A program made the position numbers and the translations under genes. The notes under the pieces are model-generated. The model did not search any database. It worked only from the letters and a program-made list of their open reading frames with translations, and was not told the DNA's origin. Of a DNA stretch of 64,000 bases, positions 1 to 64,000 are shown in pieces. How positions within the stretch are numbered: the stretch's first letter is position 1; every line of letters starts with the position of its first letter. Origin of the DNA: Ruminococcus sp. (GTDB taxonomy: Bacteria; Bacillota; Clostridia; Oscillospirales; Ruminococcaceae); assembly GCA_015066815.1 (NCBI GenBank), contig SVNR01000003.1:1-64000 (forward strand), in the 5' to 3' direction.

Positions 1-1
1 T

Positions 2-2185
2 ATGTCACTTATTCCTTCTTCCGAGTGGGGTGACGGTGACAACGTAAACTTCGGCGGACCTGTTGCTCCTCCTGAACCGAACGAAGAAGGACACTACTTC
101 AAGGATAAGTTTGAAGGCGACGTATGCGGTTGGACTGCAAGAGGCGACTGTGAGATACTTACAAGCGGCAGAACAGCATATACAGGCAGTGAAGCTCTTC
201 TCTCCATGAACCGTACAGCTACATGGAACGGTGCACAGAAGGCACTCAGCACAAGAATGTTTGAACCCGGTAAGGAATACGCATTCAGCGCATGCTTCCA
301 GAACCTTGACGGAGCAGATGATGTAGAGTTCAAGCTTACACTCCAGTACGATCAGAACGGCGAAACAAAGTACGAAGGAATTGCTCAGAGCTCTACAACA
401 AAGGGCAGCTTCGTTCAGCTCTACAACGCAAACTATAAGATACCTGAAGGTGCTTCGAACATGTACCTTGTTGCTGAAACCACAGAAGAAACATGTAACT
501 TCTATATCGATGATGTTATCGGTGCAGTAGCAGGAACAAAGATAGACGGACCGGCAGGAGTAACAACAACCAAGATTCTTGGCGATATCGACTTTGACGG
601 CAGAGTAACAGTTGCTGATATGGTTCTCATGAAGAGCGGTATCCTTAACGGCTTCTCAAGCTCAGCTGCACAGAAAAATGCAGACGTAAACCAGAGCCGT
701 AAGGTTGATTCTTCTGACGCAGTTTCACTCAAGGAATATCTCCTTGGTATTATCACAGAATTCCCTAAGGCTGAGATCCAGATCGACACAACCAAGATGG
801 ATGCACTCTTCGGAAGCATGAAGCTTGCAGAAAGCCTTAAGAAGGATGACGAAAACAACACACTCTATACACAGCGTTTCGGTGCTGACCCTGGCTTCCT
901 CGTTTATAAGGGACGTCTCTATGTATATACAACAAACGACGCGTTTGAATACAAGAACGGTGTACTTCAGGAGAACTCATATAACGTACAGACACTTAAC
1001 TGTATCTCTTCTGATGACCTTGTAAACTGGACAGACCACGGTGCTATTCCTGTAGCAGGAAGAAACGGACACTCAGGTCCGGCTAAGTGGGCAGGCTTCT
1101 CATGGGCTCCTGACGCATGCTGGAAGACAATAAACGGCAAGGATAAGTTCTTCCTTTACTTTGCTGACAGCGCAGGCGGTATCGGTGTTCTCTCAGCTGA
1201 CAGCCCGACAGGACCTTTCGTAGATCCTATCGGAAAGGCTCTTATCTCAAGAAACATGCCGAACTGTAATGTTGACTGGCTCTTTGACCCGGGCGTATTC
1301 GTAGATAGCGACGGAAAGGGTTACCTCTACTTCGGCGGCGGTGTTCCATCAGGCAAGCAGGCAAATCCTGATACTGCAAGATGCGTACAGCTTGGCGATG
1401 ATATGACATCTATCGTAGGCACACCTAAGAACATCAATCCTCCATATCTCTTCGAGGACTCAAGTATTCTCAAGATAGGCAACACATATTACTACTCATA
1501 CTGTACAAACTGGAGTACAGGCGGCAATCCATATGGCTTTGGCAACGCAGAAATAGCTTATATGACTTCAAGCAACCCTCTTGGACCTTTCACATATCAG
1601 GGAATCATGTTCAAGAACCCGGCTTCCTATAAGCTTGATGGCGGCGGTAACAACCATCACTCACTCGTTGAGTTTGAAGGCAAGTATTATCTCCTCTATC
1701 ACAGCCGTGTAATTGAAAGACGTATGGGTGTTCAGAAGAACTACCGTTCACCTCATATCGATTACGCTAACGTTTCAAACGGTAAGATCAGCGTAACAGG
1801 TACAATGAAGGGTGTATCACAGCTCAAGACTCTCAATCCTTATAACAAGGTTGAAGCTGAAACAATGTCACATCAGGCCGGCATCAACGTAAGTGGTGTT
1901 GGAAATACAGTAGTAACAGATATTCAGGCAGGCGACTGGATCCGTGTTCAGGGAGTAAACTTCTCTAACGGTGCAGCAACACTCAAGGTTCGTGCATCAT
2001 CCAAGAACGGCGGAGCTATAAAGGTTGCAACAAGCAGAACAGGTTCAGCAGTAGCATATGTTGAGGTTCCTGGCGGCTCAATGTCTGAAATAGAAGTTCC
2101 TGTATTCGGCGATCTTAACGGAAAGACAGACCTCTACTTTATCTTCGGCAACGATGTAGAGTTTGACTGGTGGCAGTTCAGCTGA
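2..2185 (+). CDS. Multimodular dockerin-bearing GH43 glycosidase (5' end outside window)
   Basis: Extracellular cellulosomal hemicellulase, probably a xylosidase or arabinofuranosidase. Visible modules in order: a CBM22-like beta-sandwich (about residues 30-175, ending in a FYIDDV strand), an internal type I dockerin (about 190-252; first calcium loop DIDFDGRVTVADM, second loop DVNQSRKVDSSDA), a five-bladed GH43 domain (about 290-600) and a C-terminal CBM6-like domain starting KVEAETM (about 617-727). The GH43 triad is present: D296 in ADPGF, D429 in FDPGVF and E485 in FEDSSIL. The ATG at position 2 is not a convincing start: there is no signal peptide, and the first residues read like the tail of a preceding module or linker. 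The gene is therefore probably cut by the window edge and another catalytic module may lie upstream. A dockerin in the middle of the chain is less common than a terminal one. Confidence 0.9.
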   Translation: MSLIPSSEWGDGDNVNFGGPVAPPEPNEEGHYFKDKFEGDVCGWTARGDCEILTSGRTAYTGSEALLSMNRTATWNGAQKALSTRMFEPGKEYAFSACFQNLDGADDVEFKLTLQYDQNGETKYEGIAQSSTTKGSFVQLYNANYKIPEGASNMYLVAETTEETCNFYIDDVIGAVAGTKIDGPAGVTTTKILGDIDFDGRVTVADMVLMKSGILNGFSSSAAQKNADVNQSRKVDSSDAVSLKEYLLGIITEFPKAEIQIDTTKMDALFGSMKLAESLKKDDENNTLYTQRFGADPGFLVYKGRLYVYTTNDAFEYKNGVLQENSYNVQTLNCISSDDLVNWTDHGAIPVAGRNGHSGPAKWAGFSWAPDACWKTINGKDKFFLYFADSAGGIGVLSADSPTGPFVDPIGKALISRNMPNCNVDWLFDPGVFVDSDGKGYLYFGGGVPSGKQANPDTARCVQLGDDMTSIVGTPKNINPPYLFEDSSILKIGNTYYYSYCTNWSTGGNPYGFGNAEIAYMTSSNPLGPFTYQGIMFKNPASYKLDGGGNNHHSLVEFEGKYYLLYHSRVIERRMGVQKNYRSPHIDYANVSNGKISVTGTMKGVSQLKTLNPYNKVEAETMSHQAGINVSGVGNTVVTDIQAGDWIRVQGVNFSNGAATLKVRASSKNGGAIKVATSRTGSAVAYVEVPGGSMSEIEVPVFGDLNGKTDLYFIFGNDVEFDWWQFS

Positions 2186-2244
2186 TAAGCAGATCTGAAT
2201 ACAAAACTTTCATAAGACAAAATCCAAAAAATCATCTTTCAAAC

Positions 2245-2275
2245 AAAACCCCGGCCTTTTTAAGGTCGGGGTTTT
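2245..2275. terminator. Bidirectional intrinsic terminator between GH43 and malic enzyme
   Basis: A 14-bp inverted repeat with one mismatch (AAAACCCCGGCCTT / AAGGTCGGGGTTTT) and a 3-nt loop. It has A-rich 5' and T-rich 3' flanks, so it can work on both strands between the two convergent genes. Confidence 0.85.
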
Positions 2276-2278
2276 GAA

Positions 2279-3490
2279 TTATACTCCTGATACTCCGGAG
2301 CTTATTGCTGCATCAAACGTTGCCTTTGCTACAGCAGATGCAAGCTCTTTGTTGAGTGATGACGGTATTATATAGTCGGCATTCAGTTCATCATCGGTTA
2401 TAAAGTTTACGATTGCATTTGCGGCTGCTTTTTTCATTTCGTCGTTTATTTCGGAGGCACGGGCGTCGAGTGCACCTCTGAATATACCGGGGAAAACAAG
2501 AACGTTGTTTATCTGATTCGGAAAGTCGCTTCTTCCTGTACCTACTACGGCAGCACCTGCTTTTTTTGCCTCGTGCGGGAAGATCTCAGGATCAGGATTT
2601 GCCATTGCAAAGACAATAGGATCAGCTGCCATGCTTCTTACCATGTTTTCTGTTACACAGCCTGAAGTTGAAACTCCTATAAAAATATCAGCATTTTTCA
2701 TCACGTCTGACAGTGAGCCTTTTCTGCTGTCGTTGTCAGTTATCAGTGCAAGCTCTGCCTTTGGCCCGCTAAGGTTCCTGCGGCTTTTGTATATCGCACC
2801 CTCTCTGTCACATACTGTAATATTTTTCATTCCGCTTGAAAGAAGAAGCTTTACTATTGCAGTGCCGGCTGCACCTGCACCGTTTACTACGGTTTTTACA
2901 GTGCTGATATTTTTTTTCGTAAATCTTATGGCGTTTAACACTGCAGCAAGTGTTACTATCGCTGTACCGTGCTGATCATCGTGAAAAATCGGGATATCAC
3001 AGCACTGCTTAAGACGTTCTTCTATTTCAAAACAGCGTGGAGCAGAAATATCTTCAAGGTTTATACCGCCGAAGGAACCCTGCAGAAGCTTTATTGTATT
3101 TACAGCCTCGTCAGTATCGACAGGATTTATACAGAGTGGTATAGCGTCTACATCTCCGAATTTTTTGAAAAGCACACATTTTCCTTCCATTACGGGCATA
3201 GCGGCGAGCGGTCCGATGTTTCCGAGTCCGAGTACAGCTGTGCCGTCCGTGATTACAGCTATGAGATTTGACCTTCTGGTAAGCTCATAGCTTTTTTTCG
3301 GGTCTTTTTTTATTTCAAGACATGCGGCGGCAACGCCCGGAGTATAAGCGAGTGAAAGATCTTCTGTCGTGTCAAGCGGAACACGGCAGGAGATTTCTAA
3401 TTTTCCGCTCCATTTTTTATGCATTTCGAGTGATTTTTCAGCATGATTCATTTTTTTAAAATTCTCCTTCTGAAGATTTTTTTCGTTCAC
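2279..3490 (-). CDS. Malic enzyme (oxaloacetate-decarboxylating malate dehydrogenase)
   Basis: Converts malate to pyruvate and CO2 with NAD(P) in central carbon metabolism. At 403 residues it is the short bacterial form without a phosphotransacetylase domain. Visible motifs: YTPGVAAACLEI at the N-terminus, GTAVLGLGNIGPLAAMPVME (substrate and cofactor region), FHDDQHGTAIV (metal site acids) and the Rossmann glycine motif VVNGAGAAGTAI. Start: GTG at 3490 has AAGGA six bases upstream. An in-frame ATG at codon 14 also has AAGGAG, but 12 bases away, so the GTG is preferred though not certain. The gene is monocistronic and faces the GH43 gene. Cofactor preference cannot be read from the sequence. 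Confidence 0.93.
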   Translation of the reverse strand: MNEKNLQKENFKKMNHAEKSLEMHKKWSGKLEISCRVPLDTTEDLSLAYTPGVAAACLEIKKDPKKSYELTRRSNLIAVITDGTAVLGLGNIGPLAAMPVMEGKCVLFKKFGDVDAIPLCINPVDTDEAVNTIKLLQGSFGGINLEDISAPRCFEIEERLKQCCDIPIFHDDQHGTAIVTLAAVLNAIRFTKKNISTVKTVVNGAGAAGTAIVKLLLSSGMKNITVCDREGAIYKSRRNLSGPKAELALITDNDSRKGSLSDVMKNADIFIGVSTSGCVTENMVRSMAADPIVFAMANPDPEIFPHEAKKAGAAVVGTGRSDFPNQINNVLVFPGIFRGALDARASEINDEMKKAAANAIVNFITDDELNADYIIPSSLNKELASAVAKATFDAAISSGVSGV

Positions 3491-3910
3491 TATATATCCT
3501 TGTTACAGAGCTGCGTATGTAGAGTAAAAGCCGGAATAAATCTGTTGTTTAATACATACGTTCATGATAATATTTTATGTTGAAACTATATGAATATACC
3601 TGAAAAGCTATGATATGCTTTAACCGGAAAAATTTTTCCTTAAAGACGGTATAGTGAGCAAGGCGATAAGAATAAACACAAAAGAGCGATTAACGATATG
3701 CAAAATCAGTAAGTAAATATAGTAATCATAGGTTTTTTATGTATGCATTTACAAAAAAGAATTTTAAATATTGCGTACCGGTTTGAAAAGTGATATACTG
3801 TATAATCGATAAAAAATTTTTTTTTGGTGCAACCTTTTTACCGTTCTGAGCGTGTTACTGGTGAAAGCTCTGATAAATCGGTTGTTTGATTTTGAAAGGA
3901 GATTTTTACG
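3491..3910. other. Divergent intergenic region between malic enzyme and the sigma factor gene
   Basis: AT-rich and without a credible gene. It holds the ECF-type promoter at 3828-3857 and, upstream of it, a candidate sigma-A promoter TTGCGT-17-TATACT (3771-3799). Around 3651-3690 the stretch TATAGTGAGCAAGGCGATAA weakly resembles the end of the A/B repeat family and may be a decayed copy. Confidence 0.5.
3828..3857 (+). promoter_or_regulatory. ECF-type promoter of the sigma factor gene (autoregulatory)
   Basis: TGCAACC followed by a T-run (-35 region), 16 nt, then CGTGTTA (-10 region). The same two blocks with the same 16-nt spacing recur upstream of the lipoprotein gene (5055-5084). ECF sigma factors commonly transcribe their own operon from such an AAC...CGT promoter, so this is inferred to be the site recognised by the adjacent sigma factor. 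Confidence 0.75.
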
Positions 3911-4402
3911 GTGAAAAAAAATGCCGTAGAACTGTCTGCAAGAGAACTGGTTGATAAATACGCAGCCATGATATACCGCCTTGCATATACACGACTTGGG
4001 AGCAACGCCGATGCAGAAGATATAACTCAGGAGGTGCTGCTGAAATATATAAGGGCAGGTAAAAAGTTTGCAGACGAAGAGCACCGTAAGGCATGGCTTC
4101 TTAAGGTGACTTCGAACACGGTCGTTTCGTATGTGAGAAGTCAGAAAAGAGATCAGCGGGTAGATCTTGAAGAGATAGAGGAAGTTGTAGCAGCACCGGA
4201 AAACAGGCATAGCGATATGAAGTATGTAATAGAACAGCTTCCTGAAAAATACCGCATGGTTATACATATGTTTTATTATGAGGAACTAAGTATAAAAGAA
4301 ATAGCCCAAATCACCGGTAATAGTGAGGGTACAGTAAAATCACAGCTTTCAAGAGGTCGTGAAAAATTAAAGACAATACTCGGGGAGGTGTGCAATGTAT
4401 GA
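3911..4402 (+). CDS. ECF-family RNA polymerase sigma factor
   Basis: A 163-residue sigma-70 family protein with only regions 2 and 4, as in extracytoplasmic function factors. Region 2 (about residues 12-75) contains DAEDITQEVLLKY for core binding and -10 recognition. Region 4 (about 105-160) contains LPEKYRMVIHMFYYEELSIK and the helix-turn-helix SIKEIAQITGNSEGTVKSQL. GTG start with AAAGGAG nine bases upstream. Its stop overlaps the start of the next gene (ATGA), so the two are translationally coupled. The promoter upstream matches the one before the lipoprotein gene at 5189, which implies positive autoregulation. The signal it senses is not evident. Confidence 0.93.
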   Translation: MKKNAVELSARELVDKYAAMIYRLAYTRLGSNADAEDITQEVLLKYIRAGKKFADEEHRKAWLLKVTSNTVVSYVRSQKRDQRVDLEEIEEVVAAPENRHSDMKYVIEQLPEKYRMVIHMFYYEELSIKEIAQITGNSEGTVKSQLSRGREKLKTILGEVCNV

Positions 4403-5004
4403 ATGATAATATAAAAACCATATACAATGACATGGTTGAAAATATAACTCCGGATAAACAGTTTCTTGATTCACTTGTTGATGTTCTTGAAAAAGAAGAA
4501 ACTACAGCAAAAAAGCGAAGAGCAGATATCCACGTTATCAGACGTATAGTTTCCGCTGCTGCTTGTGTTGTGATAGTTGCCGGAACAGCGGTGTTTGCTG
4601 TTTCGCAGCATCAGAAAAGCGGTTTTGGAGTAACTATCCGTCAAGGAGAATCTTCCTCCCCTGTACTTACGGGAAGGTTTGACGAGCAGGAAAAGCCGGG
4701 GCTTTTGAAGGAAGAATATATCGCCCTGCTTTATGACAGACTGGTGTCTGACAGTAAGACGTATATATACGTAAATAACGAAAATGTATTTACAGACGAG
4801 CAGTACGCTTCGGAAGCGGAAAAAGAAAATATTTTAAATATTCTGAAAAACGGTTCTTCGGTCGTAAGAACCGAAAAGAAAAATAAAAAATACTATATGG
4901 CTGTTTTCAGCGATGGTAAAATATTAAAATTCAATATTTCGGACGAGTCATATATGGAGATCCCATCAGAAGAAATTTTTCTGACCATAGAAAAAAGCTC
5001 ATGA
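4399..5004 (+). CDS. Membrane-anchored putative anti-sigma factor
   Basis: A 201-residue protein in a typical sigma / anti-sigma arrangement. It has a short cytoplasmic N-terminus (about residues 1-45, with a Lys/Arg-rich stretch), one transmembrane helix (about 47-66, VSAAACVVIVAGTAVFAV) and an extracytoplasmic domain of about 135 residues with no family I recognise. ATG at 4399 overlaps the sigma stop codon and has GGGGAGG ten bases upstream. An in-frame GTG at 4390 lies too close to that site. No zinc-binding HxxxCxxC motif is visible. The function is inferred from position and topology only. Its outside domain is the likely sensor of envelope stress. Confidence 0.7.
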   Translation: MNDNIKTIYNDMVENITPDKQFLDSLVDVLEKEETTAKKRRADIHVIRRIVSAAACVVIVAGTAVFAVSQHQKSGFGVTIRQGESSSPVLTGRFDEQEKPGLLKEEYIALLYDRLVSDSKTYIYVNNENVFTDEQYASEAEKENILNILKNGSSVVRTEKKNKKYYMAVFSDGKILKFNISDESYMEIPSEEIFLTIEKSS

Positions 5005-5054
5005 TCATGGGTATCAGACTAAAAAAATATTTTTAAAAATTTTTTTAAAATAAA

Positions 5055-5084
5055 TGCAACCTTTTTGAAATCGACAGCGTGTTA
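5055..5084 (+). promoter_or_regulatory. ECF-type promoter of the transglutaminase-like lipoprotein gene
   Basis: TGCAACC plus T-run, 16 nt, CGTGTTA: the same core and spacing as the site before the sigma gene, and the similarity continues for a few bases downstream (GTTAnTGnTG). It lies about 100 bases before the start codon. Inferred target of the sigma factor encoded at 3911. Confidence 0.75.
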
Positions 5085-5188
5085 TTGATGTAAAGGGCAG
5101 TAAAAATGCCGTAAACATAATTTATTATAGAACGCAGAAATACTTTTCTGTGCTTTTTATAAAACTAAAGAAATGAGAGGATTATAAC

Positions 5189-7873
5189 ATGAAAAAAAGA
5201 GTAAGAGTATTGTGGTTATGCCTTGCAATGGCTATGACAGTTTCAACACTCAGCGGCTGTAAAAATGACAGCGTAAAGACAATGCCTGAAGAGAGCAGTG
5301 CAGTCACTACAGAGGAAACTAAAAAAGAAGAAAAAGATAAAGAAGATAATCTTAGTGGTACAACAGGAAAATATGCAGCAGGTATTTCTCCGGCTGATCT
5401 GAAAAAAGAGTACGGCGTTGAAGATGAAGAAGAAGTAATGCCTCTTTATAATGTTGAACAGACCGAGAGCTTTACTTTTGAGTTTGCTTTTAATGATTAT
5501 GACTATGATATAGATCTTTATGATTATGTATCAATCCATACAGACTATAACTGTGAAGAAGGCAGCAAGATATATTATAATGCAATGACAGAGGTTATAG
5601 ATGATGCCAGAACGATTCTGACAGTTTCACCTATGTCACCGGCGCTTGCTTCCGAACAGCAGGATAACGAGTATGTGTATGGCGGAGAGGACAGATGGGG
5701 AAATGCTCCTATGTACTATATGGCTGTACACTATGATATGGAGGCAGATACACCGGTAAAGCTTGATAAGCCTGTTGTTATACCTTTTACAGTTAAAAAC
5801 GAAGTAAACGCACCTACACTTAAAAGAAATGTTGACAGTGAAGGCTGCTTTTCATTAAGCTGGACAGCTATCGAAGGCGCAGAGAAGTATAATATATATC
5901 ATCTTGTAACAGACGCTACAGCTACAGGTACAAACAACGAACCTGTAAACGGTGCGCAGAAGGGTTATGATGCCGGTGACAATCCTGTATATCTCCTCTA
6001 TGATGCATCAACTACAGAGTTGACGTTTAATAATTTTGCAGGTGAAGGCGGCGGAAAGTCTGAGGTCGAAACAACATACGGGATAGTAAATTCCGGTCAG
6101 AACTATTGCGTATGTGGTGAATACTATGTTACAGCTGTGGTTGACGGCGTAGAAAGCGGTATGAGTAATGGTGTAGGTACAAGTGACCTTATCATTCCTT
6201 ACAAGACTGTAAATGATTTTGATTCTGAAGAATATGCTGAACCATCAGATTTTCCTTCATCAGTTGATGTTCTGAATATTGACGGAAGCGTAAGAGCAAG
6301 AGATGTTATATATGAACAGATCGAAAACGGAAAGTATTCATATGTGATAGAGGGCACAGCTCTGAGGGGATTTGTAAGAGCAAAGGCAGATAATGCTGAG
6401 CCTCCTGTACCGGTTATTGATAAAAACGACGGTGGAGACGTGCTTCCTGAAAGCGACGTTGATATGATTCCTGATAATGATATAGAAACTATTATTGGAA
6501 CAGAAGAGTCCGGAGAAACAGAAGTGCCTGCAGAGACAGAAAATGAAGGAACAGAACCGGAAGAAACAGAGGAGTCTGCAGAGACAGAGGCTGAGGAAGC
6601 AGAACCGGAAGAAACAGAGGAACCTGCAGAGACAGAGGCTGAGGAAACAGAACCGGAAGAAACAGAGGAACCTGCAGAGACAGAGGCTGAGGAAACAGAA
6701 CCGGAAGAAACAGAGGAGCCTGCAGAGACAGAGGCTGAAGAAACAGAACCTGAGGTAACAGAACCTGAAGCTTCAAATCAGGATGATGAAAACCTTATTG
6801 AAAAGCAGCGTGAAAACACAGAAGAACATCTTTCAGAATCTCAGGATGAAAAAGTAGCTTTAGAGGTTGAAGGAATATATATAAACGCTGATTCAGCTGA
6901 AGAAGAGTGGATGGCTCTTAATCTTATAAACGGAAATGAACAGTTTTCACTTGAAGCATTCCCATCACTCCATGATCCTAACAGACTCGTTGACGTTTTT
7001 CTGAAAACAATGCAGCAGAATCCATATGTATTTGGTGTTGAAAGATATGCATATGATTACAGTACATTTACATTCTCAGTGCAGTATTCATATGATCATG
7101 AGGAACTCGTTGCAAAGCAGACAGAGCTTTCTCAGAAGGCACAGAAAATCGTAGAGGAAACTGTGACAGACAGCATGTCTGATGAAGAAAAGGCAGATGC
7201 TTTTTATGAGTATCTTGAAGATAACGCTGTATATGACGATGATGCACTGAGCGCAGCAGAAGAGAGCGGCTTCCTTGCTGAAGATCTTGTTGATTTTAAG
7301 GATTCCTTTGAAGCATACGGTATACTTGTAAACGGAAAGGGTGTATGTGCATCATATGCTGCATCATACAGACTTCTCTGCGATATGGCAGGTGTAGAAT
7401 GCCTTGTTGCAACAGGTTATATTGACGGAAATCTTCCTCATGCATGGAATATCATAAACCTTGATGACAAGTGGTATGAGGTTGACTGTACAAACAACTA
7501 CAATGTAACAGGTATAGACTATTTCCTTTACAAGGCTGATGATGAAATAACAGAAAAGTCAGGCTATGAAAGAGATGCTGATTTTGCACTCGACGCAATG
7601 CTTGAAGACTATGATTGTGAAGATAAATCAAAGGATTATTATAACAAAAACAATCTTGTGGCATCAGATATGGACGAGTACAAGAACGTGCTTGTAAACA
7701 ACATCAAAGAAGATACTACATCACTTGCAGTAAGATGGTATGGTGAGGAAGCTGATACAGAGGACGTGAAGGAAGCTATACTTCTTGCGTTCAATGAGCT
7801 TGGCTATGAAGACAGACTCAGCAATGTAATGTTCGGTGTTTGTGCCGGATTTATACTTATTGAGATTGCATAA
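5189..7873 (+). CDS. Transglutaminase-like lipoprotein with a Glu/Thr/Pro repeat spacer
   Basis: An 894-residue surface lipoprotein. The signal peptide ends in lipobox LSGC (lipidated Cys at about residue 25), followed by a charged linker. A fibronectin-like or otherwise unassigned region covers about 70-415 (PTLKRNVDSEGCFSLSWTAI resembles an Fn3 strand). A Glu/Thr/Pro-rich spacer of five 16-residue repeats covers about 448-527. The C-terminus carries a transglutaminase-core fold with all three catalytic residues: Cys in GKGVCASYA, His in LPHAWNII and Asp in WYEVDCTNN. Bacterial members of this fold act as peptidases or crosslinkers, or as inactive peptidoglycan-associated proteins; the substrate is unknown. 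The gene follows the sigma / anti-sigma pair and shares their promoter motif, suggesting an envelope-stress effector. ATG with GAGAGG upstream. Confidence 0.85.
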   Translation: MKKRVRVLWLCLAMAMTVSTLSGCKNDSVKTMPEESSAVTTEETKKEEKDKEDNLSGTTGKYAAGISPADLKKEYGVEDEEEVMPLYNVEQTESFTFEFAFNDYDYDIDLYDYVSIHTDYNCEEGSKIYYNAMTEVIDDARTILTVSPMSPALASEQQDNEYVYGGEDRWGNAPMYYMAVHYDMEADTPVKLDKPVVIPFTVKNEVNAPTLKRNVDSEGCFSLSWTAIEGAEKYNIYHLVTDATATGTNNEPVNGAQKGYDAGDNPVYLLYDASTTELTFNNFAGEGGGKSEVETTYGIVNSGQNYCVCGEYYVTAVVDGVESGMSNGVGTSDLIIPYKTVNDFDSEEYAEPSDFPSSVDVLNIDGSVRARDVIYEQIENGKYSYVIEGTALRGFVRAKADNAEPPVPVIDKNDGGDVLPESDVDMIPDNDIETIIGTEESGETEVPAETENEGTEPEETEESAETEAEEAEPEETEEPAETEAEETEPEETEEPAETEAEETEPEETEEPAETEAEETEPEVTEPEASNQDDENLIEKQRENTEEHLSESQDEKVALEVEGIYINADSAEEEWMALNLINGNEQFSLEAFPSLHDPNRLVDVFLKTMQQNPYVFGVERYAYDYSTFTFSVQYSYDHEELVAKQTELSQKAQKIVEETVTDSMSDEEKADAFYEYLEDNAVYDDDALSAAEESGFLAEDLVDFKDSFEAYGILVNGKGVCASYAASYRLLCDMAGVECLVATGYIDGNLPHAWNIINLDDKWYEVDCTNNYNVTGIDYFLYKADDEITEKSGYERDADFALDAMLEDYDCEDKSKDYYNKNNLVASDMDEYKNVLVNNIKEDTTSLAVRWYGEEADTEDVKEAILLAFNELGYEDRLSNVMFGVCAGFILIEIA
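6530..6769 (+). repeat. Five tandem 48-bp in-frame repeats
   Basis: Units start at 6530, 6578, 6626, 6674 and 6722, each encoding a 16-residue Ala-Glu-Thr-Glu...Glu-Pro block. The central units are nearly identical at DNA level and the outer ones have diverged. This is the pattern of a slipped-strand array that can change the length of the acidic spacer. Strongly acidic, proline-dotted spacers usually hold a domain away from the cell wall. Confidence 0.9.
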
Positions 7874-7894
7874 AAAATATTTTTCTGATAAAAC

Positions 7895-7935
7895 TCCGGT
7901 GCTTTCTGAAAAAAGAAAGTACCGGAAATTTTTTT
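7895..7935 (+). terminator. Intrinsic terminator after the lipoprotein gene
   Basis: The 13-bp stem TCCGGTGCTTTCT / AGAAAGTACCGGA (one G-U pair) is followed within a few bases by seven T. The remaining sequence up to the next promoter (to about 8049) is AT-rich with no gene. Confidence 0.85.
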
Positions 7936-8049
7936 GTCTGAAGTTTAAGAAAAAAGCTTCCTACTGTTAAGGATCGGAAAATATTTTTTTGAAAACTTTT
8001 TTATGATAAGAAAAAAGGGAAGGATAAAAAATATTTTATGTCAGACAGA

Positions 8050-8078
8050 TTGAAAAAAAAACTATGATATGTTATAAT
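8050..8078 (+). promoter_or_regulatory. Sigma-A promoter upstream of the zinc-ribbon protein gene
   Basis: TTGAAA, 17 nt, TATAAT. Transcription from it would carry the palindrome at 8107-8147 in the leader RNA. Confidence 0.75.
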
Positions 8079-8106
8079 TTTATGGTAAAAATATAGTGGA
8101 CGCAAA

Positions 8107-8147
8107 ATTATAGTGAACGTCAAAATAAATCTGACTTTTGCTATAAT
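8107..8147 (+). repeat. A-type palindrome in the leader of the gene at 8187
   Basis: The left arm TTATAGTGAACGTCAAAAT and a partly decayed right arm (TCTGACTTTTGCTATAA) match the dispersed A hairpin seen at 44.6, 55.3 and 60.7 kb. The preceding TATAGTGGACGC (about 8092) may be a second truncated arm. Confidence 0.75.
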
Positions 8148-8151
8148 CAAA

Positions 8152-8189
8152 GAAGGGAAGGTGTAGCAAGCTGTTAAAAAACAGCAGTG
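8152..8189 (+). promoter_or_regulatory. Ribosome site separated from its start by a small hairpin
   Basis: GAAGGGAAGG (8152-8161) is the only good Shine-Dalgarno sequence but lies 25 nt from the GTG at 8187. Between them is GCTGTT-aaaa-AACAGC (8170-8185), a perfect 6-bp stem. Folding it out would leave a normal spacing of about 9 nt. This supports GTG 8187 over the ATG at 8193 and may modulate translation (inference). Confidence 0.5.
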
Positions 8190-9149
8190 ACTATGGTATC
8201 ATATACTGACAAGGAATGCCTTATATGCAAAAAAAAATTTACCGATTCGGAAGATCTTATAGTGTGTCCTGAGTGCGGAACACCTTATCACAGAAGCTGT
8301 TATCTTGAAAAGAAAAGCTGTATAAACTATGCTTTGCATGAAACCGGCGGAAGCTGGATGGCAGAAGAGATAGAAAAGAAAAAAGCAGAGGAGGAACTGA
8401 AAAAAGAGTGTCCTCAGTGTTCGCACCCCAATCCTCCGGAGGCTGACAAATGCGCCAAATGCTTTTCTGAGCTTGATGCAGAAGACGAATCAAATAATGA
8501 AAAAGAGAATCCCGGTATTGAGCTTGATCTTGATTCGGAGTACTTCGGACTCGATCCTAACGAGGTCATGGATGAAGAAACAGGTATCACGATCGGAGAG
8601 ATGGCTGATTACGCTAAAACAAACAGATTATACTACATGCTGATGTTCTCACGGCTAAAAAAAGCAGCTGTAAAGTTTTCAGTAAACATTCTTGCTTTTC
8701 TGTTTCCCGAATACTACTGCGGTGTGAGAAAAATGTATCTTCTTGCTTTTGTTATAGTTGTTCTGAGACTCCTTCTTCAGATACCGGCTGATCTGGAAAT
8801 GATAATACAGCTTGAGGAACAGGGGGCTCCGTTTAATACTATGATGTATCAGCCTCTGATGGAATACGTAAAAAACCACCGCTTCAGTCCGGGTGTTGTA
8901 AATACAGCAACTGCACTTGAAATGGCTCTGAAGGTAGTTTTCGGCCTTGTGGCAAACCAGCTTTATTTTATGCATACGATTTTAAAAATAAAAAAAATAA
9001 GAGGTAATCTTAATATAAGTATGGACTACAGAGCGACAGTAAAGCAAGCAGGAGGAACAAGCTATTTGTCTATACTCGTTGTTCTTCTTGTCGAAGTTTT
9101 TCTTGTATGTATATTCTTTTTTATTCTTATGTCACTTGCATATTTTTAA
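8187..9149 (+). CDS. RING/zinc-ribbon membrane protein of unknown function
   Basis: 320 residues. The N-terminus holds a treble-clef or RING-like cysteine set (CLICKKKF, CPECGTPYHRSCY) resembling the prokaryotic RING finger family, then a second zinc ribbon (CPQCSHPNPPEADKCAKC, about residues 75-92). An acidic linker follows, then a C-terminal half with about three hydrophobic segments (near residues 170-200, 245-265 and 290-320). Proteins of this layout are common in Clostridia and are often annotated only as zinc-ribbon or DUF2628-like; I cannot assign a role. The gene is transcribed from the promoter at 8050, is independent of neighbours, and has a palindrome-containing leader. Confidence 0.75.
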   Translation: MTMVSYTDKECLICKKKFTDSEDLIVCPECGTPYHRSCYLEKKSCINYALHETGGSWMAEEIEKKKAEEELKKECPQCSHPNPPEADKCAKCFSELDAEDESNNEKENPGIELDLDSEYFGLDPNEVMDEETGITIGEMADYAKTNRLYYMLMFSRLKKAAVKFSVNILAFLFPEYYCGVRKMYLLAFVIVVLRLLLQIPADLEMIIQLEEQGAPFNTMMYQPLMEYVKNHRFSPGVVNTATALEMALKVVFGLVANQLYFMHTILKIKKIRGNLNISMDYRATVKQAGGTSYLSILVVLLVEVFLVCIFFFILMSLAYF

Positions 9150-9158
9150 AAAAATCAC

Positions 9159-9187
9159 TTGACAAACAACTCGAAAAATGCTATAAT
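9159..9187 (+). promoter_or_regulatory. Consensus promoter of rpsF-ssb-rpsR
   Basis: A perfect TTGACA, 17 nt, TATAAT, placed 65 nt before the rpsF start. A small inverted repeat (TTGCTCACAA / TTGTGGGC) lies in the leader, where S6:S18 autogenous control acts in other bacteria. Confidence 0.9.
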
Positions 9188-9252
9188 TAGCATGTTATCC
9201 TTGCTCACAACAAGAAAATTGTGGGCGAAATCCAGAAGGAGGTGCAAGATTA

Positions 9253-9552
9253 ATGGCAAAGGTAAAAGAAACTTACGAATTAATGGTTATCTTCAACACA
9301 AAGCTTGGCGAAGACGGAATCAAGGAACTTGTTGAAAAGTTCAAGACAAGAATCGAAAAGAATGCTACACTCAATTCAGTAGATGAATGGGGTAAGCGTA
9401 AGCTGGCTTACGAGATTGAGGACGAAACAGAGGGTTATTATGTTCTTTACAACTTCGAGTCAACACCGGAATACCCGGCTGAGATCGAAAGAAGACTTAA
9501 CATCAACGAAAACGTTCTCCGTTCTTTAGTAACTGTTGCAGTTGCTAAGTAA
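9253..9552 (+). CDS. rpsF: 30S ribosomal protein S6
   Basis: A 99-residue S6 with the typical YELMVIFNTKLGEDGI start and RRLNINENVLRSLVTV end. It pairs with S18 in the 30S platform. AGAAGGAGG lies upstream of the ATG. First gene of the conserved rpsF-ssb-rpsR operon, with 21 bases to ssb. Confidence 0.98.
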   Translation: MAKVKETYELMVIFNTKLGEDGIKELVEKFKTRIEKNATLNSVDEWGKRKLAYEIEDETEGYYVLYNFESTPEYPAEIERRLNINENVLRSLVTVAVAK

Positions 9553-9573
9553 GTCGGAAAAAAGGAGGAAGTT

Positions 9574-10062
9574 ATGTTTAATAAGGTAATTCTCATGGGA
9601 AGACTGGTTGCAGATCCAGAATTGAGACAGACTCCTAGTAACATTTCCGTTTGCCGTTTCAGAATCGCAGTTGACAGAGGTTATAGCTCAAACAACGGCG
9701 AGAGACAGGCTGATTTCATTAGTATAGTAGCCTGGAGACAGTCAGCTGAGTTTGTCAGCAGATTTTTCTCCAAGGGTAAGATGATCATAGTTGAGGGTTC
9801 TCTCCGTAACGCAGACTATACGGATGCTAACGGAGTAAAGCACTACGCTATGGAGGTTCAGGCTGACAGGGTTTCCTTCGGCGAATCAAAATCTGCTTCA
9901 GCAGGTGGTTCATCATACCAGCAGGGCGGTTCGGGTAATTTCCAGCAGCCTTCATATCAGCAGAGTGAGCCTATGGCATCACAGTCTGCAAATGAATCAG
10001 TTCAGATAGGTGACTTAGGTGACTTTGAAGAAATCCTGAGTGACGGTGACGTTCCTTTCTGA
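9574..10062 (+). CDS. ssb: Single-stranded DNA-binding protein
   Basis: 162 residues. An OB fold covers residues 1-105 (MFNKVILMGRLVADPELRQT start; DFISIVAWRQSAEFVSRFFS core). A Gly/Gln/Ser-rich flexible tail follows, and the acidic tip ILSDGDVPF binds partner repair and replication proteins. The length is normal for the essential SSB. It sits between rpsF and rpsR as in most Firmicutes. Confidence 0.98.
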   Translation: MFNKVILMGRLVADPELRQTPSNISVCRFRIAVDRGYSSNNGERQADFISIVAWRQSAEFVSRFFSKGKMIIVEGSLRNADYTDANGVKHYAMEVQADRVSFGESKSASAGGSSYQQGGSGNFQQPSYQQSEPMASQSANESVQIGDLGDFEEILSDGDVPF

Positions 10063-10112
10063 TTTTAAAAAATTCGTTCAAGTAAAAAAATAAGTGTTGA
10101 GGAGGGTTAATC

Positions 10113-10367
10113 ATGGAAAAGGAAAAGGACAGAGAAAGAAGTCCTCGTAACGCAAAGAGATCACGCAAGAAGGTTTGCTCTTTCTGCGTAGACCGTGTAG
10201 AGGTTATCGATTATAAGGATGTAGCTAAGCTCAGAAAGAACATGACTGACAGAGCTAAGATCCTTCCAAGACGTGTTACAGGTACATGTGCTTTCCACCA
10301 GCGTGAACTTACAAAGGCTATCAAGAGAGCAAGACACATCGCTCTGCTTCCATACGTTAGCGAGTAA
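10113..10367 (+). CDS. rpsR: 30S ribosomal protein S18
   Basis: 84 residues, with the core [20 protein letters not shown] and the C-terminal [11 protein letters not shown] of S18. It keeps a Cys pair (CSFC) and a third Cys (GTCAFHQR), so it is a zinc-type (C+) S18 candidate. GAGGAGGG precedes the ATG. Last gene of the operon. Confidence 0.97.
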
Positions 10368-10381
10368 TTATATAAGCTGAT

Positions 10382-10417
10382 AATAAGCTGATTCTCTTTT
10401 TTTGAGGATCAGCTTAT
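10382..10417 (+). terminator. Hairpin at the end of the rpsF operon
   Basis: ATAAGCTGATTCTC / GAGGATCAGCTTAT forms a 14-bp stem with one mismatch, starting 15 nt after the rpsR stop. It is preceded by a partial direct repeat of ATAAGCTGAT. No T-run follows on the plus strand, so termination may be weak and the stem may mainly protect the 3' end. Confidence 0.55.
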
Positions 10418-10532
10418 AAAAAAAGTTTTGATTGTCAAAAAATGACGACTTTTTCATTAATTTGCATATTAGAAAAAATAAAGGAAATATGAGTCTCGAT
10501 TTTAAAAATCTGCAATTTTAAGTTTGGACATA

Positions 10533-10574
10533 AGAAACACCGTGCAGTCACAACGATAACTGCACGGTGTTTTG
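10533..10574. terminator. Terminator of the acyl-CoA ligase gene (minus) and backup for the rpsF operon
   Basis: A perfect 14-bp inverted repeat AAACACCGTGCAGT / ACTGCACGGTGTTT with a 10-nt loop. It is flanked by A on the left and T on the right, giving T-tracts on both strands. Confidence 0.85.
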
Positions 10575-10602
10575 CTGTCTTATAAAAAATCAGAGAAAAA
10601 AC

Positions 10603-12237
10603 TTAACCCTTAAGCTGTGTTGCGACAAGACTTTCACCGCAGTAGATTTTTCTGAGCTTTGGTTTTTCGATTTTTCCGGTAGGATTTCTCGGTACATCAG
10701 CAAAGATGATCTTGTGAGGACGCTTGTATCTCGGCATTGCCTTGCAGAACTCTGCTATCTCTTCTTCATCACATTGTGCCTCAGGCTTGAGTTCTATTAT
10801 TGCAGCTGTTATTTCGCCAAGTCGATGGTCGGGGAGCCCTATAACTGCAACGTCCTTTATTTTGTTGTTTGAACGGAGAAAATCTTCTATCTGAACGGGG
10901 TATATGTTTTCTCCTCCGCTTATGATAACATCTTTTTTTCTGTCAACAAGATAGATAAAACCGTCCTCATCTTCTTTTGCCATATCGCCTGTAAAGAGCC
11001 AGCCGTCTTTAAGAACCTCATCGGTTGCTTTCTTATCCTTATAGTAGCATGTCATAACGCCTGCACCTTTTACTGCAAGCTCGCCGACTTCGCCTTTATT
11101 TACGGTGTTTCTGTTTTCGTCTACGATACGAACATCCCAGCCGAATCCCGGTACGCCGATAGCTCCGACTTTATGTATATTATCAACTCCGAGATGAACA
11201 CAGCCGGGTCCTATTGATTCACTAAGACCGTAGTTGGTGTCGTAGCTGTGATTCGGAAATACTGACTTCCAGCGTTTTATAAGACTTGGCGGAACAGGCT
11301 GTGCTCCGATATGCATCAGACGCCACTGTGATGTTTCATAGTCAGAAAGATTTATTTCACCACGGTCTATTGCGTCAAGAATATCCTGTGCCCATGGAAC
11401 GAGAAGCCATACTATGGTGCATTTTTCTTCCGAAACTGCGTTTATTATGTTTATCGGCTTTACACCCTTGAGAAGAACTGCTTTTGAACCGGACAGGAGA
11501 CTTCCGAACCAGTGCATTTTTGCTCCTGTGTGATAAAGAGGAGGAATACATAAGAAAACATCATCCTCTGTCTGTCCGTGATGCTTCTGTTCAACAATAC
11601 ATGAATGCATAAGGCTTTCGTGGTTATGGAGAATAGCCTTCGGAAATCCTGTAGTACCGGAAGAAAAATAAATAGCTGCATCATCTTTGTCGCAAAGCTT
11701 TGTTTCAGGCGTACTGCTTGAATGATTTGCGGCAAGGTGAAGATAGTTTTCAGCAAAAGTAGGGCAGTTGTCTCCTACAAAGAAAACAAGCTTGACCTTA
11801 GGGATGTTGTCGCATATTTCTTCCATACGTCCTATGAACTCGGGTCCGAATATGATTGTGTTGGTATCGGCAAGTTCGAGGCAGTATTTTATTTCTGCGG
11901 AGGTGTATCTGTAGTTGAGCGGAACAGCAAGTGCACCTGTTTTTAATATACCGAAGTAGATGGGGAGCCATTCTAATCCGTTCATAAGGAGTATACCGAC
12001 TTTATCTCCTTTTTTGATCCCTCTGCTCATGAGGAGATTTGCACATCGGTTGGCTTTTTCGTTGAAAACACTCCAGGTTATTTCTCGTCTGTAGGTTTCA
12101 CATGTGCTCTGTTCGATAAGCTCATATTCCTTCCATGTAACTCGTCTGAGTTCCTGTACTTCAGGATTTATTTCAACAAGAGCTGTTTTATCGCCTCGCT
12201 TTGCAGCGTTTTCTTCAAGCAATTTTGTTATTGGCAT
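10603..12237 (-). CDS. AMP-forming acyl-CoA ligase
   Basis: A 544-residue member of the ANL superfamily that activates a carboxylic acid to its acyl-CoA through an acyl-adenylate. Motifs: P-loop YFSSGTTGFPKA, A5-type YGLSESIGPG, A7-type LFTGDMAKEDEDG, hinge region DRKKDVIISGGENI and the C-terminal catalytic lysine in NPTGKIEKPK. The substrate chain length cannot be read from the sequence; medium/long-chain fatty or branched acids are likely. Start: the ATG at 12237 (MPITKLLEENAA) has AGAAAGGA nine bases upstream. The open frame runs 15 codons further upstream without a good ribosome site. Single gene; the nearby asn operon has its own promoter. Confidence 0.92.
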   Translation of the reverse strand: MPITKLLEENAAKRGDKTALVEINPEVQELRRVTWKEYELIEQSTCETYRREITWSVFNEKANRCANLLMSRGIKKGDKVGILLMNGLEWLPIYFGILKTGALAVPLNYRYTSAEIKYCLELADTNTIIFGPEFIGRMEEICDNIPKVKLVFFVGDNCPTFAENYLHLAANHSSSTPETKLCDKDDAAIYFSSGTTGFPKAILHNHESLMHSCIVEQKHHGQTEDDVFLCIPPLYHTGAKMHWFGSLLSGSKAVLLKGVKPINIINAVSEEKCTIVWLLVPWAQDILDAIDRGEINLSDYETSQWRLMHIGAQPVPPSLIKRWKSVFPNHSYDTNYGLSESIGPGCVHLGVDNIHKVGAIGVPGFGWDVRIVDENRNTVNKGEVGELAVKGAGVMTCYYKDKKATDEVLKDGWLFTGDMAKEDEDGFIYLVDRKKDVIISGGENIYPVQIEDFLRSNNKIKDVAVIGLPDHRLGEITAAIIELKPEAQCDEEEIAEFCKAMPRYKRPHKIIFADVPRNPTGKIEKPKLRKIYCGESLVATQLKG

Positions 12238-12384
12238 TTTTATAATTCCTTTCTGAAAAATTTTACTGACTATAATTTTCACTGCATATCAGAAATAGTA
12301 AACGTCAGATAGATATATCGTTTATATAAAAAGTACGCAGATTATGGAAAAGTCTGCGTACTTTTCTTTGGAGTATCTTAGGAA

Positions 12385-13395
12385 TCAAAGAAGTGTTATT
12401 CCGCGTTCGGCACATTTTTTGATCATTTCATCAGGCCAGAGTGATGACTGTACTTCACCTATATGTGCTTTTTCAAGAAGGAGCATGCATAGTCTTGACT
12501 GTCCGATACCGCCCCCGATAGTAAGCGGAAGAATATTTTCAGATATCATCTTGTGATATTCAAAACGCATTCTGTCCTCGGCGCCGTATTCCTGAAGCTG
12601 TTTTTTCAGTGAGTCTGCGTCTACTCTGATTCCCATTGAGGATATTTCGAGGGCATTATCGAGTACATCGTCCCAGAAAAGAATATCTCCGTTCAGAGTC
12701 CAGTCATCGTAGTCCGGAGCTCTTCCGTCATGCTTTTCACCGCTTGCAAGTCTGTTTCCGATCTGCATGATAAAAACGGTTTTATGCTTCTGTGTTATGA
12801 GTCTTTCACGTTCCTTAGGAGTATTGTGCGGATACATATCCTCAAGCTCCTGAGTTGTAATGAAGTATGGAGTATCACATATCTGTGAGGTGAGCTGAGG
12901 ATAACGGAGATTTACCTTTCTTTTTGTATATGCTATAGCTTTTACGATATATCTTACTGTTTCCTTGAGAAATTCGATATTGCGCTGTTCTTTTGTGATG
13001 ACCTTTTCCCAGTCCCACTGGTCAACGAATATCGAGTGAGTATTGTCCGTGTCATCGTCACGTCTGATAGCGTTCATATCTGTATAAATTCCTTCGCCGG
13101 GATTGTAGCCGTAACGATGAAGAGCCATTCTTTTCCACTTTGCGAGTGACTGGACTACTTCGGCATCTGTATTTATTTCTTTTATATCAAACACTACTTT
13201 TCTTTCTGTGCCATTCAGGTCATCGTTGATACCGCTGTTGCTTGTGACAAGAAGAGGTGCAGAAACACGGTCGAGTGTAACTGCAAACGCAAGAGCCTGC
13301 TGAAAAATATCCTTGATATACTTTATGGCATGCTGGGTTTCTCTGAGAGAGAGTATTGGTTTGTAGCCTTCCGGTAAATACAGTGATTTTGACAT
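12385..13395 (-). CDS. asnA: Aspartate-ammonia ligase (AsnA)
   Basis: Makes asparagine from aspartate, ammonia and ATP. The 336-residue class II aaRS-like fold has LYLPEGYKPILSLRETQ, the substrate region SAPLLVTSNSGINDDLNG and the C-terminal motif LTIGGGIGQSRLCMLLL, typical of AsnA. The preferred start is the second ATG (13395), because AAAAGGA lies 9 bases upstream, whereas the first ATG (13404) abuts that site. It sits 22 bases downstream of asnS and is cotranscribed under the asparagine T-box. Confidence 0.96.
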   Translation of the reverse strand: MSKSLYLPEGYKPILSLRETQHAIKYIKDIFQQALAFAVTLDRVSAPLLVTSNSGINDDLNGTERKVVFDIKEINTDAEVVQSLAKWKRMALHRYGYNPGEGIYTDMNAIRRDDDTDNTHSIFVDQWDWEKVITKEQRNIEFLKETVRYIVKAIAYTKRKVNLRYPQLTSQICDTPYFITTQELEDMYPHNTPKERERLITQKHKTVFIMQIGNRLASGEKHDGRAPDYDDWTLNGDILFWDDVLDNALEISSMGIRVDADSLKKQLQEYGAEDRMRFEYHKMISENILPLTIGGGIGQSRLCMLLLEKAHIGEVQSSLWPDEMIKKCAERGITLL

Positions 13396-13417
13396 GACGA
13401 TCATTCCTTTTCTGATA

Positions 13418-14788
13418 TTATCTTATGCTTCCGACTGTTCTTGGATACAGTATAACGTCTCTGATATTTGAAACACCTGTAACATACATTATGAGACGTT
13501 CAAAACCAAGACCAAAACCGCCGTGAGGTACAGAGCCGAATTTTCTGAGATCGAGATAATCGCCGTAGAGCTCAAGGTTCATATCTCTGTCGTTCATTGC
13601 GGCTACGAGTTTATCATAGTTTGCTTCACGTTCGCTTCCTCCGATTATTTCGCCTACGCCCGGAACAAGAAGGTCAACAGCAGCAACTGTTTTTCCGTCC
13701 GGATTCTGCTTCATATAGAAGGATTTTATTTCCTTAGGATAGTCAGTTACAAAAACAGCCTTCTTGAACACCTTTTCTGCGATATAGCGTTCATGCTCTG
13801 TCTGAAGGTCACAGCCCCATGATACAGGATATACAAAATCCTCGCCTGATTCCTGAAGAAGCTTGATGACGTCTGTATAAGTAACTACTCCGAAGTCGTG
13901 TGAGATAAGATCCTCAAGTCTTTCGATTATTCCGTTTTCAAAGTGATTGTCAAAAAACTTCATTTCGTCCTTGCAGGTATCAAGAAGTTCACGGATAACT
14001 GTCTTGAGCATATCCTCAGCCATTTCTATTATATCAGGAAGCTCAGCAAATGCTACTTCAGGTTCAACATGCCAGAACTCAGCAAGATGCTTTGGTGTGT
14101 TACTGTTTTCTGCACGGAAGCTTGGTCCGAATGTATATATCTTACCCATAGCCATAGCTGCAACTTCGCCTTCAAGCTGGCCTGAAACACTGAGTCCTGC
14201 ACGCTTGCCGAAGAAGTCGTTTGCGTAGTATTCATCTGCGTTCTTGTATTCTGTTGAGTAACCGATAGTAGATACCTGGAACATTTCACCTGCACCCTCG
14301 CAGTCACTGCCTGTGATGAGAGGAGTGTTTATATAAACATAGTTTCTGCTCTGGAAGTATCTGTGTATGGATTCTGCAAGAACGGAACGTACACGCCATA
14401 CTGCATTGAATGTATTTGTACGGCCTCTCAGATGCGGCATAGTTCTTAAAAACTCAAGAGTATGTCTTTTTTTCTGGAGCGGGTATTCGAGAGGGCATTC
14501 GCCTATAAGCTCGATTGAAGAAGCGTTTATTTCAACTGCATCCTGACGTGCTTCAACTACAGTACCTTCAACCTTGATAGAGGAGCCGAGTCTGAGTGCG
14601 TTTTCATATTCGATTCCGGATGCCTTGTCGATAACGATCTGAAGGTGCTTGAGTGATGTACCGTCGTTAAGCTCGATAAAGGCTACATTTTTTGAATTTC
14701 TTGCCGTGCGTACCCAGCCGCATACGGTTACCGTCTGTCCGATATATCCGGAGTTGTTGAGTATTTCTTTGATGTCGATGTGTTTCAT
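13418..14788 (-). CDS. asnS: Asparaginyl-tRNA synthetase
   Basis: Charges tRNA-Asn. The 456-residue class IIb enzyme has an N-terminal OB-fold anticodon domain (about 15-105, VTVCGWVRTARNSKNVAFIE), motif 2 FGPSFRAENSNTPKHLAEFW and motif 3 GFGLGFERLIMY. The start at 14788 is favoured because AAAGGA lies ten bases upstream; the ATG at 14797 nearly touches that site. The gene is preceded by a T-box leader and followed by asnA, so tRNA charging and amino-acid synthesis are regulated together. Confidence 0.97.
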   Translation of the reverse strand: MKHIDIKEILNNSGYIGQTVTVCGWVRTARNSKNVAFIELNDGTSLKHLQIVIDKASGIEYENALRLGSSIKVEGTVVEARQDAVEINASSIELIGECPLEYPLQKKRHTLEFLRTMPHLRGRTNTFNAVWRVRSVLAESIHRYFQSRNYVYINTPLITGSDCEGAGEMFQVSTIGYSTEYKNADEYYANDFFGKRAGLSVSGQLEGEVAAMAMGKIYTFGPSFRAENSNTPKHLAEFWHVEPEVAFAELPDIIEMAEDMLKTVIRELLDTCKDEMKFFDNHFENGIIERLEDLISHDFGVVTYTDVIKLLQESGEDFVYPVSWGCDLQTEHERYIAEKVFKKAVFVTDYPKEIKSFYMKQNPDGKTVAAVDLLVPGVGEIIGGSEREANYDKLVAAMNDRDMNLELYGDYLDLRKFGSVPHGGFGLGFERLIMYVTGVSNIRDVILYPRTVGSIR

Positions 14789-14804
14789 TGATTTCATATC
14801 CTTT

Positions 14805-15073
14805 CAAAAAAATAACTCCCGTCCTGAGAACAGGACGGGAGAATAAATTTACCCGTGGTACCACCTGAATTACCGTTTATATAGAAAACGGTCACTCTCT
14901 CTGCGTAACGTGCAGAATACGACGCCCCTAATAACCTTCTGCCTGAAGACTTTCAGTTTGCTGCTCCCGGGTGTTATTCACACAGACTCTGCTATGCGGT
15001 TTGCACTGTCCCGCACTCACTGTGAACGATTTTCTGTATTACTTCTCCCGATCGTTGCATTTAGATTTACAGA
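14805..15073 (-). ncRNA. Asparagine T-box riboswitch with terminator
   Basis: On the minus strand the leader shows the T-box sequence GGTGGTACCACGGGT (about 14851-14865), then a terminator with 11-bp arms CTCCCGTCCTG / CAGGACGGGAG (14816-14841) and seven U. Stem I contains the GGGAGAAGTAAT loop-E-like motif. A candidate specifier AAC (14973-14975, in GAATAACACC) would read asparagine. Uncharged tRNA-Asn pairing to the T-box bulge would favour the antiterminator and turn on asnS-asnA. The specifier assignment is by eye. Confidence 0.92.
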
Positions 15074-15079
15074 TATAAT

Positions 15080-15109
15080 TATAACATTAACGCTGTATGT
15101 GTGTCAAGA
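15080..15109 (-). promoter_or_regulatory. Promoter of the T-box asnS-asnA operon
   Basis: Minus-strand TTGACA (15104-15109), 18-nt spacer, TATAAT (15080-15085), placing the transcript start near 15073. Confidence 0.85.
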
Positions 15110-15310
15110 GTCGGGAAGGGGTTTTTGCGGGAATTTTTATAAGAGAATATTAAGATTTTAGTGTTTTCACGGAAAAATATTTTTTTGCAAACTTTACAGT
15201 TATATTCTGAACCTTATGATAATTTAATATTATTTTAAGATTTTATGTTTATAATTAAGAAAATACGATCAGGTACTATTGATATATATCATATGTATAA
15301 ATTTATTAAT

Positions 15311-15332
15311 ACTGCCTTGCGCATCCGTTTCC
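15311..15332 (-). repeat. Fragment of repeat module B
   Basis: TGCCTTGCGCATCCGTTTCC reads, in reverse complement, as the 3' half of module B (GGAACGGATGTGCAAGGCA at 44657-44675) with two differences. The rest of 15110-15403 is AT-rich, holds no gene, and shows no promoter I would defend. Confidence 0.65.
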
Positions 15333-15403
15333 TATAATGAAACAATAAACAAAACCGGACTTTTATGTCTTTTTAAAAATAAAGTATGAAAGGATGAGAA
15401 AAT

Positions 15404-16111
15404 ATGTCAAACATACTCATAGCTGATGATAATCAGGAGTTTGCAGATATACTCAGTGAGTATACAAAGAGGGAGGGGTATACGGTTTTTCTGGCTTCTG
15501 ACGGCGGTAAAGCGTTGGAATTGTTCAAAGAAAATGACTTTGATATGATTCTTCTTGATGTATCTATGCCTGTAATTGACGGCTTTGACGTGTGCAGATA
15601 TATAAGAAGGACATCGAACGTACCGGTTATCATGATCACAAGCCGGGGTGACGATTATGACAAAATAATGGGACTCGGCATAGGAGCAGATGATTATATA
15701 GTAAAGCCGTGTTCTCCTAATGAGGTCATTGCACGTATGAGAGCGATACTCAGAAGGATATGGTTTGAGCATGAAGGGAGTAATTCGGATAATCATCTTA
15801 AAATATTCAATCTTGAAATAGACCTTGAAAATTTTTCTGCGTTCATAGATAAAAAAGAAATTGTACTTACGAAAAAAGAGCTTGAGATATTATGGACGCT
15901 TGCAAAAAATAAAGAAAAGGTTTTTACAAGAGAAAACCTTCTCAACAGCTTATGGGGGTACGAGTATTACGGTGACTGCAGGACAGTTGATTCACATATA
16001 AAAAGACTTCGTGCAAAGCTTGATGCGTATCCTCATGAGAAGTGGAAGATCAGAACTATATGGGGACTGGGATATAAGTTTGAGGTGACAGACGATGACA
16101 AAAAAATCTGA
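15404..16111 (+). CDS. OmpR-family response regulator
   Basis: 235 residues. A receiver domain (1-118) has acidic pocket DD at 8-9, phospho-acceptor D52 in ILLDVSMP and the conserved lysine in YIVKP. A winged-helix DNA-binding domain (about 130-230) includes LTKKELEILWTLAKN and VDSHIKRLRAKL...RTIWGLGYKF. ATG with AAAGGATGAG upstream. The stop overlaps the start of the histidine kinase gene by 17 bases. The target genes are unknown; the layout resembles VanR/PhoP-like systems. Confidence 0.95.
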   Translation: MSNILIADDNQEFADILSEYTKREGYTVFLASDGGKALELFKENDFDMILLDVSMPVIDGFDVCRYIRRTSNVPVIMITSRGDDYDKIMGLGIGADDYIVKPCSPNEVIARMRAILRRIWFEHEGSNSDNHLKIFNLEIDLENFSAFIDKKEIVLTKKELEILWTLAKNKEKVFTRENLLNSLWGYEYYGDCRTVDSHIKRLRAKLDAYPHEKWKIRTIWGLGYKFEVTDDDKKI

Positions 16112-16847
16112 AGCTATGGATAAGCCTGAAGAGAAAACATCTGAGAGCGGAAAAGAAAACTGTATAGGTCTTGATTTTATATCGGACGTGGCGCATGAGC
16201 TTCGTACACCTATCGCGGTACTCAGGGGGTCACTTGAGGCGCTTTGTGACGGGGTTGTCTGCGAAAAGGAAAAGGTCGGAGAATACCATCGTCATATGCT
16301 TTCGGAAAGCATATATCTTCAGCGTCTTGTAAACGACCTTCTTGAATATTCAAGACTTCAGAACAGCGGCTTTAAAATTTTTAAGGAGCCGGTAAATGTC
16401 TGCGATGTGATTTCAGACGTGTGCAGGAGTGCAGGCAGTCTTGCTGTTAAAAGAAATATAAAGATAATAAGAGAAGTCAGCTCTTATGTATATATGATAA
16501 ACGGAGACTATGCGAGACTAAGACAGATGTTTACCGTGGTGCTCGATAACGCTGTTAAGTTTTCAGGTGACGATCAAAAAGTTCTGGTAGAAGAAAAAAT
16601 CAACGGAGAAAAGCTTATAGTGAGCATAAAAGACAACGGCTGCGGGATAGCAGCTGAAGATCTTGATAATATTTTTAAAAAGTTTCACAGAGTGATGTCT
16701 GTACAGAACAGGAGCGGTTCGGGGCTCGGACTTCCGATAGCACGTGAGATTGCCGACAGGCATGGAGCAGAAATATCCGTAGACAGCAAACAGGGAAGAG
16801 GAACAGTATTTACATTTACCTTCTGTTCAGAAAATGCGGACAAATGA
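16095..16847 (+). CDS. Soluble short sensor histidine kinase
   Basis: 250 residues containing only the catalytic core: the DHp helix with H-box FISDVAHELRTPIAVL (about residues 30-45), an N-box region LDNAVKFSG, G1 DNGCGI and G2 GSGLGLPIA. There is no transmembrane segment, HAMP or PAS domain; just about 28 hydrophilic residues precede the H-box. The start is fixed by overlap with the regulator gene and GAGGTGA upstream, so this does not look like a truncated gene model. It must sense through a partner or act in the cytoplasm. Confidence 0.92.
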   Translation: MTKKSEAMDKPEEKTSESGKENCIGLDFISDVAHELRTPIAVLRGSLEALCDGVVCEKEKVGEYHRHMLSESIYLQRLVNDLLEYSRLQNSGFKIFKEPVNVCDVISDVCRSAGSLAVKRNIKIIREVSSYVYMINGDYARLRQMFTVVLDNAVKFSGDDQKVLVEEKINGEKLIVSIKDNGCGIAAEDLDNIFKKFHRVMSVQNRSGSGLGLPIAREIADRHGAEISVDSKQGRGTVFTFTFCSENADK

Positions 16848-16955
16848 GCTTTAGGAAAATATGATTCTTTCTATGTAGTAAAATAGAACAAAAACGACAT
16901 GCTTCAAAAAAGAAAAAATGTACGGTTAAACGATGAAAAAATCCCTTCAAACCTA

Positions 16956-16983
16956 TTGACAAACAACATTTTTATGGTATAAT
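16956..16983 (+). promoter_or_regulatory. Promoter of the rpsL (str) operon
   Basis: TTGACA, 16 nt, TATAAT, followed by a small leader stem (GTGTGG / TCACAC, about 16990-17007) and AAGGAGG before rpsL. Confidence 0.85.
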
Positions 16984-17055
16984 TAATAGGTGTGGTGCCA
17001 TATCACACTATTTCTTATAATCTTAAGAAAATCATTAAAAGAAGGAGGAAAAATA

Positions 17056-17481
17056 ATGCCTACGTTTAACCAGTTAGTACGTAAGGGAAGAGATGTTCTG
17101 GAGGTTAAGTCAACTGCTCCTGCTCTTCAGAAGGGCTATAACGCAAAGAAGAAGATCACAACAAACGCAAGCTCACCACAGAAGCGCGGTGTTTGTACAG
17201 CAGTAAGAACTTCAACACCTAAGAAGCCTAACTCAGCTATGAGAAAGATTGCCAGAGTAAGACTTACAAACGGATACGAAGTAACAGCTTACATCCCAGG
17301 TATCGGACACAACCTTCAGGAACACAGCGTTGTTCTTATCAGAGGCGGACGTGTTAAGGATCTCCCTGGTGTACGTTACCACATCATCAGAGGTACTCTT
17401 GATGCACAGGGCGTTGCAAAGAGAATGCAGGCTCGTTCCAAGTACGGTGCTAAGAGACCTAAGGCAGGCGCAGCTAAGTAA
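17056..17481 (+). CDS. rpsL: 30S ribosomal protein S12
   Basis: A 141-residue S12 with the decoding-centre loops [11 protein letters not shown] and [13 protein letters not shown]. The ATG at 17056 ([12 protein letters not shown]) directly follows GAAGGAGGAAAAATA; the longer upstream frame from 16990 is leader RNA. First gene of the str operon. Between rpsL and rpsG (17482-17666) the leader can form short stems (CCAC / GTGG near 17535, GATC / GATC near 17600), a plausible S7 target, but this is unproven. Confidence 0.98.
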
Positions 17482-17666
17482 TTAAAAGCTGATAACTGAC
17501 CAAAAAACATTTTTTAAAAAATAGGATTCAACTACCACAGGATTTCAATGTGGAGATTATATAGATTTTTTTATATACCTCTCTGCATGGTCTTGACGGG
17601 TGATCGAATAAGATCAAACGAGTACCTATGAGTTCATTTACAATTATATGAAGGAGGGAAGCGAAA

Positions 17667-18137
17667 ATGCCAAGAAGAGGTAATATCGCAAAGCGTGATG
17701 TATTACAGGATCCGCTTTACAATTCAAAGCTGGTAACACGCTTAATCAACAACATCATGCTCGATGGTAAAAAGGGTGTTGCTCAGAAGATTGTTTACGA
17801 AGCATTTGAAATTGTCGCTGAAAAGACAGGTGAAAATGCTCTGGAGGTTTTCGAGAAGGCAATGGAAAACATTATGCCTGTACTCGAGGTAAAGGCTCGC
17901 AGAATGGGTGGTGCTACTTATCAGGTACCTATGGAGGTTCGTCCTGAGAGACGTCAGACATTAGGTTTAAGATGGATCACAAAGTATTCAAGACTCAGAA
18001 ACGAAAAGACAATGAAGGAAAAGCTTGCTGGCGAAATCCTTGACGCTCTTAACGGTACAGGCGGTTCTTGCAAGAAACGTGAAGACACACACAAGATGGC
18101 TGAAGCAAACAAGGCATTTGCACACTACCGTTGGTAA
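17667..18137 (+). CDS. rpsG: 30S ribosomal protein S7
   Basis: A 156-residue S7, the head-domain assembly initiator. It has [20 protein letters not shown] at the N-terminus, the core [16 protein letters not shown] and the C-terminal [23 protein letters not shown] lies upstream. Standard str-operon position between rpsL and fusA. Confidence 0.98.
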
Positions 18138-18194
18138 TAAAAATGCTCTGAGAGTGCTTTTAGCACAATTGTATTATAATATGGAGGTAAAGTT

Positions 18195-20279
18195 ATGCCA
18201 AGAGATTGTTCCCTTGAGAATACAAGAAACATTGGTATAATGGCCCACATTGATGCAGGTAAGACCACCACTACTGAACGTATCCTGTTCTACACAGGTA
18301 TAAATCACAAGATTGGTGAAACACATGAAGGTTCTGCAACAATGGACTGGATGGAGCAGGAGCAGGAGAGAGGTATCACAATTACTTCTGCTGCTACTAC
18401 AGCTTACTGGTCAGGTCATAGAATCAATATCATTGATACACCAGGACACGTTGACTTTACAGTTGAGGTTGAGCGTTCATTAAGAGTTCTCGACGGTTCT
18501 GTAACTGTTTTCTGTGCTAAGGGCGGTGTTGAACCACAGTCTGAAACTGTATGGCGACAGGCTGACAAGTACAAAGTCCCAAGAATGGCTTATGTAAATA
18601 AGATGGATATCATGGGCGCTAACTTCTATCGTGTTGTAGACATGATGAAGGACAGATTAAAGTGTAATGCAGTTCCGATTCAGCTTCCTATAGGTGAAGA
18701 AGAAACATTCAAGGGCATCATCGACTTAGTTGAGATGAAGGCTTATGTTTACTACGATGACCTCGGAAAGGATATCAGAGTAGAAGATATCCCTGCTGAT
18801 ATGACAGACAAGGCAAACGAATACCATGAGGCTCTCCTCGAATGCGTAGCTGAGCAGGATGATGTACTTATGGAGAAGTACTTTGCCGGTGAGGAACTCA
18901 CAATAGATGAGATCAAGTCCTGCATAAGAAAGGCAACTATAGCTAACGATATGGTTCCTGTAGTATGCGGTACATCATATAAGAACAAGGGCGTACAGAA
19001 GCTTCTTGACGCAGTAGTTGATTACATGCCGGCTCCTGTTGACGTTCCGAACATCAAGGGTGTAAACCCTGATACAGACGAAGAGTGCGAGCGTCCTTCA
19101 TCTGATGATGAGCCATTCGCTGCTCTTGCGTTCAAGATCGCTACAGACCCGTTTGTTGGTAAGCTCTGCTTCTTCCGTGTATATTCAGGTTCTGTAAGTG
19201 CAGGTTCATCTGTACTTAACGCTACTAAGGATCACAAGGAAAGACTCGGACGTATCCTTCAGATGCACTCAAACCACAGAAAAGATATCGAAACTGTTTA
19301 TGCAGGTGATATCGCAGCTGCGGTTGGTCTTAAGAATACAACAACAGGTGATACACTCTGTGATGAAAAGTTCCCTGTAATTCTCGAATCAATGGAATTC
19401 CCGGAACCTGTTATCAACCTCGCTATCGAGCCTAAGACAAAGGCCGGTCAGGAAAAGATGGGTATCGCTCTTTCAAAGCTTGCTGAAGAAGACCCGACAT
19501 TCAGAACATGGACAGATGAAGAAACAGGTCAGACAATCATTGCAGGTATGGGTGAGCTTCACCTCGATATCATTGTTGACAGACTTCTCCGTGAATTCAA
19601 GGTTGAAGCAAACGTTGGTGCACCTCAGGTTTCTTATAAGGAAACAATCAAGGGCACAGCTGATGTTGATATGAAGTATGCACGTCAGTCAGGCGGTAAG
19701 GGTCAGTACGGACACGTTAAGATCAGAGTTGAGCCTAACGAGTCAGGTAAGGGCTACGAGTTCAAGAACTCCGTTGTCGGCGGTGCTATTCCTAAGGAAT
19801 ACATTCCTGCTGTTGACGCAGGTATCAAGGGTGCTATGCAGTCCGGTGTACTCGCAGGCTATCAGGTAGTTGACGTTAAGGTTGACCTCTATGACGGTTC
19901 ATACCACGAAGTTGACTCCTCTGAAATGGCGTTCAAGATTGCTGGTTCTATGGCGTTCAAGGATGCTATGAAGAAGGCTACACCAATGATCCTCGAGCCA
20001 ATCATGAAGGTAATTGTTATCGTACCTGAAGACTACATGGGTGATGTTATCGGTGACCTTAACTCACGTCGTGGTCAGATTCTCGGTATGGAAGCAAGAC
20101 CTGGTGCTCAGCAGATCAATGCTCTTGTTCCGCTTTCCGAAATGTTCGGTTACTCAAACGACCTCCGTTCAAAGACACAGGGCCGTGGACAGTATTCAAT
20201 GGAACCACACAGCTACATTGAAGTTCCGAAGTCAATTTCTGAAAAGATCATCAGCACAAGAAGTAAGAACAACGACTGA
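18195..20279 (+). CDS. fusA: Elongation factor G
   Basis: A 694-residue translocase GTPase. Visible are G1 [15 protein letters not shown], switch I region [12 protein letters not shown]3 DTPGHVDF and G4 NKMD, followed by domains II-V (domain [20 protein letters not shown]). The length matches canonical EF-G1. TGGAGG precedes the ATG. It is 57 bases after rpsG and cotranscribed with it. Confidence 0.98.
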
Positions 20280-20326
20280 TTTTAGTCTTAATCTGTAAAA
20301 TATTTTTTAAATATTTTGAAAAACAC

Positions 20327-20355
20327 TTGAATTTATATTAGATATCTGTTAAAAT
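20327..20355 (+). promoter_or_regulatory. Internal promoter for tuf
   Basis: TTGAAT, 17 nt, TAAAAT in the 124-bp gap between fusA and tuf, allowing extra EF-Tu synthesis independent of the str promoter. Confidence 0.7.
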
Positions 20356-20403
20356 TGATATCATAGTATAAAACTATAAATTTTTTTGAGGAGGAAAAAT
20401 CCA

Positions 20404-21603
20404 ATGGCAAAGGAAAAATTCGAACGTAATAAACCACATGTAAATATCGGTACAATCGGTCACGTTGACCACGGTAAAACAACTCTTACAGCTGCTATCA
20501 CAAAGACTCTCGCAATCCAGGGTCTTGCTGAGAAGAAGGACTACGCTAACATTGACTCTGCTCCGGAAGAGAGAGAAAGAGGTATCACAATCAACACTGC
20601 TCACGTTGAGTATGAGACAAAGCTTCGTCACTACGCTCACGTTGACTGCCCAGGACACGCTGACTATGTTAAGAACATGATCACAGGTGCTGCTCAGATG
20701 GACGGTGCTATCCTCGTTGTTGCTTCTTCAGACGGTCCTATGGCTCAGACTAAGGAACATCTCCTTCTTGCTCGTCAGGTTGGCGTTCCATACATCGTTG
20801 TATTCATGAACAAGGCTGACCAGGTTGACGACGAAGAGCTTCTCGAACTCGTTGAAATGGACGTTCGTGAGACTCTTGACAAGTATGAGTTCCCTGGAGA
20901 TGATACACCAATCATCAAGGGTTCAGCTCTCAAGGCTCTTGAAGCTCCTGACGACATCAACGATCCAGCTTATAAGCCAATCCTTGATCTCATGGATGCA
21001 GTTGACTCATACATCCCAACACCTGAAAGAAAGGCTGATCTCCCATTCCTTATGCCTGTAGAAGACGTATTCACAATCACAGGTCGTGGTACAGTTGCTA
21101 CTGGTAGAGTTGAAAGAGGACAGCTCAGAACTTCTGACGAAGTTGAAATCGTTGGTCTTAAGGATGAAAGCTCTAAGACAGTTGTTACAGGTATCGAAAT
21201 GTTCAGAAAGATCCTCGACTACGCTGAGGCAGGCGACAACATCGGTGCTCTCCTCCGTGGTGTTCAGAGAACAGATATCGAAAGAGGACAGGTTCTTTGT
21301 AAGCCAGGCTCAATCAAGCCACACACAAAGTTCCACGGACAGGTTTACGTTCTTAAGAAGGAAGAAGGCGGTAGACATACTCCATTCTTCAACAACTACA
21401 GACCACAGTTCTACTTCAGAACAACAGACGTTACTGGCGTAGTTACACTTCCTGCTGACAAGGAAATGTGTATGCCTGGTGATAACGTTGAAATGGACGT
21501 TGAACTCATCACACCAATCGCTATCGAAGAAGGTCTTCGTTTCGCTATTCGTGAGGGTGGACGTACAGTTGGTTCAGGCGTTGTTACAGCTATAAACGAA
21601 TAA
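20404..21603 (+). CDS. tuf: Elongation factor Tu
   Basis: A 399-residue GTPase that delivers aminoacyl-tRNA. It has G1 [10 protein letters not shown], switch [15 protein letters not shown]3 DCPGHADY and G4 NKAD, then domains 2 and 3 ending SGVVTAINE. The ATG at 20404 ([10 protein letters not shown]) has GAGGAGG upstream; the six codons before it in the open frame are leader. Codon use is strongly biased, as expected for a highly expressed gene. Confidence 0.98.
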
Positions 21604-21614
21604 TTTAAATAAAA

Positions 21615-21650
21615 AAATAAGCATTCGCAAAAGCGGATGCTTATTTTTTT
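21615..21650 (+). terminator. Terminator of the str/tuf operon
   Basis: AAATAAGCATTCGC / GCGGATGCTTATTT, a 14-bp stem with one G-U pair and a 4-nt loop, followed by a run of T. Confidence 0.92.
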
Positions 21651-21731
21651 ACAATAAACTATAAAGCTGTGTAATCGTTTCCTCAAATTTGTGCTTAATA
21701 TATATATTTAAAATAAAATTTTAAAAAGATA

Positions 21732-21760
21732 TTTACAAAACCGGGTTTATGGTGTATAAT
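21732..21760 (+). promoter_or_regulatory. Promoter of the GH44 gene
   Basis: TTTACA, 17 nt, TATAAT, 69 bases before the start codon. Confidence 0.8.
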
Positions 21761-21828
21761 ATTAATCGACGGATAAAATAAGGCTTTAATAAGCTTAAAT
21801 CTACTTAAACTGAAAGGAAGATTTTTTA

Positions 21829-24258
21829 ATGAAAAATTTTAAAAGGGCGGCTGCATTCTCTACAGCATTTCTGATGTCAGTACTTGCAATAACACCGGCG
21901 TCTTACGCTGAAGAAGGAGCTAAGGCAAAAGAATCCTATGATATGAACGTCAGCGTAGATCTTGCTGATGAGGGTAAAGCTATAAGTCCTTATATTTTTG
22001 GTATAAACGAACATGGCTTAAGCGAAGATGTTACTGTAAATTCAGTACGTCAGGGCGGAAACAGATTCACAGCTTATAACTGGGAAACAAACTACTCAAG
22101 TGCCGGTTCAGACTGGAAGCACTCATCTGATACATATCTTTCGTCTTCATCAGAGCCTGCAGACTGTGTTCAGACACTTTCCAAGGAAGCTCAGAAGGGC
22201 GATATCGACTATAAGCTTGCTACTGTTCAGATGGCAGGATATGTTGCTGCGGATAAGCTCGGTGAGGTTTCAGAAGAAGAAGCTGCTCCGAGTGACCGTT
22301 GGAACAAGGTTCTTGCAACAAAGGGTTCAGAGCTTTCACTCAAGCCTGATCTTACAGACGGCGTTGTTTATATGGACGAGTATGTAAACTACATTGTAAA
22401 CAAGCTCGGTGATGCAGAATCAGAAACAGGTATTCAGGGATACAGCCTTGATAATGAACCCGGTCTCTGGGCTCATACTCATCCACGTATTCATGCTGAT
22501 GAGGTAACATGTGAAGAGCTTATCAAGAAGTCAATAGAAACTTCAAAGTCAATAAAATCAATAGATCCTAAGGCAGAAGTATTTGGTCCGGCACTCTTCG
22601 GCTATACTGCTTTTGTACAGCTCTGCAACGAGGACGACTGGAAAGCAGTAAACAGCGAAAACAAGTACAATTTATTTGTTTCATATTATCTTGATCAGAT
22701 GAAAAAAGCTGAAGAAGAAAGCGGCAAGAGACTTCTCGATGTAATGGATATACACTACTATTCAGAAGCACGCGGAGAGTGCGATGTACGTATGTGTGCT
22801 GATCCTACTCATACAAAGTGTATCGACGAAATGCTTCAGTCATACAGAACTCTTATAGAAAAAGGCTATCAGGAAAACAGCTGGATAGGTCAGTGGTGTC
22901 AGCAGAATATTCCGATTCTTACAACAATAAAGGATTCTATCGATACTTACTATCCGGGAACAAAGCTTGCTATTACAGAGTATGACTTTGGCGGCGGTAA
23001 GACTATAGCAGGTGCTATTGCTGAAGTTGACGCACTCGGAACATTTGCAGAAAACGATGTTTATTATGCAACACTCTGGGCTGAGGATGTTCCGTATCAG
23101 TACAGTGCTATCAATATGTTCACAAACTATGACGGCAATGGTTCAAAATTCGGAAACACACTCATCGAAAGTGAAACAGATGACTACGTAAAATCAACAT
23201 CATATGCAGCTATCAATGACGGCGATCAGGGCGAGGTTACACTTATTCTCACAAACAAGAGCCAGACTGAGTACGAAAACGCAAATATCGATTTTAAGAA
23301 CGCTGATGTTGATTACAAAAATGCTGCTGTATATATTCTTTCAGGTAAAACAAGTGAAATAATCCATACAGTAAGCCTTGATGATATCAAGGATAATAAG
23401 CTTACAGTTGAACTTCCTCCTCTTTCTGTCGCTCAGATCCGTGTTACAGATGATGTAAATGAGTACAGACCTGTAGTGGAAAAAACAGAACCTGTATACA
23501 CAGAAACAGAAGCTACTATAAAGGAATCAAATGTAGGTTATACACTTAACTTCAAGGAAAAGCTTGATGGCGGAAAGCTCGTACTTGATATAGAGCTTGA
23601 AAGCGGAATACTTATGGCAAGCGGTTGTGTTGATACAAACGTAAAATACAACGGTATTGACTACTGGGTATCATATGAATGGAGCACATCTAACACAGGT
23701 AAGGTAGAGGTAGATCTTATGAAGCCTGCATCTGCTCTTGATGTAAGTATTAAGGATGCAGAGCCTACTAAGGATGAAGAGGTCCTCGCTGAGATAGCAG
23801 AGCTTATCAAGTCTCAGAAATCATTATCCTTCCAGATATGGTATGCAGCAGACAGTGCATGGGAGGATACAGATCACTCCAAGGTAAAATTAAACGGCGC
23901 TGTTCTCAAGAAGCTTTCAGAAAACCAGCAGCCTGCTGAAACAACACCTGTTGTGACAACAACACCTGCTGTAACAACACCTGCAGAAACAACGACATCA
24001 TCTGTTGTAACAACACCTGCAGAAACAACAATACAAGCAGGAACAATGCCTTCAGATCAGTTTGAAAAGGGCGATATCAATAAGGACAAAATAGTAGATC
24101 TTACAGACCTTTCGTTTCTTAGTCTTTATCTTATTGGCGATAATGATTTTACTGATGAAGAAAAGAAAATAGCTGATATGGACAACAACAATAAAGTAAA
24201 TCTTGCAGACCTTGCACGTCTCAAGCAGTTTATAACAAAGAGTGCAAATGCAGAATAA
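21829..24258 (+). CDS. Cellulosomal GH44 endoglucanase/xyloglucanase with CBM and dockerin
   Basis: An 809-residue secreted enzyme. It has a signal peptide (1-27, cut near SYAEE), a GH44 catalytic module (about 35-545), a CBM-like module (about 560-700, probably CBM76 by its position behind GH44), a Thr-rich linker (PAETTPVVTTTPAVTT) and a C-terminal type I dockerin (about 745-805, loops DINKDKIVDLTDL and DMDNNNKVNLADL). GH44 signatures are RQGGNRFTAYNWETN, acid/base E210 in SLDNEP and nucleophile E384 in ITEYDFGG. Their separation of 174 residues agrees with characterised GH44 enzymes. The enzyme cleaves internal beta-1,4 bonds in glucan or xyloglucan and would dock onto a scaffoldin. It has its own promoter and terminator between housekeeping operons. 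Confidence 0.93.
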   Translation: MKNFKRAAAFSTAFLMSVLAITPASYAEEGAKAKESYDMNVSVDLADEGKAISPYIFGINEHGLSEDVTVNSVRQGGNRFTAYNWETNYSSAGSDWKHSSDTYLSSSSEPADCVQTLSKEAQKGDIDYKLATVQMAGYVAADKLGEVSEEEAAPSDRWNKVLATKGSELSLKPDLTDGVVYMDEYVNYIVNKLGDAESETGIQGYSLDNEPGLWAHTHPRIHADEVTCEELIKKSIETSKSIKSIDPKAEVFGPALFGYTAFVQLCNEDDWKAVNSENKYNLFVSYYLDQMKKAEEESGKRLLDVMDIHYYSEARGECDVRMCADPTHTKCIDEMLQSYRTLIEKGYQENSWIGQWCQQNIPILTTIKDSIDTYYPGTKLAITEYDFGGGKTIAGAIAEVDALGTFAENDVYYATLWAEDVPYQYSAINMFTNYDGNGSKFGNTLIESETDDYVKSTSYAAINDGDQGEVTLILTNKSQTEYENANIDFKNADVDYKNAAVYILSGKTSEIIHTVSLDDIKDNKLTVELPPLSVAQIRVTDDVNEYRPVVEKTEPVYTETEATIKESNVGYTLNFKEKLDGGKLVLDIELESGILMASGCVDTNVKYNGIDYWVSYEWSTSNTGKVEVDLMKPASALDVSIKDAEPTKDEEVLAEIAELIKSQKSLSFQIWYAADSAWEDTDHSKVKLNGAVLKKLSENQQPAETTPVVTTTPAVTTPAETTTSSVVTTPAETTIQAGTMPSDQFEKGDINKDKIVDLTDLSFLSLYLIGDNDFTDEEKKIADMDNNNKVNLADLARLKQFITKSANAE

Positions 24259-24286
24259 CAAAATTATCTTAAACAGTTAAAATAAA

Positions 24287-24327
24287 AAACGCTGAGGTGA
24301 TTCTTTATAGAAGCCTTGGCGTTTTTT
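24287..24327 (+). terminator. Terminator of the GH44 gene
   Basis: AAACGCTGAGG / CCTTGGCGTTT with G-U pairs, a 13-nt loop and a following T-run. Confidence 0.75.
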
Positions 24328-24346
24328 AGGTTTAAAGCTTTGCTGT

Positions 24347-24375
24347 TTGACAGAAACAGATTTATATGATATTAT
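24347..24375 (+). promoter_or_regulatory. Promoter of coaX
   Basis: TTGACA, 17 nt, TATTAT. A TATAAT three bases further on would give a 20-nt spacer and is less likely. Confidence 0.65.
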
Positions 24376-24408
24376 AATGAAAGCCAAAAAAACTGACTTT
24401 CACTATAA
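24371..24408 (+). repeat. Decayed A-type palindrome in the coaX leader
   Basis: ATTATAATGAAAGCCA and TGACTTTCACTATAAC form an imperfect hairpin matching the A module. The right arm TGACTTTCACTATAA is identical to the arms at 55.3 and 60.7 kb. Confidence 0.65.
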
Positions 24409-24437
24409 CTATACGAGACGGATTGGAGACGATAACG

Positions 24438-25169
24438 ATGCTTCTGGTGATAGATATCGGAAATACAAGTACTGTTTTTGCTTTTTATGAAAACGAAACT
24501 CTTGTAAAGAGTTTAAGAACAAAAACAGGGGACTATGATGAAAAAACTATGAAAAATATTCCTTATAGCATAGAAGCAGCGGCGGCCTCGTCTGTTGTAC
24601 CGGAAGTAAACTCTCAGATATCAGAGATAATATACAGTGTATTCGGGTGTCAAGTAAAATTCATTGACGGCTTGAAGGATTGTGGTCTTTCCATATGTAC
24701 AGACTATCCGGAGAGAGTAGGAGCAGATATTATATGCGGTGCAGCTGCAGCGTTCAGTAAGTACAACAGCGCTGTCATAGTTTTTGATCTTGGTACAGCC
24801 ACAACAGTATGTGCAGTAGATTCGTCAGGAAGATACCTCGGGCATTCTATCAGTCCGGGGATAAAAACATCGTTTAGCGCACTTCATCACTATACGGCTT
24901 TGCTCCCCGAAATAACAGATGATTTTGTTTGTGAAGAGGTTATCGGAAAAAACACTGTTTCCTCCATGAAATCCGGAGTACTGCTTGGGGCTGCCTGTTT
25001 TATCGATGGTATGTCACTCAGATATAAGGAGGCGATAGGCGGAGAGGCAGTTGTGGTTGTTACAGGAGGAATGGCAGCAGAAGTTCTTTCGTATTGCAGA
25101 GAAAAATGTATTTATCATGAGAATCTTTTACTTGAAGGCATAAGAGTTATTTACAACCGTGGATTATAG
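24438..25169 (+). CDS. coaX: Type III pantothenate kinase
   Basis: Phosphorylates pantothenate in the first step of coenzyme A synthesis. 243 residues of the ASKHA fold: phosphate-1 loop MLLVIDIGNTSTVFA, PERVGADII (pantothenate region), catalytic Asp in VFDLGTATTVCAVD, and the glycine-rich VVVTGGMAAE adenosine loop. The start at 24438 is chosen because GGAG lies nine bases upstream; the open frame extends five codons further from a TTG. Single gene. Confidence 0.95.
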   Translation: MLLVIDIGNTSTVFAFYENETLVKSLRTKTGDYDEKTMKNIPYSIEAAAASSVVPEVNSQISEIIYSVFGCQVKFIDGLKDCGLSICTDYPERVGADIICGAAAAFSKYNSAVIVFDLGTATTVCAVDSSGRYLGHSISPGIKTSFSALHHYTALLPEITDDFVCEEVIGKNTVSSMKSGVLLGAACFIDGMSLRYKEAIGGEAVVVVTGGMAAEVLSYCREKCIYHENLLLEGIRVIYNRGL

Positions 25170-25384
25170 ATATGCAACCGGTTTAATGTATTACACAATT
25201 ATTACATTCGGTTACACAAAAAATATTATAATTACATGAATGTTATTTTTGCCGGTGAAAAATATTACAAATTAAGAATAATGAGTTACAATTTTTAATT
25301 TCACTTAAAAAAATCTTAATATATTTTGTGCGGTTTGTATATAAATGTACGTAAATGTATTAAACCATTTGGAAGGGAGTTGCA
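25170..25384. other. AT-rich spacer with repeated TTACA motifs
   Basis: No gene is visible. The stretch 25185-25295 contains six copies of TTACA at irregular spacing and an imperfect inverted repeat (AACCGGTTTAATGT near 25177 with ACATTCGGTT near 25204). Direct or inverted repeats of this kind upstream of a division operon may be a protein-binding region, but no known operator is recognised. Confidence 0.4.
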
Positions 25385-25414
25385 TTGACTTTTTTATCCG
25401 ATATATAGTATAAT
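25385..25414 (+). promoter_or_regulatory. Promoter of the division / cell-wall cluster
   Basis: TTGACT, 18 nt, TATAAT, leaving a leader of about 140 nt before rsmH. Confidence 0.75.
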
Positions 25415-25564
25415 ATATATTATAGCATAAAAGTATATTTTTGCTTCAGGAATGGAAGAAAAAGAGATAAAAAAGATTCCTGTATTTTTGAATAAAAAAG
25501 AACGGACATATAGACATCGGATTCAACATACAACAAAGAAAACAAGAAATGAGGACAAGGAATA

Positions 25565-26488
25565 ATGGATTTTTTCCATAAATCCGTAATGTTGAACGAA
25601 TGCATAGATATGCTTGACATTAAGCCGGATGGCATTTATATAGACGGGACGGTCGGCGGAGCCGGTCACTCCCTTCAGATAGCAAAGCTTCTCGGAGAAA
25701 AAGGAAGGCTGATTTCCTTTGACAGGGATCCTGACGCTATAGCTGCGGCGACAGAAAGACTTAAAGGTTATAACGCGACCGTAGTAAAGAGCAATTTTTC
25801 ACAGATGAGACAGGTTCTTGATGAACTTGGTATAGAAAAGGCAGATGGTGTTCTTCTTGATCTTGGAGTATCATCTCATCAGCTTGATAAAGGAGAACGT
25901 GGTTTTTCATATCATTCCGACGCTCCTCTCGACATGAGAATGAGCCAGGAGGGACTGAGTGCTGCTGATATTGTAAACACATATTCCAAAGAAGAGCTTG
26001 CTAAGATTCTTTTTGAGTATGGTGAAGAGAAGTTTGCATGGCGCATAGCTGACAAGATACTTGAAGCACGTGAACAGAAGGCAATAGAAACAACCGGAGA
26101 ACTATCCGAAATCATAAAAGCCTCTGTTCCTGCAAAAGTAAGACGTGAAAAAAATCCTTGTAAAAAAAGCTTTCAGGCAATAAGAATTGCTGTGAACGGA
26201 GAGCTTGATCATCTTTCACTCGGACTTGACGCTGCTTTTGAATCAATCAGACCGGGTGGCCGTATAGCAGTTATAACGTTTCATTCGCTCGAAGACAGAA
26301 TAGTAAAACAAAGGTTTGCATCATGGTGCAAAGGTTGTATATGCAACCCGGATTTTCCGCAGTGCATATGCGGAAGACTGCCTCAGGCGAAGCTTGTAAA
26401 CCGTAAACCTATAGAGGCAGGCAGGGAAGAGCTTGACGAAAACAACAGAAGCCGCAGCGCAAAACTGCGTGTGCTTGAAAGGATGTAG
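25565..26488 (+). CDS. rsmH: 16S rRNA (cytosine-1402-N4)-methyltransferase
   Basis: 307 residues (MraW). The SAM-binding loop is DGTVGGAGHSLQI, followed by DLGVSSHQLD and the C-terminal cysteine-containing segment CICNPDFPQCIC before RSAKLRVLER. It usually opens the dcw cluster just after mraZ; here no mraZ precedes it. AAGGAATA before the ATG. The next gene begins 8 bases after the stop. Confidence 0.97.
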   Translation: MDFFHKSVMLNECIDMLDIKPDGIYIDGTVGGAGHSLQIAKLLGEKGRLISFDRDPDAIAAATERLKGYNATVVKSNFSQMRQVLDELGIEKADGVLLDLGVSSHQLDKGERGFSYHSDAPLDMRMSQEGLSAADIVNTYSKEELAKILFEYGEEKFAWRIADKILEAREQKAIETTGELSEIIKASVPAKVRREKNPCKKSFQAIRIAVNGELDHLSLGLDAAFESIRPGGRIAVITFHSLEDRIVKQRFASWCKGCICNPDFPQCICGRLPQAKLVNRKPIEAGREELDENNRSRSAKLRVLERM

Positions 26489-26496
26489 GTGATTGG

Positions 26497-26976
26497 ATGT
26501 CCAGAATAAATCTTGCATATAGTTATGATCCGGACAGGGAACGCAATCAGATGCTCCGTGAGGCTTCATATGCAAAAAGAGAAAACATAACAATAAAAAG
26601 AAAAAATATTAACAGAGGATCTATTATAAAAATAATTCTTCTTGCAGTTGCAGCTCTTGTGTTGCTTTTCTGTGTTGTTTACGGAAAAGTACAGGTAAGT
26701 GATATGTACAATCGTATAAACATCCAGAAGGCAGAGCTGTCTGCTGCAGAAAGCGAAAATGCGAGACTGAAGGCTAAGGTAGAATCACATACATCTCTGA
26801 AGAACATAGAAGAGTATGCCGAAAACATCGGACTTCAGAAGCTCGACAAGGCTCAGATATGGTATGTTGATATACAAAGCGAAGATGTTGTGCATATACC
26901 GGAAGAGGAAGAGAATATTTTTATAAGGCTCAAGAAGAGAATTTCGCTTTTTGCGGACAAATTCTCCGGTGAGTAA
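26497..26976 (+). CDS. ftsL: FtsL-like septum component
   Basis: A 159-residue bitopic protein with a basic N-terminus, one transmembrane helix (about 47-66, IIKIILLAVAALVLLFCVVY) and a periplasmic-side coiled coil (about 70-120, NIQKAELSAAESENARLKAK) ending in a conserved-type segment AENIGLQKLDKAQ. It belongs to the poorly conserved FtsL/DivIC group and is assigned by position between rsmH and the septal PBP. It would bridge the FtsW-FtsI synthase to FtsQ/DivIC. Confidence 0.82.
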   Translation: MSRINLAYSYDPDRERNQMLREASYAKRENITIKRKNINRGSIIKIILLAVAALVLLFCVVYGKVQVSDMYNRINIQKAELSAAESENARLKAKVESHTSLKNIEEYAENIGLQKLDKAQIWYVDIQSEDVVHIPEEEENIFIRLKKRISLFADKFSGE

Positions 26977-27017
26977 TAAATTATATACATAAAAAATATA
27001 ATTAATATTGTAAGCTG

Positions 27018-27049
27018 AATAGTCAATCTAATTTTACAGATTGACTATT
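27018..27049 (+). terminator. Intra-cluster hairpin between ftsL and the PBP gene
   Basis: A perfect 12-bp stem AATAGTCAATCT / AGATTGACTATT with an 8-nt loop, followed by TGGTTT rather than a clean T-run. It could be a partial terminator or RNA-processing barrier that sets PBP expression. Confidence 0.5.
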
Positions 27050-27110
27050 TGGTTTGAATGCGGGTATTTTACGGAGGGAATGAATATTCACTTTTTAGGA
27101 GGATGTTACT

Positions 27111-29402
27111 TTGGCTGATTTACCTTCAGTAAAAATGAAAAAAAGAGCAAACCTTATCGTACTGATGGGAACATTTTTACTTGCACTTGCAGTTACCGTG
27201 AATCTTTTCAGGATCATGGTAATAAACACAAAATTCTATCAGGATAAAGCCGATTCAAATCAATTCGGAACGACAACTCTGCCTGCAAGCAGGGGATCTA
27301 TTTACAGCTCAGACGGAAAGATACTCGCTCAGAGTGCTACGGCATTTACAGTTATTATCGATCCTGTTACTTTTCAAAAAAATGATTTTGAGAACAAGGA
27401 TGCTATGGTAAGCTTTCTTGCAGATAATCTTGAGATATCTGAGGACAAAATCCTTAAAGCTATGAATAAGGAAGATTCCAGATATGAGGTTCTTGCAAAG
27501 CAGGTTGAGATGCCTGTAAAGAACGATATCGTAGAGTTTATGCAGGAGCATGAGATAAGCTCACTTAATATAGAAGAAACGACCAAAAGATATTATCCGC
27601 AGGATAGTCTTGCGTCATCAGTAGTGGGATTTCTTAACTATGACGGTGATGGTCAGTATGGCATAGAGCTTAAGTATGACGAATATCTTTCGGGTGTTGA
27701 CGGAGTTATTATTTCAGCTAAGGACGCACTTAACCAGCAGATGCCGTACAGATATTCAAAGCTTTATGATGCCAAGGACGGAAACTCTGTTAATCTTACA
27801 ATAGATTCCATGATACAGTATTATTGTGAATCTGCACTTAATTCTACCGTTGAAAAATATGCAGCATCCAAGCACGGCTGTGCAATAGTTATGAATGCCA
27901 AAACAGGCGCTATTCTTGGTATGGCCAATGCACCGGGCTTTGATGTGAACAACAAGGGTATCATTACTGATGAGATAATCGAATCATCAAACGATGATAT
28001 TGATTATACAAAAATGGAACCCATAGAATACTCAGAAGCAGAGCTTCTTGAAAAAATGTGGAAAAACAAAGCTATATCCACTATAAACGAGCCGGGTTCT
28101 GTTTTTAAGGTGTTTACGAGCTCAGCTGCTCTTGAAGAAAAGACAGTTTCGTTTGAGAGCACCTTTACCTGCGGAGGACAATATAAGGTTCTGGATACAA
28201 TAATGAAATGTCATGATTCATCCGGACACGGATTATCGCTTCTTACATTCAAGGAGGCTCTTGCAAATTCATGCAACCCTTCTTTTATGCAGATAGGACT
28301 CAAGCTTGGTTGTGAAAAATTCAGCTACTATGCTGATGCGTTTGGTCTCAGAGAGAAAACAGGAATAGATCTTCCGGGAGAAGTAAACAGTATTTTTGCA
28401 ACTGACAGCGGTCTTGAAAATGATGTTACACTGGCTTCTTCAGCGTTTGGTCAGACAAATAAACTGACAGCTATACAGATGATAACCGGCTATACTGCAG
28501 CAATAAACGGGGGATATCTTCTCCAGCCATATGTTGTAGAAAGCATCGTTGATTCAGAACAGAATACAGTAAAGAAAACGGAAAAAAAAGTAAAGAGACA
28601 GGTTATATCTGAGGAAACATCAGCTCTTATGAGAGAGGCACTTCAGAATAACGTTGATTCCAAAAACACAGGTAATGCATATATAAGCGGTTACAAAATA
28701 GGCGGAAAGAGCGGTACTGCAGAAAAGCTTGAAAAGCTTAACAATGAAGAAGCGGCTTATAAAAAGTTTATCAGTGAGAAGCCCGGACTTCAGGCATTCT
28801 CTCCTGTAAAAAAATATATTGCTTCCTACTGTGCGTTTGCGCCTGCAGATGATCCTGAGATAGTTGTTTATGTTATGGTAGATGAACCGGATAATTCAAT
28901 AGGCTATTATGGTGGTTCGGTAGCAGCGCCATGCGTAAGACAAATAATGGAAAACGTTCTTCCTTATATGGGATATTATCCTGAATATACTGAAGATGAG
29001 CTTCTTACAATGGACATAAGAATTCCTGATGTAGAGGATATGGAAACATCACAAGCTATAGAAGAGTTGAAAAAGCTTGGCTTTGAAGCAGATGTACGCG
29101 GTGAGGGAGATAATGTAGTAGCACAGGTTCCTTCGTTTACAAGCAGTATGCCTGCCGGAGGAAAGGTTATTCTGTATACTGAACATGATTATCCTTCCAA
29201 GGACATCATAATGCCTGATCTGAAAAATATGAAAATAAAAGAAGTAAACGATCTTTTTGCTGAGCTCGGACTAAATCTGATAACTACAGGTTCACAGAGT
29301 GAAAAGGCAATAGTATTCAGTCAGTCAGTTGCAGAGAATACAGTTATAAAAGAAGGCACGATAGTTTCCGTTCATTTCGGAATAAACAACCAGACAGGTT
29401 GA
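27111..29402 (+). CDS. ftsI: Septal class B penicillin-binding protein (FtsI/SpoVD type) with PASTA domains
   Basis: A 763-residue septal transpeptidase. It has an N-terminal transmembrane helix (about 14-34), a dimerisation domain starting LPASRGSIYS, and a transpeptidase domain with SxxK in NEPGSVFKVFT (about residues 327-338), SxN in ANSCNPS and KSGT in GGKSGTAEK. Two C-terminal PASTA repeats follow (about 640-700 and 705-763). The start is TTG at 27111, supported by AGGAGG eight bases upstream; the next in-frame ATG would lose this site. It could equally be the sporulation paralogue SpoVD, since PASTA domains occur in both; position in the dcw cluster does not separate them. Confidence 0.92.
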   Translation: MADLPSVKMKKRANLIVLMGTFLLALAVTVNLFRIMVINTKFYQDKADSNQFGTTTLPASRGSIYSSDGKILAQSATAFTVIIDPVTFQKNDFENKDAMVSFLADNLEISEDKILKAMNKEDSRYEVLAKQVEMPVKNDIVEFMQEHEISSLNIEETTKRYYPQDSLASSVVGFLNYDGDGQYGIELKYDEYLSGVDGVIISAKDALNQQMPYRYSKLYDAKDGNSVNLTIDSMIQYYCESALNSTVEKYAASKHGCAIVMNAKTGAILGMANAPGFDVNNKGIITDEIIESSNDDIDYTKMEPIEYSEAELLEKMWKNKAISTINEPGSVFKVFTSSAALEEKTVSFESTFTCGGQYKVLDTIMKCHDSSGHGLSLLTFKEALANSCNPSFMQIGLKLGCEKFSYYADAFGLREKTGIDLPGEVNSIFATDSGLENDVTLASSAFGQTNKLTAIQMITGYTAAINGGYLLQPYVVESIVDSEQNTVKKTEKKVKRQVISEETSALMREALQNNVDSKNTGNAYISGYKIGGKSGTAEKLEKLNNEEAAYKKFISEKPGLQAFSPVKKYIASYCAFAPADDPEIVVYVMVDEPDNSIGYYGGSVAAPCVRQIMENVLPYMGYYPEYTEDELLTMDIRIPDVEDMETSQAIEELKKLGFEADVRGEGDNVVAQVPSFTSSMPAGGKVILYTEHDYPSKDIIMPDLKNMKIKEVNDLFAELGLNLITTGSQSEKAIVFSQSVAENTVIKEGTIVSVHFGINNQTG

Positions 29403-29424
29403 TTGCCGCAAAGGAGTGTATCTT

Positions 29425-30855
29425 TTGAGATTATACGAGCTATTTGAAGAAACAGAGAATACCGGACTTTCTGACAGAGAAGTCTCCGGTATAACAGACA
29501 ATTCAAACAACGTTAAGGAAGGCTATGTTTTTGTGTGTGTAAAGGGAGCGACCTTTGACGGACACACCAAGGCGGCAGAAGCTCTCTCTAAGGGAGCGGC
29601 AGCAGTAGTTACCGAAAGAGACCTTGGACTCAGCGATCAGATAATCACAGCTGATACAAGAAAGTGTTACGGAAAACTGTGTGCAAAATGGTTTGATCAC
29701 CCCGAAAGAAAAATGAAGTTTATAGGTGTTACCGGAACAAACGGAAAAACAACTATGACAAACATTATCAAAAAGATCCTCATGGCAGGAGGTCACAAGG
29801 TAGGTCTGATAGGTACCATACAGAATGAAATAGGCGATACTGTGGTTCAGACAAAAAACACTACACCTATGGCTTACGAATATATGGAGCTTCTGTGCAG
29901 AATGGCAGAAGAGGGTTGTGATACAGTAGTGATGGAGGTATCTTCCTTCGGTCTTGTTCAGCACCGTATAGGTCCTACCCGCTTTGATATTTCTGTGTTT
30001 ACCAATCTCACTCAGGATCATCTTGATTATCATAAAACTATGGAAGAGTATTATCAGGCAAAAAAAATGCTTTTTGATATTTCGGATGTTTCAATATGTA
30101 ATATCGATGACGAATACGGAAAAAGACTTTTTTCAGAGCTCAGTACAGAAAAGTACAGCTTCAGCCGTAAACAGAGTGCGGATTTTTCAGCTGATAATGC
30201 AGAGCTTTATTCTGACGGAACAGCTTTCGTGTTTTCATACTCAGGAAAAACATATCCGGTCAGGATGCGTATGACAGGAACTTTTAACATCGAAAATATG
30301 ACTGCAGCTATGGCGGCTCTGGTAAGGTTTGGAGTTTCTCCTGAAACTATGCTTCAGACTATAGCGGATTATCCTGGAGTCAAGGGCAGATGTGAGATCA
30401 TTCCGACAGGAAGGGATTTTTCAGTAATATGCGATTATGCACATACGCCGGACGCAGTTGAAAATATTCTCACGAGCGTAAAGGAATACTGCCATGGAAG
30501 ACTCATATGTCTTTTGGGCTGCGGCGGCAACAGGGATCGTGATAAGCGCCCCAAGATGGCGAAGGCTGCAGCTTCTTATGCGGATCTTACAATAGTTACC
30601 TCTGATAATCCGAGAAACGAGGATCCTGAACTCATAATAAAAGATATCCTTGCAGGTTTCGAAGGAACAAATGCAGAACATATTGCTGTTACTGACAGAC
30701 GTGAGGCTATATACAAAGCCTTGTCCCTTGCAGAGAAAAATGACATAATAGTTCTTGTAGGAAAGGGACACGAGGATTATCAGGTTCTGAAGGATAACGT
30801 TCATGTTCATTTTGATGAGCGTGAGGTTGTTGCGGAAGGTCTTAAGTTATTGTAA
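29425..30855 (+). CDS. murE: UDP-MurNAc-tripeptide synthetase, meso-diaminopimelate type
   Basis: Adds the third stem-peptide residue to UDP-MurNAc-L-Ala-D-Glu. 476 residues: N-terminal UDP domain, P-loop GVTGTNGKTTM, central ligase domain and a C-terminal domain with the substrate motif DNPRNEDP, whose DNPR is associated with meso-DAP selection. Start: TTG at 29425 lies eight bases after AGGAG. The upstream in-frame GTG (29416) overlaps that site and is rejected. Directly after the PBP gene. Confidence 0.95.
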   Translation: MRLYELFEETENTGLSDREVSGITDNSNNVKEGYVFVCVKGATFDGHTKAAEALSKGAAAVVTERDLGLSDQIITADTRKCYGKLCAKWFDHPERKMKFIGVTGTNGKTTMTNIIKKILMAGGHKVGLIGTIQNEIGDTVVQTKNTTPMAYEYMELLCRMAEEGCDTVVMEVSSFGLVQHRIGPTRFDISVFTNLTQDHLDYHKTMEEYYQAKKMLFDISDVSICNIDDEYGKRLFSELSTEKYSFSRKQSADFSADNAELYSDGTAFVFSYSGKTYPVRMRMTGTFNIENMTAAMAALVRFGVSPETMLQTIADYPGVKGRCEIIPTGRDFSVICDYAHTPDAVENILTSVKEYCHGRLICLLGCGGNRDRDKRPKMAKAAASYADLTIVTSDNPRNEDPELIIKDILAGFEGTNAEHIAVTDRREAIYKALSLAEKNDIIVLVGKGHEDYQVLKDNVHVHFDEREVVAEGLKLL

Positions 30856-30880
30856 ATATATTTTTGGGAGGAAATAAAAA

Positions 30881-31930
30881 ATGCCGATTATCATCCGGAT
30901 AGGTGTTTCTGTTCTTGCTTTTGCTATTGCAGCTCTGACAGGATTTGCACTGATTCCGTATCTGAAAAAAATTCACTTTGGTCAGACTATACTTGATATA
31001 GGACCGGCATGGCATAAAGATAAGCAGGGAACTCCTATCATGGGAGGCTTTATGTTCATAATAGGAAGTCTTGTTTCTACTGCGATAGGTTATACCGTAT
31101 ACAGGATTTTTGTTTTTGACGTGGAAAACAGCATTGCGCTTAACGGAATGCTCAAGCTCATATCATGTATGGTGTTTTCGATTCTGTTTGGTGCTATAGG
31201 CTTTGCTGATGACTATATAAAAGCAGTAAAGAAACAGAATCTGGGACTTAGCGCAAAACAGAAGATGATTTTTCAGTTTCTTGTATGCACAGCTTTTCTG
31301 GCGGTTCTTTATTTTCTCGGAGATAAGTCAACAGAAATAAATCTTATGTTTTTCAAGTTTGACATAGGTATTTTTTATTATCCGTTTATGATACTTGTAA
31401 TGATATACATATCAAATGCGGTAAATCTTACAGACGGTGTTGACGGACTCTGCGGTTCGGTTACAGTAGTTACCATGCTCGCATTCACAACTGTCTGCAT
31501 GATACTCAACGAGTATGAGGTTTCAACATATGCGATATCGATAGCAGGCGGATGTCTTGGATTTCTTGTATGGAATCTTCATCCGGCAAAATGCTTCATG
31601 GGAGATACCGGTTCGATGTATCTTGGAGGAGCTTTTGTGGCAGTAGGGCTTGTTACACATAATCATCTGCTCATTGTACTGATCGGTCTGGTATATATTC
31701 TTGAAGCATTATCCGTTGTTATTCAGGTTACATATTTTAAAATCACAGCTCGTATTCATTTTAAGAAAACAGGCGAAAAAGGAAAAGGAAAACGTATTTT
31801 CAAGATGTCACCTATACATCATCATTTTGAGATGTGCGGTTACTCCGAATACAAGATAGTTATTCTGTTCTCTGTTGTAGCGCTTATCACAGGAACAGCG
31901 TCTGTAATTCTGACATACGCTTTCGGATAA
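30881..31930 (+). CDS. mraY: Phospho-MurNAc-pentapeptide transferase
   Basis: A 349-residue, ten-helix integral membrane enzyme that makes lipid I from undecaprenyl phosphate. Motifs: GTPIMGGFMF, FADDYIKAVKKQNLGL (catalytic Asp pair), NAVNLTDGVDGL (Mg site), MGDTGSMYLGG and the cytoplasmic histidine loop SPIHHHFE. GGGAGG precedes the ATG. murF, which often lies just upstream, is absent. Confidence 0.97.
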   Translation: MPIIIRIGVSVLAFAIAALTGFALIPYLKKIHFGQTILDIGPAWHKDKQGTPIMGGFMFIIGSLVSTAIGYTVYRIFVFDVENSIALNGMLKLISCMVFSILFGAIGFADDYIKAVKKQNLGLSAKQKMIFQFLVCTAFLAVLYFLGDKSTEINLMFFKFDIGIFYYPFMILVMIYISNAVNLTDGVDGLCGSVTVVTMLAFTTVCMILNEYEVSTYAISIAGGCLGFLVWNLHPAKCFMGDTGSMYLGGAFVAVGLVTHNHLLIVLIGLVYILEALSVVIQVTYFKITARIHFKKTGEKGKGKRIFKMSPIHHHFEMCGYSEYKIVILFSVVALITGTASVILTYAFG

Positions 31931-31933
31931 GTA

Positions 31934-31976
31934 AAAAAATAACCGGGTGCAGTTTATAAAGCCCCGGTTATTTTTG
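31934..31976 (+). terminator. Terminator-like hairpin between mraY and ftsW
   Basis: AAAAATAACCGGG / CCCGGTTATTTTT, a perfect 13-bp stem ending in five T, placed four bases after the mraY stop and immediately before the ftsW ribosome site. It divides the cluster transcript and could lower or regulate ftsW-murG-murA expression. Confidence 0.75.
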
Positions 31977-31998
31977 AAGGAAATTAGGAGGTTCTTTT

Positions 31999-33324
31999 AT
32001 GTCAAGCAACCCTATAAATGTTGATATCCCATCAGATGACAGCACAAAGAAGAAACCTGAAAAAGTAAGTGCGTTAAAAGATCTTATGGCCGATATAAAC
32101 AAATGGCGGGCAAACAGCAGGAAACTCGGAAACATAGATCTTCCGATGTTCTTTATAATAATAATTCTGCTTGTTATGGGAATAATCATGATGTTCTCTG
32201 CAAGCTATGCATGGGCTATAAGTGAAGGCGAGTCAGGTGTTTATTATGCCACAAAGCAGATTATTTTTGCTGTTGTGGGACTTATAGCAATGTTTATTAT
32301 TTCAAAAATCGACTATCATCTTTTTCAGAAAAAAATCATAGCAGTTACGATTTTCGGAATATCGCTGCTTATGCTTCTTCTTGTCATGTTTACTCCTCTT
32401 GGTGCTGAGCACGGAAATGCAAAAAGATGGTTAAGGCTTGGCGGTTTTGAATTTCAGCCGTCTGAGGTAATGAAGTTTGCAATAGTAATATTGTTTGCGC
32501 TCATGATAACAAATAACTACAAAAGAATGAAAGACTGGAAAAAAGGATTGTTGCCGTTTTTTGTTATTCTGGGCCTTGTAGCTGTAATACTTATGAAACA
32601 GCCGCACCTTTCATGTACTATAATTATATGTGTCATAGGTGTAGCGATGATCTACATAGGTGGAGCGAGAGTGAAGCATCTTATGTGCTTCGGCGGATTA
32701 GGTGTTCTCGGACTGGTGTCTGTAGTTGCGTTCAAGATTTATTATGAAGGCTTTTCATACTTTGAGAAAAGATTCAAATCATGGCTTGATCCTTTTTCAG
32801 ATATAAAAGGAGATACATGGCAGACCTATCAGTCGCTTATTGCTATCGGTTCGGGTGGTTTTTTTGGAATGGGACTCGGAAACTCCAGACAGAAGTTTCA
32901 GTATCTGCCCGAATCCAAAAACGACTTCGTTTTTTCGATCGTCTGTGAAGAGCTCGGTTTTGTAGGTGCTGTTACGGTTATAGCGCTTTTTGCCTTTTTT
33001 GTTTTCAGAGGCTTCTATATAGCTTCGAAGTCTCCTGACAAGTTCGGAATGCTGGTTTGTATAGGTCTTACTGTTCAGGTTGGTCTTCAGGCATTTCTGA
33101 ATATCGCCGTTGTAAGCAACACTATACCGAATACAGGTATCAGTCTTCCGTTCTTCAGTTACGGAGGTACTTCTTTAATGATGCTTCTTGCACAGATGGG
33201 TGTTATATTGAATATTTCACGACACGCTATGCTTGATGAGGATGAGACAGAAAATATTTCAAAAGCAAGCAGGAGCAGGCATAGAGGCTTTAAAAAACAA
33301 ACATTAAAAAACAGAGAGAGGTAA
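31999..33324 (+). CDS. ftsW: SEDS-family septal glycosyltransferase FtsW
   Basis: A 441-residue polytopic protein with about ten helices, a 55-residue charged N-terminal tail and a basic C-terminal tail. SEDS signatures: GAEHGNAKRWLRLGGFEFQP, the large loop with SWLDPFSDIKGDTWQTYQSL, SKNDFVFSIVCEELGF and GISLPFFSYGGTSL. It polymerises lipid II together with the septal PBP encoded upstream. AGGAGG before the ATG. RodA/SpoVE are the alternatives; context favours FtsW. Confidence 0.92.
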   Translation: MSSNPINVDIPSDDSTKKKPEKVSALKDLMADINKWRANSRKLGNIDLPMFFIIIILLVMGIIMMFSASYAWAISEGESGVYYATKQIIFAVVGLIAMFIISKIDYHLFQKKIIAVTIFGISLLMLLLVMFTPLGAEHGNAKRWLRLGGFEFQPSEVMKFAIVILFALMITNNYKRMKDWKKGLLPFFVILGLVAVILMKQPHLSCTIIICVIGVAMIYIGGARVKHLMCFGGLGVLGLVSVVAFKIYYEGFSYFEKRFKSWLDPFSDIKGDTWQTYQSLIAIGSGGFFGMGLGNSRQKFQYLPESKNDFVFSIVCEELGFVGAVTVIALFAFFVFRGFYIASKSPDKFGMLVCIGLTVQVGLQAFLNIAVVSNTIPNTGISLPFFSYGGTSLMMLLAQMGVILNISRHAMLDEDETENISKASRSRHRGFKKQTLKNRER

Positions 33325-33334
33325 TATATAGTAT

Positions 33335-34453
33335 ATGAGAGCATTAATAACAGGTGGAGGGACCGGAGGGCATATAAACCCGGCTCTTGCCATAGCATCA
33401 ATAATAAAAGAACATGAACCTGATTCAGTGTTTCTGTTTGCCGGTACTCCGTTCGGAATGGAAGCAAGACTTGTCCCGCAGGCAGGATATGATTTTGCCC
33501 CTATAAAAGTAAAGGGTTTTCAGAGAAGGATTTCTCTTGAAAACGTAAAGAAAAATATTCAGGCTGCAGCATATCTTGTAACAGCAGGCTCAAGAGCAAA
33601 CGAAATAATAAAAAGCTTTTCACCTGATGTAGTCATAGGTACAGGCGGATATGTAAGCGGACCTGTTGTAAGGCAGGCAGCCAGAAAGGGTATTCCGACA
33701 GCTATACATGAACAGAATGCCTATCCCGGAGTGACCACCAGGATACTGACAAAAAGCGTTGATAAGGTAATGCTTACAGTCAAGGAAGCTCTTGATTATC
33801 TCGGAACGGATATCGACTATACAGTAACAGGACTTCCGGTAAGAGCAGAAATTCTGAAAAAAAATAAGGCTCAGGCGAGAAAAGAGCTTGGTTTTGACGA
33901 CAGCTTCACTATCCTTTCTTTTGGAGGAAGTTTAGGAGCAGGCTGCATAAACGAAACTATGGCAGAAGTGATAAAGTATACAAGAGCAAACGATCTTAAA
34001 ATAAACCATATACATGGCTACGGCGGAATGGGCAAGGATACATTCCCTGAAGCGATGAAAAAATACAACATACCAATGAAATCAGAAAGAACAAGGATCA
34101 CTGAGTATATAAATGACATGGATACATGCATGGCCGCAGCGGATCTTGTTATCTGCCGCTCAGGTGCTACAACGCTTGCAGAGCTTGAGGCAATGGGGAA
34201 AGCATCGCTTCTTATACCCTCTCCGATAGTTGCAGGCAATCATCAGTTCCATAATGCTAACGTACTCGGAAAAGCAGGAGCTGCAGTTGTTATTGAGCAG
34301 AAAAATATAAAAACTGATGAGGTTATAAAACTTATAGAGGATTTTTACAATAATCCTTCAAAAATCTCCGAAATGTCAGCTCGTTCCAAAGAGCTTGCAA
34401 TAACAGACACATCCGAAAGAATCTGGCAGACTATAAAAAGCATAGTAAAATAA
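33335..34453 (+). CDS. murG: UDP-GlcNAc:lipid I N-acetylglucosaminyltransferase
   Basis: A 372-residue GT28 enzyme converting lipid I to lipid II at the inner face of the membrane. It has the N-terminal glycine loop GGGTGGHINPALAIA, G-loop GTGGYVSGP, FGGSLGAGCIN and the UDP-GlcNAc site RSGATTLAELEAMGK. It starts 10 bases after ftsW. The gap to murA contains a hairpin CATAATAT / ATATTATG (34494-34514). Confidence 0.97.
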   Translation: MRALITGGGTGGHINPALAIASIIKEHEPDSVFLFAGTPFGMEARLVPQAGYDFAPIKVKGFQRRISLENVKKNIQAAAYLVTAGSRANEIIKSFSPDVVIGTGGYVSGPVVRQAARKGIPTAIHEQNAYPGVTTRILTKSVDKVMLTVKEALDYLGTDIDYTVTGLPVRAEILKKNKAQARKELGFDDSFTILSFGGSLGAGCINETMAEVIKYTRANDLKINHIHGYGGMGKDTFPEAMKKYNIPMKSERTRITEYINDMDTCMAAADLVICRSGATTLAELEAMGKASLLIPSPIVAGNHQFHNANVLGKAGAAVVIEQKNIKTDEVIKLIEDFYNNPSKISEMSARSKELAITDTSERIWQTIKSIVK

Positions 34454-34537
34454 AAGCCTTAAAAAAATACCCGTAACCTTCCACAAACATCCGGCATAAT
34501 ATGTTGTATATTATGATGTTTTCGGAGGTGGGGTATA

Positions 34538-35797
34538 TTGAACAGACTTATAATAAAAGGCGGTAACAGGATAGGCGGCGAAATAAAACTCCAGGGAGCA
34601 AAAAACAGCATACTCCCGATCATGTCGGCAACTGTGCTTGCAAAAGGAGAAACTATCCTCAAAAACTGCCCTGAGCTTTCTGATGTTTATGCTGCAGGAC
34701 GGATACTTACTCATCTTGGATGCCGTGTAAGAAAAGAGAAGGACGGTGTACTTTCGATTTCAAACAACGGACTTGATAAATGCAGTATTCCTGACAAGCT
34801 GATGTGTGAAATGAGATCATCAATAATTTTTCTCGGTGCTGTTCTCGGCGAATGCGGTGAGTGCAGTCTCTGCTTTCCGGGAGGATGTCAGCTCGGTCCG
34901 CGTCCGCTTGACATACATCTGTCTGCTCTGCGCAAGATGGGAGTAAACGTTGTTGAGGAACACGGCTGTATAAAATGCAGAACACCTCACGGAATAAAGG
35001 GTTCAAACATAATGCTGCCCTTTCCGTCTGTCGGAGCAACGGAAAATATTATACTTGCTGCAGTAAGAGCATCGGGAGACACTGAAATAAGAAATGCCGC
35101 AAGAGAACCTGAGATACATGATCTTCTTTCATATCTCAGAGCATGTGGTGCAAAGATAGAGTGTGCAGGTGAGAGTACTATTCATATAAGCGGTGTGAGC
35201 AGTCTTCACGGATGTGAGCATAGTATCATGCCTGACAGAATAGCCGCAGCTACATATATGGCGGCATCTGCTGTTACAGACGGAGCTTTGCGCCTTACAA
35301 ACACAGGAGGACTTGATGCCGACTCATTTTCTGTTTTTTTTGAACAGATGGGATGTAGTGTATACCATGATCAGGAGAGCATATACATAAAATCCGGAAA
35401 AAAGCTTAAAGCGATAAAATCGCTGAAAACTATGCCTTATCCCGGATTTCCTACGGATATGCAGGCAATAATGATGGCCGTTCTGAGCAGGGCAGAGGGT
35501 ACAAGTGTTTTTGAGGAAAATATTTTTGAGAGCAGATACAAGCATGTTGATGCACTTAACAAAATGGGAGCAGATATAAAAGTCTACGGAAAGATAGCTG
35601 TGGTTGAAGGCGTCAACAGACTTTATGGCGCAGATGTCAGAGCAACGGACCTCAGAGGCGGGGCTTCCATGGTTCTTGCAGCTCTGTCGGCTGAAGGGAC
35701 TACTACTATAAGTGACATAAATCATATAGACAGAGGTTATGAAAAAATAGATGTTATTCTTTCGTCTGCAGGAGCGGAAATAGAAAGAAAATCCTGA
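34538..35797 (+). CDS. murA: UDP-GlcNAc 1-carboxyvinyltransferase
   Basis: Transfers enolpyruvate to UDP-GlcNAc, the first committed peptidoglycan step and target of fosfomycin. 419 residues with the two-domain EPT fold: KLQGAKNSILPIMSAT near the N-terminus, a catalytic loop with the active cysteine in FPGGCQLGPRPLDIH, and GFPTDMQAIMMAVL. TTG start at 34538 with GGAGG ten bases upstream. The active-site Cys is kept, so the enzyme should be fosfomycin-sensitive in principle. Confidence 0.96.
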   Translation: MNRLIIKGGNRIGGEIKLQGAKNSILPIMSATVLAKGETILKNCPELSDVYAAGRILTHLGCRVRKEKDGVLSISNNGLDKCSIPDKLMCEMRSSIIFLGAVLGECGECSLCFPGGCQLGPRPLDIHLSALRKMGVNVVEEHGCIKCRTPHGIKGSNIMLPFPSVGATENIILAAVRASGDTEIRNAAREPEIHDLLSYLRACGAKIECAGESTIHISGVSSLHGCEHSIMPDRIAAATYMAASAVTDGALRLTNTGGLDADSFSVFFEQMGCSVYHDQESIYIKSGKKLKAIKSLKTMPYPGFPTDMQAIMMAVLSRAEGTSVFEENIFESRYKHVDALNKMGADIKVYGKIAVVEGVNRLYGADVRATDLRGGASMVLAALSAEGTTTISDINHIDRGYEKIDVILSSAGAEIERKS

Positions 35798-35809
35798 AAG
35801 GTCAAAAAA

Positions 35810-36763
35810 ATGCAAGATGTAAGAAAAGTGGATATAGAAGATAACATAAATCGCAGACGTGACAGAAGACGACGCAAGAATATGACAGGGTATTATATTC
35901 TTGTAGTTGTTCTTGCGATAGCGATAGCTTTTTCACTGTCAGTCACGGTGCTTTTTAATGTTACGGAAGTCATAGTAAACGGGGCGACAGGCTCAAGATA
36001 CAGTCAGAGTGATATAGCAGCTTCTTCAGGAATCAAAGCCAAAGACAATCTTGTTCGTATGAACACTCAGAAGATAAGGGAAAAAATGCTTGAAGAGCTG
36101 CTGTATGTTGATGATATAGCGATTACAAAAAAGTTTCCGGACAAGGTTCTTATAGAAGTCACACCGAGTATAGATATTGCTTATGTAGAGTGCATAGGCG
36201 GCTATATGATTATCAGTGAAGGCTGGAGAATAACAGGACATGCAGATGCTCCTGACAACAAGGAGCTTATGGTCATAAACGGGTTTGAAGCAAAATCAAA
36301 TGAAGAAAAAACTGTTATGACATCTGAAGATAACGATAAGGACCAGGCGCTCAAGGAAATACTTAACGAAATAAAAAAACAGAATATCCGGAATATAGTA
36401 TCGATTGATATTTCTGATAAGTATGATATTGTAATAAACTATGATAACCGTATAAAAATAAAAATAGAAAAACCAAACGATATTGAGTATAAGCTAAAAT
36501 ATGCATACAAGATCATAACTGAAGAGCTGCGAGAAAACAAAAGCGGATATCTTATTTACAGAAACTCACTTGGCTACTCATATGTTTCAGATGAAGAGTA
36601 TAACAGGATAAACCATAATACAAACAATACATATTCGTCCGGAGATGCCCCTGCACTTACCGACCCTTCCGTGACCGGTAATGCAGTAACGGATACAACA
36701 CAGACAACAGAAGTATCGGAAAGTATTACAAGTATGGTACAGACAACTGTTGTAACACAATAA
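35810..36763 (+). CDS. ftsQ: FtsQ/DivIB cell-division protein
   Basis: A 317-residue bitopic protein with a basic cytoplasmic tail (1-25, NRRRDRRRRKN), a transmembrane helix (about 28-48), then a POTRA domain (about 52-120, NVTEVIVNGATGSRYSQSDI) and a beta domain. A Thr/Ser-rich tail of about 50 residues ends in TTVVTQ and is unusual for the family. It starts 13 bases after murA. It scaffolds FtsL/DivIC and the septal synthase. Confidence 0.9.
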   Translation: MQDVRKVDIEDNINRRRDRRRRKNMTGYYILVVVLAIAIAFSLSVTVLFNVTEVIVNGATGSRYSQSDIAASSGIKAKDNLVRMNTQKIREKMLEELLYVDDIAITKKFPDKVLIEVTPSIDIAYVECIGGYMIISEGWRITGHADAPDNKELMVINGFEAKSNEEKTVMTSEDNDKDQALKEILNEIKKQNIRNIVSIDISDKYDIVINYDNRIKIKIEKPNDIEYKLKYAYKIITEELRENKSGYLIYRNSLGYSYVSDEEYNRINHNTNNTYSSGDAPALTDPSVTGNAVTDTTQTTEVSESITSMVQTTVVTQ

Positions 36764-36879
36764 TTCAAGAAAAATATGTTATTTATGTAGGAACTGTTTA
36801 AAAAATCTTATATAAAACTGATACAGTTAATGAAAAAAATAAAATATTTTGATTGAAGCATATTTTTTTGAAAATCCAC

Positions 36880-36908
36880 TTGAAATCGTGTTCAAAATAT
36901 GATAATAT
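36880..36908 (+). promoter_or_regulatory. Promoter of ftsZ
   Basis: TTGAAA, 17 nt, TAATAT in the 222-bp AT-rich gap between ftsQ and ftsZ. The -10 is not ideal. Confidence 0.6.
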
Positions 36909-36985
36909 AATAATAAATGTTTATAAGGGATTATTAAGTTTTTGAATTTAATTTTCATTAATTATAAATTGAGAGGAGTATTTAA

Positions 36986-38131
36986 ATGGCAGGATTTGTT
37001 TTTGAAAATGATGCGTATGATCCGGAAGTAAATATAAAGGTTATAGGAGTTGGCGGCGGCGGCGGAAACGCTCTTAACTGCATGGCTGATTCCGGTGTAA
37101 GCGATATAGAGTACATAGCAGTAAATACAGATGCATCTGCACTCAGAAATTCCAAGGCTACTTCAAAGATCCAGATAGGCGCAAAGCTTACAAGAGGAAG
37201 AGGTGCCGGAAATAAACCTGAGGTTGGCGAAAGATCTGCTGAAGAGAACAAGGAAGAGATCGCAGCTGCTCTTAAGGATGCTGACATGATATTCATCACA
37301 GCAGGTATGGGCGGCGGAACAGGTACAGGTGCTGCTCCGGTTGTAGCTCAGATAGCTAAAGAAATGGACATACTTACTGTTGCTGTAGTAACAAAGCCTT
37401 TCCTTTTCGAAAGAGAGCAGAAGATGCTCCAGGCAGAAAGAGGTATAGCAGAGCTCAAGAAGTATGTTGACTCTCTTATCGTTATTCCTAACGAAAAGCT
37501 TCTTGTTGGTCTTGACAGACCTCTCACTATGAGAGAATCATTTTCACTTGCTGACGATATCCTCAAGACAGGTGTAAAGAGTATTTCGGATCTTATCACT
37601 GATGATGGATTTATCAACCTTGACTTTGCCGATGTATCTACAATCATGAAGGGTGCAGGTTATGCACATATGGCAATCGGTCATGGTCAGGGCAAGGACA
37701 AGGCTACAGATGCAGCAAAGGCTGTTATTTCAAGTCCGCTTCTTGAAACATCAATATCCGGTGCAAACAGACTTCTTATCAATATCGCAATGTCAGAAGA
37801 CGTTCTTGCTGAAGATGTAGATACAGCAACAAAGATGATAACAGATACAGCAGCTGATGATGTAGAGTTTATCTTTGGTACAGCATTCAAGGAAGATATG
37901 CAGGATGAAATGCGTATTACAGTTATCGCTGCGGGTTTCGGCGAAACTAAGAGTGTTATTCCTCCGATGGACAATCCTATCACGGTTGATGAACCTCCGG
38001 TACAGCCTGTGATTTCTAAGCCGGCTCCGAAGCCATCACCTATCTCATCAAAAATGTCATCAGTATCAGCAGCGGCATCAGATGAAGATGATCTTGATGC
38101 GATATTCAAGATACTCGATAATAAAAAATAA
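36986..38131 (+). CDS. ftsZ: Cell division protein FtsZ
   Basis: A 381-residue tubulin-like GTPase forming the Z ring. It has VIGVGGGGGNALNCM, the tubulin signature GMGGGTGTGAAPV, the T7 loop NLDFADV and a Pro-rich C-terminal linker. The C-terminal peptide DLDAIFKILDNKK replaces the common DIPAFLR-type tail. GAGAGGAG lies before the ATG. No ftsA lies beside it, unlike many dcw clusters; the membrane anchor must be encoded elsewhere. Confidence 0.98.
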   Translation: MAGFVFENDAYDPEVNIKVIGVGGGGGNALNCMADSGVSDIEYIAVNTDASALRNSKATSKIQIGAKLTRGRGAGNKPEVGERSAEENKEEIAAALKDADMIFITAGMGGGTGTGAAPVVAQIAKEMDILTVAVVTKPFLFEREQKMLQAERGIAELKKYVDSLIVIPNEKLLVGLDRPLTMRESFSLADDILKTGVKSISDLITDDGFINLDFADVSTIMKGAGYAHMAIGHGQGKDKATDAAKAVISSPLLETSISGANRLLINIAMSEDVLAEDVDTATKMITDTAADDVEFIFGTAFKEDMQDEMRITVIAAGFGETKSVIPPMDNPITVDEPPVQPVISKPAPKPSPISSKMSSVSAAASDEDDLDAIFKILDNKK

Positions 38132-38140
38132 TATTTTTTT

Positions 38141-38176
38141 ATAATGAACGCAAAAATATTTTTTTGCGTTCATTAT
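38141..38176. repeat. Perfect A-type hairpin after ftsZ
   Basis: ATAATGAACGCAAAAA / TTTTTGCGTTCATTAT, 16 bp perfect with a 4-nt loop. Relative to the ATAGTGAACG arms elsewhere, one base pair is changed on both sides (G-C to A-T). It may also end ftsZ transcription. Confidence 0.8.
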
Positions 38177-38181
38177 GATTT

Positions 38182-38222
38182 ATAGTAATTTAAACGGAAA
38201 ATATAGTTTTCGTTCACTATAA
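38182..38222. repeat. Second, degenerate A-type palindrome after ftsZ
   Basis: The outer arms TATAGT and ACTATA enclose an inner imperfect palindrome (ACGGAAAA / GTTTTCGT). Its right end TTTTCGTTCACTATA matches the right arm of the copy at 44616-44628. The remainder up to 38333 is AT-rich and featureless. Confidence 0.6.
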
Positions 38223-38333
38223 AAGGCAGTATGTTAATTTTTTATTGATGTGCTGTCTTTTTTTATTATTAAGCATATTGTATTTGTGTAAAATAACTGA
38301 TTTTTGCAGAAAAAGCTTGTTACATTTTTTGTG

Positions 38334-38363
38334 TTGATAATAGTATTGATTATATGGTATAAT
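38334..38363 (+). promoter_or_regulatory. Promoter of the DivIVA-like gene
   Basis: TTGATA, 18 nt, TATAAT. Confidence 0.7.
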
Positions 38364-38448
38364 ATAATTATCAAAAACTGTAAAGTGTTTTATGACTTTT
38401 GCAGTTTGTAAACAACACAGCATGTCTTATTTCAGGAGGAAATATATT

Positions 38449-39858
38449 ATGAGCGATAACAACGAATTAGGCATATTAAGGGAAACCAACGGCTTCAGCA
38501 AAGGATATGTTAAGGAAGACGTTATAAAGTATACAAAAAAACTTACAGATGAGATCGATGAGCTTAATGAAAAGGTGAAAACTCTTGAGGGACAGCTTGA
38601 TGAAGCTAACGAGAAGGTAAGAGCGACCGAATCAGCTCTTGCTTTATCCAAAAACTCCAAGGGTGGTTCAGATAATTCATCGGGCGGCAGCGAAAGAGAA
38701 AAACAGCTTGAAAAAGAAGTACAGAATCTTACAACAAAGCTTAACTCTACAACTATAACTCTCAAGAAACTTGAAGAAGCGCTTCAGTCTGAAAAGAAAG
38801 CAAGACAGAGTGAAAAGATGCTTTATGAGGCAGAGAGAGGAAACGCAGGAGGCGTACCGGCATCACCGGGAACGTCACCGGCTCCGGCTGTATCAGCAGC
38901 ACCTTCTTCTGATAACAATAAGGATATAGAAGAGCTTAACAAGCAGCTTGCTGAAAAGGAAGAACTTATAAAGACAAAGGATAACCTTGTACAGTCCAAG
39001 GAAAACATGCTTAAGGACAAGGAAAAGGAAATAGTTTCACTCAAAAAATCAGTTGCCCAGAAGGAGCAGCAGATAAGTGATCTTAATTCCGAAGTAGAGT
39101 CTCTTAAGGAAAAAGCTTCATCTTCTGAATCAGAATTCAAGAGCTCGTTTGATATAGGAAACGTATTTATCGAAGCTCAGAACACTGCAAAGAAGATTAC
39201 AATAGAAGCACAGACTGCTGCAGACAAGCTTTCTGAAGAAGCAAAAGAAAAAGCAGAAAAAACTATAAACGACGCTAATGCAAAGGCTGAAGCTACAACT
39301 AAGGAAGCAGAGGAAAAGAGCGAAAAGCTTGTAGCTGAGGCTGATAAGAAGGCTGAAAAGATCATCAAGGAAGCAGAAGAATACGCTGAGAATGTTAAGC
39401 TTGAAGTAAGCGAAAAGGCAGATGGACTTGACAAGATTTCTGAAGAAATCAGATCAACGTTCAAGACAGATATCGACGGACTCAAAGAAAAGCTCAAGAA
39501 CATCACAGACGCTCTGGCTGTTGCTGAGGAAGAGCTTACAAAGACTGTCAGTGATGCAGACAAGAAGCTTGATGACTACGGAAAGACTATGTTCGATAAG
39601 AAGTCACTTGATGAATACATAAAAACTCTTCCGCCTGTTGAACGTCCGTCGGCTAAAAACGGAAACAATGCCGGTGGTCCGGATTCCAAGGTATCATGGG
39701 CTATGGATGATCTTGAAGCGCTTACAAAGCAGGTTCAGATATCAACAGAAAACGCTCCTGCGCCGGAGAAAAAAGAAAAAGGCAGTAAGCACGGTGAAAA
39801 ATGGAAAAACGATCTTGCAGCTCTTGCAAAAGAAGCAGAGATCGAGGTTGTTGACTGA
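38449..39858 (+). CDS. DivIVA-like coiled-coil protein
   Basis: A 469-residue, highly charged, mostly helical protein. The N-terminal motif NGFSKGYVKEDVIKYTKKLT matches the DivIVA membrane-binding start (F/G-Y-x-x-x-x-V). Coiled coil covers about residues 30-120; a Ser/Ala/Pro linker (about 130-155) and a second long coiled coil (about 160-370) follow. The second coil includes repeated Ala-Lys-Glu heptads (EAKEKAEKTINDANAKAEAT) typical of DivIVA relatives. The C-terminus is a poorly structured basic region. It probably senses curved membrane at septum or poles. ATG 38449 follows AGGAGG by nine bases; the longer frame upstream lies in leader RNA. Placement after ftsZ fits a division or polar scaffold role. 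Confidence 0.78.
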   Translation: MSDNNELGILRETNGFSKGYVKEDVIKYTKKLTDEIDELNEKVKTLEGQLDEANEKVRATESALALSKNSKGGSDNSSGGSEREKQLEKEVQNLTTKLNSTTITLKKLEEALQSEKKARQSEKMLYEAERGNAGGVPASPGTSPAPAVSAAPSSDNNKDIEELNKQLAEKEELIKTKDNLVQSKENMLKDKEKEIVSLKKSVAQKEQQISDLNSEVESLKEKASSSESEFKSSFDIGNVFIEAQNTAKKITIEAQTAADKLSEEAKEKAEKTINDANAKAEATTKEAEEKSEKLVAEADKKAEKIIKEAEEYAENVKLEVSEKADGLDKISEEIRSTFKTDIDGLKEKLKNITDALAVAEEELTKTVSDADKKLDDYGKTMFDKKSLDEYIKTLPPVERPSAKNGNNAGGPDSKVSWAMDDLEALTKQVQISTENAPAPEKKEKGSKHGEKWKNDLAALAKEAEIEVVD

Positions 39859-39891
39859 TTTATTATAGCTTACCAAAAAAATAAATATCTT

Positions 39892-39927
39892 AAACATAGC
39901 CGGAACGAACTCCGGCTATGTTTTATT
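39892..39927 (+). terminator. Terminator of the DivIVA-like gene
   Basis: AAACATAGCCGGA / TCCGGCTATGTTT, a perfect 13-bp stem with a 6-nt loop and trailing T. Confidence 0.92.
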
Positions 39928-40021
39928 GAGTGTACTGTTTATAAAACTGAAAACAAGCATGACAAATCAGCCCGGAACGGTTGGTTTTTTAGGACAAAAA
40001 AATACAGAGGAGTTGTAAGTC

Positions 40022-42151
40022 ATGAAGGTCCTTAAAAGAGACGGAAGAGTTGCCGAATATGACAAAATGAAAATAGTCCGTGCGATAAAAAAGGCAAATG
40101 CCGAAGTACCTGAGCGTGAAAAGGTAGAAAACAATTCTATTGATAATATAGTAAGGTATATAGAAAAATATGCTGAAAACAGAATGCTCAATGTTGAAAC
40201 CATTCAGGATATGATAGAAAGCGAGCTTGTAAGGCAGGACAAATATACGCTCGCAAAAAAGTACATAATATACCGTTATCAGAGAGCTCTTCTCAGAAAA
40301 GCCAATACAACCGACGAGTCTATCCTGAAGCTTATCAGAAACGAAAATAAGGAGCTTGCGGAGGAAAACTCCAACAAGAACTCAATACTTGCTTCAACTC
40401 AGAGAGATTATATCGCCGGTGAAGTTTCAAGAGACCTTACAAGACGTATGCTTCTTCCGGAGAGAATATCACTGGCTCATGACCAGGGCGTACTGCATTT
40501 TCATGATTCTGATTATTTTATACAGTCTATTTTCAACTGTTGTCTTATCAATATAGGAGATATGCTTGACAACGGAACCGTAATGAACGGAAAAATGATA
40601 GAATCTCCGAAAAGCTTTCAGGTAGCATGTATTGTTATGACTCAGATCATTGCAGCTGTAGCAAGCAATCAGTATGGCGGTCTCTCTGTAAATACGATGC
40701 ACCTCGGAAAATACCTCAGAAAAAGCAGGGAAAAGTATCTGCGTGATATGAAAAACCAGTTTGCTGATAGTCTTGATGAGGCAACCATAAACAAAATAGT
40801 AGAAAACAGACTTTATGATGAACTAAAATCAGGCGTACAGACTATACAGTATCAGATAAATACCCTTATGACAACAACAGGTCAGGCACCGTTTGTTACT
40901 ATTTTTCTTCATATTGATGAAAAGGACGAGTATATTGAAGAGAACGCAATGATCATTGCGGAGATACTCAGGCAAAGATACGAGGGAGTAAAAAACGAAG
41001 CAGGCGTCTATGTTACTCCTGCGTTTCCTAAGCTCATATATGTTCTTGATGAGCATAACTGTCTTAAAGGCGGAAGGTTCGATTATCTTACAGAGCTTGC
41101 CGTGAAGTGTTCTTCAAAAAGAATGTATCCTGATTATATATCAGCGAAGAAAATGCGTGAAAACTATGAAGGAAATGTTTTCAGCTGTATGGGCTGCCGC
41201 AGCTTTTTATCGCCATGGAAGGATGAAAACGGTGAGTACAGGTTTGAAGGACGTTTCAATCAGGGCGTTGTAAGTATAAATCTTCCTCAGATAGGTATTA
41301 TTTCAGGCTCTGATGAAAAAACATTCTGGAGACTGCTTGATGAAAGACTGGAACTTTGTTATGAAGCGCTTATGTGCCGGCATAAGGCACTTGAGGGAAC
41401 TGTTTCGGATGTGAGTCCGATTCACTGGCAGTATGGAGCTATAGCAAGACTGAAAAAAGGTGAAAAGATAGACAAGCTTCTTCACGGCGGATATTCAAGT
41501 ATTTCACTCGGATATATAGGTATTTATGAAGTTACCAGACTTGTAAAGGGTGTAAGTCATACAACTGCAGAGGGAGAAGAGTTTGCGCTTAAGGTTATGA
41601 ATCATATGAAGGAAGCTACTGAACGCTGGAAAGAGAGAACAGGCATAGGCTTTGCGCTTTACGGAACGCCGGCAGAAACACTCTGCTACAGGTTTGCACG
41701 TATTGACAGAGAAAAGTTCGGGGTAATAAAAGACGTAACTGATAAGGGCTACTACACGAACTCCTATCACGTTGACGTTCGTGAAAAGATAGACGCGTTC
41801 AGTAAGTTTAAGTTTGAAAGTCAGTTCCAGAAAATATCCTCAGGCGGAGCTATATCATATGTAGAGATTCCGGATATATCAGGAAATCCCGAAGCCCTTA
41901 AGGATATGGTGCGTTTTATATATGAAAACATTCAGTATGCTGAGTTCAATGCAAAGTCCGATTATTGTCATGAGTGCGGTTTTGATGGTGAGATAATCAT
42001 AAACGATAATAACGAATGGGAGTGTCCGCAGTGTCATAACAAGGACCGTTCTTCTCTTACAGTGACAAGAAGAACATGCGGATATCTTGGCGAAAACTTC
42101 TGGAATACGGGTAAAACCAAAGAAATCAGGGAAAGGGTACTGCATCTGTAA
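40022..42151 (+). CDS. nrdD: Anaerobic (class III) ribonucleoside-triphosphate reductase
   Basis: Reduces NTPs to dNTPs without oxygen. 709 residues: an ATP-cone regulatory domain (about 1-95, KVLKRDGRVAEYDKMKIVRA), a 10-stranded barrel with cysteines in FNCCLINIGDM and FSCMGCRSF, a C-terminal zinc site with two Cys pairs (CHECGF and CPQCHN), and the glycyl-radical motif RRTCGYLGEN near the end. ATG with GAGGAG upstream. The activase gene follows after 6 bases. A strict or facultative anaerobe is implied. Confidence 0.97.
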   Translation: MKVLKRDGRVAEYDKMKIVRAIKKANAEVPEREKVENNSIDNIVRYIEKYAENRMLNVETIQDMIESELVRQDKYTLAKKYIIYRYQRALLRKANTTDESILKLIRNENKELAEENSNKNSILASTQRDYIAGEVSRDLTRRMLLPERISLAHDQGVLHFHDSDYFIQSIFNCCLINIGDMLDNGTVMNGKMIESPKSFQVACIVMTQIIAAVASNQYGGLSVNTMHLGKYLRKSREKYLRDMKNQFADSLDEATINKIVENRLYDELKSGVQTIQYQINTLMTTTGQAPFVTIFLHIDEKDEYIEENAMIIAEILRQRYEGVKNEAGVYVTPAFPKLIYVLDEHNCLKGGRFDYLTELAVKCSSKRMYPDYISAKKMRENYEGNVFSCMGCRSFLSPWKDENGEYRFEGRFNQGVVSINLPQIGIISGSDEKTFWRLLDERLELCYEALMCRHKALEGTVSDVSPIHWQYGAIARLKKGEKIDKLLHGGYSSISLGYIGIYEVTRLVKGVSHTTAEGEEFALKVMNHMKEATERWKERTGIGFALYGTPAETLCYRFARIDREKFGVIKDVTDKGYYTNSYHVDVREKIDAFSKFKFESQFQKISSGGAISYVEIPDISGNPEALKDMVRFIYENIQYAEFNAKSDYCHECGFDGEIIINDNNEWECPQCHNKDRSSLTVTRRTCGYLGENFWNTGKTKEIRERVLHL

Positions 42152-42157
42152 AAAAAT

Positions 42158-42676
42158 ATGAATTATGCTAAGCTTAAGCCGTACGATATTGCTAACGGTA
42201 CGGGAGTCAGAGTTTCGCTTTTTGTAAGCGGGTGCACTCATCATTGCAAGGGATGCTTTAATCCTGAAACATGGGATTTTGATTATGGTGAAGAATTCGG
42301 AAAAAAATGCGAGGATGAAATAATAAAGCTTCTTTTACCGGATTATATAAGAGGATTATCTCTGCTTGGCGGAGAGCCTATGGAGCCTTCAAACCAAAAA
42401 GCGCTTCTGCCTTTTATAAGGCGGCTTAAAAAACGCTTTCCTCATAAGGATATATGGTGTTATACCGGATATACACTTGAAACTGAGCTTCTCAGCGGGC
42501 GTGCAAGGTGCGGCGAAACAGAAGAGCTGCTTTCATATATTGATGTGCTTGTTGACGGAGAGTATATAGAAAATCAGAAAAACCTTCGTCTTGCTTTTCG
42601 CGGTTCAGAAAATCAAAGGCTCATAGATATGAAAAAAACTCTTGCTCTCCATAAGACGATATTACTTGATCTGTAA
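42158..42676 (+). CDS. nrdG: Anaerobic ribonucleotide reductase activating protein (radical SAM)
   Basis: 172 residues. It installs the glycyl radical on NrdD using S-adenosylmethionine and a [4Fe-4S] cluster bound by the CTHHCKGC motif (about residues 27-34). The SAM-contact motif LSLLGGEPM is also present. It lies 6 bases after nrdD with no ribosome site beyond weak purines, suggesting translational coupling. Confidence 0.96.
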   Translation: MNYAKLKPYDIANGTGVRVSLFVSGCTHHCKGCFNPETWDFDYGEEFGKKCEDEIIKLLLPDYIRGLSLLGGEPMEPSNQKALLPFIRRLKKRFPHKDIWCYTGYTLETELLSGRARCGETEELLSYIDVLVDGEYIENQKNLRLAFRGSENQRLIDMKKTLALHKTILLDL

Positions 42677-42744
42677 GCTTTTGTTTTCCGTGTATCGGTG
42701 AGCGTTTTCGCCGGTGGTTTGTGTCAGTGTCAAATATTTTTTTC

Positions 42745-42773
42745 TTGACAAGACGAAAGTAATAAACTATAAT
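42745..42773 (+). promoter_or_regulatory. Consensus promoter immediately before an A-B-A repeat
   Basis: A perfect TTGACA, 17 nt, TATAAT. The expected transcript start (about 42780) falls inside the first repeat arm, so the whole element is the 5' leader of the gene at 42895. Confidence 0.88.
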
Positions 42774-42879
42774 TATAGTAAACGACATGCACTAAGCTTT
42801 AGTAGTCAGCGGATGTGCAAGACAATAAAAATAAATTTATTATAGTGAATCAAGAATATTTTTTTAGTATTCATTATAA
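42774..42879 (+). repeat. A-B-A repeat element forming a 5' leader
   Basis: A left A arm (TATAGTAAACG) is followed by a B module (42785-42827) in which the outer ATGCAC / GTGCAA pairing and the CGGATGTGCAA block are kept while the apical part is replaced by the palindrome CTAAGCTTTAG. An A hairpin follows (ATAGTGAAT / ATTCATTAT, about 42840-42878). The element ends six bases before the ribosome site of the next gene. Confidence 0.8.
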
Positions 42880-42894
42880 AAAGGAGAAACTGTA

Positions 42895-43296
42895 GTGAGT
42901 AAACAACATGCTGATTGTATATGGACAGGAAAAAAATGCACTCTGTTCGGTCTTCCGATTTCTTTTACAAGATACTATGTAACAGAAAAAAAGATAATAT
43001 GCAGATCCGGATTTTTCAATGTAGTTGAAGAAGAGATAAACATTTACAAGATAACTGACAAAAAGCTTACACTTCCTTTTTTTCAGAGAATCTTCGGATG
43101 TGGTACGATAACTATATTTTCAAACGATACAGATACAAGAATAAAAGATCTGGTTTCCGTAAAGAAGCCATATGAGCTTCTGGAGATTATAGATAAGCAG
43201 ATCGACTCGGAGCGTGACAAATACGGCATAAGAGGCCGTGATATGATGCTCGGCTCAAACGAAGTCGACTGCGATTGTAACGACGGAACAGAATAA
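42895..43296 (+). CDS. Small PH-like (DUF304-type) protein
   Basis: 133 residues, GTG start with AAAGGAG upstream. It has the pattern of bacterial PH/DUF304 domains (a strand run such as YYVTEKKIICRSGFFNVVEE, then the DKKLTLPFFQRIFGCGTITI segment and an LLEIIDKQ helix). It lacks the usual transmembrane pair, so it would be soluble. The C-terminal tail ends DCDCNDG. Function unknown. It is expressed from a consensus promoter through a structured leader and followed by its own terminator. Confidence 0.68.
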   Translation: MSKQHADCIWTGKKCTLFGLPISFTRYYVTEKKIICRSGFFNVVEEEINIYKITDKKLTLPFFQRIFGCGTITIFSNDTDTRIKDLVSVKKPYELLEIIDKQIDSERDKYGIRGRDMMLGSNEVDCDCNDGTE

Positions 43297-43306
43297 TCTG
43301 ACTAAG

Positions 43307-43336
43307 AGGGTGATACCAAAAATATCGCCCTTTTTT
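43307..43336 (+). terminator. Terminator after the PH-like gene
   Basis: AGGGTGATA / TATCGCCCT (one G-U pair) with a 7-nt loop and six T. The next gene's ribosome site follows directly. Confidence 0.8.
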
Positions 43337-43359
43337 CTTGCAGAAAGGAAAATAAAAAT

Positions 43360-44418
43360 ATGCTTTCTTTTATCACAGAAAAAAAATCCTGCTGGCAGAC
43401 GCTCAGTGAGGAAACAAGGCCTGTTTATGTTTATGGAATGGGTAATGGCGCACAAAAAATTCTTGATGTTTTTGAGGAATACAAAATAAAAGTAAAAGGT
43501 TTTTTTGCAAGCGATGAGTTTGTAAGGGGGCACTCGTTCAACGGCTACAAGGTCAGAAAATACTCAGAGGTATGCGATGAAGAAGATGACTTTGTCATAG
43601 TTCTTGCGTTTGCTGCCGGATATGATTCACTTATAGAAAAAATAACTCATATGTCGGAGAAGCATACACTATATGCGCCCGACGTTCCTATAGAGGGCGG
43701 CGGACTTTTTACATACGAATACTGCATGGAACACGCTGCGGAGATAGAAGAGGTTTATGAGAGCCTCTGGGATGATTTTTCAAGAGAAGTTTTTGCAGGG
43801 GTTATAAACTTCAGGATAAGCGGAAAGACAGAGTATCTTAGTCGTATTACAACACCCAAAAGCGAAGTTTATGAAAACATAATAAAGCCTGTCGGAGATG
43901 AAACATATGTTGATCTCGGTGCATATAACGGTGATACAGTCGAGGAAATAATAAAAGCTGCAGGGGGAAAATACGGCACTGTATTTGCGCTTGAACCTGA
44001 TAGCAGAAACTACAAAAAGCTTGTCAGAACCACTGAAGGTATGGAAAACATATATACATTCAACTGTGCTGTATGGAGTTCAGATACTGAGCTTATGTTT
44101 GCCGCAAAAGCAGGAAGACAGTCGTCAGTCAGCAGCAGCGGAAAACCTGTAGAAGCCCGTTCGGTAGACAGTATACTTGACGGAAAAAAAGCCGATATAA
44201 TCAAGATGGATGTTGAAGGAGCAGAGGAAGAAGCTATAAACGGTGCAGTGAACACAATAAAAGCTTTTTCACCCAAGCTTATGATATCGCTTTATCACAG
44301 AAACAGGGATATTTTTTATCTTCCGCTCATGATAAAAAAGCTCAATCCTGAATACAAGCTTATTATCAGGCATCAGCCTTACATACCTGCATGGGAAACC
44401 AATCTCTATGCAATATGA
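43360..44418 (+). CDS. FkbM-family methyltransferase
   Basis: 352 residues. The N-terminal 110 residues form a nucleotide-binding-like fold (PVYVYGMGNGAQKILDVF) seen in some capsule and glycan enzymes. The C-terminal part (about 180-345) is an FkbM/Methyltransf_21 domain: SAM loop YVDLGAYNGDTVEE, then VFALEPDSRNYKKL and IIKMDVEGAEEEAI. Probably O-methylates a sugar or lipid-linked glycan. No glycan cluster is adjacent, so the substrate is open. No promoter is evident after the terminator at 43307; read-through may serve it. Confidence 0.85.
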   Translation: MLSFITEKKSCWQTLSEETRPVYVYGMGNGAQKILDVFEEYKIKVKGFFASDEFVRGHSFNGYKVRKYSEVCDEEDDFVIVLAFAAGYDSLIEKITHMSEKHTLYAPDVPIEGGGLFTYEYCMEHAAEIEEVYESLWDDFSREVFAGVINFRISGKTEYLSRITTPKSEVYENIIKPVGDETYVDLGAYNGDTVEEIIKAAGGKYGTVFALEPDSRNYKKLVRTTEGMENIYTFNCAVWSSDTELMFAAKAGRQSSVSSSGKPVEARSVDSILDGKKADIIKMDVEGAEEEAINGAVNTIKAFSPKLMISLYHRNRDIFYLPLMIKKLNPEYKLIIRHQPYIPAWETNLYAI

Positions 44419-44536
44419 TTTGCCTTTAATTTCAAAAAATATTTTTGCGTTTATGAAATATTGATAATTTACCTTATGAAAAAGTGTTTTATATTATTGA
44501 AAGCTTAAGAATTTTTGCAGGAATAGCAGAAACCAC

Positions 44537-44565
44537 TTGCAAAATTTCCTTTTTTGTAATATTAT
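44537..44565 (+). promoter_or_regulatory. Promoter upstream of the six-module repeat array
   Basis: TTGCAA, 17 nt, TATTAT. A transcript from here would contain the whole array (44596-44860) before the aminotransferase gene. Confidence 0.65.
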
Positions 44566-44595
44566 ATATATTAGGGCATCATGACTGATGCGATC

Positions 44596-44860
44596 TATAG
44601 TGAACTAAAAAAACTTTTCGTTCACTATTAGCCGATATGCACGGAGTGACCGCAGGGAACGGATGTGCAAGGCAATATTAATAAATTATAGTAAACGCAA
44701 TAAATAAATTGCGTTTACTATTAGCCGATCTGCACGGAGATGACGCAGTCATCGGATGTGCAAGGCAATATAAATAAAATAATTATAGTGAAAGTCAAAT
44801 TTATTTTGACGTTCACTATAATTACAGTGAAAGTCAGATTTGTTTTGACGTTCACTATAA
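44596..44860 (+). repeat. Six-module palindrome array A-B-A-B-A-A
   Basis: Modules in order: A1 44596-44628 (ATAGTGAAC / GTTCACTAT), B1 44629-44678, A2 44688-44721 (14-bp perfect ATAGTAAACGCAAT / ATTGCGTTTACTAT), B2 44722-44770, A3 44783-44822, A4 44822-44859 (both GTGAAAGTCA... / TTGACGTTCAC). In B2, AGCC / GGC, TGCAC / GTGCA and GATGAC / GTCATC nest into one long interrupted stem. The array fills the gap before the aminotransferase gene. Confidence 0.9.
44683..44823 (+). mobile_element. 141-bp A-B-A unit, copy 1 (MITE/REP-like)
   Basis: This segment (A2, B2, A3) is base-for-base the reverse complement of 60705-60845 by manual comparison. Its ends are imperfect inverted repeats (AATTATAGTAAACGCA and AATTATAGTGAACGTC). 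No coding capacity, so movement would need a transposase in trans. Mobility is inferred from the identity. Confidence 0.75.
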
Positions 44861-44891
44861 AAATACAATTATTGTCTGGGAGGACTCATCG

Positions 44892-46169
44892 ATGAAAAAA
44901 TTAAGCGAAATGACATCTGAAGAACTTTTGGCTTTTAAGAATGAAACAGAAAAACAGTATCTTGATTTTAAGAGTCTTAATCTTAGCCTTGATATGTCAA
45001 GAGGAAAGCCGGCTCCTGCTCAGCTTGATCTCACAATGCCTATGATAAGCATTCTGGACGGCGAGAAGCTTTCTGCTGAAAACGGCTTTGACTGCAGAAA
45101 CTACGGTGTACTTGACGGTATTCCGGAAGCTAAGAAGATGTTCGCTGATGTTCTCGGTGTAGCACCTGAAAATATAATAGTTTACGGAAACTCAAGCCTT
45201 GCTATCATGTATGATATGGTTTCAAGAGCATGGTCACATGGTGTACTCGGAAGCAAGCCATGGTGCCGGTATGACAAGGTAAAGTTCCTCTGTCCTGTAC
45301 CGGGTTATGACAGACACTTCAGCATCTGTGAATACTTCGGTATCGAAATGATAAACATTCCTTCAAACGAAGAAGGTCCTGATATGGATCTTATCGAAAA
45401 GCTCGTATCAGAAGATGACACAATAAAAGGTATCTGGTGTGTTCCACAGTATTCCAACCCTACAGGAATAAGCTACAGCGACAGCGTAGTAAAGCGTTTT
45501 GCTGCACTTAAGCCGAAGGCTGCTGACTTCAGAATTTTCTGGGATAACGCTTACTGCATACACCATCTTACAGATTCTCCTGTTTGTATCCTCAACATTT
45601 TTGACGAATGCAAAAAAGCAGGAACAGAGAATATGGTTTATGAGTTTATGTCAACTTCAAAAATCTCATTCCCCGGTGCAGGTGTTGCCGTACTTGCAAC
45701 AAGCGTTGAAAATGCAGAGAGCATCAAGAAGGGTCTGGGAGTATCTACTATCGGTTTTGATAAGCTCAACCAGCTCCGTCACATAAAATTCTTCAAGAAC
45801 GCTGACGGACTCAAGGCACATATGGAGAAGCACAAGGATATAATAGCTCCTAAGTTTGATGTGGTAACAGAAGAGCTTGAAAAGAATATAGCACCTCTTG
45901 GTATCGCAAGCTGGCACAAGGCAGAGGGTGGTTACTTCATTTCCTTTGATGCTATGAGCGGATGTGCAAAGAGAATAGTTTCACTCTGTAAGGAAGCAGG
46001 CGTAGTACTCACAGGAGCAGGTGCAACATATCCATACGGAAAGGATCCTGAGGATTCAAACATCAGAATAGCTCCTTCATATCCTACAGTTGATGAACTC
46101 AGAAAGGCTATGGAACTTTTCTGTATCTGTATCAGACTTGCTTCAGTTGAGAAGCTTCTTAATGCATAA
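44892..46169 (+). CDS. Type Ic aspartate aminotransferase (PLP-dependent)
   Basis: A 425-residue fold-type I aminotransferase. It has LNLSLDMSRGKPAPAQLDL at the N-terminus, the cofactor region IIVYGNSSLAIMYDMV, VPQYSNPTGISYSD, FWDNAYCIHHL and the catalytic lysine in FMSTSKISFPGAGVA. The unusual N-terminus and length match the Ic subgroup of aspartate aminotransferases rather than AspC. Transfers the amino group between aspartate and 2-oxoglutarate. ATG with GGGAGGA upstream. Its 5' leader would carry the hairpin array. Confidence 0.88.
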   Translation: MKKLSEMTSEELLAFKNETEKQYLDFKSLNLSLDMSRGKPAPAQLDLTMPMISILDGEKLSAENGFDCRNYGVLDGIPEAKKMFADVLGVAPENIIVYGNSSLAIMYDMVSRAWSHGVLGSKPWCRYDKVKFLCPVPGYDRHFSICEYFGIEMINIPSNEEGPDMDLIEKLVSEDDTIKGIWCVPQYSNPTGISYSDSVVKRFAALKPKAADFRIFWDNAYCIHHLTDSPVCILNIFDECKKAGTENMVYEFMSTSKISFPGAGVAVLATSVENAESIKKGLGVSTIGFDKLNQLRHIKFFKNADGLKAHMEKHKDIIAPKFDVVTEELEKNIAPLGIASWHKAEGGYFISFDAMSGCAKRIVSLCKEAGVVLTGAGATYPYGKDPEDSNIRIAPSYPTVDELRKAMELFCICIRLASVEKLLNA

Positions 46170-46202
46170 TATGTTTTTTTGATTCTGAATAGTTTTTATG
46201 AG

Positions 46203-46248
46203 ATACACAGCGGCAGAATGCTGATAGTTCTGCTGTTGTGTATTTTTG
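46203..46248 (+). terminator. Terminator of the aminotransferase gene
   Basis: ATACACAGCGGCAGAA / TTCTGCTGTTGTGTAT, a 16-bp stem with one G-U pair, followed by five T. Confidence 0.9.
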
Positions 46249-46309
46249 CTTATATCGTCGGGAGTGTGATGTGTTCGGATGTATTGTTTTGATAAAAAAC
46301 ATTATATCC

Positions 46310-46337
46310 GATGTTATATATATATATATATAACATC
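46310..46337. repeat. 28-bp perfect palindrome with a TA core
   Basis: GATGTT, a run of TA dinucleotides, then AACATC: a fully symmetric sequence between the terminator and the next promoter. It could be a dyad operator or a cruciform-forming site. No other copy was seen in the window. The rest of 46250-46362 is AT-rich without a gene. Confidence 0.75.
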
Positions 46338-46362
46338 ATAGTATTTTTGTTGAAAATAACGG

Positions 46363-46391
46363 TTGTAAATATATATAGAGTATACTATAAT
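46363..46391 (+). promoter_or_regulatory. Promoter of the small dockerin gene
   Basis: TTGTAA, 17 nt, TATAAT, leaving a leader of about 105 nt. Confidence 0.65.
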
Positions 46392-46456
46392 AAAGTAAAG
46401 AGAGACTGTAAGGTTCAAGTGTCGCAAGAACAATAATCGGAATAAATATTTTTACA

Positions 46457-46478
46457 ACGATAAATTATTATTTATCGT
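46457..46478 (+). promoter_or_regulatory. Leader hairpin next to the ribosome site
   Basis: ACGATAAAT-tatt-ATTTATCGT, a 9-bp perfect stem ending 8 bases before GGAAAGG. It resembles the A hairpins in placement (between promoter and ribosome site) but not in sequence. Confidence 0.55.
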
Positions 46479-46502
46479 TATAACCGGAAAGGTGTGATTA
46501 AT

Positions 46503-47195
46503 ATGAAAAAGATAATAGCATTACTTTCGGCGATGATTCTCGCAACAGGAAGCTTATCGGTGGTAAGTGCCAGGGAATTTGAAAAAAATCCTGATGGTAC
46601 TCTTAAGCGCTCATCTTATGATGTAGTGCTTGTAAAGAGAGGCGATTCAACTAAGCTCAGATTTGTAGGCGGCTGGTCTATTGTTATTTGCGATACTGAG
46701 CCGACTGAAGAAGAAATGTTTAGTAACGCTCTTACAAGATATTGGGTAGATTGTGAAGAACCATATCTGATATATTATGATCTTGATAAAAGTAAGATTG
46801 TAAGAGAAGATTTTGAGCTTTGTATTTCATATATAGATGACGAAGATGAAAACAAAGTTTATGATTATGAGACGAATGAGGAACTTGGATATATCAGAGA
46901 TCCGAATCTTATTATTGAAGATAAAAAACCTGAAAATCTTCACTATGATGAAAAATTAGGAAGCTTTGTAGGGATAGACGTTGGTATACATTATACGAGA
47001 AAAAGAGGTGACATAAACAATGACAGAGTAGTTGATATAAACGATCTCTCCGAATTCTCTCTTATGATTTTAGATAGAGAAGAATTAATACCGATACAGA
47101 AGAAGGTAGCTGATGTTGACGGCGATGGTGAGGTAACACTTTCAGACCTTGCAAGAATGCGCCAGTATGTTTCAAAGAGGATTGATATTTTTTAA
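46503..47195 (+). CDS. Small secreted dockerin protein with an unassigned module
   Basis: 230 residues. A signal peptide (about 1-24, ending VVSAR) is followed by a domain of about 130 residues that I do not recognise, rich in Asp/Glu/Tyr. It starts SSYDVVLVKRGDSTKLRFVG, whose strands suggest an all-beta fold. A complete type I dockerin ends the protein (about 165-228; calcium loops DINNDRVVDINDL and DVDGDGEVTLSDL). ATG at 46503 lies ten bases after GGAAAGG; the in-frame GTG at 46494 abuts it. The product should attach to the cellulosome, carrying a binding or accessory module rather than an obvious hydrolase. Confidence 0.82.
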   Translation: MKKIIALLSAMILATGSLSVVSAREFEKNPDGTLKRSSYDVVLVKRGDSTKLRFVGGWSIVICDTEPTEEEMFSNALTRYWVDCEEPYLIYYDLDKSKIVREDFELCISYIDDEDENKVYDYETNEELGYIRDPNLIIEDKKPENLHYDEKLGSFVGIDVGIHYTRKRGDINNDRVVDINDLSEFSLMILDREELIPIQKKVADVDGDGEVTLSDLARMRQYVSKRIDIF

Positions 47196-47250
47196 AACCA
47201 CTCCGAAACCTCAAAAACATCACAAGTCTGATTTATTTATAACATAACTG

Positions 47251-47303
47251 AAAAAGCGATAAAAGTCAGAAGCAGAGCGGTATCTGGACTTTTATCGCTT
47301 TTT
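47251..47303. terminator. Strong terminator after the dockerin gene
   Basis: AAAAAGCGATAAAAGTC / GACTTTTATCGCTTTTT, 17 bp perfect, with T-tracts on both strands. Confidence 0.92.
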
Positions 47304-47350
47304 ATTGATTTTTCCAATGGTAACATTTTTTCTTCAGTAAAATCTGTAAG

Positions 47351-47379
47351 TTGACAAAAAAACATAAAAGTGGTAAAAT
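47351..47379 (+). promoter_or_regulatory. Promoter of the small ORF-GNAT operon
   Basis: TTGACA, 17 nt, TAAAAT. Confidence 0.82.
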
Positions 47380-47413
47380 TAAAATGTAAATTTATTACGG
47401 AGGTCGAAAAGAC

Positions 47414-47590
47414 ATGGAGCATTTTGAGGTATCTCAGGAGATAGACACAAGCTATCTTGAAGAAAAGATCGAAAGAGTACTCAAAGAAAAAAAGCATAAG
47501 GAAAAGGAGTTTAAAACTCCGATAATTCCTAACAAAAAAGTAAAAAGTCCGGATTCGTCAAGCGGTGTTCTATGTGCGACGAAAAAATAG
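47414..47590 (+). CDS. 58-residue Lys/Glu-rich small protein overlapping the GNAT gene
   Basis: ATG at 47414 lies ten bases after GGAGG and about 30 bases after a good promoter. It encodes a charged peptide starting MEHFEVSQEIDTSYLEEKI, helical in the first 35 residues and basic at the end (ATKK). Its last 19 bases overlap the GNAT start at 47572 in another frame, so translation is probably coupled. I know no family for it. It could be a partner or substrate of the acetyltransferase, or a leader peptide. Confidence 0.65.
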   Translation: MEHFEVSQEIDTSYLEEKIERVLKEKKHKEKEFKTPIIPNKKVKSPDSSSGVLCATKK

Positions 47591-48417
47591 AACTCTGCTG
47601 CAGTATATTTTTTGAGTGTTTTCCGTTTATTCCCGTTGCTGTTTCTGTTCTAAAAGAAAAGCTTAACGGGAGTATATTTTTTTTCGTATATGAAAAAGAC
47701 ACAGTGACAGGCTTTGCTGCAGTTGAAAAAAACATTATCAAGGCCATATGTGTTTGTCCTGATTTTCAGAAAAAGGGTTACGGAACGTCTCTTCTGAAAG
47801 AGTGTGAAGACTTTATAAAAAAATCAGGCTATGACAAGGTCATACTCGGAAGAAACGAAACCGATATATTCCGCGGAGCTGTTATGAATAATATGTCTCA
47901 TCGTTTTTTTGAGAAGCACGGATATTATGCATATAACGGCTGTCTTGATATGATGCTCTGTATGGAGGATTTTTCCTATAACAGTATAACAGAAAAATAT
48001 CCATGTTCTCCGGATGTGAATTTTAAAATATGTGAAAACGGATATACTGCCGAGCTTATAGCAGCTGTGAACGAAGTTGAACCAAAGTGGGTAAGAAACT
48101 ATATTTCCGACAGGAAGAGCAGCATAGCAATTGCAGTGGCAGACAACAATATTGTAGGTTTTGCAGCTGTTGACTTTAATGCACGGACTATTGTAACATA
48201 TGAAGGAGCAAAAACAGGACTTATAGGATATGTAGGCGTGCTTCCTTCTATGAGAGGGAAGCATATAGGAATAAACCTTGTTGCCTTTGCTACAGAGCAG
48301 CTAAGACAGAGCGGCTGTACAGAGGCGTTTATAGAGTATACGTCATTGGAAAGCTGGTATTCCAGAGCAGGTTATGAAGAGTATCTCTGGTTCTGGTTAG
48401 GAGAAAAGAATATATAG
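47572..48417 (+). CDS. Tandem GNAT acetyltransferase
   Basis: 281 residues with two GNAT folds. The first (about 15-140) has the acetyl-CoA loop CPDFQKKGYGTSLL and then VILGRNE and HRFFEKHGYY. The second (about 150-281) has VLPSMRGKHIGINLV and an ESWYSRAGYEEY ending. Tandem GNATs often combine one active and one structural domain. The acceptor is unknown. No ribosome site of its own is clear, which fits coupling to the upstream small gene. The stop codon TAG is part of a repeat-like sequence. Confidence 0.85.
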   Translation: MCDEKIELCCSIFFECFPFIPVAVSVLKEKLNGSIFFFVYEKDTVTGFAAVEKNIIKAICVCPDFQKKGYGTSLLKECEDFIKKSGYDKVILGRNETDIFRGAVMNNMSHRFFEKHGYYAYNGCLDMMLCMEDFSYNSITEKYPCSPDVNFKICENGYTAELIAAVNEVEPKWVRNYISDRKSSIAIAVADNNIVGFAAVDFNARTIVTYEGAKTGLIGYVGVLPSMRGKHIGINLVAFATEQLRQSGCTEAFIEYTSLESWYSRAGYEEYLWFWLGEKNI

Positions 48418-48444
48418 TCAGTGAATGTGCAATGAAATAATAAA
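48412..48444 (+). repeat. Partial B module over the GNAT stop codon
   Basis: AGTCAGTGAATGTGCAA followed by AATAATAAAA matches the 3' half of the B copy at 42812-42833 (AGTCAGCGGATGTGCAA), with two differences in the 17-base core. The TATAG before it supplies the stop of the upstream gene. Confidence 0.6.
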
Positions 48445-48459
48445 AGAATGGAGCCGAAT

Positions 48460-49254
48460 ATGGGTAAATTTTTTTGGGGAATCTTAAGTGCTTCTGTAGT
48501 TTCGCTTACCGCAGGAGCTTTTCTGGGGTATTTCGGAAAAACATATCTTGATATGAAAAAAACACCGGAAACGATACATGCTGTAAATGAAACAGAAGAA
48601 GATTATGAAAGCGAAGAGCCTGCAGAGGCACCTGATATCCGTAATCATTATATAGCTGATTTTGAGATTATAAAACAGCTTCCGGAGCTTCCTACAGGCT
48701 GTGAGGTTACCTCCCTTACAATGGTCCTTAATTATTGGGGATATGAAGCCGATAAGCTCGAAATAGCCCGTGATTATCTTGAAAAATCAGATCTTGAATC
48801 AGTAGATGATAAGTTATATGGACCTGATTACAGATATGTTTTTGTCGGAGATCCGGAGGATGACAAGTCGTTTGGCTGCTTTCCGCCGTGTCTTGTTTCA
48901 TCTGCGAAAAAATACCTTGATGATAACGGCGCAAAGATGTCTGCTGTGGATCTTACCGGATCATCGTTTGATGAGCTGTTTGAATACATAGATCATGATA
49001 TTCCGGTGATTATATGGTCAACTCTTGGTCTTGCAGAGCCGGAAAGGCTCTTATCATGGATAGTTCCGGACGGAGAAGAGGTTACATGGCCGACAAACGA
49101 GCACTGTATTGTTCTCAGCGGATATCACAGAGGTAAAAACACAGTAAGAGTCCATGACCCTATGAATGGCATAATCACACTGAACATGGATTCAATAAGA
49201 GAACGTTATGACCAGCTTGGACAAAACGCTGTTGTTATAATAAAAAATAAATAA
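48460..49254 (+). CDS. Membrane-anchored C39-like cysteine peptidase
   Basis: 264 residues. An N-terminal signal anchor (about 4-28) is followed by an acidic linker and a Peptidase_C39_2-like domain (about 70-262). The papain-like residues are present: Cys in PTGCEVTSLTMVLNYWG, His in NEHCIVLSGY and Asp in RVHDPMNG. Such proteins are outward-facing and may cleave peptides or bacteriocin-like leaders, but no peptide gene or exporter adjoins it. The ATG at 48460 has GGAG six bases upstream; the in-frame ATG at 48448 lacks a site. Confidence 0.82.
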   Translation: MGKFFWGILSASVVSLTAGAFLGYFGKTYLDMKKTPETIHAVNETEEDYESEEPAEAPDIRNHYIADFEIIKQLPELPTGCEVTSLTMVLNYWGYEADKLEIARDYLEKSDLESVDDKLYGPDYRYVFVGDPEDDKSFGCFPPCLVSSAKKYLDDNGAKMSAVDLTGSSFDELFEYIDHDIPVIIWSTLGLAEPERLLSWIVPDGEEVTWPTNEHCIVLSGYHRGKNTVRVHDPMNGIITLNMDSIRERYDQLGQNAVVIIKNK

Positions 49255-49274
49255 ACTGCAAGGAGATAATTATT

Positions 49275-50801
49275 ATGAAAACAAGGAAAATGAGAAAAGT
49301 TGTTGCTTCAGTATTTTCGGTGATACTCAGTTCGTCGATGCTTTGCGGTACATCGTCGGCTCTGGTAGCAGATGATGTGCTTAACGAAACTACTGATGAG
49401 CTTCAGCAGTGCATAATCGATTATATTTTTGTAAAGAACTATATTTCCGGAAACATTATTCTGAGCAATGATTTTTCAAAAAAGCTTGATATGAATAACG
49501 ACGGATACACAAACATTATTGATCTCAATCATCTGAAAAGCAGGATATTAGAGCTTTCAGGGAAGGATAAAAACGAACCGCCTGTGACAACAGCTTCTTC
49601 GGAAACAACAGCATCATCTGTGACAACAGCGCCGTCAGGTACAACAGTATCATCTGTGACAACAGCGCCGTCAGGTACAACAGTATCATCTGTGACAACA
49701 GCGCCGTCAGGTACAACAGCATCATCTGTAACTACAACGCCTTCCGGAACAGCAGTAACTTCTGCGGTAATACGTACGGATATAAGCAAGGGTGACTATG
49801 TTTCTTACAGCGGAAAGGCGTACTATACAGCAAGCGGAAAAGGCGGAGAAATAAACATTTCCGGAATCTTCAGAATAGCAGATATACTTGTTGATTCGGT
49901 GTATCCGTATACTGTACAGCTTGAAAATACAGGCTGGGTTGCAGCAGACAAAGTAAAAAAAGCAGCCGTAACAACACAGAAGGTAACAACAGCCCCTCCT
50001 GTAACAACAACTTCATCAACAGCTGTCACAACACCCCCTCCTGTCACAACGGTACCTCCTGTTACAACAGTACCTGTAACAACAAAGCCTGTTGTGGTGA
50101 CAGGAAGCGAGGTTAAAAAAGGAGACTATGTTTCTTACAACGGTAAGGCTTACTATACTGCAAGCGGTAACGGGGGACAGGTGAATATTTCAGGAATCTT
50201 CAAGATAGCAGATATACTTGTTGATTCAGTATATCCGTATACAGTACAGCTTGAAAACACCGGATGGGTTTCATACAAGGAGCTTACCGGAAGTGAACAG
50301 CAATCTGTAAACATTGACATTATAAACAAGCTTGACGGAAGTACATACAGAATAAAAAATGCTGCAAGCGGAAAATACCTTACAGTTACCGGAACGTCTG
50401 ATCGTTCAAACATATGTCAGGCATCAGAAAAGAATGATAATACACAGCTTTTCAAAGCGTCAAGGTATTATGCCTCTCTGAGTTACAGACTGTATGCAGA
50501 GTGCTCAACCGAAGGAAAGGTTCTTGATATAGTAAAAAAAGATGAGGAGTACGTTGCTGAGGGCTGCAATATTCAGCTTTATGAATCAATTGACCCTGAG
50601 GCTCAGATATGGAAGATAGAATCAGTCGGCAACGACAGATTCAGAATAGTTTCAGCTTCTGCTCCGGGATTTGCTGTTACTGCAAACGGCTCGGGTGATG
50701 GTTCTGCAACCGGTAAGCTTCCGACATCCGAAGGAAATGTATATCTTTCGGAGTACAAAGGTACTGATAACCAGCTGTGGATACTCGAAAAGAAGTCCTG
50801 A
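49275..50801 (+). CDS. Secreted protein with degenerate dockerin, tandem SH3-like repeats and ricin-type lectin
   Basis: 508 residues. Signal peptide (about 1-31). A dockerin-like segment (about 40-95) has a clear second calcium loop (DMNNDGYTNIIDLNHL) but no recognisable first loop. A Thr/Ser linker of 12-residue repeats follows (about 100-165). Next come two SH3-like domains of about 55 residues (starting KGDYVSYSGKAYYTASG and KGDYVSYNGKAYYTASG), separated by a Thr/Pro linker. A C-terminal ricin B-type beta-trefoil (about 350-508) has TQLF, AQIWKIE and NQLWILE repeats. No catalytic module is visible, so it is an adhesin or binding component for wall and carbohydrate. It is 20 bases after the C39-like gene and may be cotranscribed. 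Confidence 0.82.
   Translation: MKTRKMRKVVASVFSVILSSSMLCGTSSALVADDVLNETTDELQQCIIDYIFVKNYISGNIILSNDFSKKLDMNNDGYTNIIDLNHLKSRILELSGKDKNEPPVTTASSETTASSVTTAPSGTTVSSVTTAPSGTTVSSVTTAPSGTTASSVTTTPSGTAVTSAVIRTDISKGDYVSYSGKAYYTASGKGGEINISGIFRIADILVDSVYPYTVQLENTGWVAADKVKKAAVTTQKVTTAPPVTTTSSTAVTTPPPVTTVPPVTTVPVTTKPVVVTGSEVKKGDYVSYNGKAYYTASGNGGQVNISGIFKIADILVDSVYPYTVQLENTGWVSYKELTGSEQQSVNIDIINKLDGSTYRIKNAASGKYLTVTGTSDRSNICQASEKNDNTQLFKASRYYASLSYRLYAECSTEGKVLDIVKKDEEYVAEGCNIQLYESIDPEAQIWKIESVGNDRFRIVSASAPGFAVTANGSGDGSATGKLPTSEGNVYLSEYKGTDNQLWILEKKS
49611..49754 (+). repeat. Four tandem 36-bp linker repeats
   Basis: Units begin at 49611, 49647, 49683 and 49719, each encoding a variant of SSVTTAPSGTTV. The middle units are identical, the sign of recent slippage. 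Confidence 0.9.
49783..50274 (+). repeat. Duplicated SH3-like coding blocks
   Basis: Two blocks of about 150 bp (from about 49789 and from about 50122) are clearly similar at DNA level. Differences fall mostly at third codon positions, showing an internal duplication under protein-level selection. Confidence 0.85.
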
Positions 50802-50832
50802 TAGGCTTTGGATTGATTTTTCACTATAAAAT

Positions 50833-50882
50833 AAAAACAGCACCTGTGCGGATATCATATACTCCGCACAGGTGCTGTTTTT
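50833..50882. terminator. Bidirectional terminator
   Basis: A perfect 20-bp inverted repeat (AAAAACAGCACCTGTGCGGA and its complement) with a 10-nt loop and T-tracts on both strands, between the lectin gene and the convergent small gene. Confidence 0.95.
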
Positions 50883-51116
50883 TTACTTGTTTAAAACTTC
50901 AGCGAGCATTTTTGTAACATATTCGGTAGTGAATCTGTTGCATTCTTTTATTGTAAATGCCATTCTTGCCACTGCATCCATGTTTCCGTCTTCGTCACTG
51001 AAATTCTTAGCACGTTCAAGCATATCATCTGCCTGCTTTTCTGTGATTTCTTTTGCAAGCTTTGCCGAAAGCTGGTTTATCTCTTCAGCAGACATAGTTT
51101 TGCGTTTTTTAAACAT
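50883..51116 (-). CDS. Small helical protein of unknown function
   Basis: 77 residues, hydrophilic and predicted helical, starting MFKKRKTMSAEEINQLSAKL. There are no Cys or membrane segments. GGAGG lies eight bases before the ATG and a good promoter precedes it, so the gene is real. No family recognised. Confidence 0.75.
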   Translation of the reverse strand: MFKKRKTMSAEEINQLSAKLAKEITEKQADDMLERAKNFSDEDGNMDAVARMAFTIKECNRFTTEYVTKMLAEVLNK

Positions 51117-51154
51117 AGTACTGTCCTCCGTTTTTTGTAGTTGGCTATGCTGTT

Positions 51155-51183
51155 ATTATACCATAAAGGAGAAAAAATGACAA
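51155..51183 (-). promoter_or_regulatory. Promoter of the small helical protein gene
   Basis: Minus-strand TTGTCA (51178-51183), 17 nt, TATAAT (51155-51160). Confidence 0.8.
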
Positions 51184-51305
51184 GGGGGATTGTAGTGTAT
51201 TATCAGGCGGTGATTAGCAGGTTTACATTTATCTGACATATTTTCTTTTCTTGTAATAGATTTTTTTCATGAAAAAGAATGTAAACAAAACTTTAACATT
51301 AGAGT

Positions 51306-51386
51306 GATATAATTATTTATAGTATTTTTATTAGCGTGCATATCGTCTAATATCAAAAGTCAAAGAATACTTTTTGTTTACTATAG
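51306..51386 (-). repeat. Decayed A-B(short)-A element before the regulator remnant
   Basis: TTTTTATTAGCGTGCATATC (from 51325) followed by GTCTAATA matches, with four differences, the reverse complement of the short B copy at 57333-57354. It is flanked by A-like arm ends TTATAGTATT on the left and TTTGTTTACTATAG on the right. Confidence 0.5.
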
Positions 51387-51408
51387 AAAAAACATCGGAG
51401 GTAAAGCA

Positions 51409-51727
51409 ATGTTTAAAATACTGGTAGTTGAAGATGAAAAGGAAATGAACAGAACTGTATGTTCTTTTTTGAATCAGAGCGGATATGAAGCGACAGGCTG
51501 TCTTTCTGCAAATGAAGCATACGATGCTATGTATGATAAGGTTTTCGACCTTATTGTATCTGATATAATGATGCTATGACAAAGCTTCGCAGCAAGTTAT
51601 CTGGATGCGATGATTTTGAAATAGTTACAGTACACGGACTTGGCTATAAGGCGGTGATAAAGTGAGTTATAAATCTGTTACTTTGCTCATTTTATTTTTC
51701 CTCCTCAGCTATGATTCTTTCGCTTAA
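51409..51727 (+). pseudogene. Collapsed two-component system (response regulator and kinase fragments)
   Basis: 51409-51579 encodes the first 56 residues of an OmpR-type receiver (MFKILVVEDEKEMNRTV ... LIVSDIMM), ending in TGA. 51576-51665 encodes the last part of the DNA-binding domain (MTKLRSKLSGCD ... VTVHGLGYKAVIK). Between them about 130 codons are missing. A kinase start then overlaps in GTGA fashion (51662-51727) and encodes a hydrophobic segment before running into the 3' end of the convergent gene. The ribosome site (GGAGG) and start remain. At least two deletions are needed. Confidence 0.85.
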
Positions 51728-52072
51728 TTCAAGAATTTTATCAGCATATTTTTCTTTGCGTGATGAAAGTATGCTCTTGTAAACCGGATAATTTATTATC
51801 GTCATTATTAATCCGACAACGCCTGTTGCAATACCAAGCGGCATTGTATTTGAAATACCGAGCTGTGCGCCGATATCGGTCATTACAAGGCTCATTCCCG
51901 CTCCCATGATTATTGCAGCGATGCTTCCGAATGCGTATCCGAAAACATTAGCAGGACGCTTGACTTCGGCATCAAGCTCACGAAGCATATCGAGATTTTT
52001 CTGACTTGCATTCTTTTCCATATACTGTGTACGGATTTTCTGAACCATAAACTCTGTATCATTTCTATTCAT
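51692..52072 (-). CDS. Small membrane protein with two helices
   Basis: 126 residues. The N-terminus is a hydrophilic helix. Two transmembrane helices follow (about 43-65, VFGYAFGSIAAIIMGAGMSL, and 76-98, MPLGIATGVVGLIMTIINYP), then a charged C-terminal helix (SSRKEKYADKILELSERI). Relatives are frequent in Clostridia without known function. GGGAGG lies seven bases before the ATG. Its 3' end has overwritten the kinase remnant. Confidence 0.75.
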   Translation of the reverse strand: MNRNDTEFMVQKIRTQYMEKNASQKNLDMLRELDAEVKRPANVFGYAFGSIAAIIMGAGMSLVMTDIGAQLGISNTMPLGIATGVVGLIMTIINYPVYKSILSSRKEKYADKILELSERIIAEEEK

Positions 52073-52394
52073 AATAAAACCTCCCGTGTTTTGTTTCGGA
52101 CTATGGTTTTATTATACGATTCCGGTGTTTATGAGATGTTTTTAAAATGTTTAAGATTTGTTAAAGTGAAAATTTTTTTTGTGGAATATTAAACTGCGTT
52201 TTCCTTGAGATAGATAATGGAGCATTTCTTATTTTATGACTGACGACTTTACAACTAAGTTTTCATTAAAAAATTTTTCTGAAGTATAGCTTTTTGAGAT
52301 GTTTTATGAGATAATAAGTATATAGTGAACGTAAGAAATATCAGGTGTTTTTACCGGTATGAAAAAATATTGATAGTAAAAAGAGGTCTTCATA
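52073..52394. other. AT-rich intergenic region with one isolated A arm
   Basis: No gene. TATATAGTGAACGTAAG (52319-52335) equals a left A arm, but no matching right arm follows. No strong promoter for the ATP-grasp gene could be defended. Confidence 0.5.
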
Positions 52395-53402
52395 ATGCTA
52401 AGAATATGGTTGAACCATTGGTTCAGTACAGCGTATAATATAATCAATCTGATAAAAGAAAACGAAAGGGATTTTGTGATTATCGGAAGCAATAACAACT
52501 ATAACTCAGTTATAAAGTGTGTCTGTGATGAATGGTATGAAGAACCTCAGACATGTGGTGACGAGTATGCCGCTGATTGTGCGGAGTTCTGTAAGAAGCA
52601 TAAGGTAGATGTTTTTATACCAAGAAAAGAGATGCTTGCAATCAGCAAAAACATACATCTGTTTGATGAAGTCGGAACAAAGGTCATGGTAGATGACTAT
52701 GATATGATTTCGGTTCTCAACAATAAAAGCATGGCTTATGAATTATTTAAAGATCAGGCTGTCTTTAATGTTCCGGAGTATCTGATAGTAGATAATGCCG
52801 GGGATTTTATAAACGCTTATGAGCTTTTAAAGAAAAAATACAGTGATGTATGTATGAAGCTTGTATATGATGAGGGCGGAAGAAGCTTCAGACTGATAAG
52901 CGATAAGCCAAAAAGCTTTGATACTCTGTTTGAAAACCTGACCTTTTTTTATGATGTTGTTGAAGCACTGAAAAAACGTGAGGTGTTTGAACCGATAATG
53001 GTTATGCCTTATCTTCCTGATAATGAAATAAGCGTGGATTGCCTTAACACAAAGCAGGGATTGATAATGCTGCCGCGTGAGAAAGATCCTACAAGGATAG
53101 AGCGTATGATATACGATGAAAAAATCCTCAGTATGTGCAGGGCGTTTTACGAAAGAATAAGCTTACAGTATCCGTGTAATATCCAGTTCAAGTATCTGAA
53201 CGGAGTGCCGTATTTTTTAGAGGTGAATACAAGAATGTCAGGCGGTATACAGATGGGCTGTGCAGCCGCAGGAGTCAATATTCCCAACATAGCTGTAAAT
53301 AAAATAATCGGAATAGATAAGGATTGGAAGCTTACAAGAGAAGAAAGCTTTGTTTCATATATTGAGAAGCCGCTTCTGGTGTGTCAGAGCGGATTGAAAT
53401 AA
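52395..53402 (+). CDS. ATP-grasp ligase-like protein
   Basis: 335 residues. An N-terminal Rossmann-like domain (MLRIWLNHWFSTAYNIINLI, then FVIIGSN) is followed by ATP-grasp subdomains with the lysine-containing strand VCMKLVYDEGG, the acidic segment MPYLPDNEISVDC and the Mg-binding ending FKYLNGVPYFLEVNTRMSGG. The layout resembles carbamoyl-phosphate-synthetase-like or PylC-type ligases that join a carboxylate to an amine; no substrate can be named. AGAGG lies eight bases before the ATG. It has no pathway neighbours. Confidence 0.82.
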   Translation: MLRIWLNHWFSTAYNIINLIKENERDFVIIGSNNNYNSVIKCVCDEWYEEPQTCGDEYAADCAEFCKKHKVDVFIPRKEMLAISKNIHLFDEVGTKVMVDDYDMISVLNNKSMAYELFKDQAVFNVPEYLIVDNAGDFINAYELLKKKYSDVCMKLVYDEGGRSFRLISDKPKSFDTLFENLTFFYDVVEALKKREVFEPIMVMPYLPDNEISVDCLNTKQGLIMLPREKDPTRIERMIYDEKILSMCRAFYERISLQYPCNIQFKYLNGVPYFLEVNTRMSGGIQMGCAAAGVNIPNIAVNKIIGIDKDWKLTREESFVSYIEKPLLVCQSGLK

Positions 53403-53405
53403 TTA

Positions 53406-53499
53406 TAATTTTTTGAATAGTTACAAGACGTTCAGTTATATCAACCATATAGTGCATTTCAGGAAAACAAGTACCTGTTGTATTAAAACGTTTATCCAC
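53406..53499 (-). pseudogene. 5' remnant of an AAA-ATPase-like gene
   Basis: From GTG at 53499, the minus strand reads VDKRFNTTGTCFPEMHYMVD then ITERLVTIQKII. This is the conserved beginning of the AAA-ATPase_like (PF09820) family, normally followed by a RxRxFGKT Walker A. The frame is lost at the end of the ATP-grasp gene, so only 31 codons remain. Its ribosome site (AAGGA) and promoter (53533-53561) are still present. Confidence 0.7.
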
Positions 53500-53532
53500 T
53501 TGCTCACCATCCTTTATAATGTTGTAATGTTT

Positions 53533-53561
53533 ATTATACTATATTTTATGAATTAACTCAA
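53533..53561 (-). promoter_or_regulatory. Orphan promoter of the AAA-ATPase remnant
   Basis: Minus-strand TTGAGT (53556-53561), 17 nt, TATAAT (53533-53538). It would now drive antisense RNA into the ATP-grasp gene. Confidence 0.65.
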
Positions 53562-53651
53562 GAAATATGGTGCGTTTTTGATAGGTGCGCAGGTTTAAGA
53601 AACCTTTCAAAGTAAACGCAACAGATGAGCTTGCTTTGAAAAAAATATTTG

Positions 53652-53680
53652 TTGACTTTAATTATTTAAATTAGTATAAT
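53652..53680 (+). promoter_or_regulatory. Promoter of the AAA-ATPase-like gene
   Basis: TTGACT, 17 nt, TATAAT, 90 bases before the start. Confidence 0.8.
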
Positions 53681-53770
53681 TGAGATGTATCTTATAGAAT
53701 TAATAGTTAAAATGATTTCGACTCTGAGGTTTGGAAATATTATGTACTGTGTTGAAAAAGAGGTGTTCAA

Positions 53771-54916
53771 ATGGGTATTTATCTGAATCCTGATAATATT
53801 GATTTTAAAATCGCAGTAAATTCTGAGATTTATGTTGATAAAAGTATGATGATAAAATGTATCAATCAGGTGCTTTGTACAGAGCAGAGATATATTTGTG
53901 TAAGCCGTCCAAGAAGATTCGGAAAATCTATGGCATTGAATATGCTGACAGCTTATTATAGCAAGGGCTGTGATTCTCATGAATTGTTTTCAGGTTTAAA
54001 AATCAGCAGTGAAACAACCTATAAAGAGCATCTTAACAAATATAATGTTATCCGTCTCAATATGACAGATTTTATGTCACGTGGAAACAGTATAGAGGAA
54101 ATGCTTGATTATATTAGCAGAAGACTACTGCATGAGTTAAAGAAGTCTTTTGGAGATGTGGATTGTTTTGACTGGAGTGATCTGATAAGCGTACTTGAAG
54201 AAGTATTTGCTGAAAAAAGTATTCCGTTTGTTTTTGTTATTGATGAATGGGATTGTATTTTTCGTATGCATAAGCATGATTTTAAGGCACAGACAGTATA
54301 TCTTAATTTTTTGCGTGATCTATTGAAAAATAAGAGTTATGTGGCTCTGACTTATATGACAGGTATTTTACCGATAAAAAAGTATGGAGAACACTCTGCT
54401 CTGAATATGTTTACTGAAATTTCTATGACAGATATACGTGAATATGCTGAGTTTACCGGCTTTACTCAGAACGAGGTGGAAGTGCTTTGTCAGAAGTATG
54501 GTATGCCTTTTGAGGAAACCAGGCGTTGGTATGACGGATATAATCTTCGTGGTGTTTCGGTTTACAATCCTCGCAGTGTTGTAATGTCTATGACAGGTGG
54601 TTACTTTAGTAATTACTGGACTTCTACCGAAACTTATGAGGCTTTGAAAATATATATTGAGATGAACTTTGATAGTTTGCGTGAGAAGATCATCCGAATG
54701 ATTGCAGGGGAGTCAGTAAAAATCAATACAGGTAAGTTTCAGAATGATATGACAACCTTCAAAAGTTCTGATGATGTACTGACTCTGCTGGTTCATCTGG
54801 GGTATCTTAGCTATGATTTTGACAGTGCAAAGGTGTGTATTCCAAATAGTGAAGTACATCAGGAGTTTATTAACTCTATTGAAGATGGAGGTTGGGAATT
54901 GGTCAGATTTGGATGA
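53771..54916 (+). CDS. AAA-ATPase-like protein, C-terminally shortened
   Basis: 381 residues of the PF09820 family. An N-terminal Asp/Tyr motif (EIYVDKSMMI) is followed by Walker A in SRPRRFGKSMALNML, Walker B with the acidic pair in FVFVIDEWDCIF, and the sensor-like ALTYMTGILPIKK. Family members are usually well over 500 residues, with a C-terminal PD-(D/E)XK nuclease-like domain. Here the frame stops just after EVHQEFINSIEDGGW, where that domain would begin. ATG with AAGAGG upstream. Either a natural short form or a decaying copy; the neighbouring remnants favour decay. The biological role of the family is unsettled (possible selfish or defence function). Confidence 0.78.
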   Translation: MGIYLNPDNIDFKIAVNSEIYVDKSMMIKCINQVLCTEQRYICVSRPRRFGKSMALNMLTAYYSKGCDSHELFSGLKISSETTYKEHLNKYNVIRLNMTDFMSRGNSIEEMLDYISRRLLHELKKSFGDVDCFDWSDLISVLEEVFAEKSIPFVFVIDEWDCIFRMHKHDFKAQTVYLNFLRDLLKNKSYVALTYMTGILPIKKYGEHSALNMFTEISMTDIREYAEFTGFTQNEVEVLCQKYGMPFEETRRWYDGYNLRGVSVYNPRSVVMSMTGGYFSNYWTSTETYEALKIYIEMNFDSLREKIIRMIAGESVKINTGKFQNDMTTFKSSDDVLTLLVHLGYLSYDFDSAKVCIPNSEVHQEFINSIEDGGWELVRFG

Positions 54917-54960
54917 CGTATTTTTCATGAAAACTGAAGCGTTCGTTGAATCGAGTATAA

Positions 54961-55120
54961 ATAACTGGTTTGCAATGTTGATATCTATGATATGGTTAAA
55001 GTGTTTTGCCTGCTCTTTGGTTTCCTTGCGAAGCTTTTGAATCTCTTCAGCAAGGCTCAGTGCTTCTGCAGGTGTCTTGGCTTCACCGGTTTCTAATTTC
55101 CATGGCAGGTAGTAACAGTT
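54961..55120 (-). pseudogene. Unassigned minus-strand coding remnant
   Basis: The minus strand is open from 55120 and reads YYLPWKLETGEAKTPAEALS followed by a Lys/Glu-rich helix and HFNHIIDINIANQL. This coding-like composition differs from the surrounding AT-rich DNA. It has no start or ribosome site and then overlaps the end of the AAA-ATPase gene. No family recognised. Confidence 0.4.
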
Positions 55121-55166
55121 TCAACAGACGGAAGAATACTTCGTTGAAAAAAGAACAAAACAGGAT

Positions 55167-55214
55167 CAGCCCCTTACTGACTAAAATACGTTAGTGGGGG
55201 CTGTCGGTGTTTTT
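55167..55214 (+). terminator. Terminator-like hairpin in the remnant region
   Basis: CAGCCCC / GGGGCTG with an irregular inner loop, followed by GGTG and five T. It probably ended a gene that is now lost. Confidence 0.6.
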
Positions 55215-55238
55215 AGCTAAAAATTACCTTTGTCCATC

Positions 55239-55268
55239 TTGCTTTTAGCATGGTTTTTATGGTATAAT
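55239..55268 (+). promoter_or_regulatory. Promoter of the ABC-F gene
   Basis: TTGCTT, 18 nt, TATAAT. The -10 box runs straight into an A hairpin (TATAATTATAGTC). Confidence 0.75.
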
Positions 55269-55305
55269 TATAGTCAACGTCAAAAAAAATTGACTTTCAC
55301 TATAT
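55268..55305 (+). repeat. A-type hairpin in the ABC-F leader
   Basis: TTATAGTCAACGTCAA and TTGACTTTCACTATA pair with two internal mismatches at the same place as in other copies (AACG opposite CTTT). It lies at the 5' end of the predicted transcript. Confidence 0.8.
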
Positions 55306-55361
55306 ATTTGTTTTTACGCTATAAAACAAATACAAAAAATCAGAAAATGGTGATATTAAAG

Positions 55362-57302
55362 ATGCTTTTGAGCATGACAAACGTAAACAAGTTTTACAAC
55401 GGAAATCAGATACTAAAAAACATAAATCTTACAATAGATGAAAATGACCGTATAGGTCTTATCGGAATAAACGGATGCGGAAAAACTACGCTTCTCAGGC
55501 TTATAACAGGTAAGGAGGATCCTGACCGTTTTACCGATGAGGACGGAATAATCTCATTTGCTTCAAAAACAAACATAGGCTATCTTGAACAGATGGGAGC
55601 TCTTGATAACGATAATACAGTTATCGATGAAATGAAAAGTGTTTTTTCAGAATTGCTTTCTATGGGCGAGAGGATGAAGGAGCTTGAAAAGCTTATGGCG
55701 GAAAAGCCATCCGACTATGATGCACTTTCTGAAGAGTATTCCAGAATATCCGCATACTATGAAGCAAATGACGGATATATAATAAAAGTAAAAATAAAAA
55801 CTATACTCAACGGTATGGGCTTTTCTGAGGAGCTTTTTGACAGAGTGATATCGAGCTTTTCGGGAGGAGAAAAAACAAGACTTGCAATAGCCAAGCTCCT
55901 TCTTGAAAATCCTAATATCCTTATTCTCGACGAACCTACAAACCATCTTGATTTCAGAACGGTAATGTGGCTCGAGGATTATCTTAAGGATTATAAGGGA
56001 GCACTGCTTATCGTATCGCATGACAGATATTTTCTCGATAAGACAGTTACGTCCATATGCGAGATAGAAAACTCAGTTCTGACACGCTACAAAGGAAATT
56101 ATTCTGTTTTTACAAAGCTTAAGGAAGAAGCTGTTACAAGACAGCAAAAGGAATACGACCTTCAGCAAAAAGAAATAGCAAAGATGGAGGATTACGTTGC
56201 CCGTAATCTTGTCAGAGCGTCAACATCAAAAAGTGCCAAGAGCAGAATAAAAGCTCTTGACAAAATGGAGCGTATAGAAAAACCAAATACATATCATAAA
56301 GCGGCAAAGCTTGATTTTACTTTCGGGATAACACCTCCTCAGGAGGTTCTGAAGATAAAGGATATAGATATATCAGTAGGCTTCGGAGCAGAAAAGAAAA
56401 CTCTTGTAGAAAACCTTTCCTTTGAAGTAAGAAGAGGAGAAAAGCTTGCAGTTATAGGCGATAACGGAATCGGAAAATCCACACTGCTCAAGATAATTCA
56501 GGAGAAGCTTCCGCACAAGGGTAAGGTAATATGGGCGTCAAATGTAAAAATATCATACTTCGATCAGGAAGCTGAAAACATAAACAGAGCAAATACGGTT
56601 TTTGAAGAAATACACAGGCGTTATCCGCTGCTGACAGATCTTGATGTTCGTAATCTTCTCGGAAAAGTAAGACTTGTCGGAGAAAATGTTTTCAAGCAGG
56701 CAGGAGTCGTAAGCGGAGGAGAGCGCTGTAAACTCTGTTTTGCAATAATGATGATGGAGCACGGAAACGTACTCATACTTGACGAGCCTACAAACCACCT
56801 TGATCTTCAGACAAAGGAAGTTCTTGAAGACGCTCTTGACAGGTTTGAGGGAACAATAATATATGTTTCACATGACAGATATCTGTTAAACAAGATCTCA
56901 ACAAGAATACTTGAGATAACTGCAAACAGCACAGAGAGCTTTGACGGCGGCTTTGACGAATATATGAAAGTAAAGCGTCAGAGAGAACAGGCTGCTGCAG
57001 AAGAAGCTGAAGCTGTAAAACAGGAAAAGCTAAAAGAGCAGTATGCAGAAAAGAAGGAAAAAGCCTTCAAAACCAAGGAACAGCGAAATCTTGAAGCGAA
57101 AACAAGACAGCGTATACGCCTTCTTGAACAGCAGATGGCTGAGCTTCAGGAGGAGCAGGAGAAGCTTGAGACAGAGCTTATGGATGAAAACGTAATATCA
57201 GATTATAATCTGATGAACGAAAAATGCACAAGAATAAACGAAATAAAAGAGCTTTCAAACACACTTTTTGATGAGTGGGCAGAGCTTTCTGAGCAGTTAT
57301 AG
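55362..57302 (+). CDS. ABC-F family ATPase (ribosome-associated type)
   Basis: 646 residues with two ABC domains and no membrane part. Domain 1 has Walker A GINGCGKTTLL, signature FSGGEKTRL and Walker B LILDEPTNHLDF. Domain 2 has GDNGIGKSTLL, VSGGERCKL and LILDEPTNHLDL. The interdomain linker (P-site tRNA interaction motif region) lies at about 235-320. A long C-terminal coiled coil (about 540-646) resembles the YdiF/Uup group. ABC-F proteins act on the ribosomal E site in translation control or antibiotic protection; which applies is unknown. The start ATG 55362 follows GGTGAT by seven bases; the open frame extends to 55230, but that is before the likely transcript start. The stop TAG is inside a repeat arm. 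Confidence 0.9.
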   Translation: MLLSMTNVNKFYNGNQILKNINLTIDENDRIGLIGINGCGKTTLLRLITGKEDPDRFTDEDGIISFASKTNIGYLEQMGALDNDNTVIDEMKSVFSELLSMGERMKELEKLMAEKPSDYDALSEEYSRISAYYEANDGYIIKVKIKTILNGMGFSEELFDRVISSFSGGEKTRLAIAKLLLENPNILILDEPTNHLDFRTVMWLEDYLKDYKGALLIVSHDRYFLDKTVTSICEIENSVLTRYKGNYSVFTKLKEEAVTRQQKEYDLQQKEIAKMEDYVARNLVRASTSKSAKSRIKALDKMERIEKPNTYHKAAKLDFTFGITPPQEVLKIKDIDISVGFGAEKKTLVENLSFEVRRGEKLAVIGDNGIGKSTLLKIIQEKLPHKGKVIWASNVKISYFDQEAENINRANTVFEEIHRRYPLLTDLDVRNLLGKVRLVGENVFKQAGVVSGGERCKLCFAIMMMEHGNVLILDEPTNHLDLQTKEVLEDALDRFEGTIIYVSHDRYLLNKISTRILEITANSTESFDGGFDEYMKVKRQREQAAAEEAEAVKQEKLKEQYAEKKEKAFKTKEQRNLEAKTRQRIRLLEQQMAELQEEQEKLETELMDENVISDYNLMNEKCTRINEIKELSNTLFDEWAELSEQL

Positions 57303-57379
57303 TGAACGAAAAAAATATTTTTTGGTTCACTATTAGCCGATATGCAAGGCAATAAAAATTAAACCTTTTATTCACTATA
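57297..57379 (+). repeat. A-B(short)-A element between the ABC-F gene and tex
   Basis: A hairpin ATAGTGAAC / GTTCACTAT (57298-57333), then a B module reduced to TTAGCCGATATGCAAGGCAA (57333-57352), then an A right arm TTATTCACTATAG ending at the tex ribosome site. The short B lacks the segment between its two TGCA repeats. The first TATAG provides the ABC-F stop codon. Confidence 0.8.
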
Positions 57380-57393
57380 GCGAGGAGAAAAAA

Positions 57394-59550
57394 ATGGATA
57401 TAAACAAGATTTTAGCAGAAGAGTTTAATCTCAGACAGGAACAGATAGACAATACCATAGCTTTGTTTGATGACGGAAAGACAATACCGTTTGTTGCACG
57501 ATACAGAAAAGAAGTTACCGGTTCTCTTGATGATCAGATTTTAAGAGACATCTACGACAGAATGACATATCTTCGTAACCTTGAGAAACGTAAGGAAGAG
57601 ATTATTTCTCTTATCGATGAGCAGGGCAAGCTTACCGATGAAATAAAAGCAGCCATAAGCAGTGTAAAAACTCTTGTTGAAGCTGAGGATATATATCGTC
57701 CTTTTAAGCCGAAAAGAAAAACAAGAGCAAGTATTGCAAGAGAAAAAGGACTTGAGCCTCTTGCAAAGTTTATTATGGAACAGAATAAGGGAAGTGATCC
57801 TGCAAAGGAAGCTGAAAAGTACATAAGCGAAGAGGTTCCGACTGCGGAGGACGCCTTAAACGGTGCTTCAGATATTATAGCAGAGGATATTTCTGACGAT
57901 GCTTCGCTCAGAAAGCTTCTGAGAGGATATTTTATGAAAAACGGTATTCTTGTAACAAAGGCGGCAGATGAGGAAGCAGAAAGTGTATATGAAAACTACT
58001 ATGATTTTTCAGAGCCTCTCTCAAAGATCGCAAATCACAGAATACTTGCAATAGACCGTGGAGAGAAGGAGGGCTTTATCAAGGTTTCTGTTTCAGCTCC
58101 TGATGAAACACCTCAGGCTATGTGCGCCAACAGATACGTTAAAAACCAGGGAATGTGTGCATCTGTTGTTGAGGCTGCGGCAGATGACAGCTACAAAAGA
58201 CTTATATTCCCTTCTATAGAGCGTGAAATACGTTCAGAATTTACAGAAAAGGCGGCAGAACAGGCTATAAAGGTATTTTCAGAAAACTTAAGACAGCTTC
58301 TTCTTCAGCCACCGATAAAAAACACAATAACACTCGGACTGGACCCGGGCTTCAGAACAGGCTGTAAGGTTGCAGTTGTAGATCATACAGGAAAGGTACT
58401 TTATACCGATGTTGTACATATCTCAATGGGTTCAGCTGACGCTCTTGCGAGAAACAAGCAGAAGCTTAAAAACATAATCCTGAGTCAGAAGGTAAACACT
58501 ATAGCTATAGGAAACGGAACAGCTTCAAGAGAGTCCGAAGCTGTAGTTGCGGAGATACTTAAGGAAATAGACAGTAAGGTAAGCTATATGGTAGTAAGCG
58601 AGGCAGGTGCGTCGGTTTATTCTGCATCAAAGCTTGCAGCAGAGGAGTTTCCGGATTATGACGTATCACTCAGAAGTGCTGTATCCATAGCAAGACGTTT
58701 GCAGGATCCGCTTGCAGAGCTTGTAAAAATAGAGCCTAAGGCGATAGGCGTAGGACAGTATCAGCACGATATGCCTAAGGCAAGACTTAACGAGGCGCTT
58801 GGCGGTGTGGTCGAAGCATGCGTAAACTCAGTCGGAGTTGATCTTAATACATCTTCACATTCGCTTCTTTCGTATGTTGCAGGAATTAACTCTTCTATAG
58901 CCAAGAACATAGTTTCCTACAGAGAAGAGAACGGAGAGTTCACAGACAGAAAACAGCTCCTGAAGGTTCCGAAGCTCGGAAAGAAGGCTTATGAACAGTG
59001 TGCAGGCTTTTTAAGAGTAAGAAACGGAAAAAATCCGCTTGACAACACAGCAGTTCACCCTGAAAGCTATGACGCAGCTATGAAGCTTATAGAAGAATGT
59101 GGCTTCAGTATTGCAGATATACAGTCAGGAAAAACAGAAGACATAAAAAGCAGAGCTGATAAGATAGGAATACCTGCAATAAGCAAAAAGCTTGATATAG
59201 GCGTACCTACTCTCAGAGATATTGTTTCAGAGCTTCAGAAGCCCGGACGTGACCTCAGAGACGAGCTTCCTCCTCCGCTTATGAGAAGCGGCGACATCAT
59301 GGAGATAAGCGACCTTAAGGAAGGCATGGAGCTTATGGGAACTGTCAGAAACGTAATTGATTTTGGTGCTTTTGTAGATATCGGTGTACATGAAGATGGT
59401 CTTGTTCATATTTCACAGATATGCAATCGTTATATCAAGCATCCTCTTGAGGCAGTAAAAGTAGGAGAGGTTGTAAAGGTAAGAGTTATCAGTGTTGATG
59501 TAAAGAAAAAAAGAATAGGTCTCACAATGAGGCTTGATGAGAAAAGATAA
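57394..59550 (+). CDS. tex: Tex-like RNA-binding transcription accessory protein
   Basis: 718 residues. The Tex N-terminal helical region (about 1-200, FVARYRKEVTGSLDDQILRD), YqgF/RuvX-like domain (about 315-440, TLGLDPGFRTGCKVAVVD), tandem HhH motifs (about 500-560, VSYREENGEFTDRKQLLKVP) and a C-terminal S1 domain (about 645-715, MGTVRNVIDFGAFVDIGVHE) are all present. Cytoplasmic nucleic-acid-binding factor linked to transcription and RNA metabolism. GAGGAG lies before the ATG. Confidence 0.95.
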   Translation: MDINKILAEEFNLRQEQIDNTIALFDDGKTIPFVARYRKEVTGSLDDQILRDIYDRMTYLRNLEKRKEEIISLIDEQGKLTDEIKAAISSVKTLVEAEDIYRPFKPKRKTRASIAREKGLEPLAKFIMEQNKGSDPAKEAEKYISEEVPTAEDALNGASDIIAEDISDDASLRKLLRGYFMKNGILVTKAADEEAESVYENYYDFSEPLSKIANHRILAIDRGEKEGFIKVSVSAPDETPQAMCANRYVKNQGMCASVVEAAADDSYKRLIFPSIEREIRSEFTEKAAEQAIKVFSENLRQLLLQPPIKNTITLGLDPGFRTGCKVAVVDHTGKVLYTDVVHISMGSADALARNKQKLKNIILSQKVNTIAIGNGTASRESEAVVAEILKEIDSKVSYMVVSEAGASVYSASKLAAEEFPDYDVSLRSAVSIARRLQDPLAELVKIEPKAIGVGQYQHDMPKARLNEALGGVVEACVNSVGVDLNTSSHSLLSYVAGINSSIAKNIVSYREENGEFTDRKQLLKVPKLGKKAYEQCAGFLRVRNGKNPLDNTAVHPESYDAAMKLIEECGFSIADIQSGKTEDIKSRADKIGIPAISKKLDIGVPTLRDIVSELQKPGRDLRDELPPPLMRSGDIMEISDLKEGMELMGTVRNVIDFGAFVDIGVHEDGLVHISQICNRYIKHPLEAVKVGEVVKVRVISVDVKKKRIGLTMRLDEKR

Positions 59551-59555
59551 AAATA

Positions 59556-59594
59556 AAAACGCTTCCGTAAGTAGCTTCGGAAGCGTTTTGTTTT
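59556..59594 (+). terminator. Terminator of tex
   Basis: AAAACGCTTCCG / CGGAAGCGTTTT, a 12-bp perfect stem followed by GTTTTT. Confidence 0.92.
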
Positions 59595-59634
59595 TATAGT
59601 CAACGAAAAAAACATTTTTTAGATCACTATAATT
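59594..59634. repeat. A-type palindrome between tex and the convergent gene
   Basis: Left arm TTATAGTCAACGAAAAAA and right arm TTTTTTAGATCACTATAATTA. The right end supplies the TAA stop of the minus-strand gene (59633-59635). Confidence 0.7.
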
Positions 59635-60553
59635 ATTCAGCTGGTTCAGGAGCAGGTTCCGGTTCGGGAGCCGGCTCAGGTTCCGGTTCCGGTTCCGGCT
59701 CAGGCTCCGGTTCGGGAACCGGTTCAGGTTCAGGTTCCGGAGATGGCTCAGGTTCCGGCTCGACTACAGGAGGTTCGGTTTCCTGAGGAGGTGCCTGTGT
59801 AACAGGTGGTTCAGTTACAGGAGGTTCGGTAATCACCGGATCTGTAGCCTCGGGTTTTGAGTTTTCCGGCTTTGTTGCATCCGTTACGCCTGTCTGTTTT
59901 GTTACAGCTCCGGAAGTAACTGAAGCAGTTGTTTTGGTTACTTTTGCAGTGACAGATTTTTTTGCTGTTGTTGTCACATAGTTATTGCTCCAGCCCCATT
60001 TTTGAGCAGTGGTAACAGTTGCTTTTGTAGTTATAAGAGTAAGAGCGGATTCTGTACCTTCTGAAGGAGCGGCAGTAACCTTTGGTATACGTGATTCGTT
60101 TACGGAAACCTCGATGTTGTAAGCGTAGTAAACATCCTTGTTGTACAGGGATACCACAGCTACGATCATGACGTTTGTGTTTCCTGCACTTGTAAGAGTA
60201 CGCATTGTTCTTCCGTCATCAAAAAACACGCTCAGCTCGTCTATGTTTACGTCGTTGATTTTTACGGTAGTGTTCTGAGGGAGTCCTGTATTTTTTGCAA
60301 TGGCTGATTTTAATGCTTCTTTTGCTGAAAATGGTTCATCGGCATAGATCTCTGTATCCGATGGAAAAGCTCCCATATATATAGCTTCATCGATCAGTTC
60401 GGAAATTTTTATAGTCGGATTGAGTGCATCTTGTACCGGATCGCTGTTCTCGTTTTTCTCCTTGTCCGGGAAAATTATGTTTTTTATAGCTATTGTAAAT
60501 ATAACAACTACAACAGTGATAAGTACGCCGATTATTATGTTTCGTTTTATCAC
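59633..60553 (-). CDS. Membrane-anchored protein with a Pro/Glu repeat tail
   Basis: 306 residues. GTG start (60553) with AAAGGATAGGA upstream. It has an N-terminal signal anchor (about 5-27, IIIGVLITVVVVIFTIAIKN), an extracellular domain of about 120 residues without a known family (KISELIDEAIYMGAFPSDTE onward), a Thr/Lys-rich linker (about 165-225), then a tail of Pro-Glu-Pro repeats (about 245-306). Such tails commonly span the peptidoglycan. The gene stands alone, convergent to tex. The tail's DNA is a degenerate hexanucleotide-based repeat and likely length-variable. Confidence 0.75.
   Translation of the reverse strand: MIKRNIIIGVLITVVVVIFTIAIKNIIFPDKEKNENSDPVQDALNPTIKISELIDEAIYMGAFPSDTEIYADEPFSAKEALKSAIAKNTGLPQNTTVKINDVNIDELSVFFDDGRTMRTLTSAGNTNVMIVAVVSLYNKDVYYAYNIEVSVNESRIPKVTAAPSEGTESALTLITTKATVTTAQKWGWSNNYVTTTAKKSVTAKVTKTTASVTSGAVTKQTGVTDATKPENSKPEATDPVITEPPVTEPPVTQAPPQETEPPVVEPEPEPSPEPEPEPVPEPEPEPEPEPEPEPAPEPEPAPEPAE
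59640..59770 (-). repeat. GGTTCC/GGCTCA-type low-complexity repeat coding Pro-Glu
   Basis: An array of six-base units (GGTTCC, GGTTCA, GGCTCC and similar) encoding alternating Pro and Glu on the minus strand, the 3' end of the preceding gene. Confidence 0.85.
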
Positions 60554-60704
60554 TTTTTCCTATCCTTTCTTTTTGTTATTTTTTTTAACGCGAAAAAATA
60601 ATCGCTGTCCTTAAAAAATTATATCATTTTAATATTTCTTTGTCAATAAAGAACTCGTGTTTTTATTGCGATTCGTAATATATTGTTAAGCTTAGCCATC
60701 AATA

Positions 60705-60845
60705 AATTATAGTGAACGTCAAAATAAATTTGACTTTCACTATAATTATTTTATTTATATTGCCTTGCACATCCGATGACTGCGTCATCTCCGTGCAGAT
60801 CGGCTAATAGTAAACGCAATTTATTTATTGCGTTTACTATAATTT
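60705..60845 (-). mobile_element. 141-bp A-B-A unit, copy 2 (inverted)
   Basis: Exact reverse complement of 44683-44823 over all 141 bases by manual comparison. It contains A (GTGAACGTCAAA / TTTGACTTTCAC), a complete B with GATGAC-GCA-GTCATC apex, and the 14-bp perfect A hairpin. It sits in the 600-bp gap between the Pro/Glu protein and the ABC exporter, outside any gene. Confidence 0.8.
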
Positions 60846-60884
60846 TCTATGTACATACACTTGAAAGCGGGGATTTTTTTAGTT

Positions 60885-60966
60885 TTATGACCTCTCAGTC
60901 AGCTTTGCTGACAGCTATCCTTAGAGATATCCGGGTGTTAAACGAAGTGAAGCAGAGAGGTTATTA
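60885..60966. repeat. 82-bp element bounded by inverted repeats
   Basis: TTATGACCTCTC and GAGAGGTTATTA form the ends (10 of 12 paired). Inside is a small hairpin GTCAGC-ttt-GCTGAC. CCTCTCAGTCAGC...GCTGACAGC-type elements are, from memory, recurrent in gut Clostridia, which suggests a second, distinct intergenic repeat family. Confidence 0.6.
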
Positions 60967-61034
60967 ATGAGATGTGCTGTACAGTTCGGTATTTTTATAA
61001 AAAAATTATAATATAGTTGTTTTTAATAGTTTTA

Positions 61035-61063
61035 TTGAATATTATACTGATATATGGTATAAT
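61035..61063 (+). promoter_or_regulatory. Promoter of the NatAB-like exporter operon
   Basis: TTGAAT, 17 nt, TATAAT. Confidence 0.82.
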
Positions 61064-61076
61064 CAATATGTTGCAG

Positions 61077-61116
61077 TTTATGGTGAAAATAAAAAACATT
61101 CTGGATTCATTATAAA
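61077..61116 (+). repeat. Decayed A-type palindrome in the exporter leader
   Basis: TTTATGGTGAA / TTCATTATAAA pair with G-U wobbles. The core is diverged, but placement right after the promoter equals that of other A copies. Confidence 0.5.
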
Positions 61117-61154
61117 ATGCTTAATAAAAAAACAATGATCAGGAGGAACAAATC

Positions 61155-62096
61155 ATGTCTTTGGAAGTAACTAATCTTTCAAAAAAATACGGAGAAAAAA
61201 CAGTTGTTGATAATCTCAGCTTTGAGATGAAGAACCCGGGTGTGTATGCGCTTCTGGGAACGAACGGAGCCGGAAAGACCACATCGATCAGAATGATGCT
61301 TGGTATGCTTTCACATGACACAGGTCAGGTAAAATGGAACGGAAAACCGCTTGATGCTATATCCTGCAACGTAGGATATCTTGCGGAGGAGAGAGGACTT
61401 TATCCTAAGTGTTCACTTATGGATCAGCTTATATATTTTGCAAGACTAAGAAACGTTTCAAAAAAAGATGCTCTGACAAGAATAAAATACTGGTCTGATC
61501 GTTTTGAGGTAGGAGAATATATTTATCCGGGAAAAACAAGCAAGGGAAAAACACTTCCTCCCAAAAAGCCTGAACAGCTTTCCAAGGGAAATCAGCAGAA
61601 GATACAGCTTATTTCTGCACTGCTTTCTGATCCGGAGCTTCTTATACTTGATGAGCCGCTCAGCGGACTTGATCCTGTCAATACAGATCTTTTCAAGTCA
61701 GTGATACATGAGCAGATAGATAAAAACAAGTTTCTTATTATGTCAAGTCATCAGATGCCTACTATAGAAGAATTCTGTTCGGATATAACCATATTAAGCA
61801 AGAGTAAAACTGTTCTGCAGGGAAATCTAAATGATATTAAAAAAAGCTACGGAAGAGTAAACTTATTTGTAAAGTGTGAGGGTGATATACTTCCGCTTGT
61901 TGAAGAGTGCGGAATACAGCTTCTCAGTCAGAAGGAAACAGAATACAAGCTTAAGGTCACAGGCGATGAACAGGCAAATACTCTTCTTGCAAAGATGATA
62001 GAAAGAAAAATCCTTATAATAAGATTCGAACTCAGAGAGCCATCGCTTCATGAAATATTTGTAGAAAAGGTTGGTGGTGACAATGAAGAAAAGTGA
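61155..62096 (+). CDS. ABC exporter ATP-binding subunit (NatA-like)
   Basis: A 313-residue single nucleotide-binding domain with Walker A LLGTNGAGKTTS, Q-loop region VGYLAEERGLYP, signature LSKGNQQKIQ and Walker B LLILDEPLSGLDP, followed by a C-terminal extension of about 90 residues ending LREPSLHEIFVEKV, typical of the NatA/YhaQ group. It works with the two permeases downstream to export sodium, drugs or peptides; the substrate is unknown. AGGAGG before the ATG. The end overlaps the permease start by 14 bases. Confidence 0.92.
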   Translation: MSLEVTNLSKKYGEKTVVDNLSFEMKNPGVYALLGTNGAGKTTSIRMMLGMLSHDTGQVKWNGKPLDAISCNVGYLAEERGLYPKCSLMDQLIYFARLRNVSKKDALTRIKYWSDRFEVGEYIYPGKTSKGKTLPPKKPEQLSKGNQQKIQLISALLSDPELLILDEPLSGLDPVNTDLFKSVIHEQIDKNKFLIMSSHQMPTIEEFCSDITILSKSKTVLQGNLNDIKKSYGRVNLFVKCEGDILPLVEECGIQLLSQKETEYKLKVTGDEQANTLLAKMIERKILIIRFELREPSLHEIFVEKVGGDNEEK

Positions 62097-63471
62097 TATT
62101 GCCGGCTGGAAGAAAATTTTTTCATTTACATTTATCCAGAACTACAAAAGCAAAGCGGCAATAGTATCTTTGATTGTAACATGCATTCTCATAATCGTTT
62201 CCGGTCCTGTGGTAACATTACTCATAGGTTCAGGTGCTGCAGAAAAGCTATCGGATCTGAGTGACTGCAAGATAGAGAATGTTTATGTAAAAAACGATAC
62301 TGCTTATACCTTTGACGCAGATGAGTTTAAAAAGCAGGAGCCATACTACGAAAAAATCAACTTTACAGATACAGACAAAGCTCCTGATGAGTTTAAGGAA
62401 GTTTTTAAAGATGATGCTTTGAGAGACATAATGCTTCATATTTATGAAGATAACGAAAGATATCATATGGTTTTTTACCACGCTGAGGGCAGTGAACTGA
62501 GTACAATGAATATCGGTATGTTTTCAGATGAGATAGAGGACTTTTTCAGAGATTCCAAGATGTCTCAGACAGGTATTTCCTCCGAAATAAGTGATTTTAT
62601 CAACTCTGAAATAAACACTGCGGTTGTGGAGGCTTCCGATATATCTGCCGAGGATGATAAGGAAGAGATGAACGAAGTGGTTATGACGGCAGTTATTATA
62701 TATGCCTGTGTAATAATGATGATAGTCCTCGTTTCAAGTCAGCAGATAGCAGCAAGTATAGTTCTTGAAAAATCCTCAAAAGTAATAGAAACGCTTCTGA
62801 TGTCTGCACGTCCGCTTGCAATAATAGTCGGAAAGATATTGGGAACTATGGCTGTTCTTATCTGCAACTGCGTACTTATGCTGATATCCGGTCTGGTTTC
62901 CAGTGTTTTATCAGCAGTTGTTGCTTCAAAGAGCATGGAAGAAGCCGCAAATATAGCTCTTGAAGCTTTGAATAAGGCAAGTGCAGGAGGAACTCCTGAT
63001 ATAGCTGCTCCTGTGAGCAGTGATATAAGTCTCGGAAGAATTGTCTTTGGTATCTTTGCAGTAATAGTTACTACGATTCTTGCATATCTTTTCTACTCTG
63101 TTATATCCGGTATGACAGGTGCTTCATGCAGCAGTATAGAGGATCTTTCAAGTTCAAGTTCGTTTATTTCTATGATGACTGTTATTGGTGTATATATGGT
63201 TATGGGCTGTTCCTTTATAAACAATCAGATTTTTACAACTGTAACATACTTCTTTCCTTTTTCAGGAATATATATAGTTCCTATACACTATATATTCGGA
63301 AAGGCGTCGCTTTCAGATCTGCTTATACTCTGGGGTGAGGTTATTTTACTTACAGCTTTGCTTTTCAGGTTTGCGGCGAAGATATATCATGTACTCATAT
63401 ATCATAAGGGTGAGAGACTTAAGTTAAAGCATATTTTAAGTATATCAAAGTCTCAGAAAGGACAGGGATGA
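62083..63471 (+). CDS. ABC-2 type permease subunit (NatB-like)
   Basis: 462 residues. One N-terminal helix (about 25-47) is followed by a large extracytoplasmic domain (about 50-205), then five helices in the C-terminal half, ending in a basic tail. Topology matches the ABC2_membrane_3/NatB group. The ATG at 62083 with GGTGGTG directly upstream is preferred over the TTG at 62071. It overlaps the ATPase gene. Confidence 0.88.
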   Translation: MKKSDIAGWKKIFSFTFIQNYKSKAAIVSLIVTCILIIVSGPVVTLLIGSGAAEKLSDLSDCKIENVYVKNDTAYTFDADEFKKQEPYYEKINFTDTDKAPDEFKEVFKDDALRDIMLHIYEDNERYHMVFYHAEGSELSTMNIGMFSDEIEDFFRDSKMSQTGISSEISDFINSEINTAVVEASDISAEDDKEEMNEVVMTAVIIYACVIMMIVLVSSQQIAASIVLEKSSKVIETLLMSARPLAIIVGKILGTMAVLICNCVLMLISGLVSSVLSAVVASKSMEEAANIALEALNKASAGGTPDIAAPVSSDISLGRIVFGIFAVIVTTILAYLFYSVISGMTGASCSSIEDLSSSSSFISMMTVIGVYMVMGCSFINNQIFTTVTYFFPFSGIYIVPIHYIFGKASLSDLLILWGEVILLTALLFRFAAKIYHVLIYHKGERLKLKHILSISKSQKGQG

Positions 63472-63475
63472 TGTT

Positions 63476-64000
63476 ATGAATACAGTGTTAGGATTTACGT
63501 TTTTACAGCAGATAAGATCAAAGACATATATCATCACAACTGTTATAATAGCACTTATACTTGCAGCGCTTTCTGCAGGAGCTTTATTTATCTCAGAAAT
63601 GTTTATCGGGAAGGAAGCTCCGACTGATATAGATTATGTATATGTAAGTGACAGCAGTGTTCTGAGCGGAATTGATTATAACGTTATGCACAGCTCGGAA
63701 AATGAGCTTTATAAGGATATAGTTTTTGTAAACTCACAGGGTGATATTCATGAAGCTGTAAAAGAGGCTTCAGAAAGAAGCGGCCATGCTGTTGCTATAG
63801 AAGTTACAGATGATGAAAAAACAGGTTTTAACATAAAAGTAGTAAAACCGGAAGGCTTTTTGGGAGAGAAAAAATCTCCTGATAACCTTGCTGATTTTAT
63901 AGATGAAAACCTTCACTATGTCATATATGAAAAAAGCAGTCTGACAGATGTGCAGAAAACTGAGCTTCTGAAAAATATTTCTATAAAAATGTCCGTTATC
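63476..64000 (+). CDS. Second ABC-2 type permease subunit (3' end outside window)
   Basis: 175 codons visible, starting MNTVLGFTFLQQIRSKTYII five bases after the previous stop, with AAAGGACAGGG upstream. It shows one N-terminal helix (about 18-40) and the beginning of an extracytoplasmic domain (YVYVSDSSVLSG). Its start resembles the neighbouring permease in plan (FTF-helix, then soluble domain), so the exporter probably uses a heterodimer of permeases. The frame is open at the window edge. Confidence 0.85.
   Translation, partial: MNTVLGFTFLQQIRSKTYIITTVIIALILAALSAGALFISEMFIGKEAPTDIDYVYVSDSSVLSGIDYNVMHSSENELYKDIVFVNSQGDIHEAVKEASERSGHAVAIEVTDDEKTGFNIKVVKPEGFLGEKKSPDNLADFIDENLHYVIYEKSSLTDVQKTELLKNISIKMSVI

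Follow-up and report, generated by a model that had tools for sequence, protein, structure and literature searches.

The window analysed here, i.e. the whole stretch of 64,000 nucleotides at positions 1 to 64,000 of contig SVNR01000003.1 of Ruminococcus sp., carries two identical, oppositely oriented copies of a short repeat, one in the leader of an aspartate aminotransferase gene (copy 1) and the other beside an inverted gene (copy 2). Further members of the same repeat family were identified between and around the neighbouring genes, and the features of these regions are as follows:

44598-44857, minus strand: older family member (flanks read as a standard full-length element), interrupted by copy 1 in a TA of its spacer
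44689-44818, minus strand: copy 1, identical 130-bp element in reverse orientation, with TA at 44687-44688 and 44819-44820
55271-55302, unstranded: solo 32-bp TA-flanked hairpin just downstream of the -10 box of an ABC-F gene; the aligned place is empty in G006, G007 and G009 (by eye)
57297-57376, minus strand: older family member, shortened internally, which separates the ABC-F gene from Tex (family match)
59597-59629, unstranded: solo 33-bp TA-flanked hairpin with family ends, at one breakpoint of the inverted gene
59633-60553, minus strand: gene inverted relative to G004, G006, G007 and G009, with the solo hairpin and copy 2 at its borders
60708-60709, unstranded: probable TA target duplication left of copy 2 (from the TA duplication at filled/empty pairs)
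60710-60839, plus strand: copy 2, complete 130-bp element TAGTGAACG...CGTTTACTA (boundary from eight filled/empty pairs in sister species)
60710-60742, plus strand: left hairpin, 33 bp, with the terminal repeat at both ends (folding, covariation)
60762-60804, plus strand: central hairpin GCCTTGCACATCCG...CGTGCAGATCGGC (folding, covariation)
60808-60839, plus strand: right hairpin, 32 bp, TAGTAAACGCAAT...ATTGCGTTTACTA (folding, covariation)
60840-60841, unstranded: probable TA target duplication right of copy 2 (same basis as the left one)

Direct comparison of positions 60705-60845 and 44683-44823, described in the initial annotation as an exact reverse-complement pair, confirmed that these 141-nt stretches are 100% complementary (spacing 15,881 nt) and that the identity ends directly outside both of them; a chance match is excluded by their length. 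The identity is thus real, but the mobile unit is not the whole 141 bp. It is a 130-bp sequence of the form TAG...CTA (60710-60839 and 44689-44818) bounded by TA duplications, and the earlier unit was 11 bp too long because the target preference, AAT-TA-(A/T)TT, i.e. AAT-TA-WTT (consensus of 24 sites), provides both copies with the same AAT/ATT context. The unit has the properties of a MITE: it is short and AT-rich (GC content of 33%, vs 39.5% for the window), lacks a long ORF and is terminated by inverted repeats (TAGTGAACG / CGTTTACTA).

For 17 copies the two flanks were joined and used as queries against two sister species, G003 and G007, whose genomes are ~94% identical to each other. This alignment of flanks to relatives, proposed in the initial annotation, revealed eight clean empty sites between G003 and G007. 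All of them (8/8) resolve to TA/TAG...CTA/TA, with point differences between the species allowed; the empty genome of the L212/L223 pair has CA in place of the TA. At an example site the empty sequence is ...gctataatTATTATAACC... and the filled one is ...gctataatTA/TAGTGAACG...TTTACTA/TATTATAACC... (slashes mark the element ends). The eight pairs therefore display the TA target-site duplication expected of a MITE, with one common boundary, TAG...CTA, at every polymorphic site. The proposal that an A-B-A unit is transposed as one piece proved correct as regards movement, since each pair carries the whole unit and seven congeners lack an insertion where copy 1 lies; as regards layout, we found a single element with three hairpins between 2-bp TA duplications.

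Copy 1 is a fresh element nested inside an older family member: after removal of 44689-44818 and one TA, the surrounding sequence constitutes a complete older family member. The whole insertion (44596-44859), missing from the seven congeners, occupies the 5' leader of the aspartate aminotransferase gene, where a conserved promoter-like sequence precedes it and the ribosome-binding site follows. Folding of the leader RNA is much stronger than that of its shuffles (z -10.4) and, judging from sequence, transcribed hairpins in gene leaders may affect expression. At first sight copy 1 looks like hairpin-hairpin-core-hairpin-core-hairpin with a period of 93 bp, and family members occur as the full unit, as the core plus right hairpin and as the solo hairpin; both observations would fit a BOX-like modular repeat, whose A, B and C modules are tandemly duplicated and moved by an unrelated transposase. 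However, the apparent tandem consists of two complete elements, one of them inserted at a TA of the other. This nesting is the source of the extra modules at copy 1 and largely refutes the tandem reading there. Moreover, the whole unit is present at 8/8 polymorphic sites (selected for their resemblance to the full unit), and tandem modules of the boxA-(boxB)n-boxC type were not found in the family, so that we regard a modular origin as improbable.

The initial annotation also considered the pair to be a substrate for inversion of the intervening DNA (44.8-60.7 kb). Perfect 141-bp inverted repeats are able to recombine, and a two-copy phase switch inverting the 16 kb between them could be built in this way. 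No such inversion was seen: seven congeners have the same gene order and orientation at the 44.6-kb junction, G006 also has its aminotransferase and ABC genes in a common orientation, and the two repeats belong to a set of many copies. A role as a phase switch is thus very improbable.

The source genome, searched whole (2.64 Mb, 92 contigs), contains 17 places at 98-100% identity over at least 106 bp and ~25 further ones at roughly 74-90%. The 16-base core pattern, with up to two mismatches, was detected in 117 places, vs 4 for the reversed control pattern. The search for further identical copies, suggested in the initial annotation, therefore revealed at least 17 near-identical ones (98-100%), and the supposed pair amounts to two of ~117 family members, a high copy number with a young, near-identical subfamily, as in MITEs. 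Short-read assemblies break at identical repeats, which accounts for the location of 9/17 young copies at contig ends; more generally, family copies coincide with short-read assembly breaks in these uncultured bacteria. Among 81 relatives (source genome included), matches were found in 9/10 same-genus genomes and in two genomes of other genera of the family, with no match in the remainder of the order. The named records carrying the core are MAGs of uncultured Ruminococcus / Oscillospiraceae, and no copy was detected in the plasmids, phages and viral contigs searched. As judged by simple ORF calling, only 3 of 102 distinct core-bearing copies are located inside ORFs. The remainder are intergenic or at a contig edge: 56 lie between co-directional, 20 between divergent and 12 between convergent genes, and the others at contig edges.

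Sister species carry copies at 99-100% identity to those of the window (in G003 and G007, 100% over 137 and 134 bp, respectively), whereas for the genes next to the window copies the identity to the sister-species orthologues is no more than 81-84%. We infer that the near-identical subfamily spread by horizontal transfer between species and was then amplified. It could be argued that gene conversion, or selection for a function of the sequence, keeps the copies identical, and that they are not recent insertions. Strong compensatory change in all three hairpins (see below) and a species-specific variant common to several sites are in line with this; several G003 copies (L211:618-746, L196:610-748, L209, L212) share the GGCACCGG variant, and the site of one of these is also filled in G007, with the usual sequence. 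This hints at conversion between copies, and gene conversion could help to maintain identity. Against this explanation, which appears unlikely as a whole, stand the empty copy 1 site in seven congeners, the presence of identical copies at different sites in different species, and the many members that are 75-90% alike, i.e. the sequence tolerates change. Constraint in particular is a poor explanation of the identity because other family members diverge freely; recent spread and amplification fit better. The initial suggestion that the copies are recent was therefore upheld by the empty copy 1 site and the filled/empty pairs between sister species, and the identity of both window copies reflects recent jumping rather than a repeat of some unknown kind.

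Three hairpins form when either strand of the element is folded (z ~ -8.4). In 27 diverse family members, two-sided changes occur in 23/41 pairs, and the covariation score is 0.247; shuffles give 0.098 (sd 0.008), and sliding gives no more than 0.063. Such strong compensatory change indicates that pairing in the hairpins is maintained, which can be due to selection on DNA ends or cruciforms, to selection on RNA, or to arm-to-arm correction. Comparison of the element with Rfam gave chance-level matches only, none above the gathering score. Solo hairpins of 31-36 bp with family ends, flanked by TA, were observed in the window at 8108-8147, 24373-24407, 38141-38174, 55271-55302 and 59597-59629; a search for the corresponding empty sites in the fetched sister loci returned self-matches only. 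It is conceivable, though rather doubtful, that TA-flanked hairpins of 31-33 bp are the basic mobile unit, that larger members were assembled from them, and that the arms are matched by arm-copying or folded-strand selection. If so, the solo hairpin, a palindrome with both ends, would perhaps be the smallest substrate of an IS630 transposase.

Hairpins are also typical of REPINs and of IS200/IS605 ends, so mobilisation by a RAYT or another HUH transposase, as of REP/REPIN or IS200/IS605-related palindromes, was considered. The TA duplication made at insertion of the element speaks against this: HUH transposition is not known to make a TA duplication. In addition, Y1_Tnp (PF01797) gave no match in the source genome, although control genomes did match, so that no RAYT was identified there. 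This origin is extremely unlikely.

A TA target and its duplication are features of IS630/Tc1-mariner elements, e.g. ISY100 (PMC2170065), so the TA duplication upon insertion points to a transposase of this group. IS630-type transposase genes present in this bacterial family, including a contig-end fragment in the source genome, end in TAGTRAACG, like the element. The candidate partner in the source genome is limited to this fragment: contig C77 ends inside an IS630-type gene and comprises its last 30 codons, the stop and then TTTTGTCGTTTACTATA. On G007 contig C295 a DDE_3 gene fragment ends beside TATAGTGAACGCATAAAAG. The C-terminus of the latter was searched in 397 genomes of the family, and a complete-looking IS630 of ~1.16 kb was found in G423 (L246:621-1780), with two overlapping frames encoding HTH_33 and DDE_3. 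It is bounded by TAGTAAACGACATAAATAAAT and TTTGTCGTTTACTA and flanked by TT instead of TA. Its left end agrees with the right end of the element in 19/22 bases, a score equalled by a fraction of 0.0004 of TA-anchored genomic 22-mers. Since the G423, C77 and G007 ends match, the lineage contains candidate partners (in the source genome, the contig-break fragment) that end like the element, though the similarity is short (9 bp exact). The frames of the G423 IS630 overlap where the sequence is A-rich, an arrangement also seen in cases of programmed -1 frameshifting.

Other candidates were rejected. The one recognised IS630 of the source genome, on contig C92, has ends reading TACTGTACTGACTTGCTGATG, unrelated to the element, and no matching end was found near the DDE_3 match of G010 (L243). 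In the C92 IS630 (L171, G000:C92:28248-31700) the transposase is in two pieces of one frame with a stop between them. The G003 assembly (88% complete), with its many young insertions, yielded no partner IS630, and when the fetched loci were scanned for genes enclosed by two family ends, none was recognisable as a transposase.

Taken with the unit boundaries, the TA duplication, the recent insertions, the high copy number, the nesting and the candidate partner ISs with matching ends, the family is very likely a recently active, TA-duplicating, IS630-partnered MITE family moved in trans by an IS630-type transposase. The sequence data suggest that the element most probably moves by means of such a borrowed enzyme. 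The enzyme acting on it in trans would be a Tc1/mariner-IS630 transposase from insertion sequences that lie elsewhere and have the same ends, and the element would be inserted by cut-and-paste at a TA, preferably AAT-TA-WTT, with duplication of the TA.

The closest parallel is RUP of Streptococcus pneumoniae, an AT-rich, non-coding sequence of roughly 110 bp (a 107-bp repeat) present in ~100 copies, with TA at both ends and a 9-bp terminal repeat resembling the one found in a resident IS630 (IS630-Spn1); it is mostly intergenic and nests with other repeats (PMC2229807, PMC3049150); its mobilisation in trans by IS630-Spn1 is itself inferred (PMC2229807). The likeness of the Ruminococcus family to RUP, which extends to all of these properties (copy number, short AT-rich non-coding sequence, IS630-like 9-bp ends, TA, intergenic location, nesting), is one of working principle. 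Besides its other host, the Ruminococcus element differs in its length of 130 bp, in its three separate hairpins, all of which covary, and in having family members that consist of a single 33-bp hairpin. With ISY100 and other IS630-Tc1/mariner ISs it shares the TA target and duplication, and the TT flanks of the G423 IS630 resemble the AA/TT that ISY100 sometimes duplicates (PMC2170065); in contrast to ISY100, which has 24-bp terminal repeats, it shares ~9 bp and carries no gene. Streptococcal BOX elements are similar in their high copy number, stem-loops and nested clusters (PMC3049150), but tandem boxB arrays were not found in the Ruminococcus family. The Correia elements of Neisseria are also TA-flanked MITEs with inverted repeats (PMC2229807, PMC10969869); they are set apart by description, i.e. 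by the 24-bp terminal repeats and other motifs reported for them. Most knowledge of IS630-partnered MITEs comes from a few groups, e.g. pneumococcus, and our literature search found none described for Ruminococcus. The present family is dense, very recently active and near-identical across species, and it occupies gene leaders as well as intergenic regions. With eight clean filled/empty pairs and a candidate partner at hand, transposition in trans is open to a direct test.

Family members also bound a gene inversion. In G004, G006, G007 and G009, ABC-F and Tex precede the gene, a small ORF and then an ABC transporter follow it, and all of them are co-directional. In the window the gene at 59633-60553 is inverted together with its promoter, the small ORF that follows it in the four congeners is missing, and the breakpoints coincide with the solo hairpin (59597-59629) and copy 2. 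As family members occupy perhaps 1/5 of the intergenic gaps here, coincidence at both breakpoints has, by rough estimate, a likelihood of a few per cent. The inversion may have arisen by recombination between family members, or by a transposase acting on both.

Elsewhere in the window, a T-box leader (RF00230, 119 bits) was identified on the minus strand at 14828-15064, and low-complexity tandem repeats were observed in two proteins, at 59641-59761 (proline/glutamate-rich) and 49582-49761 (threonine-rich).
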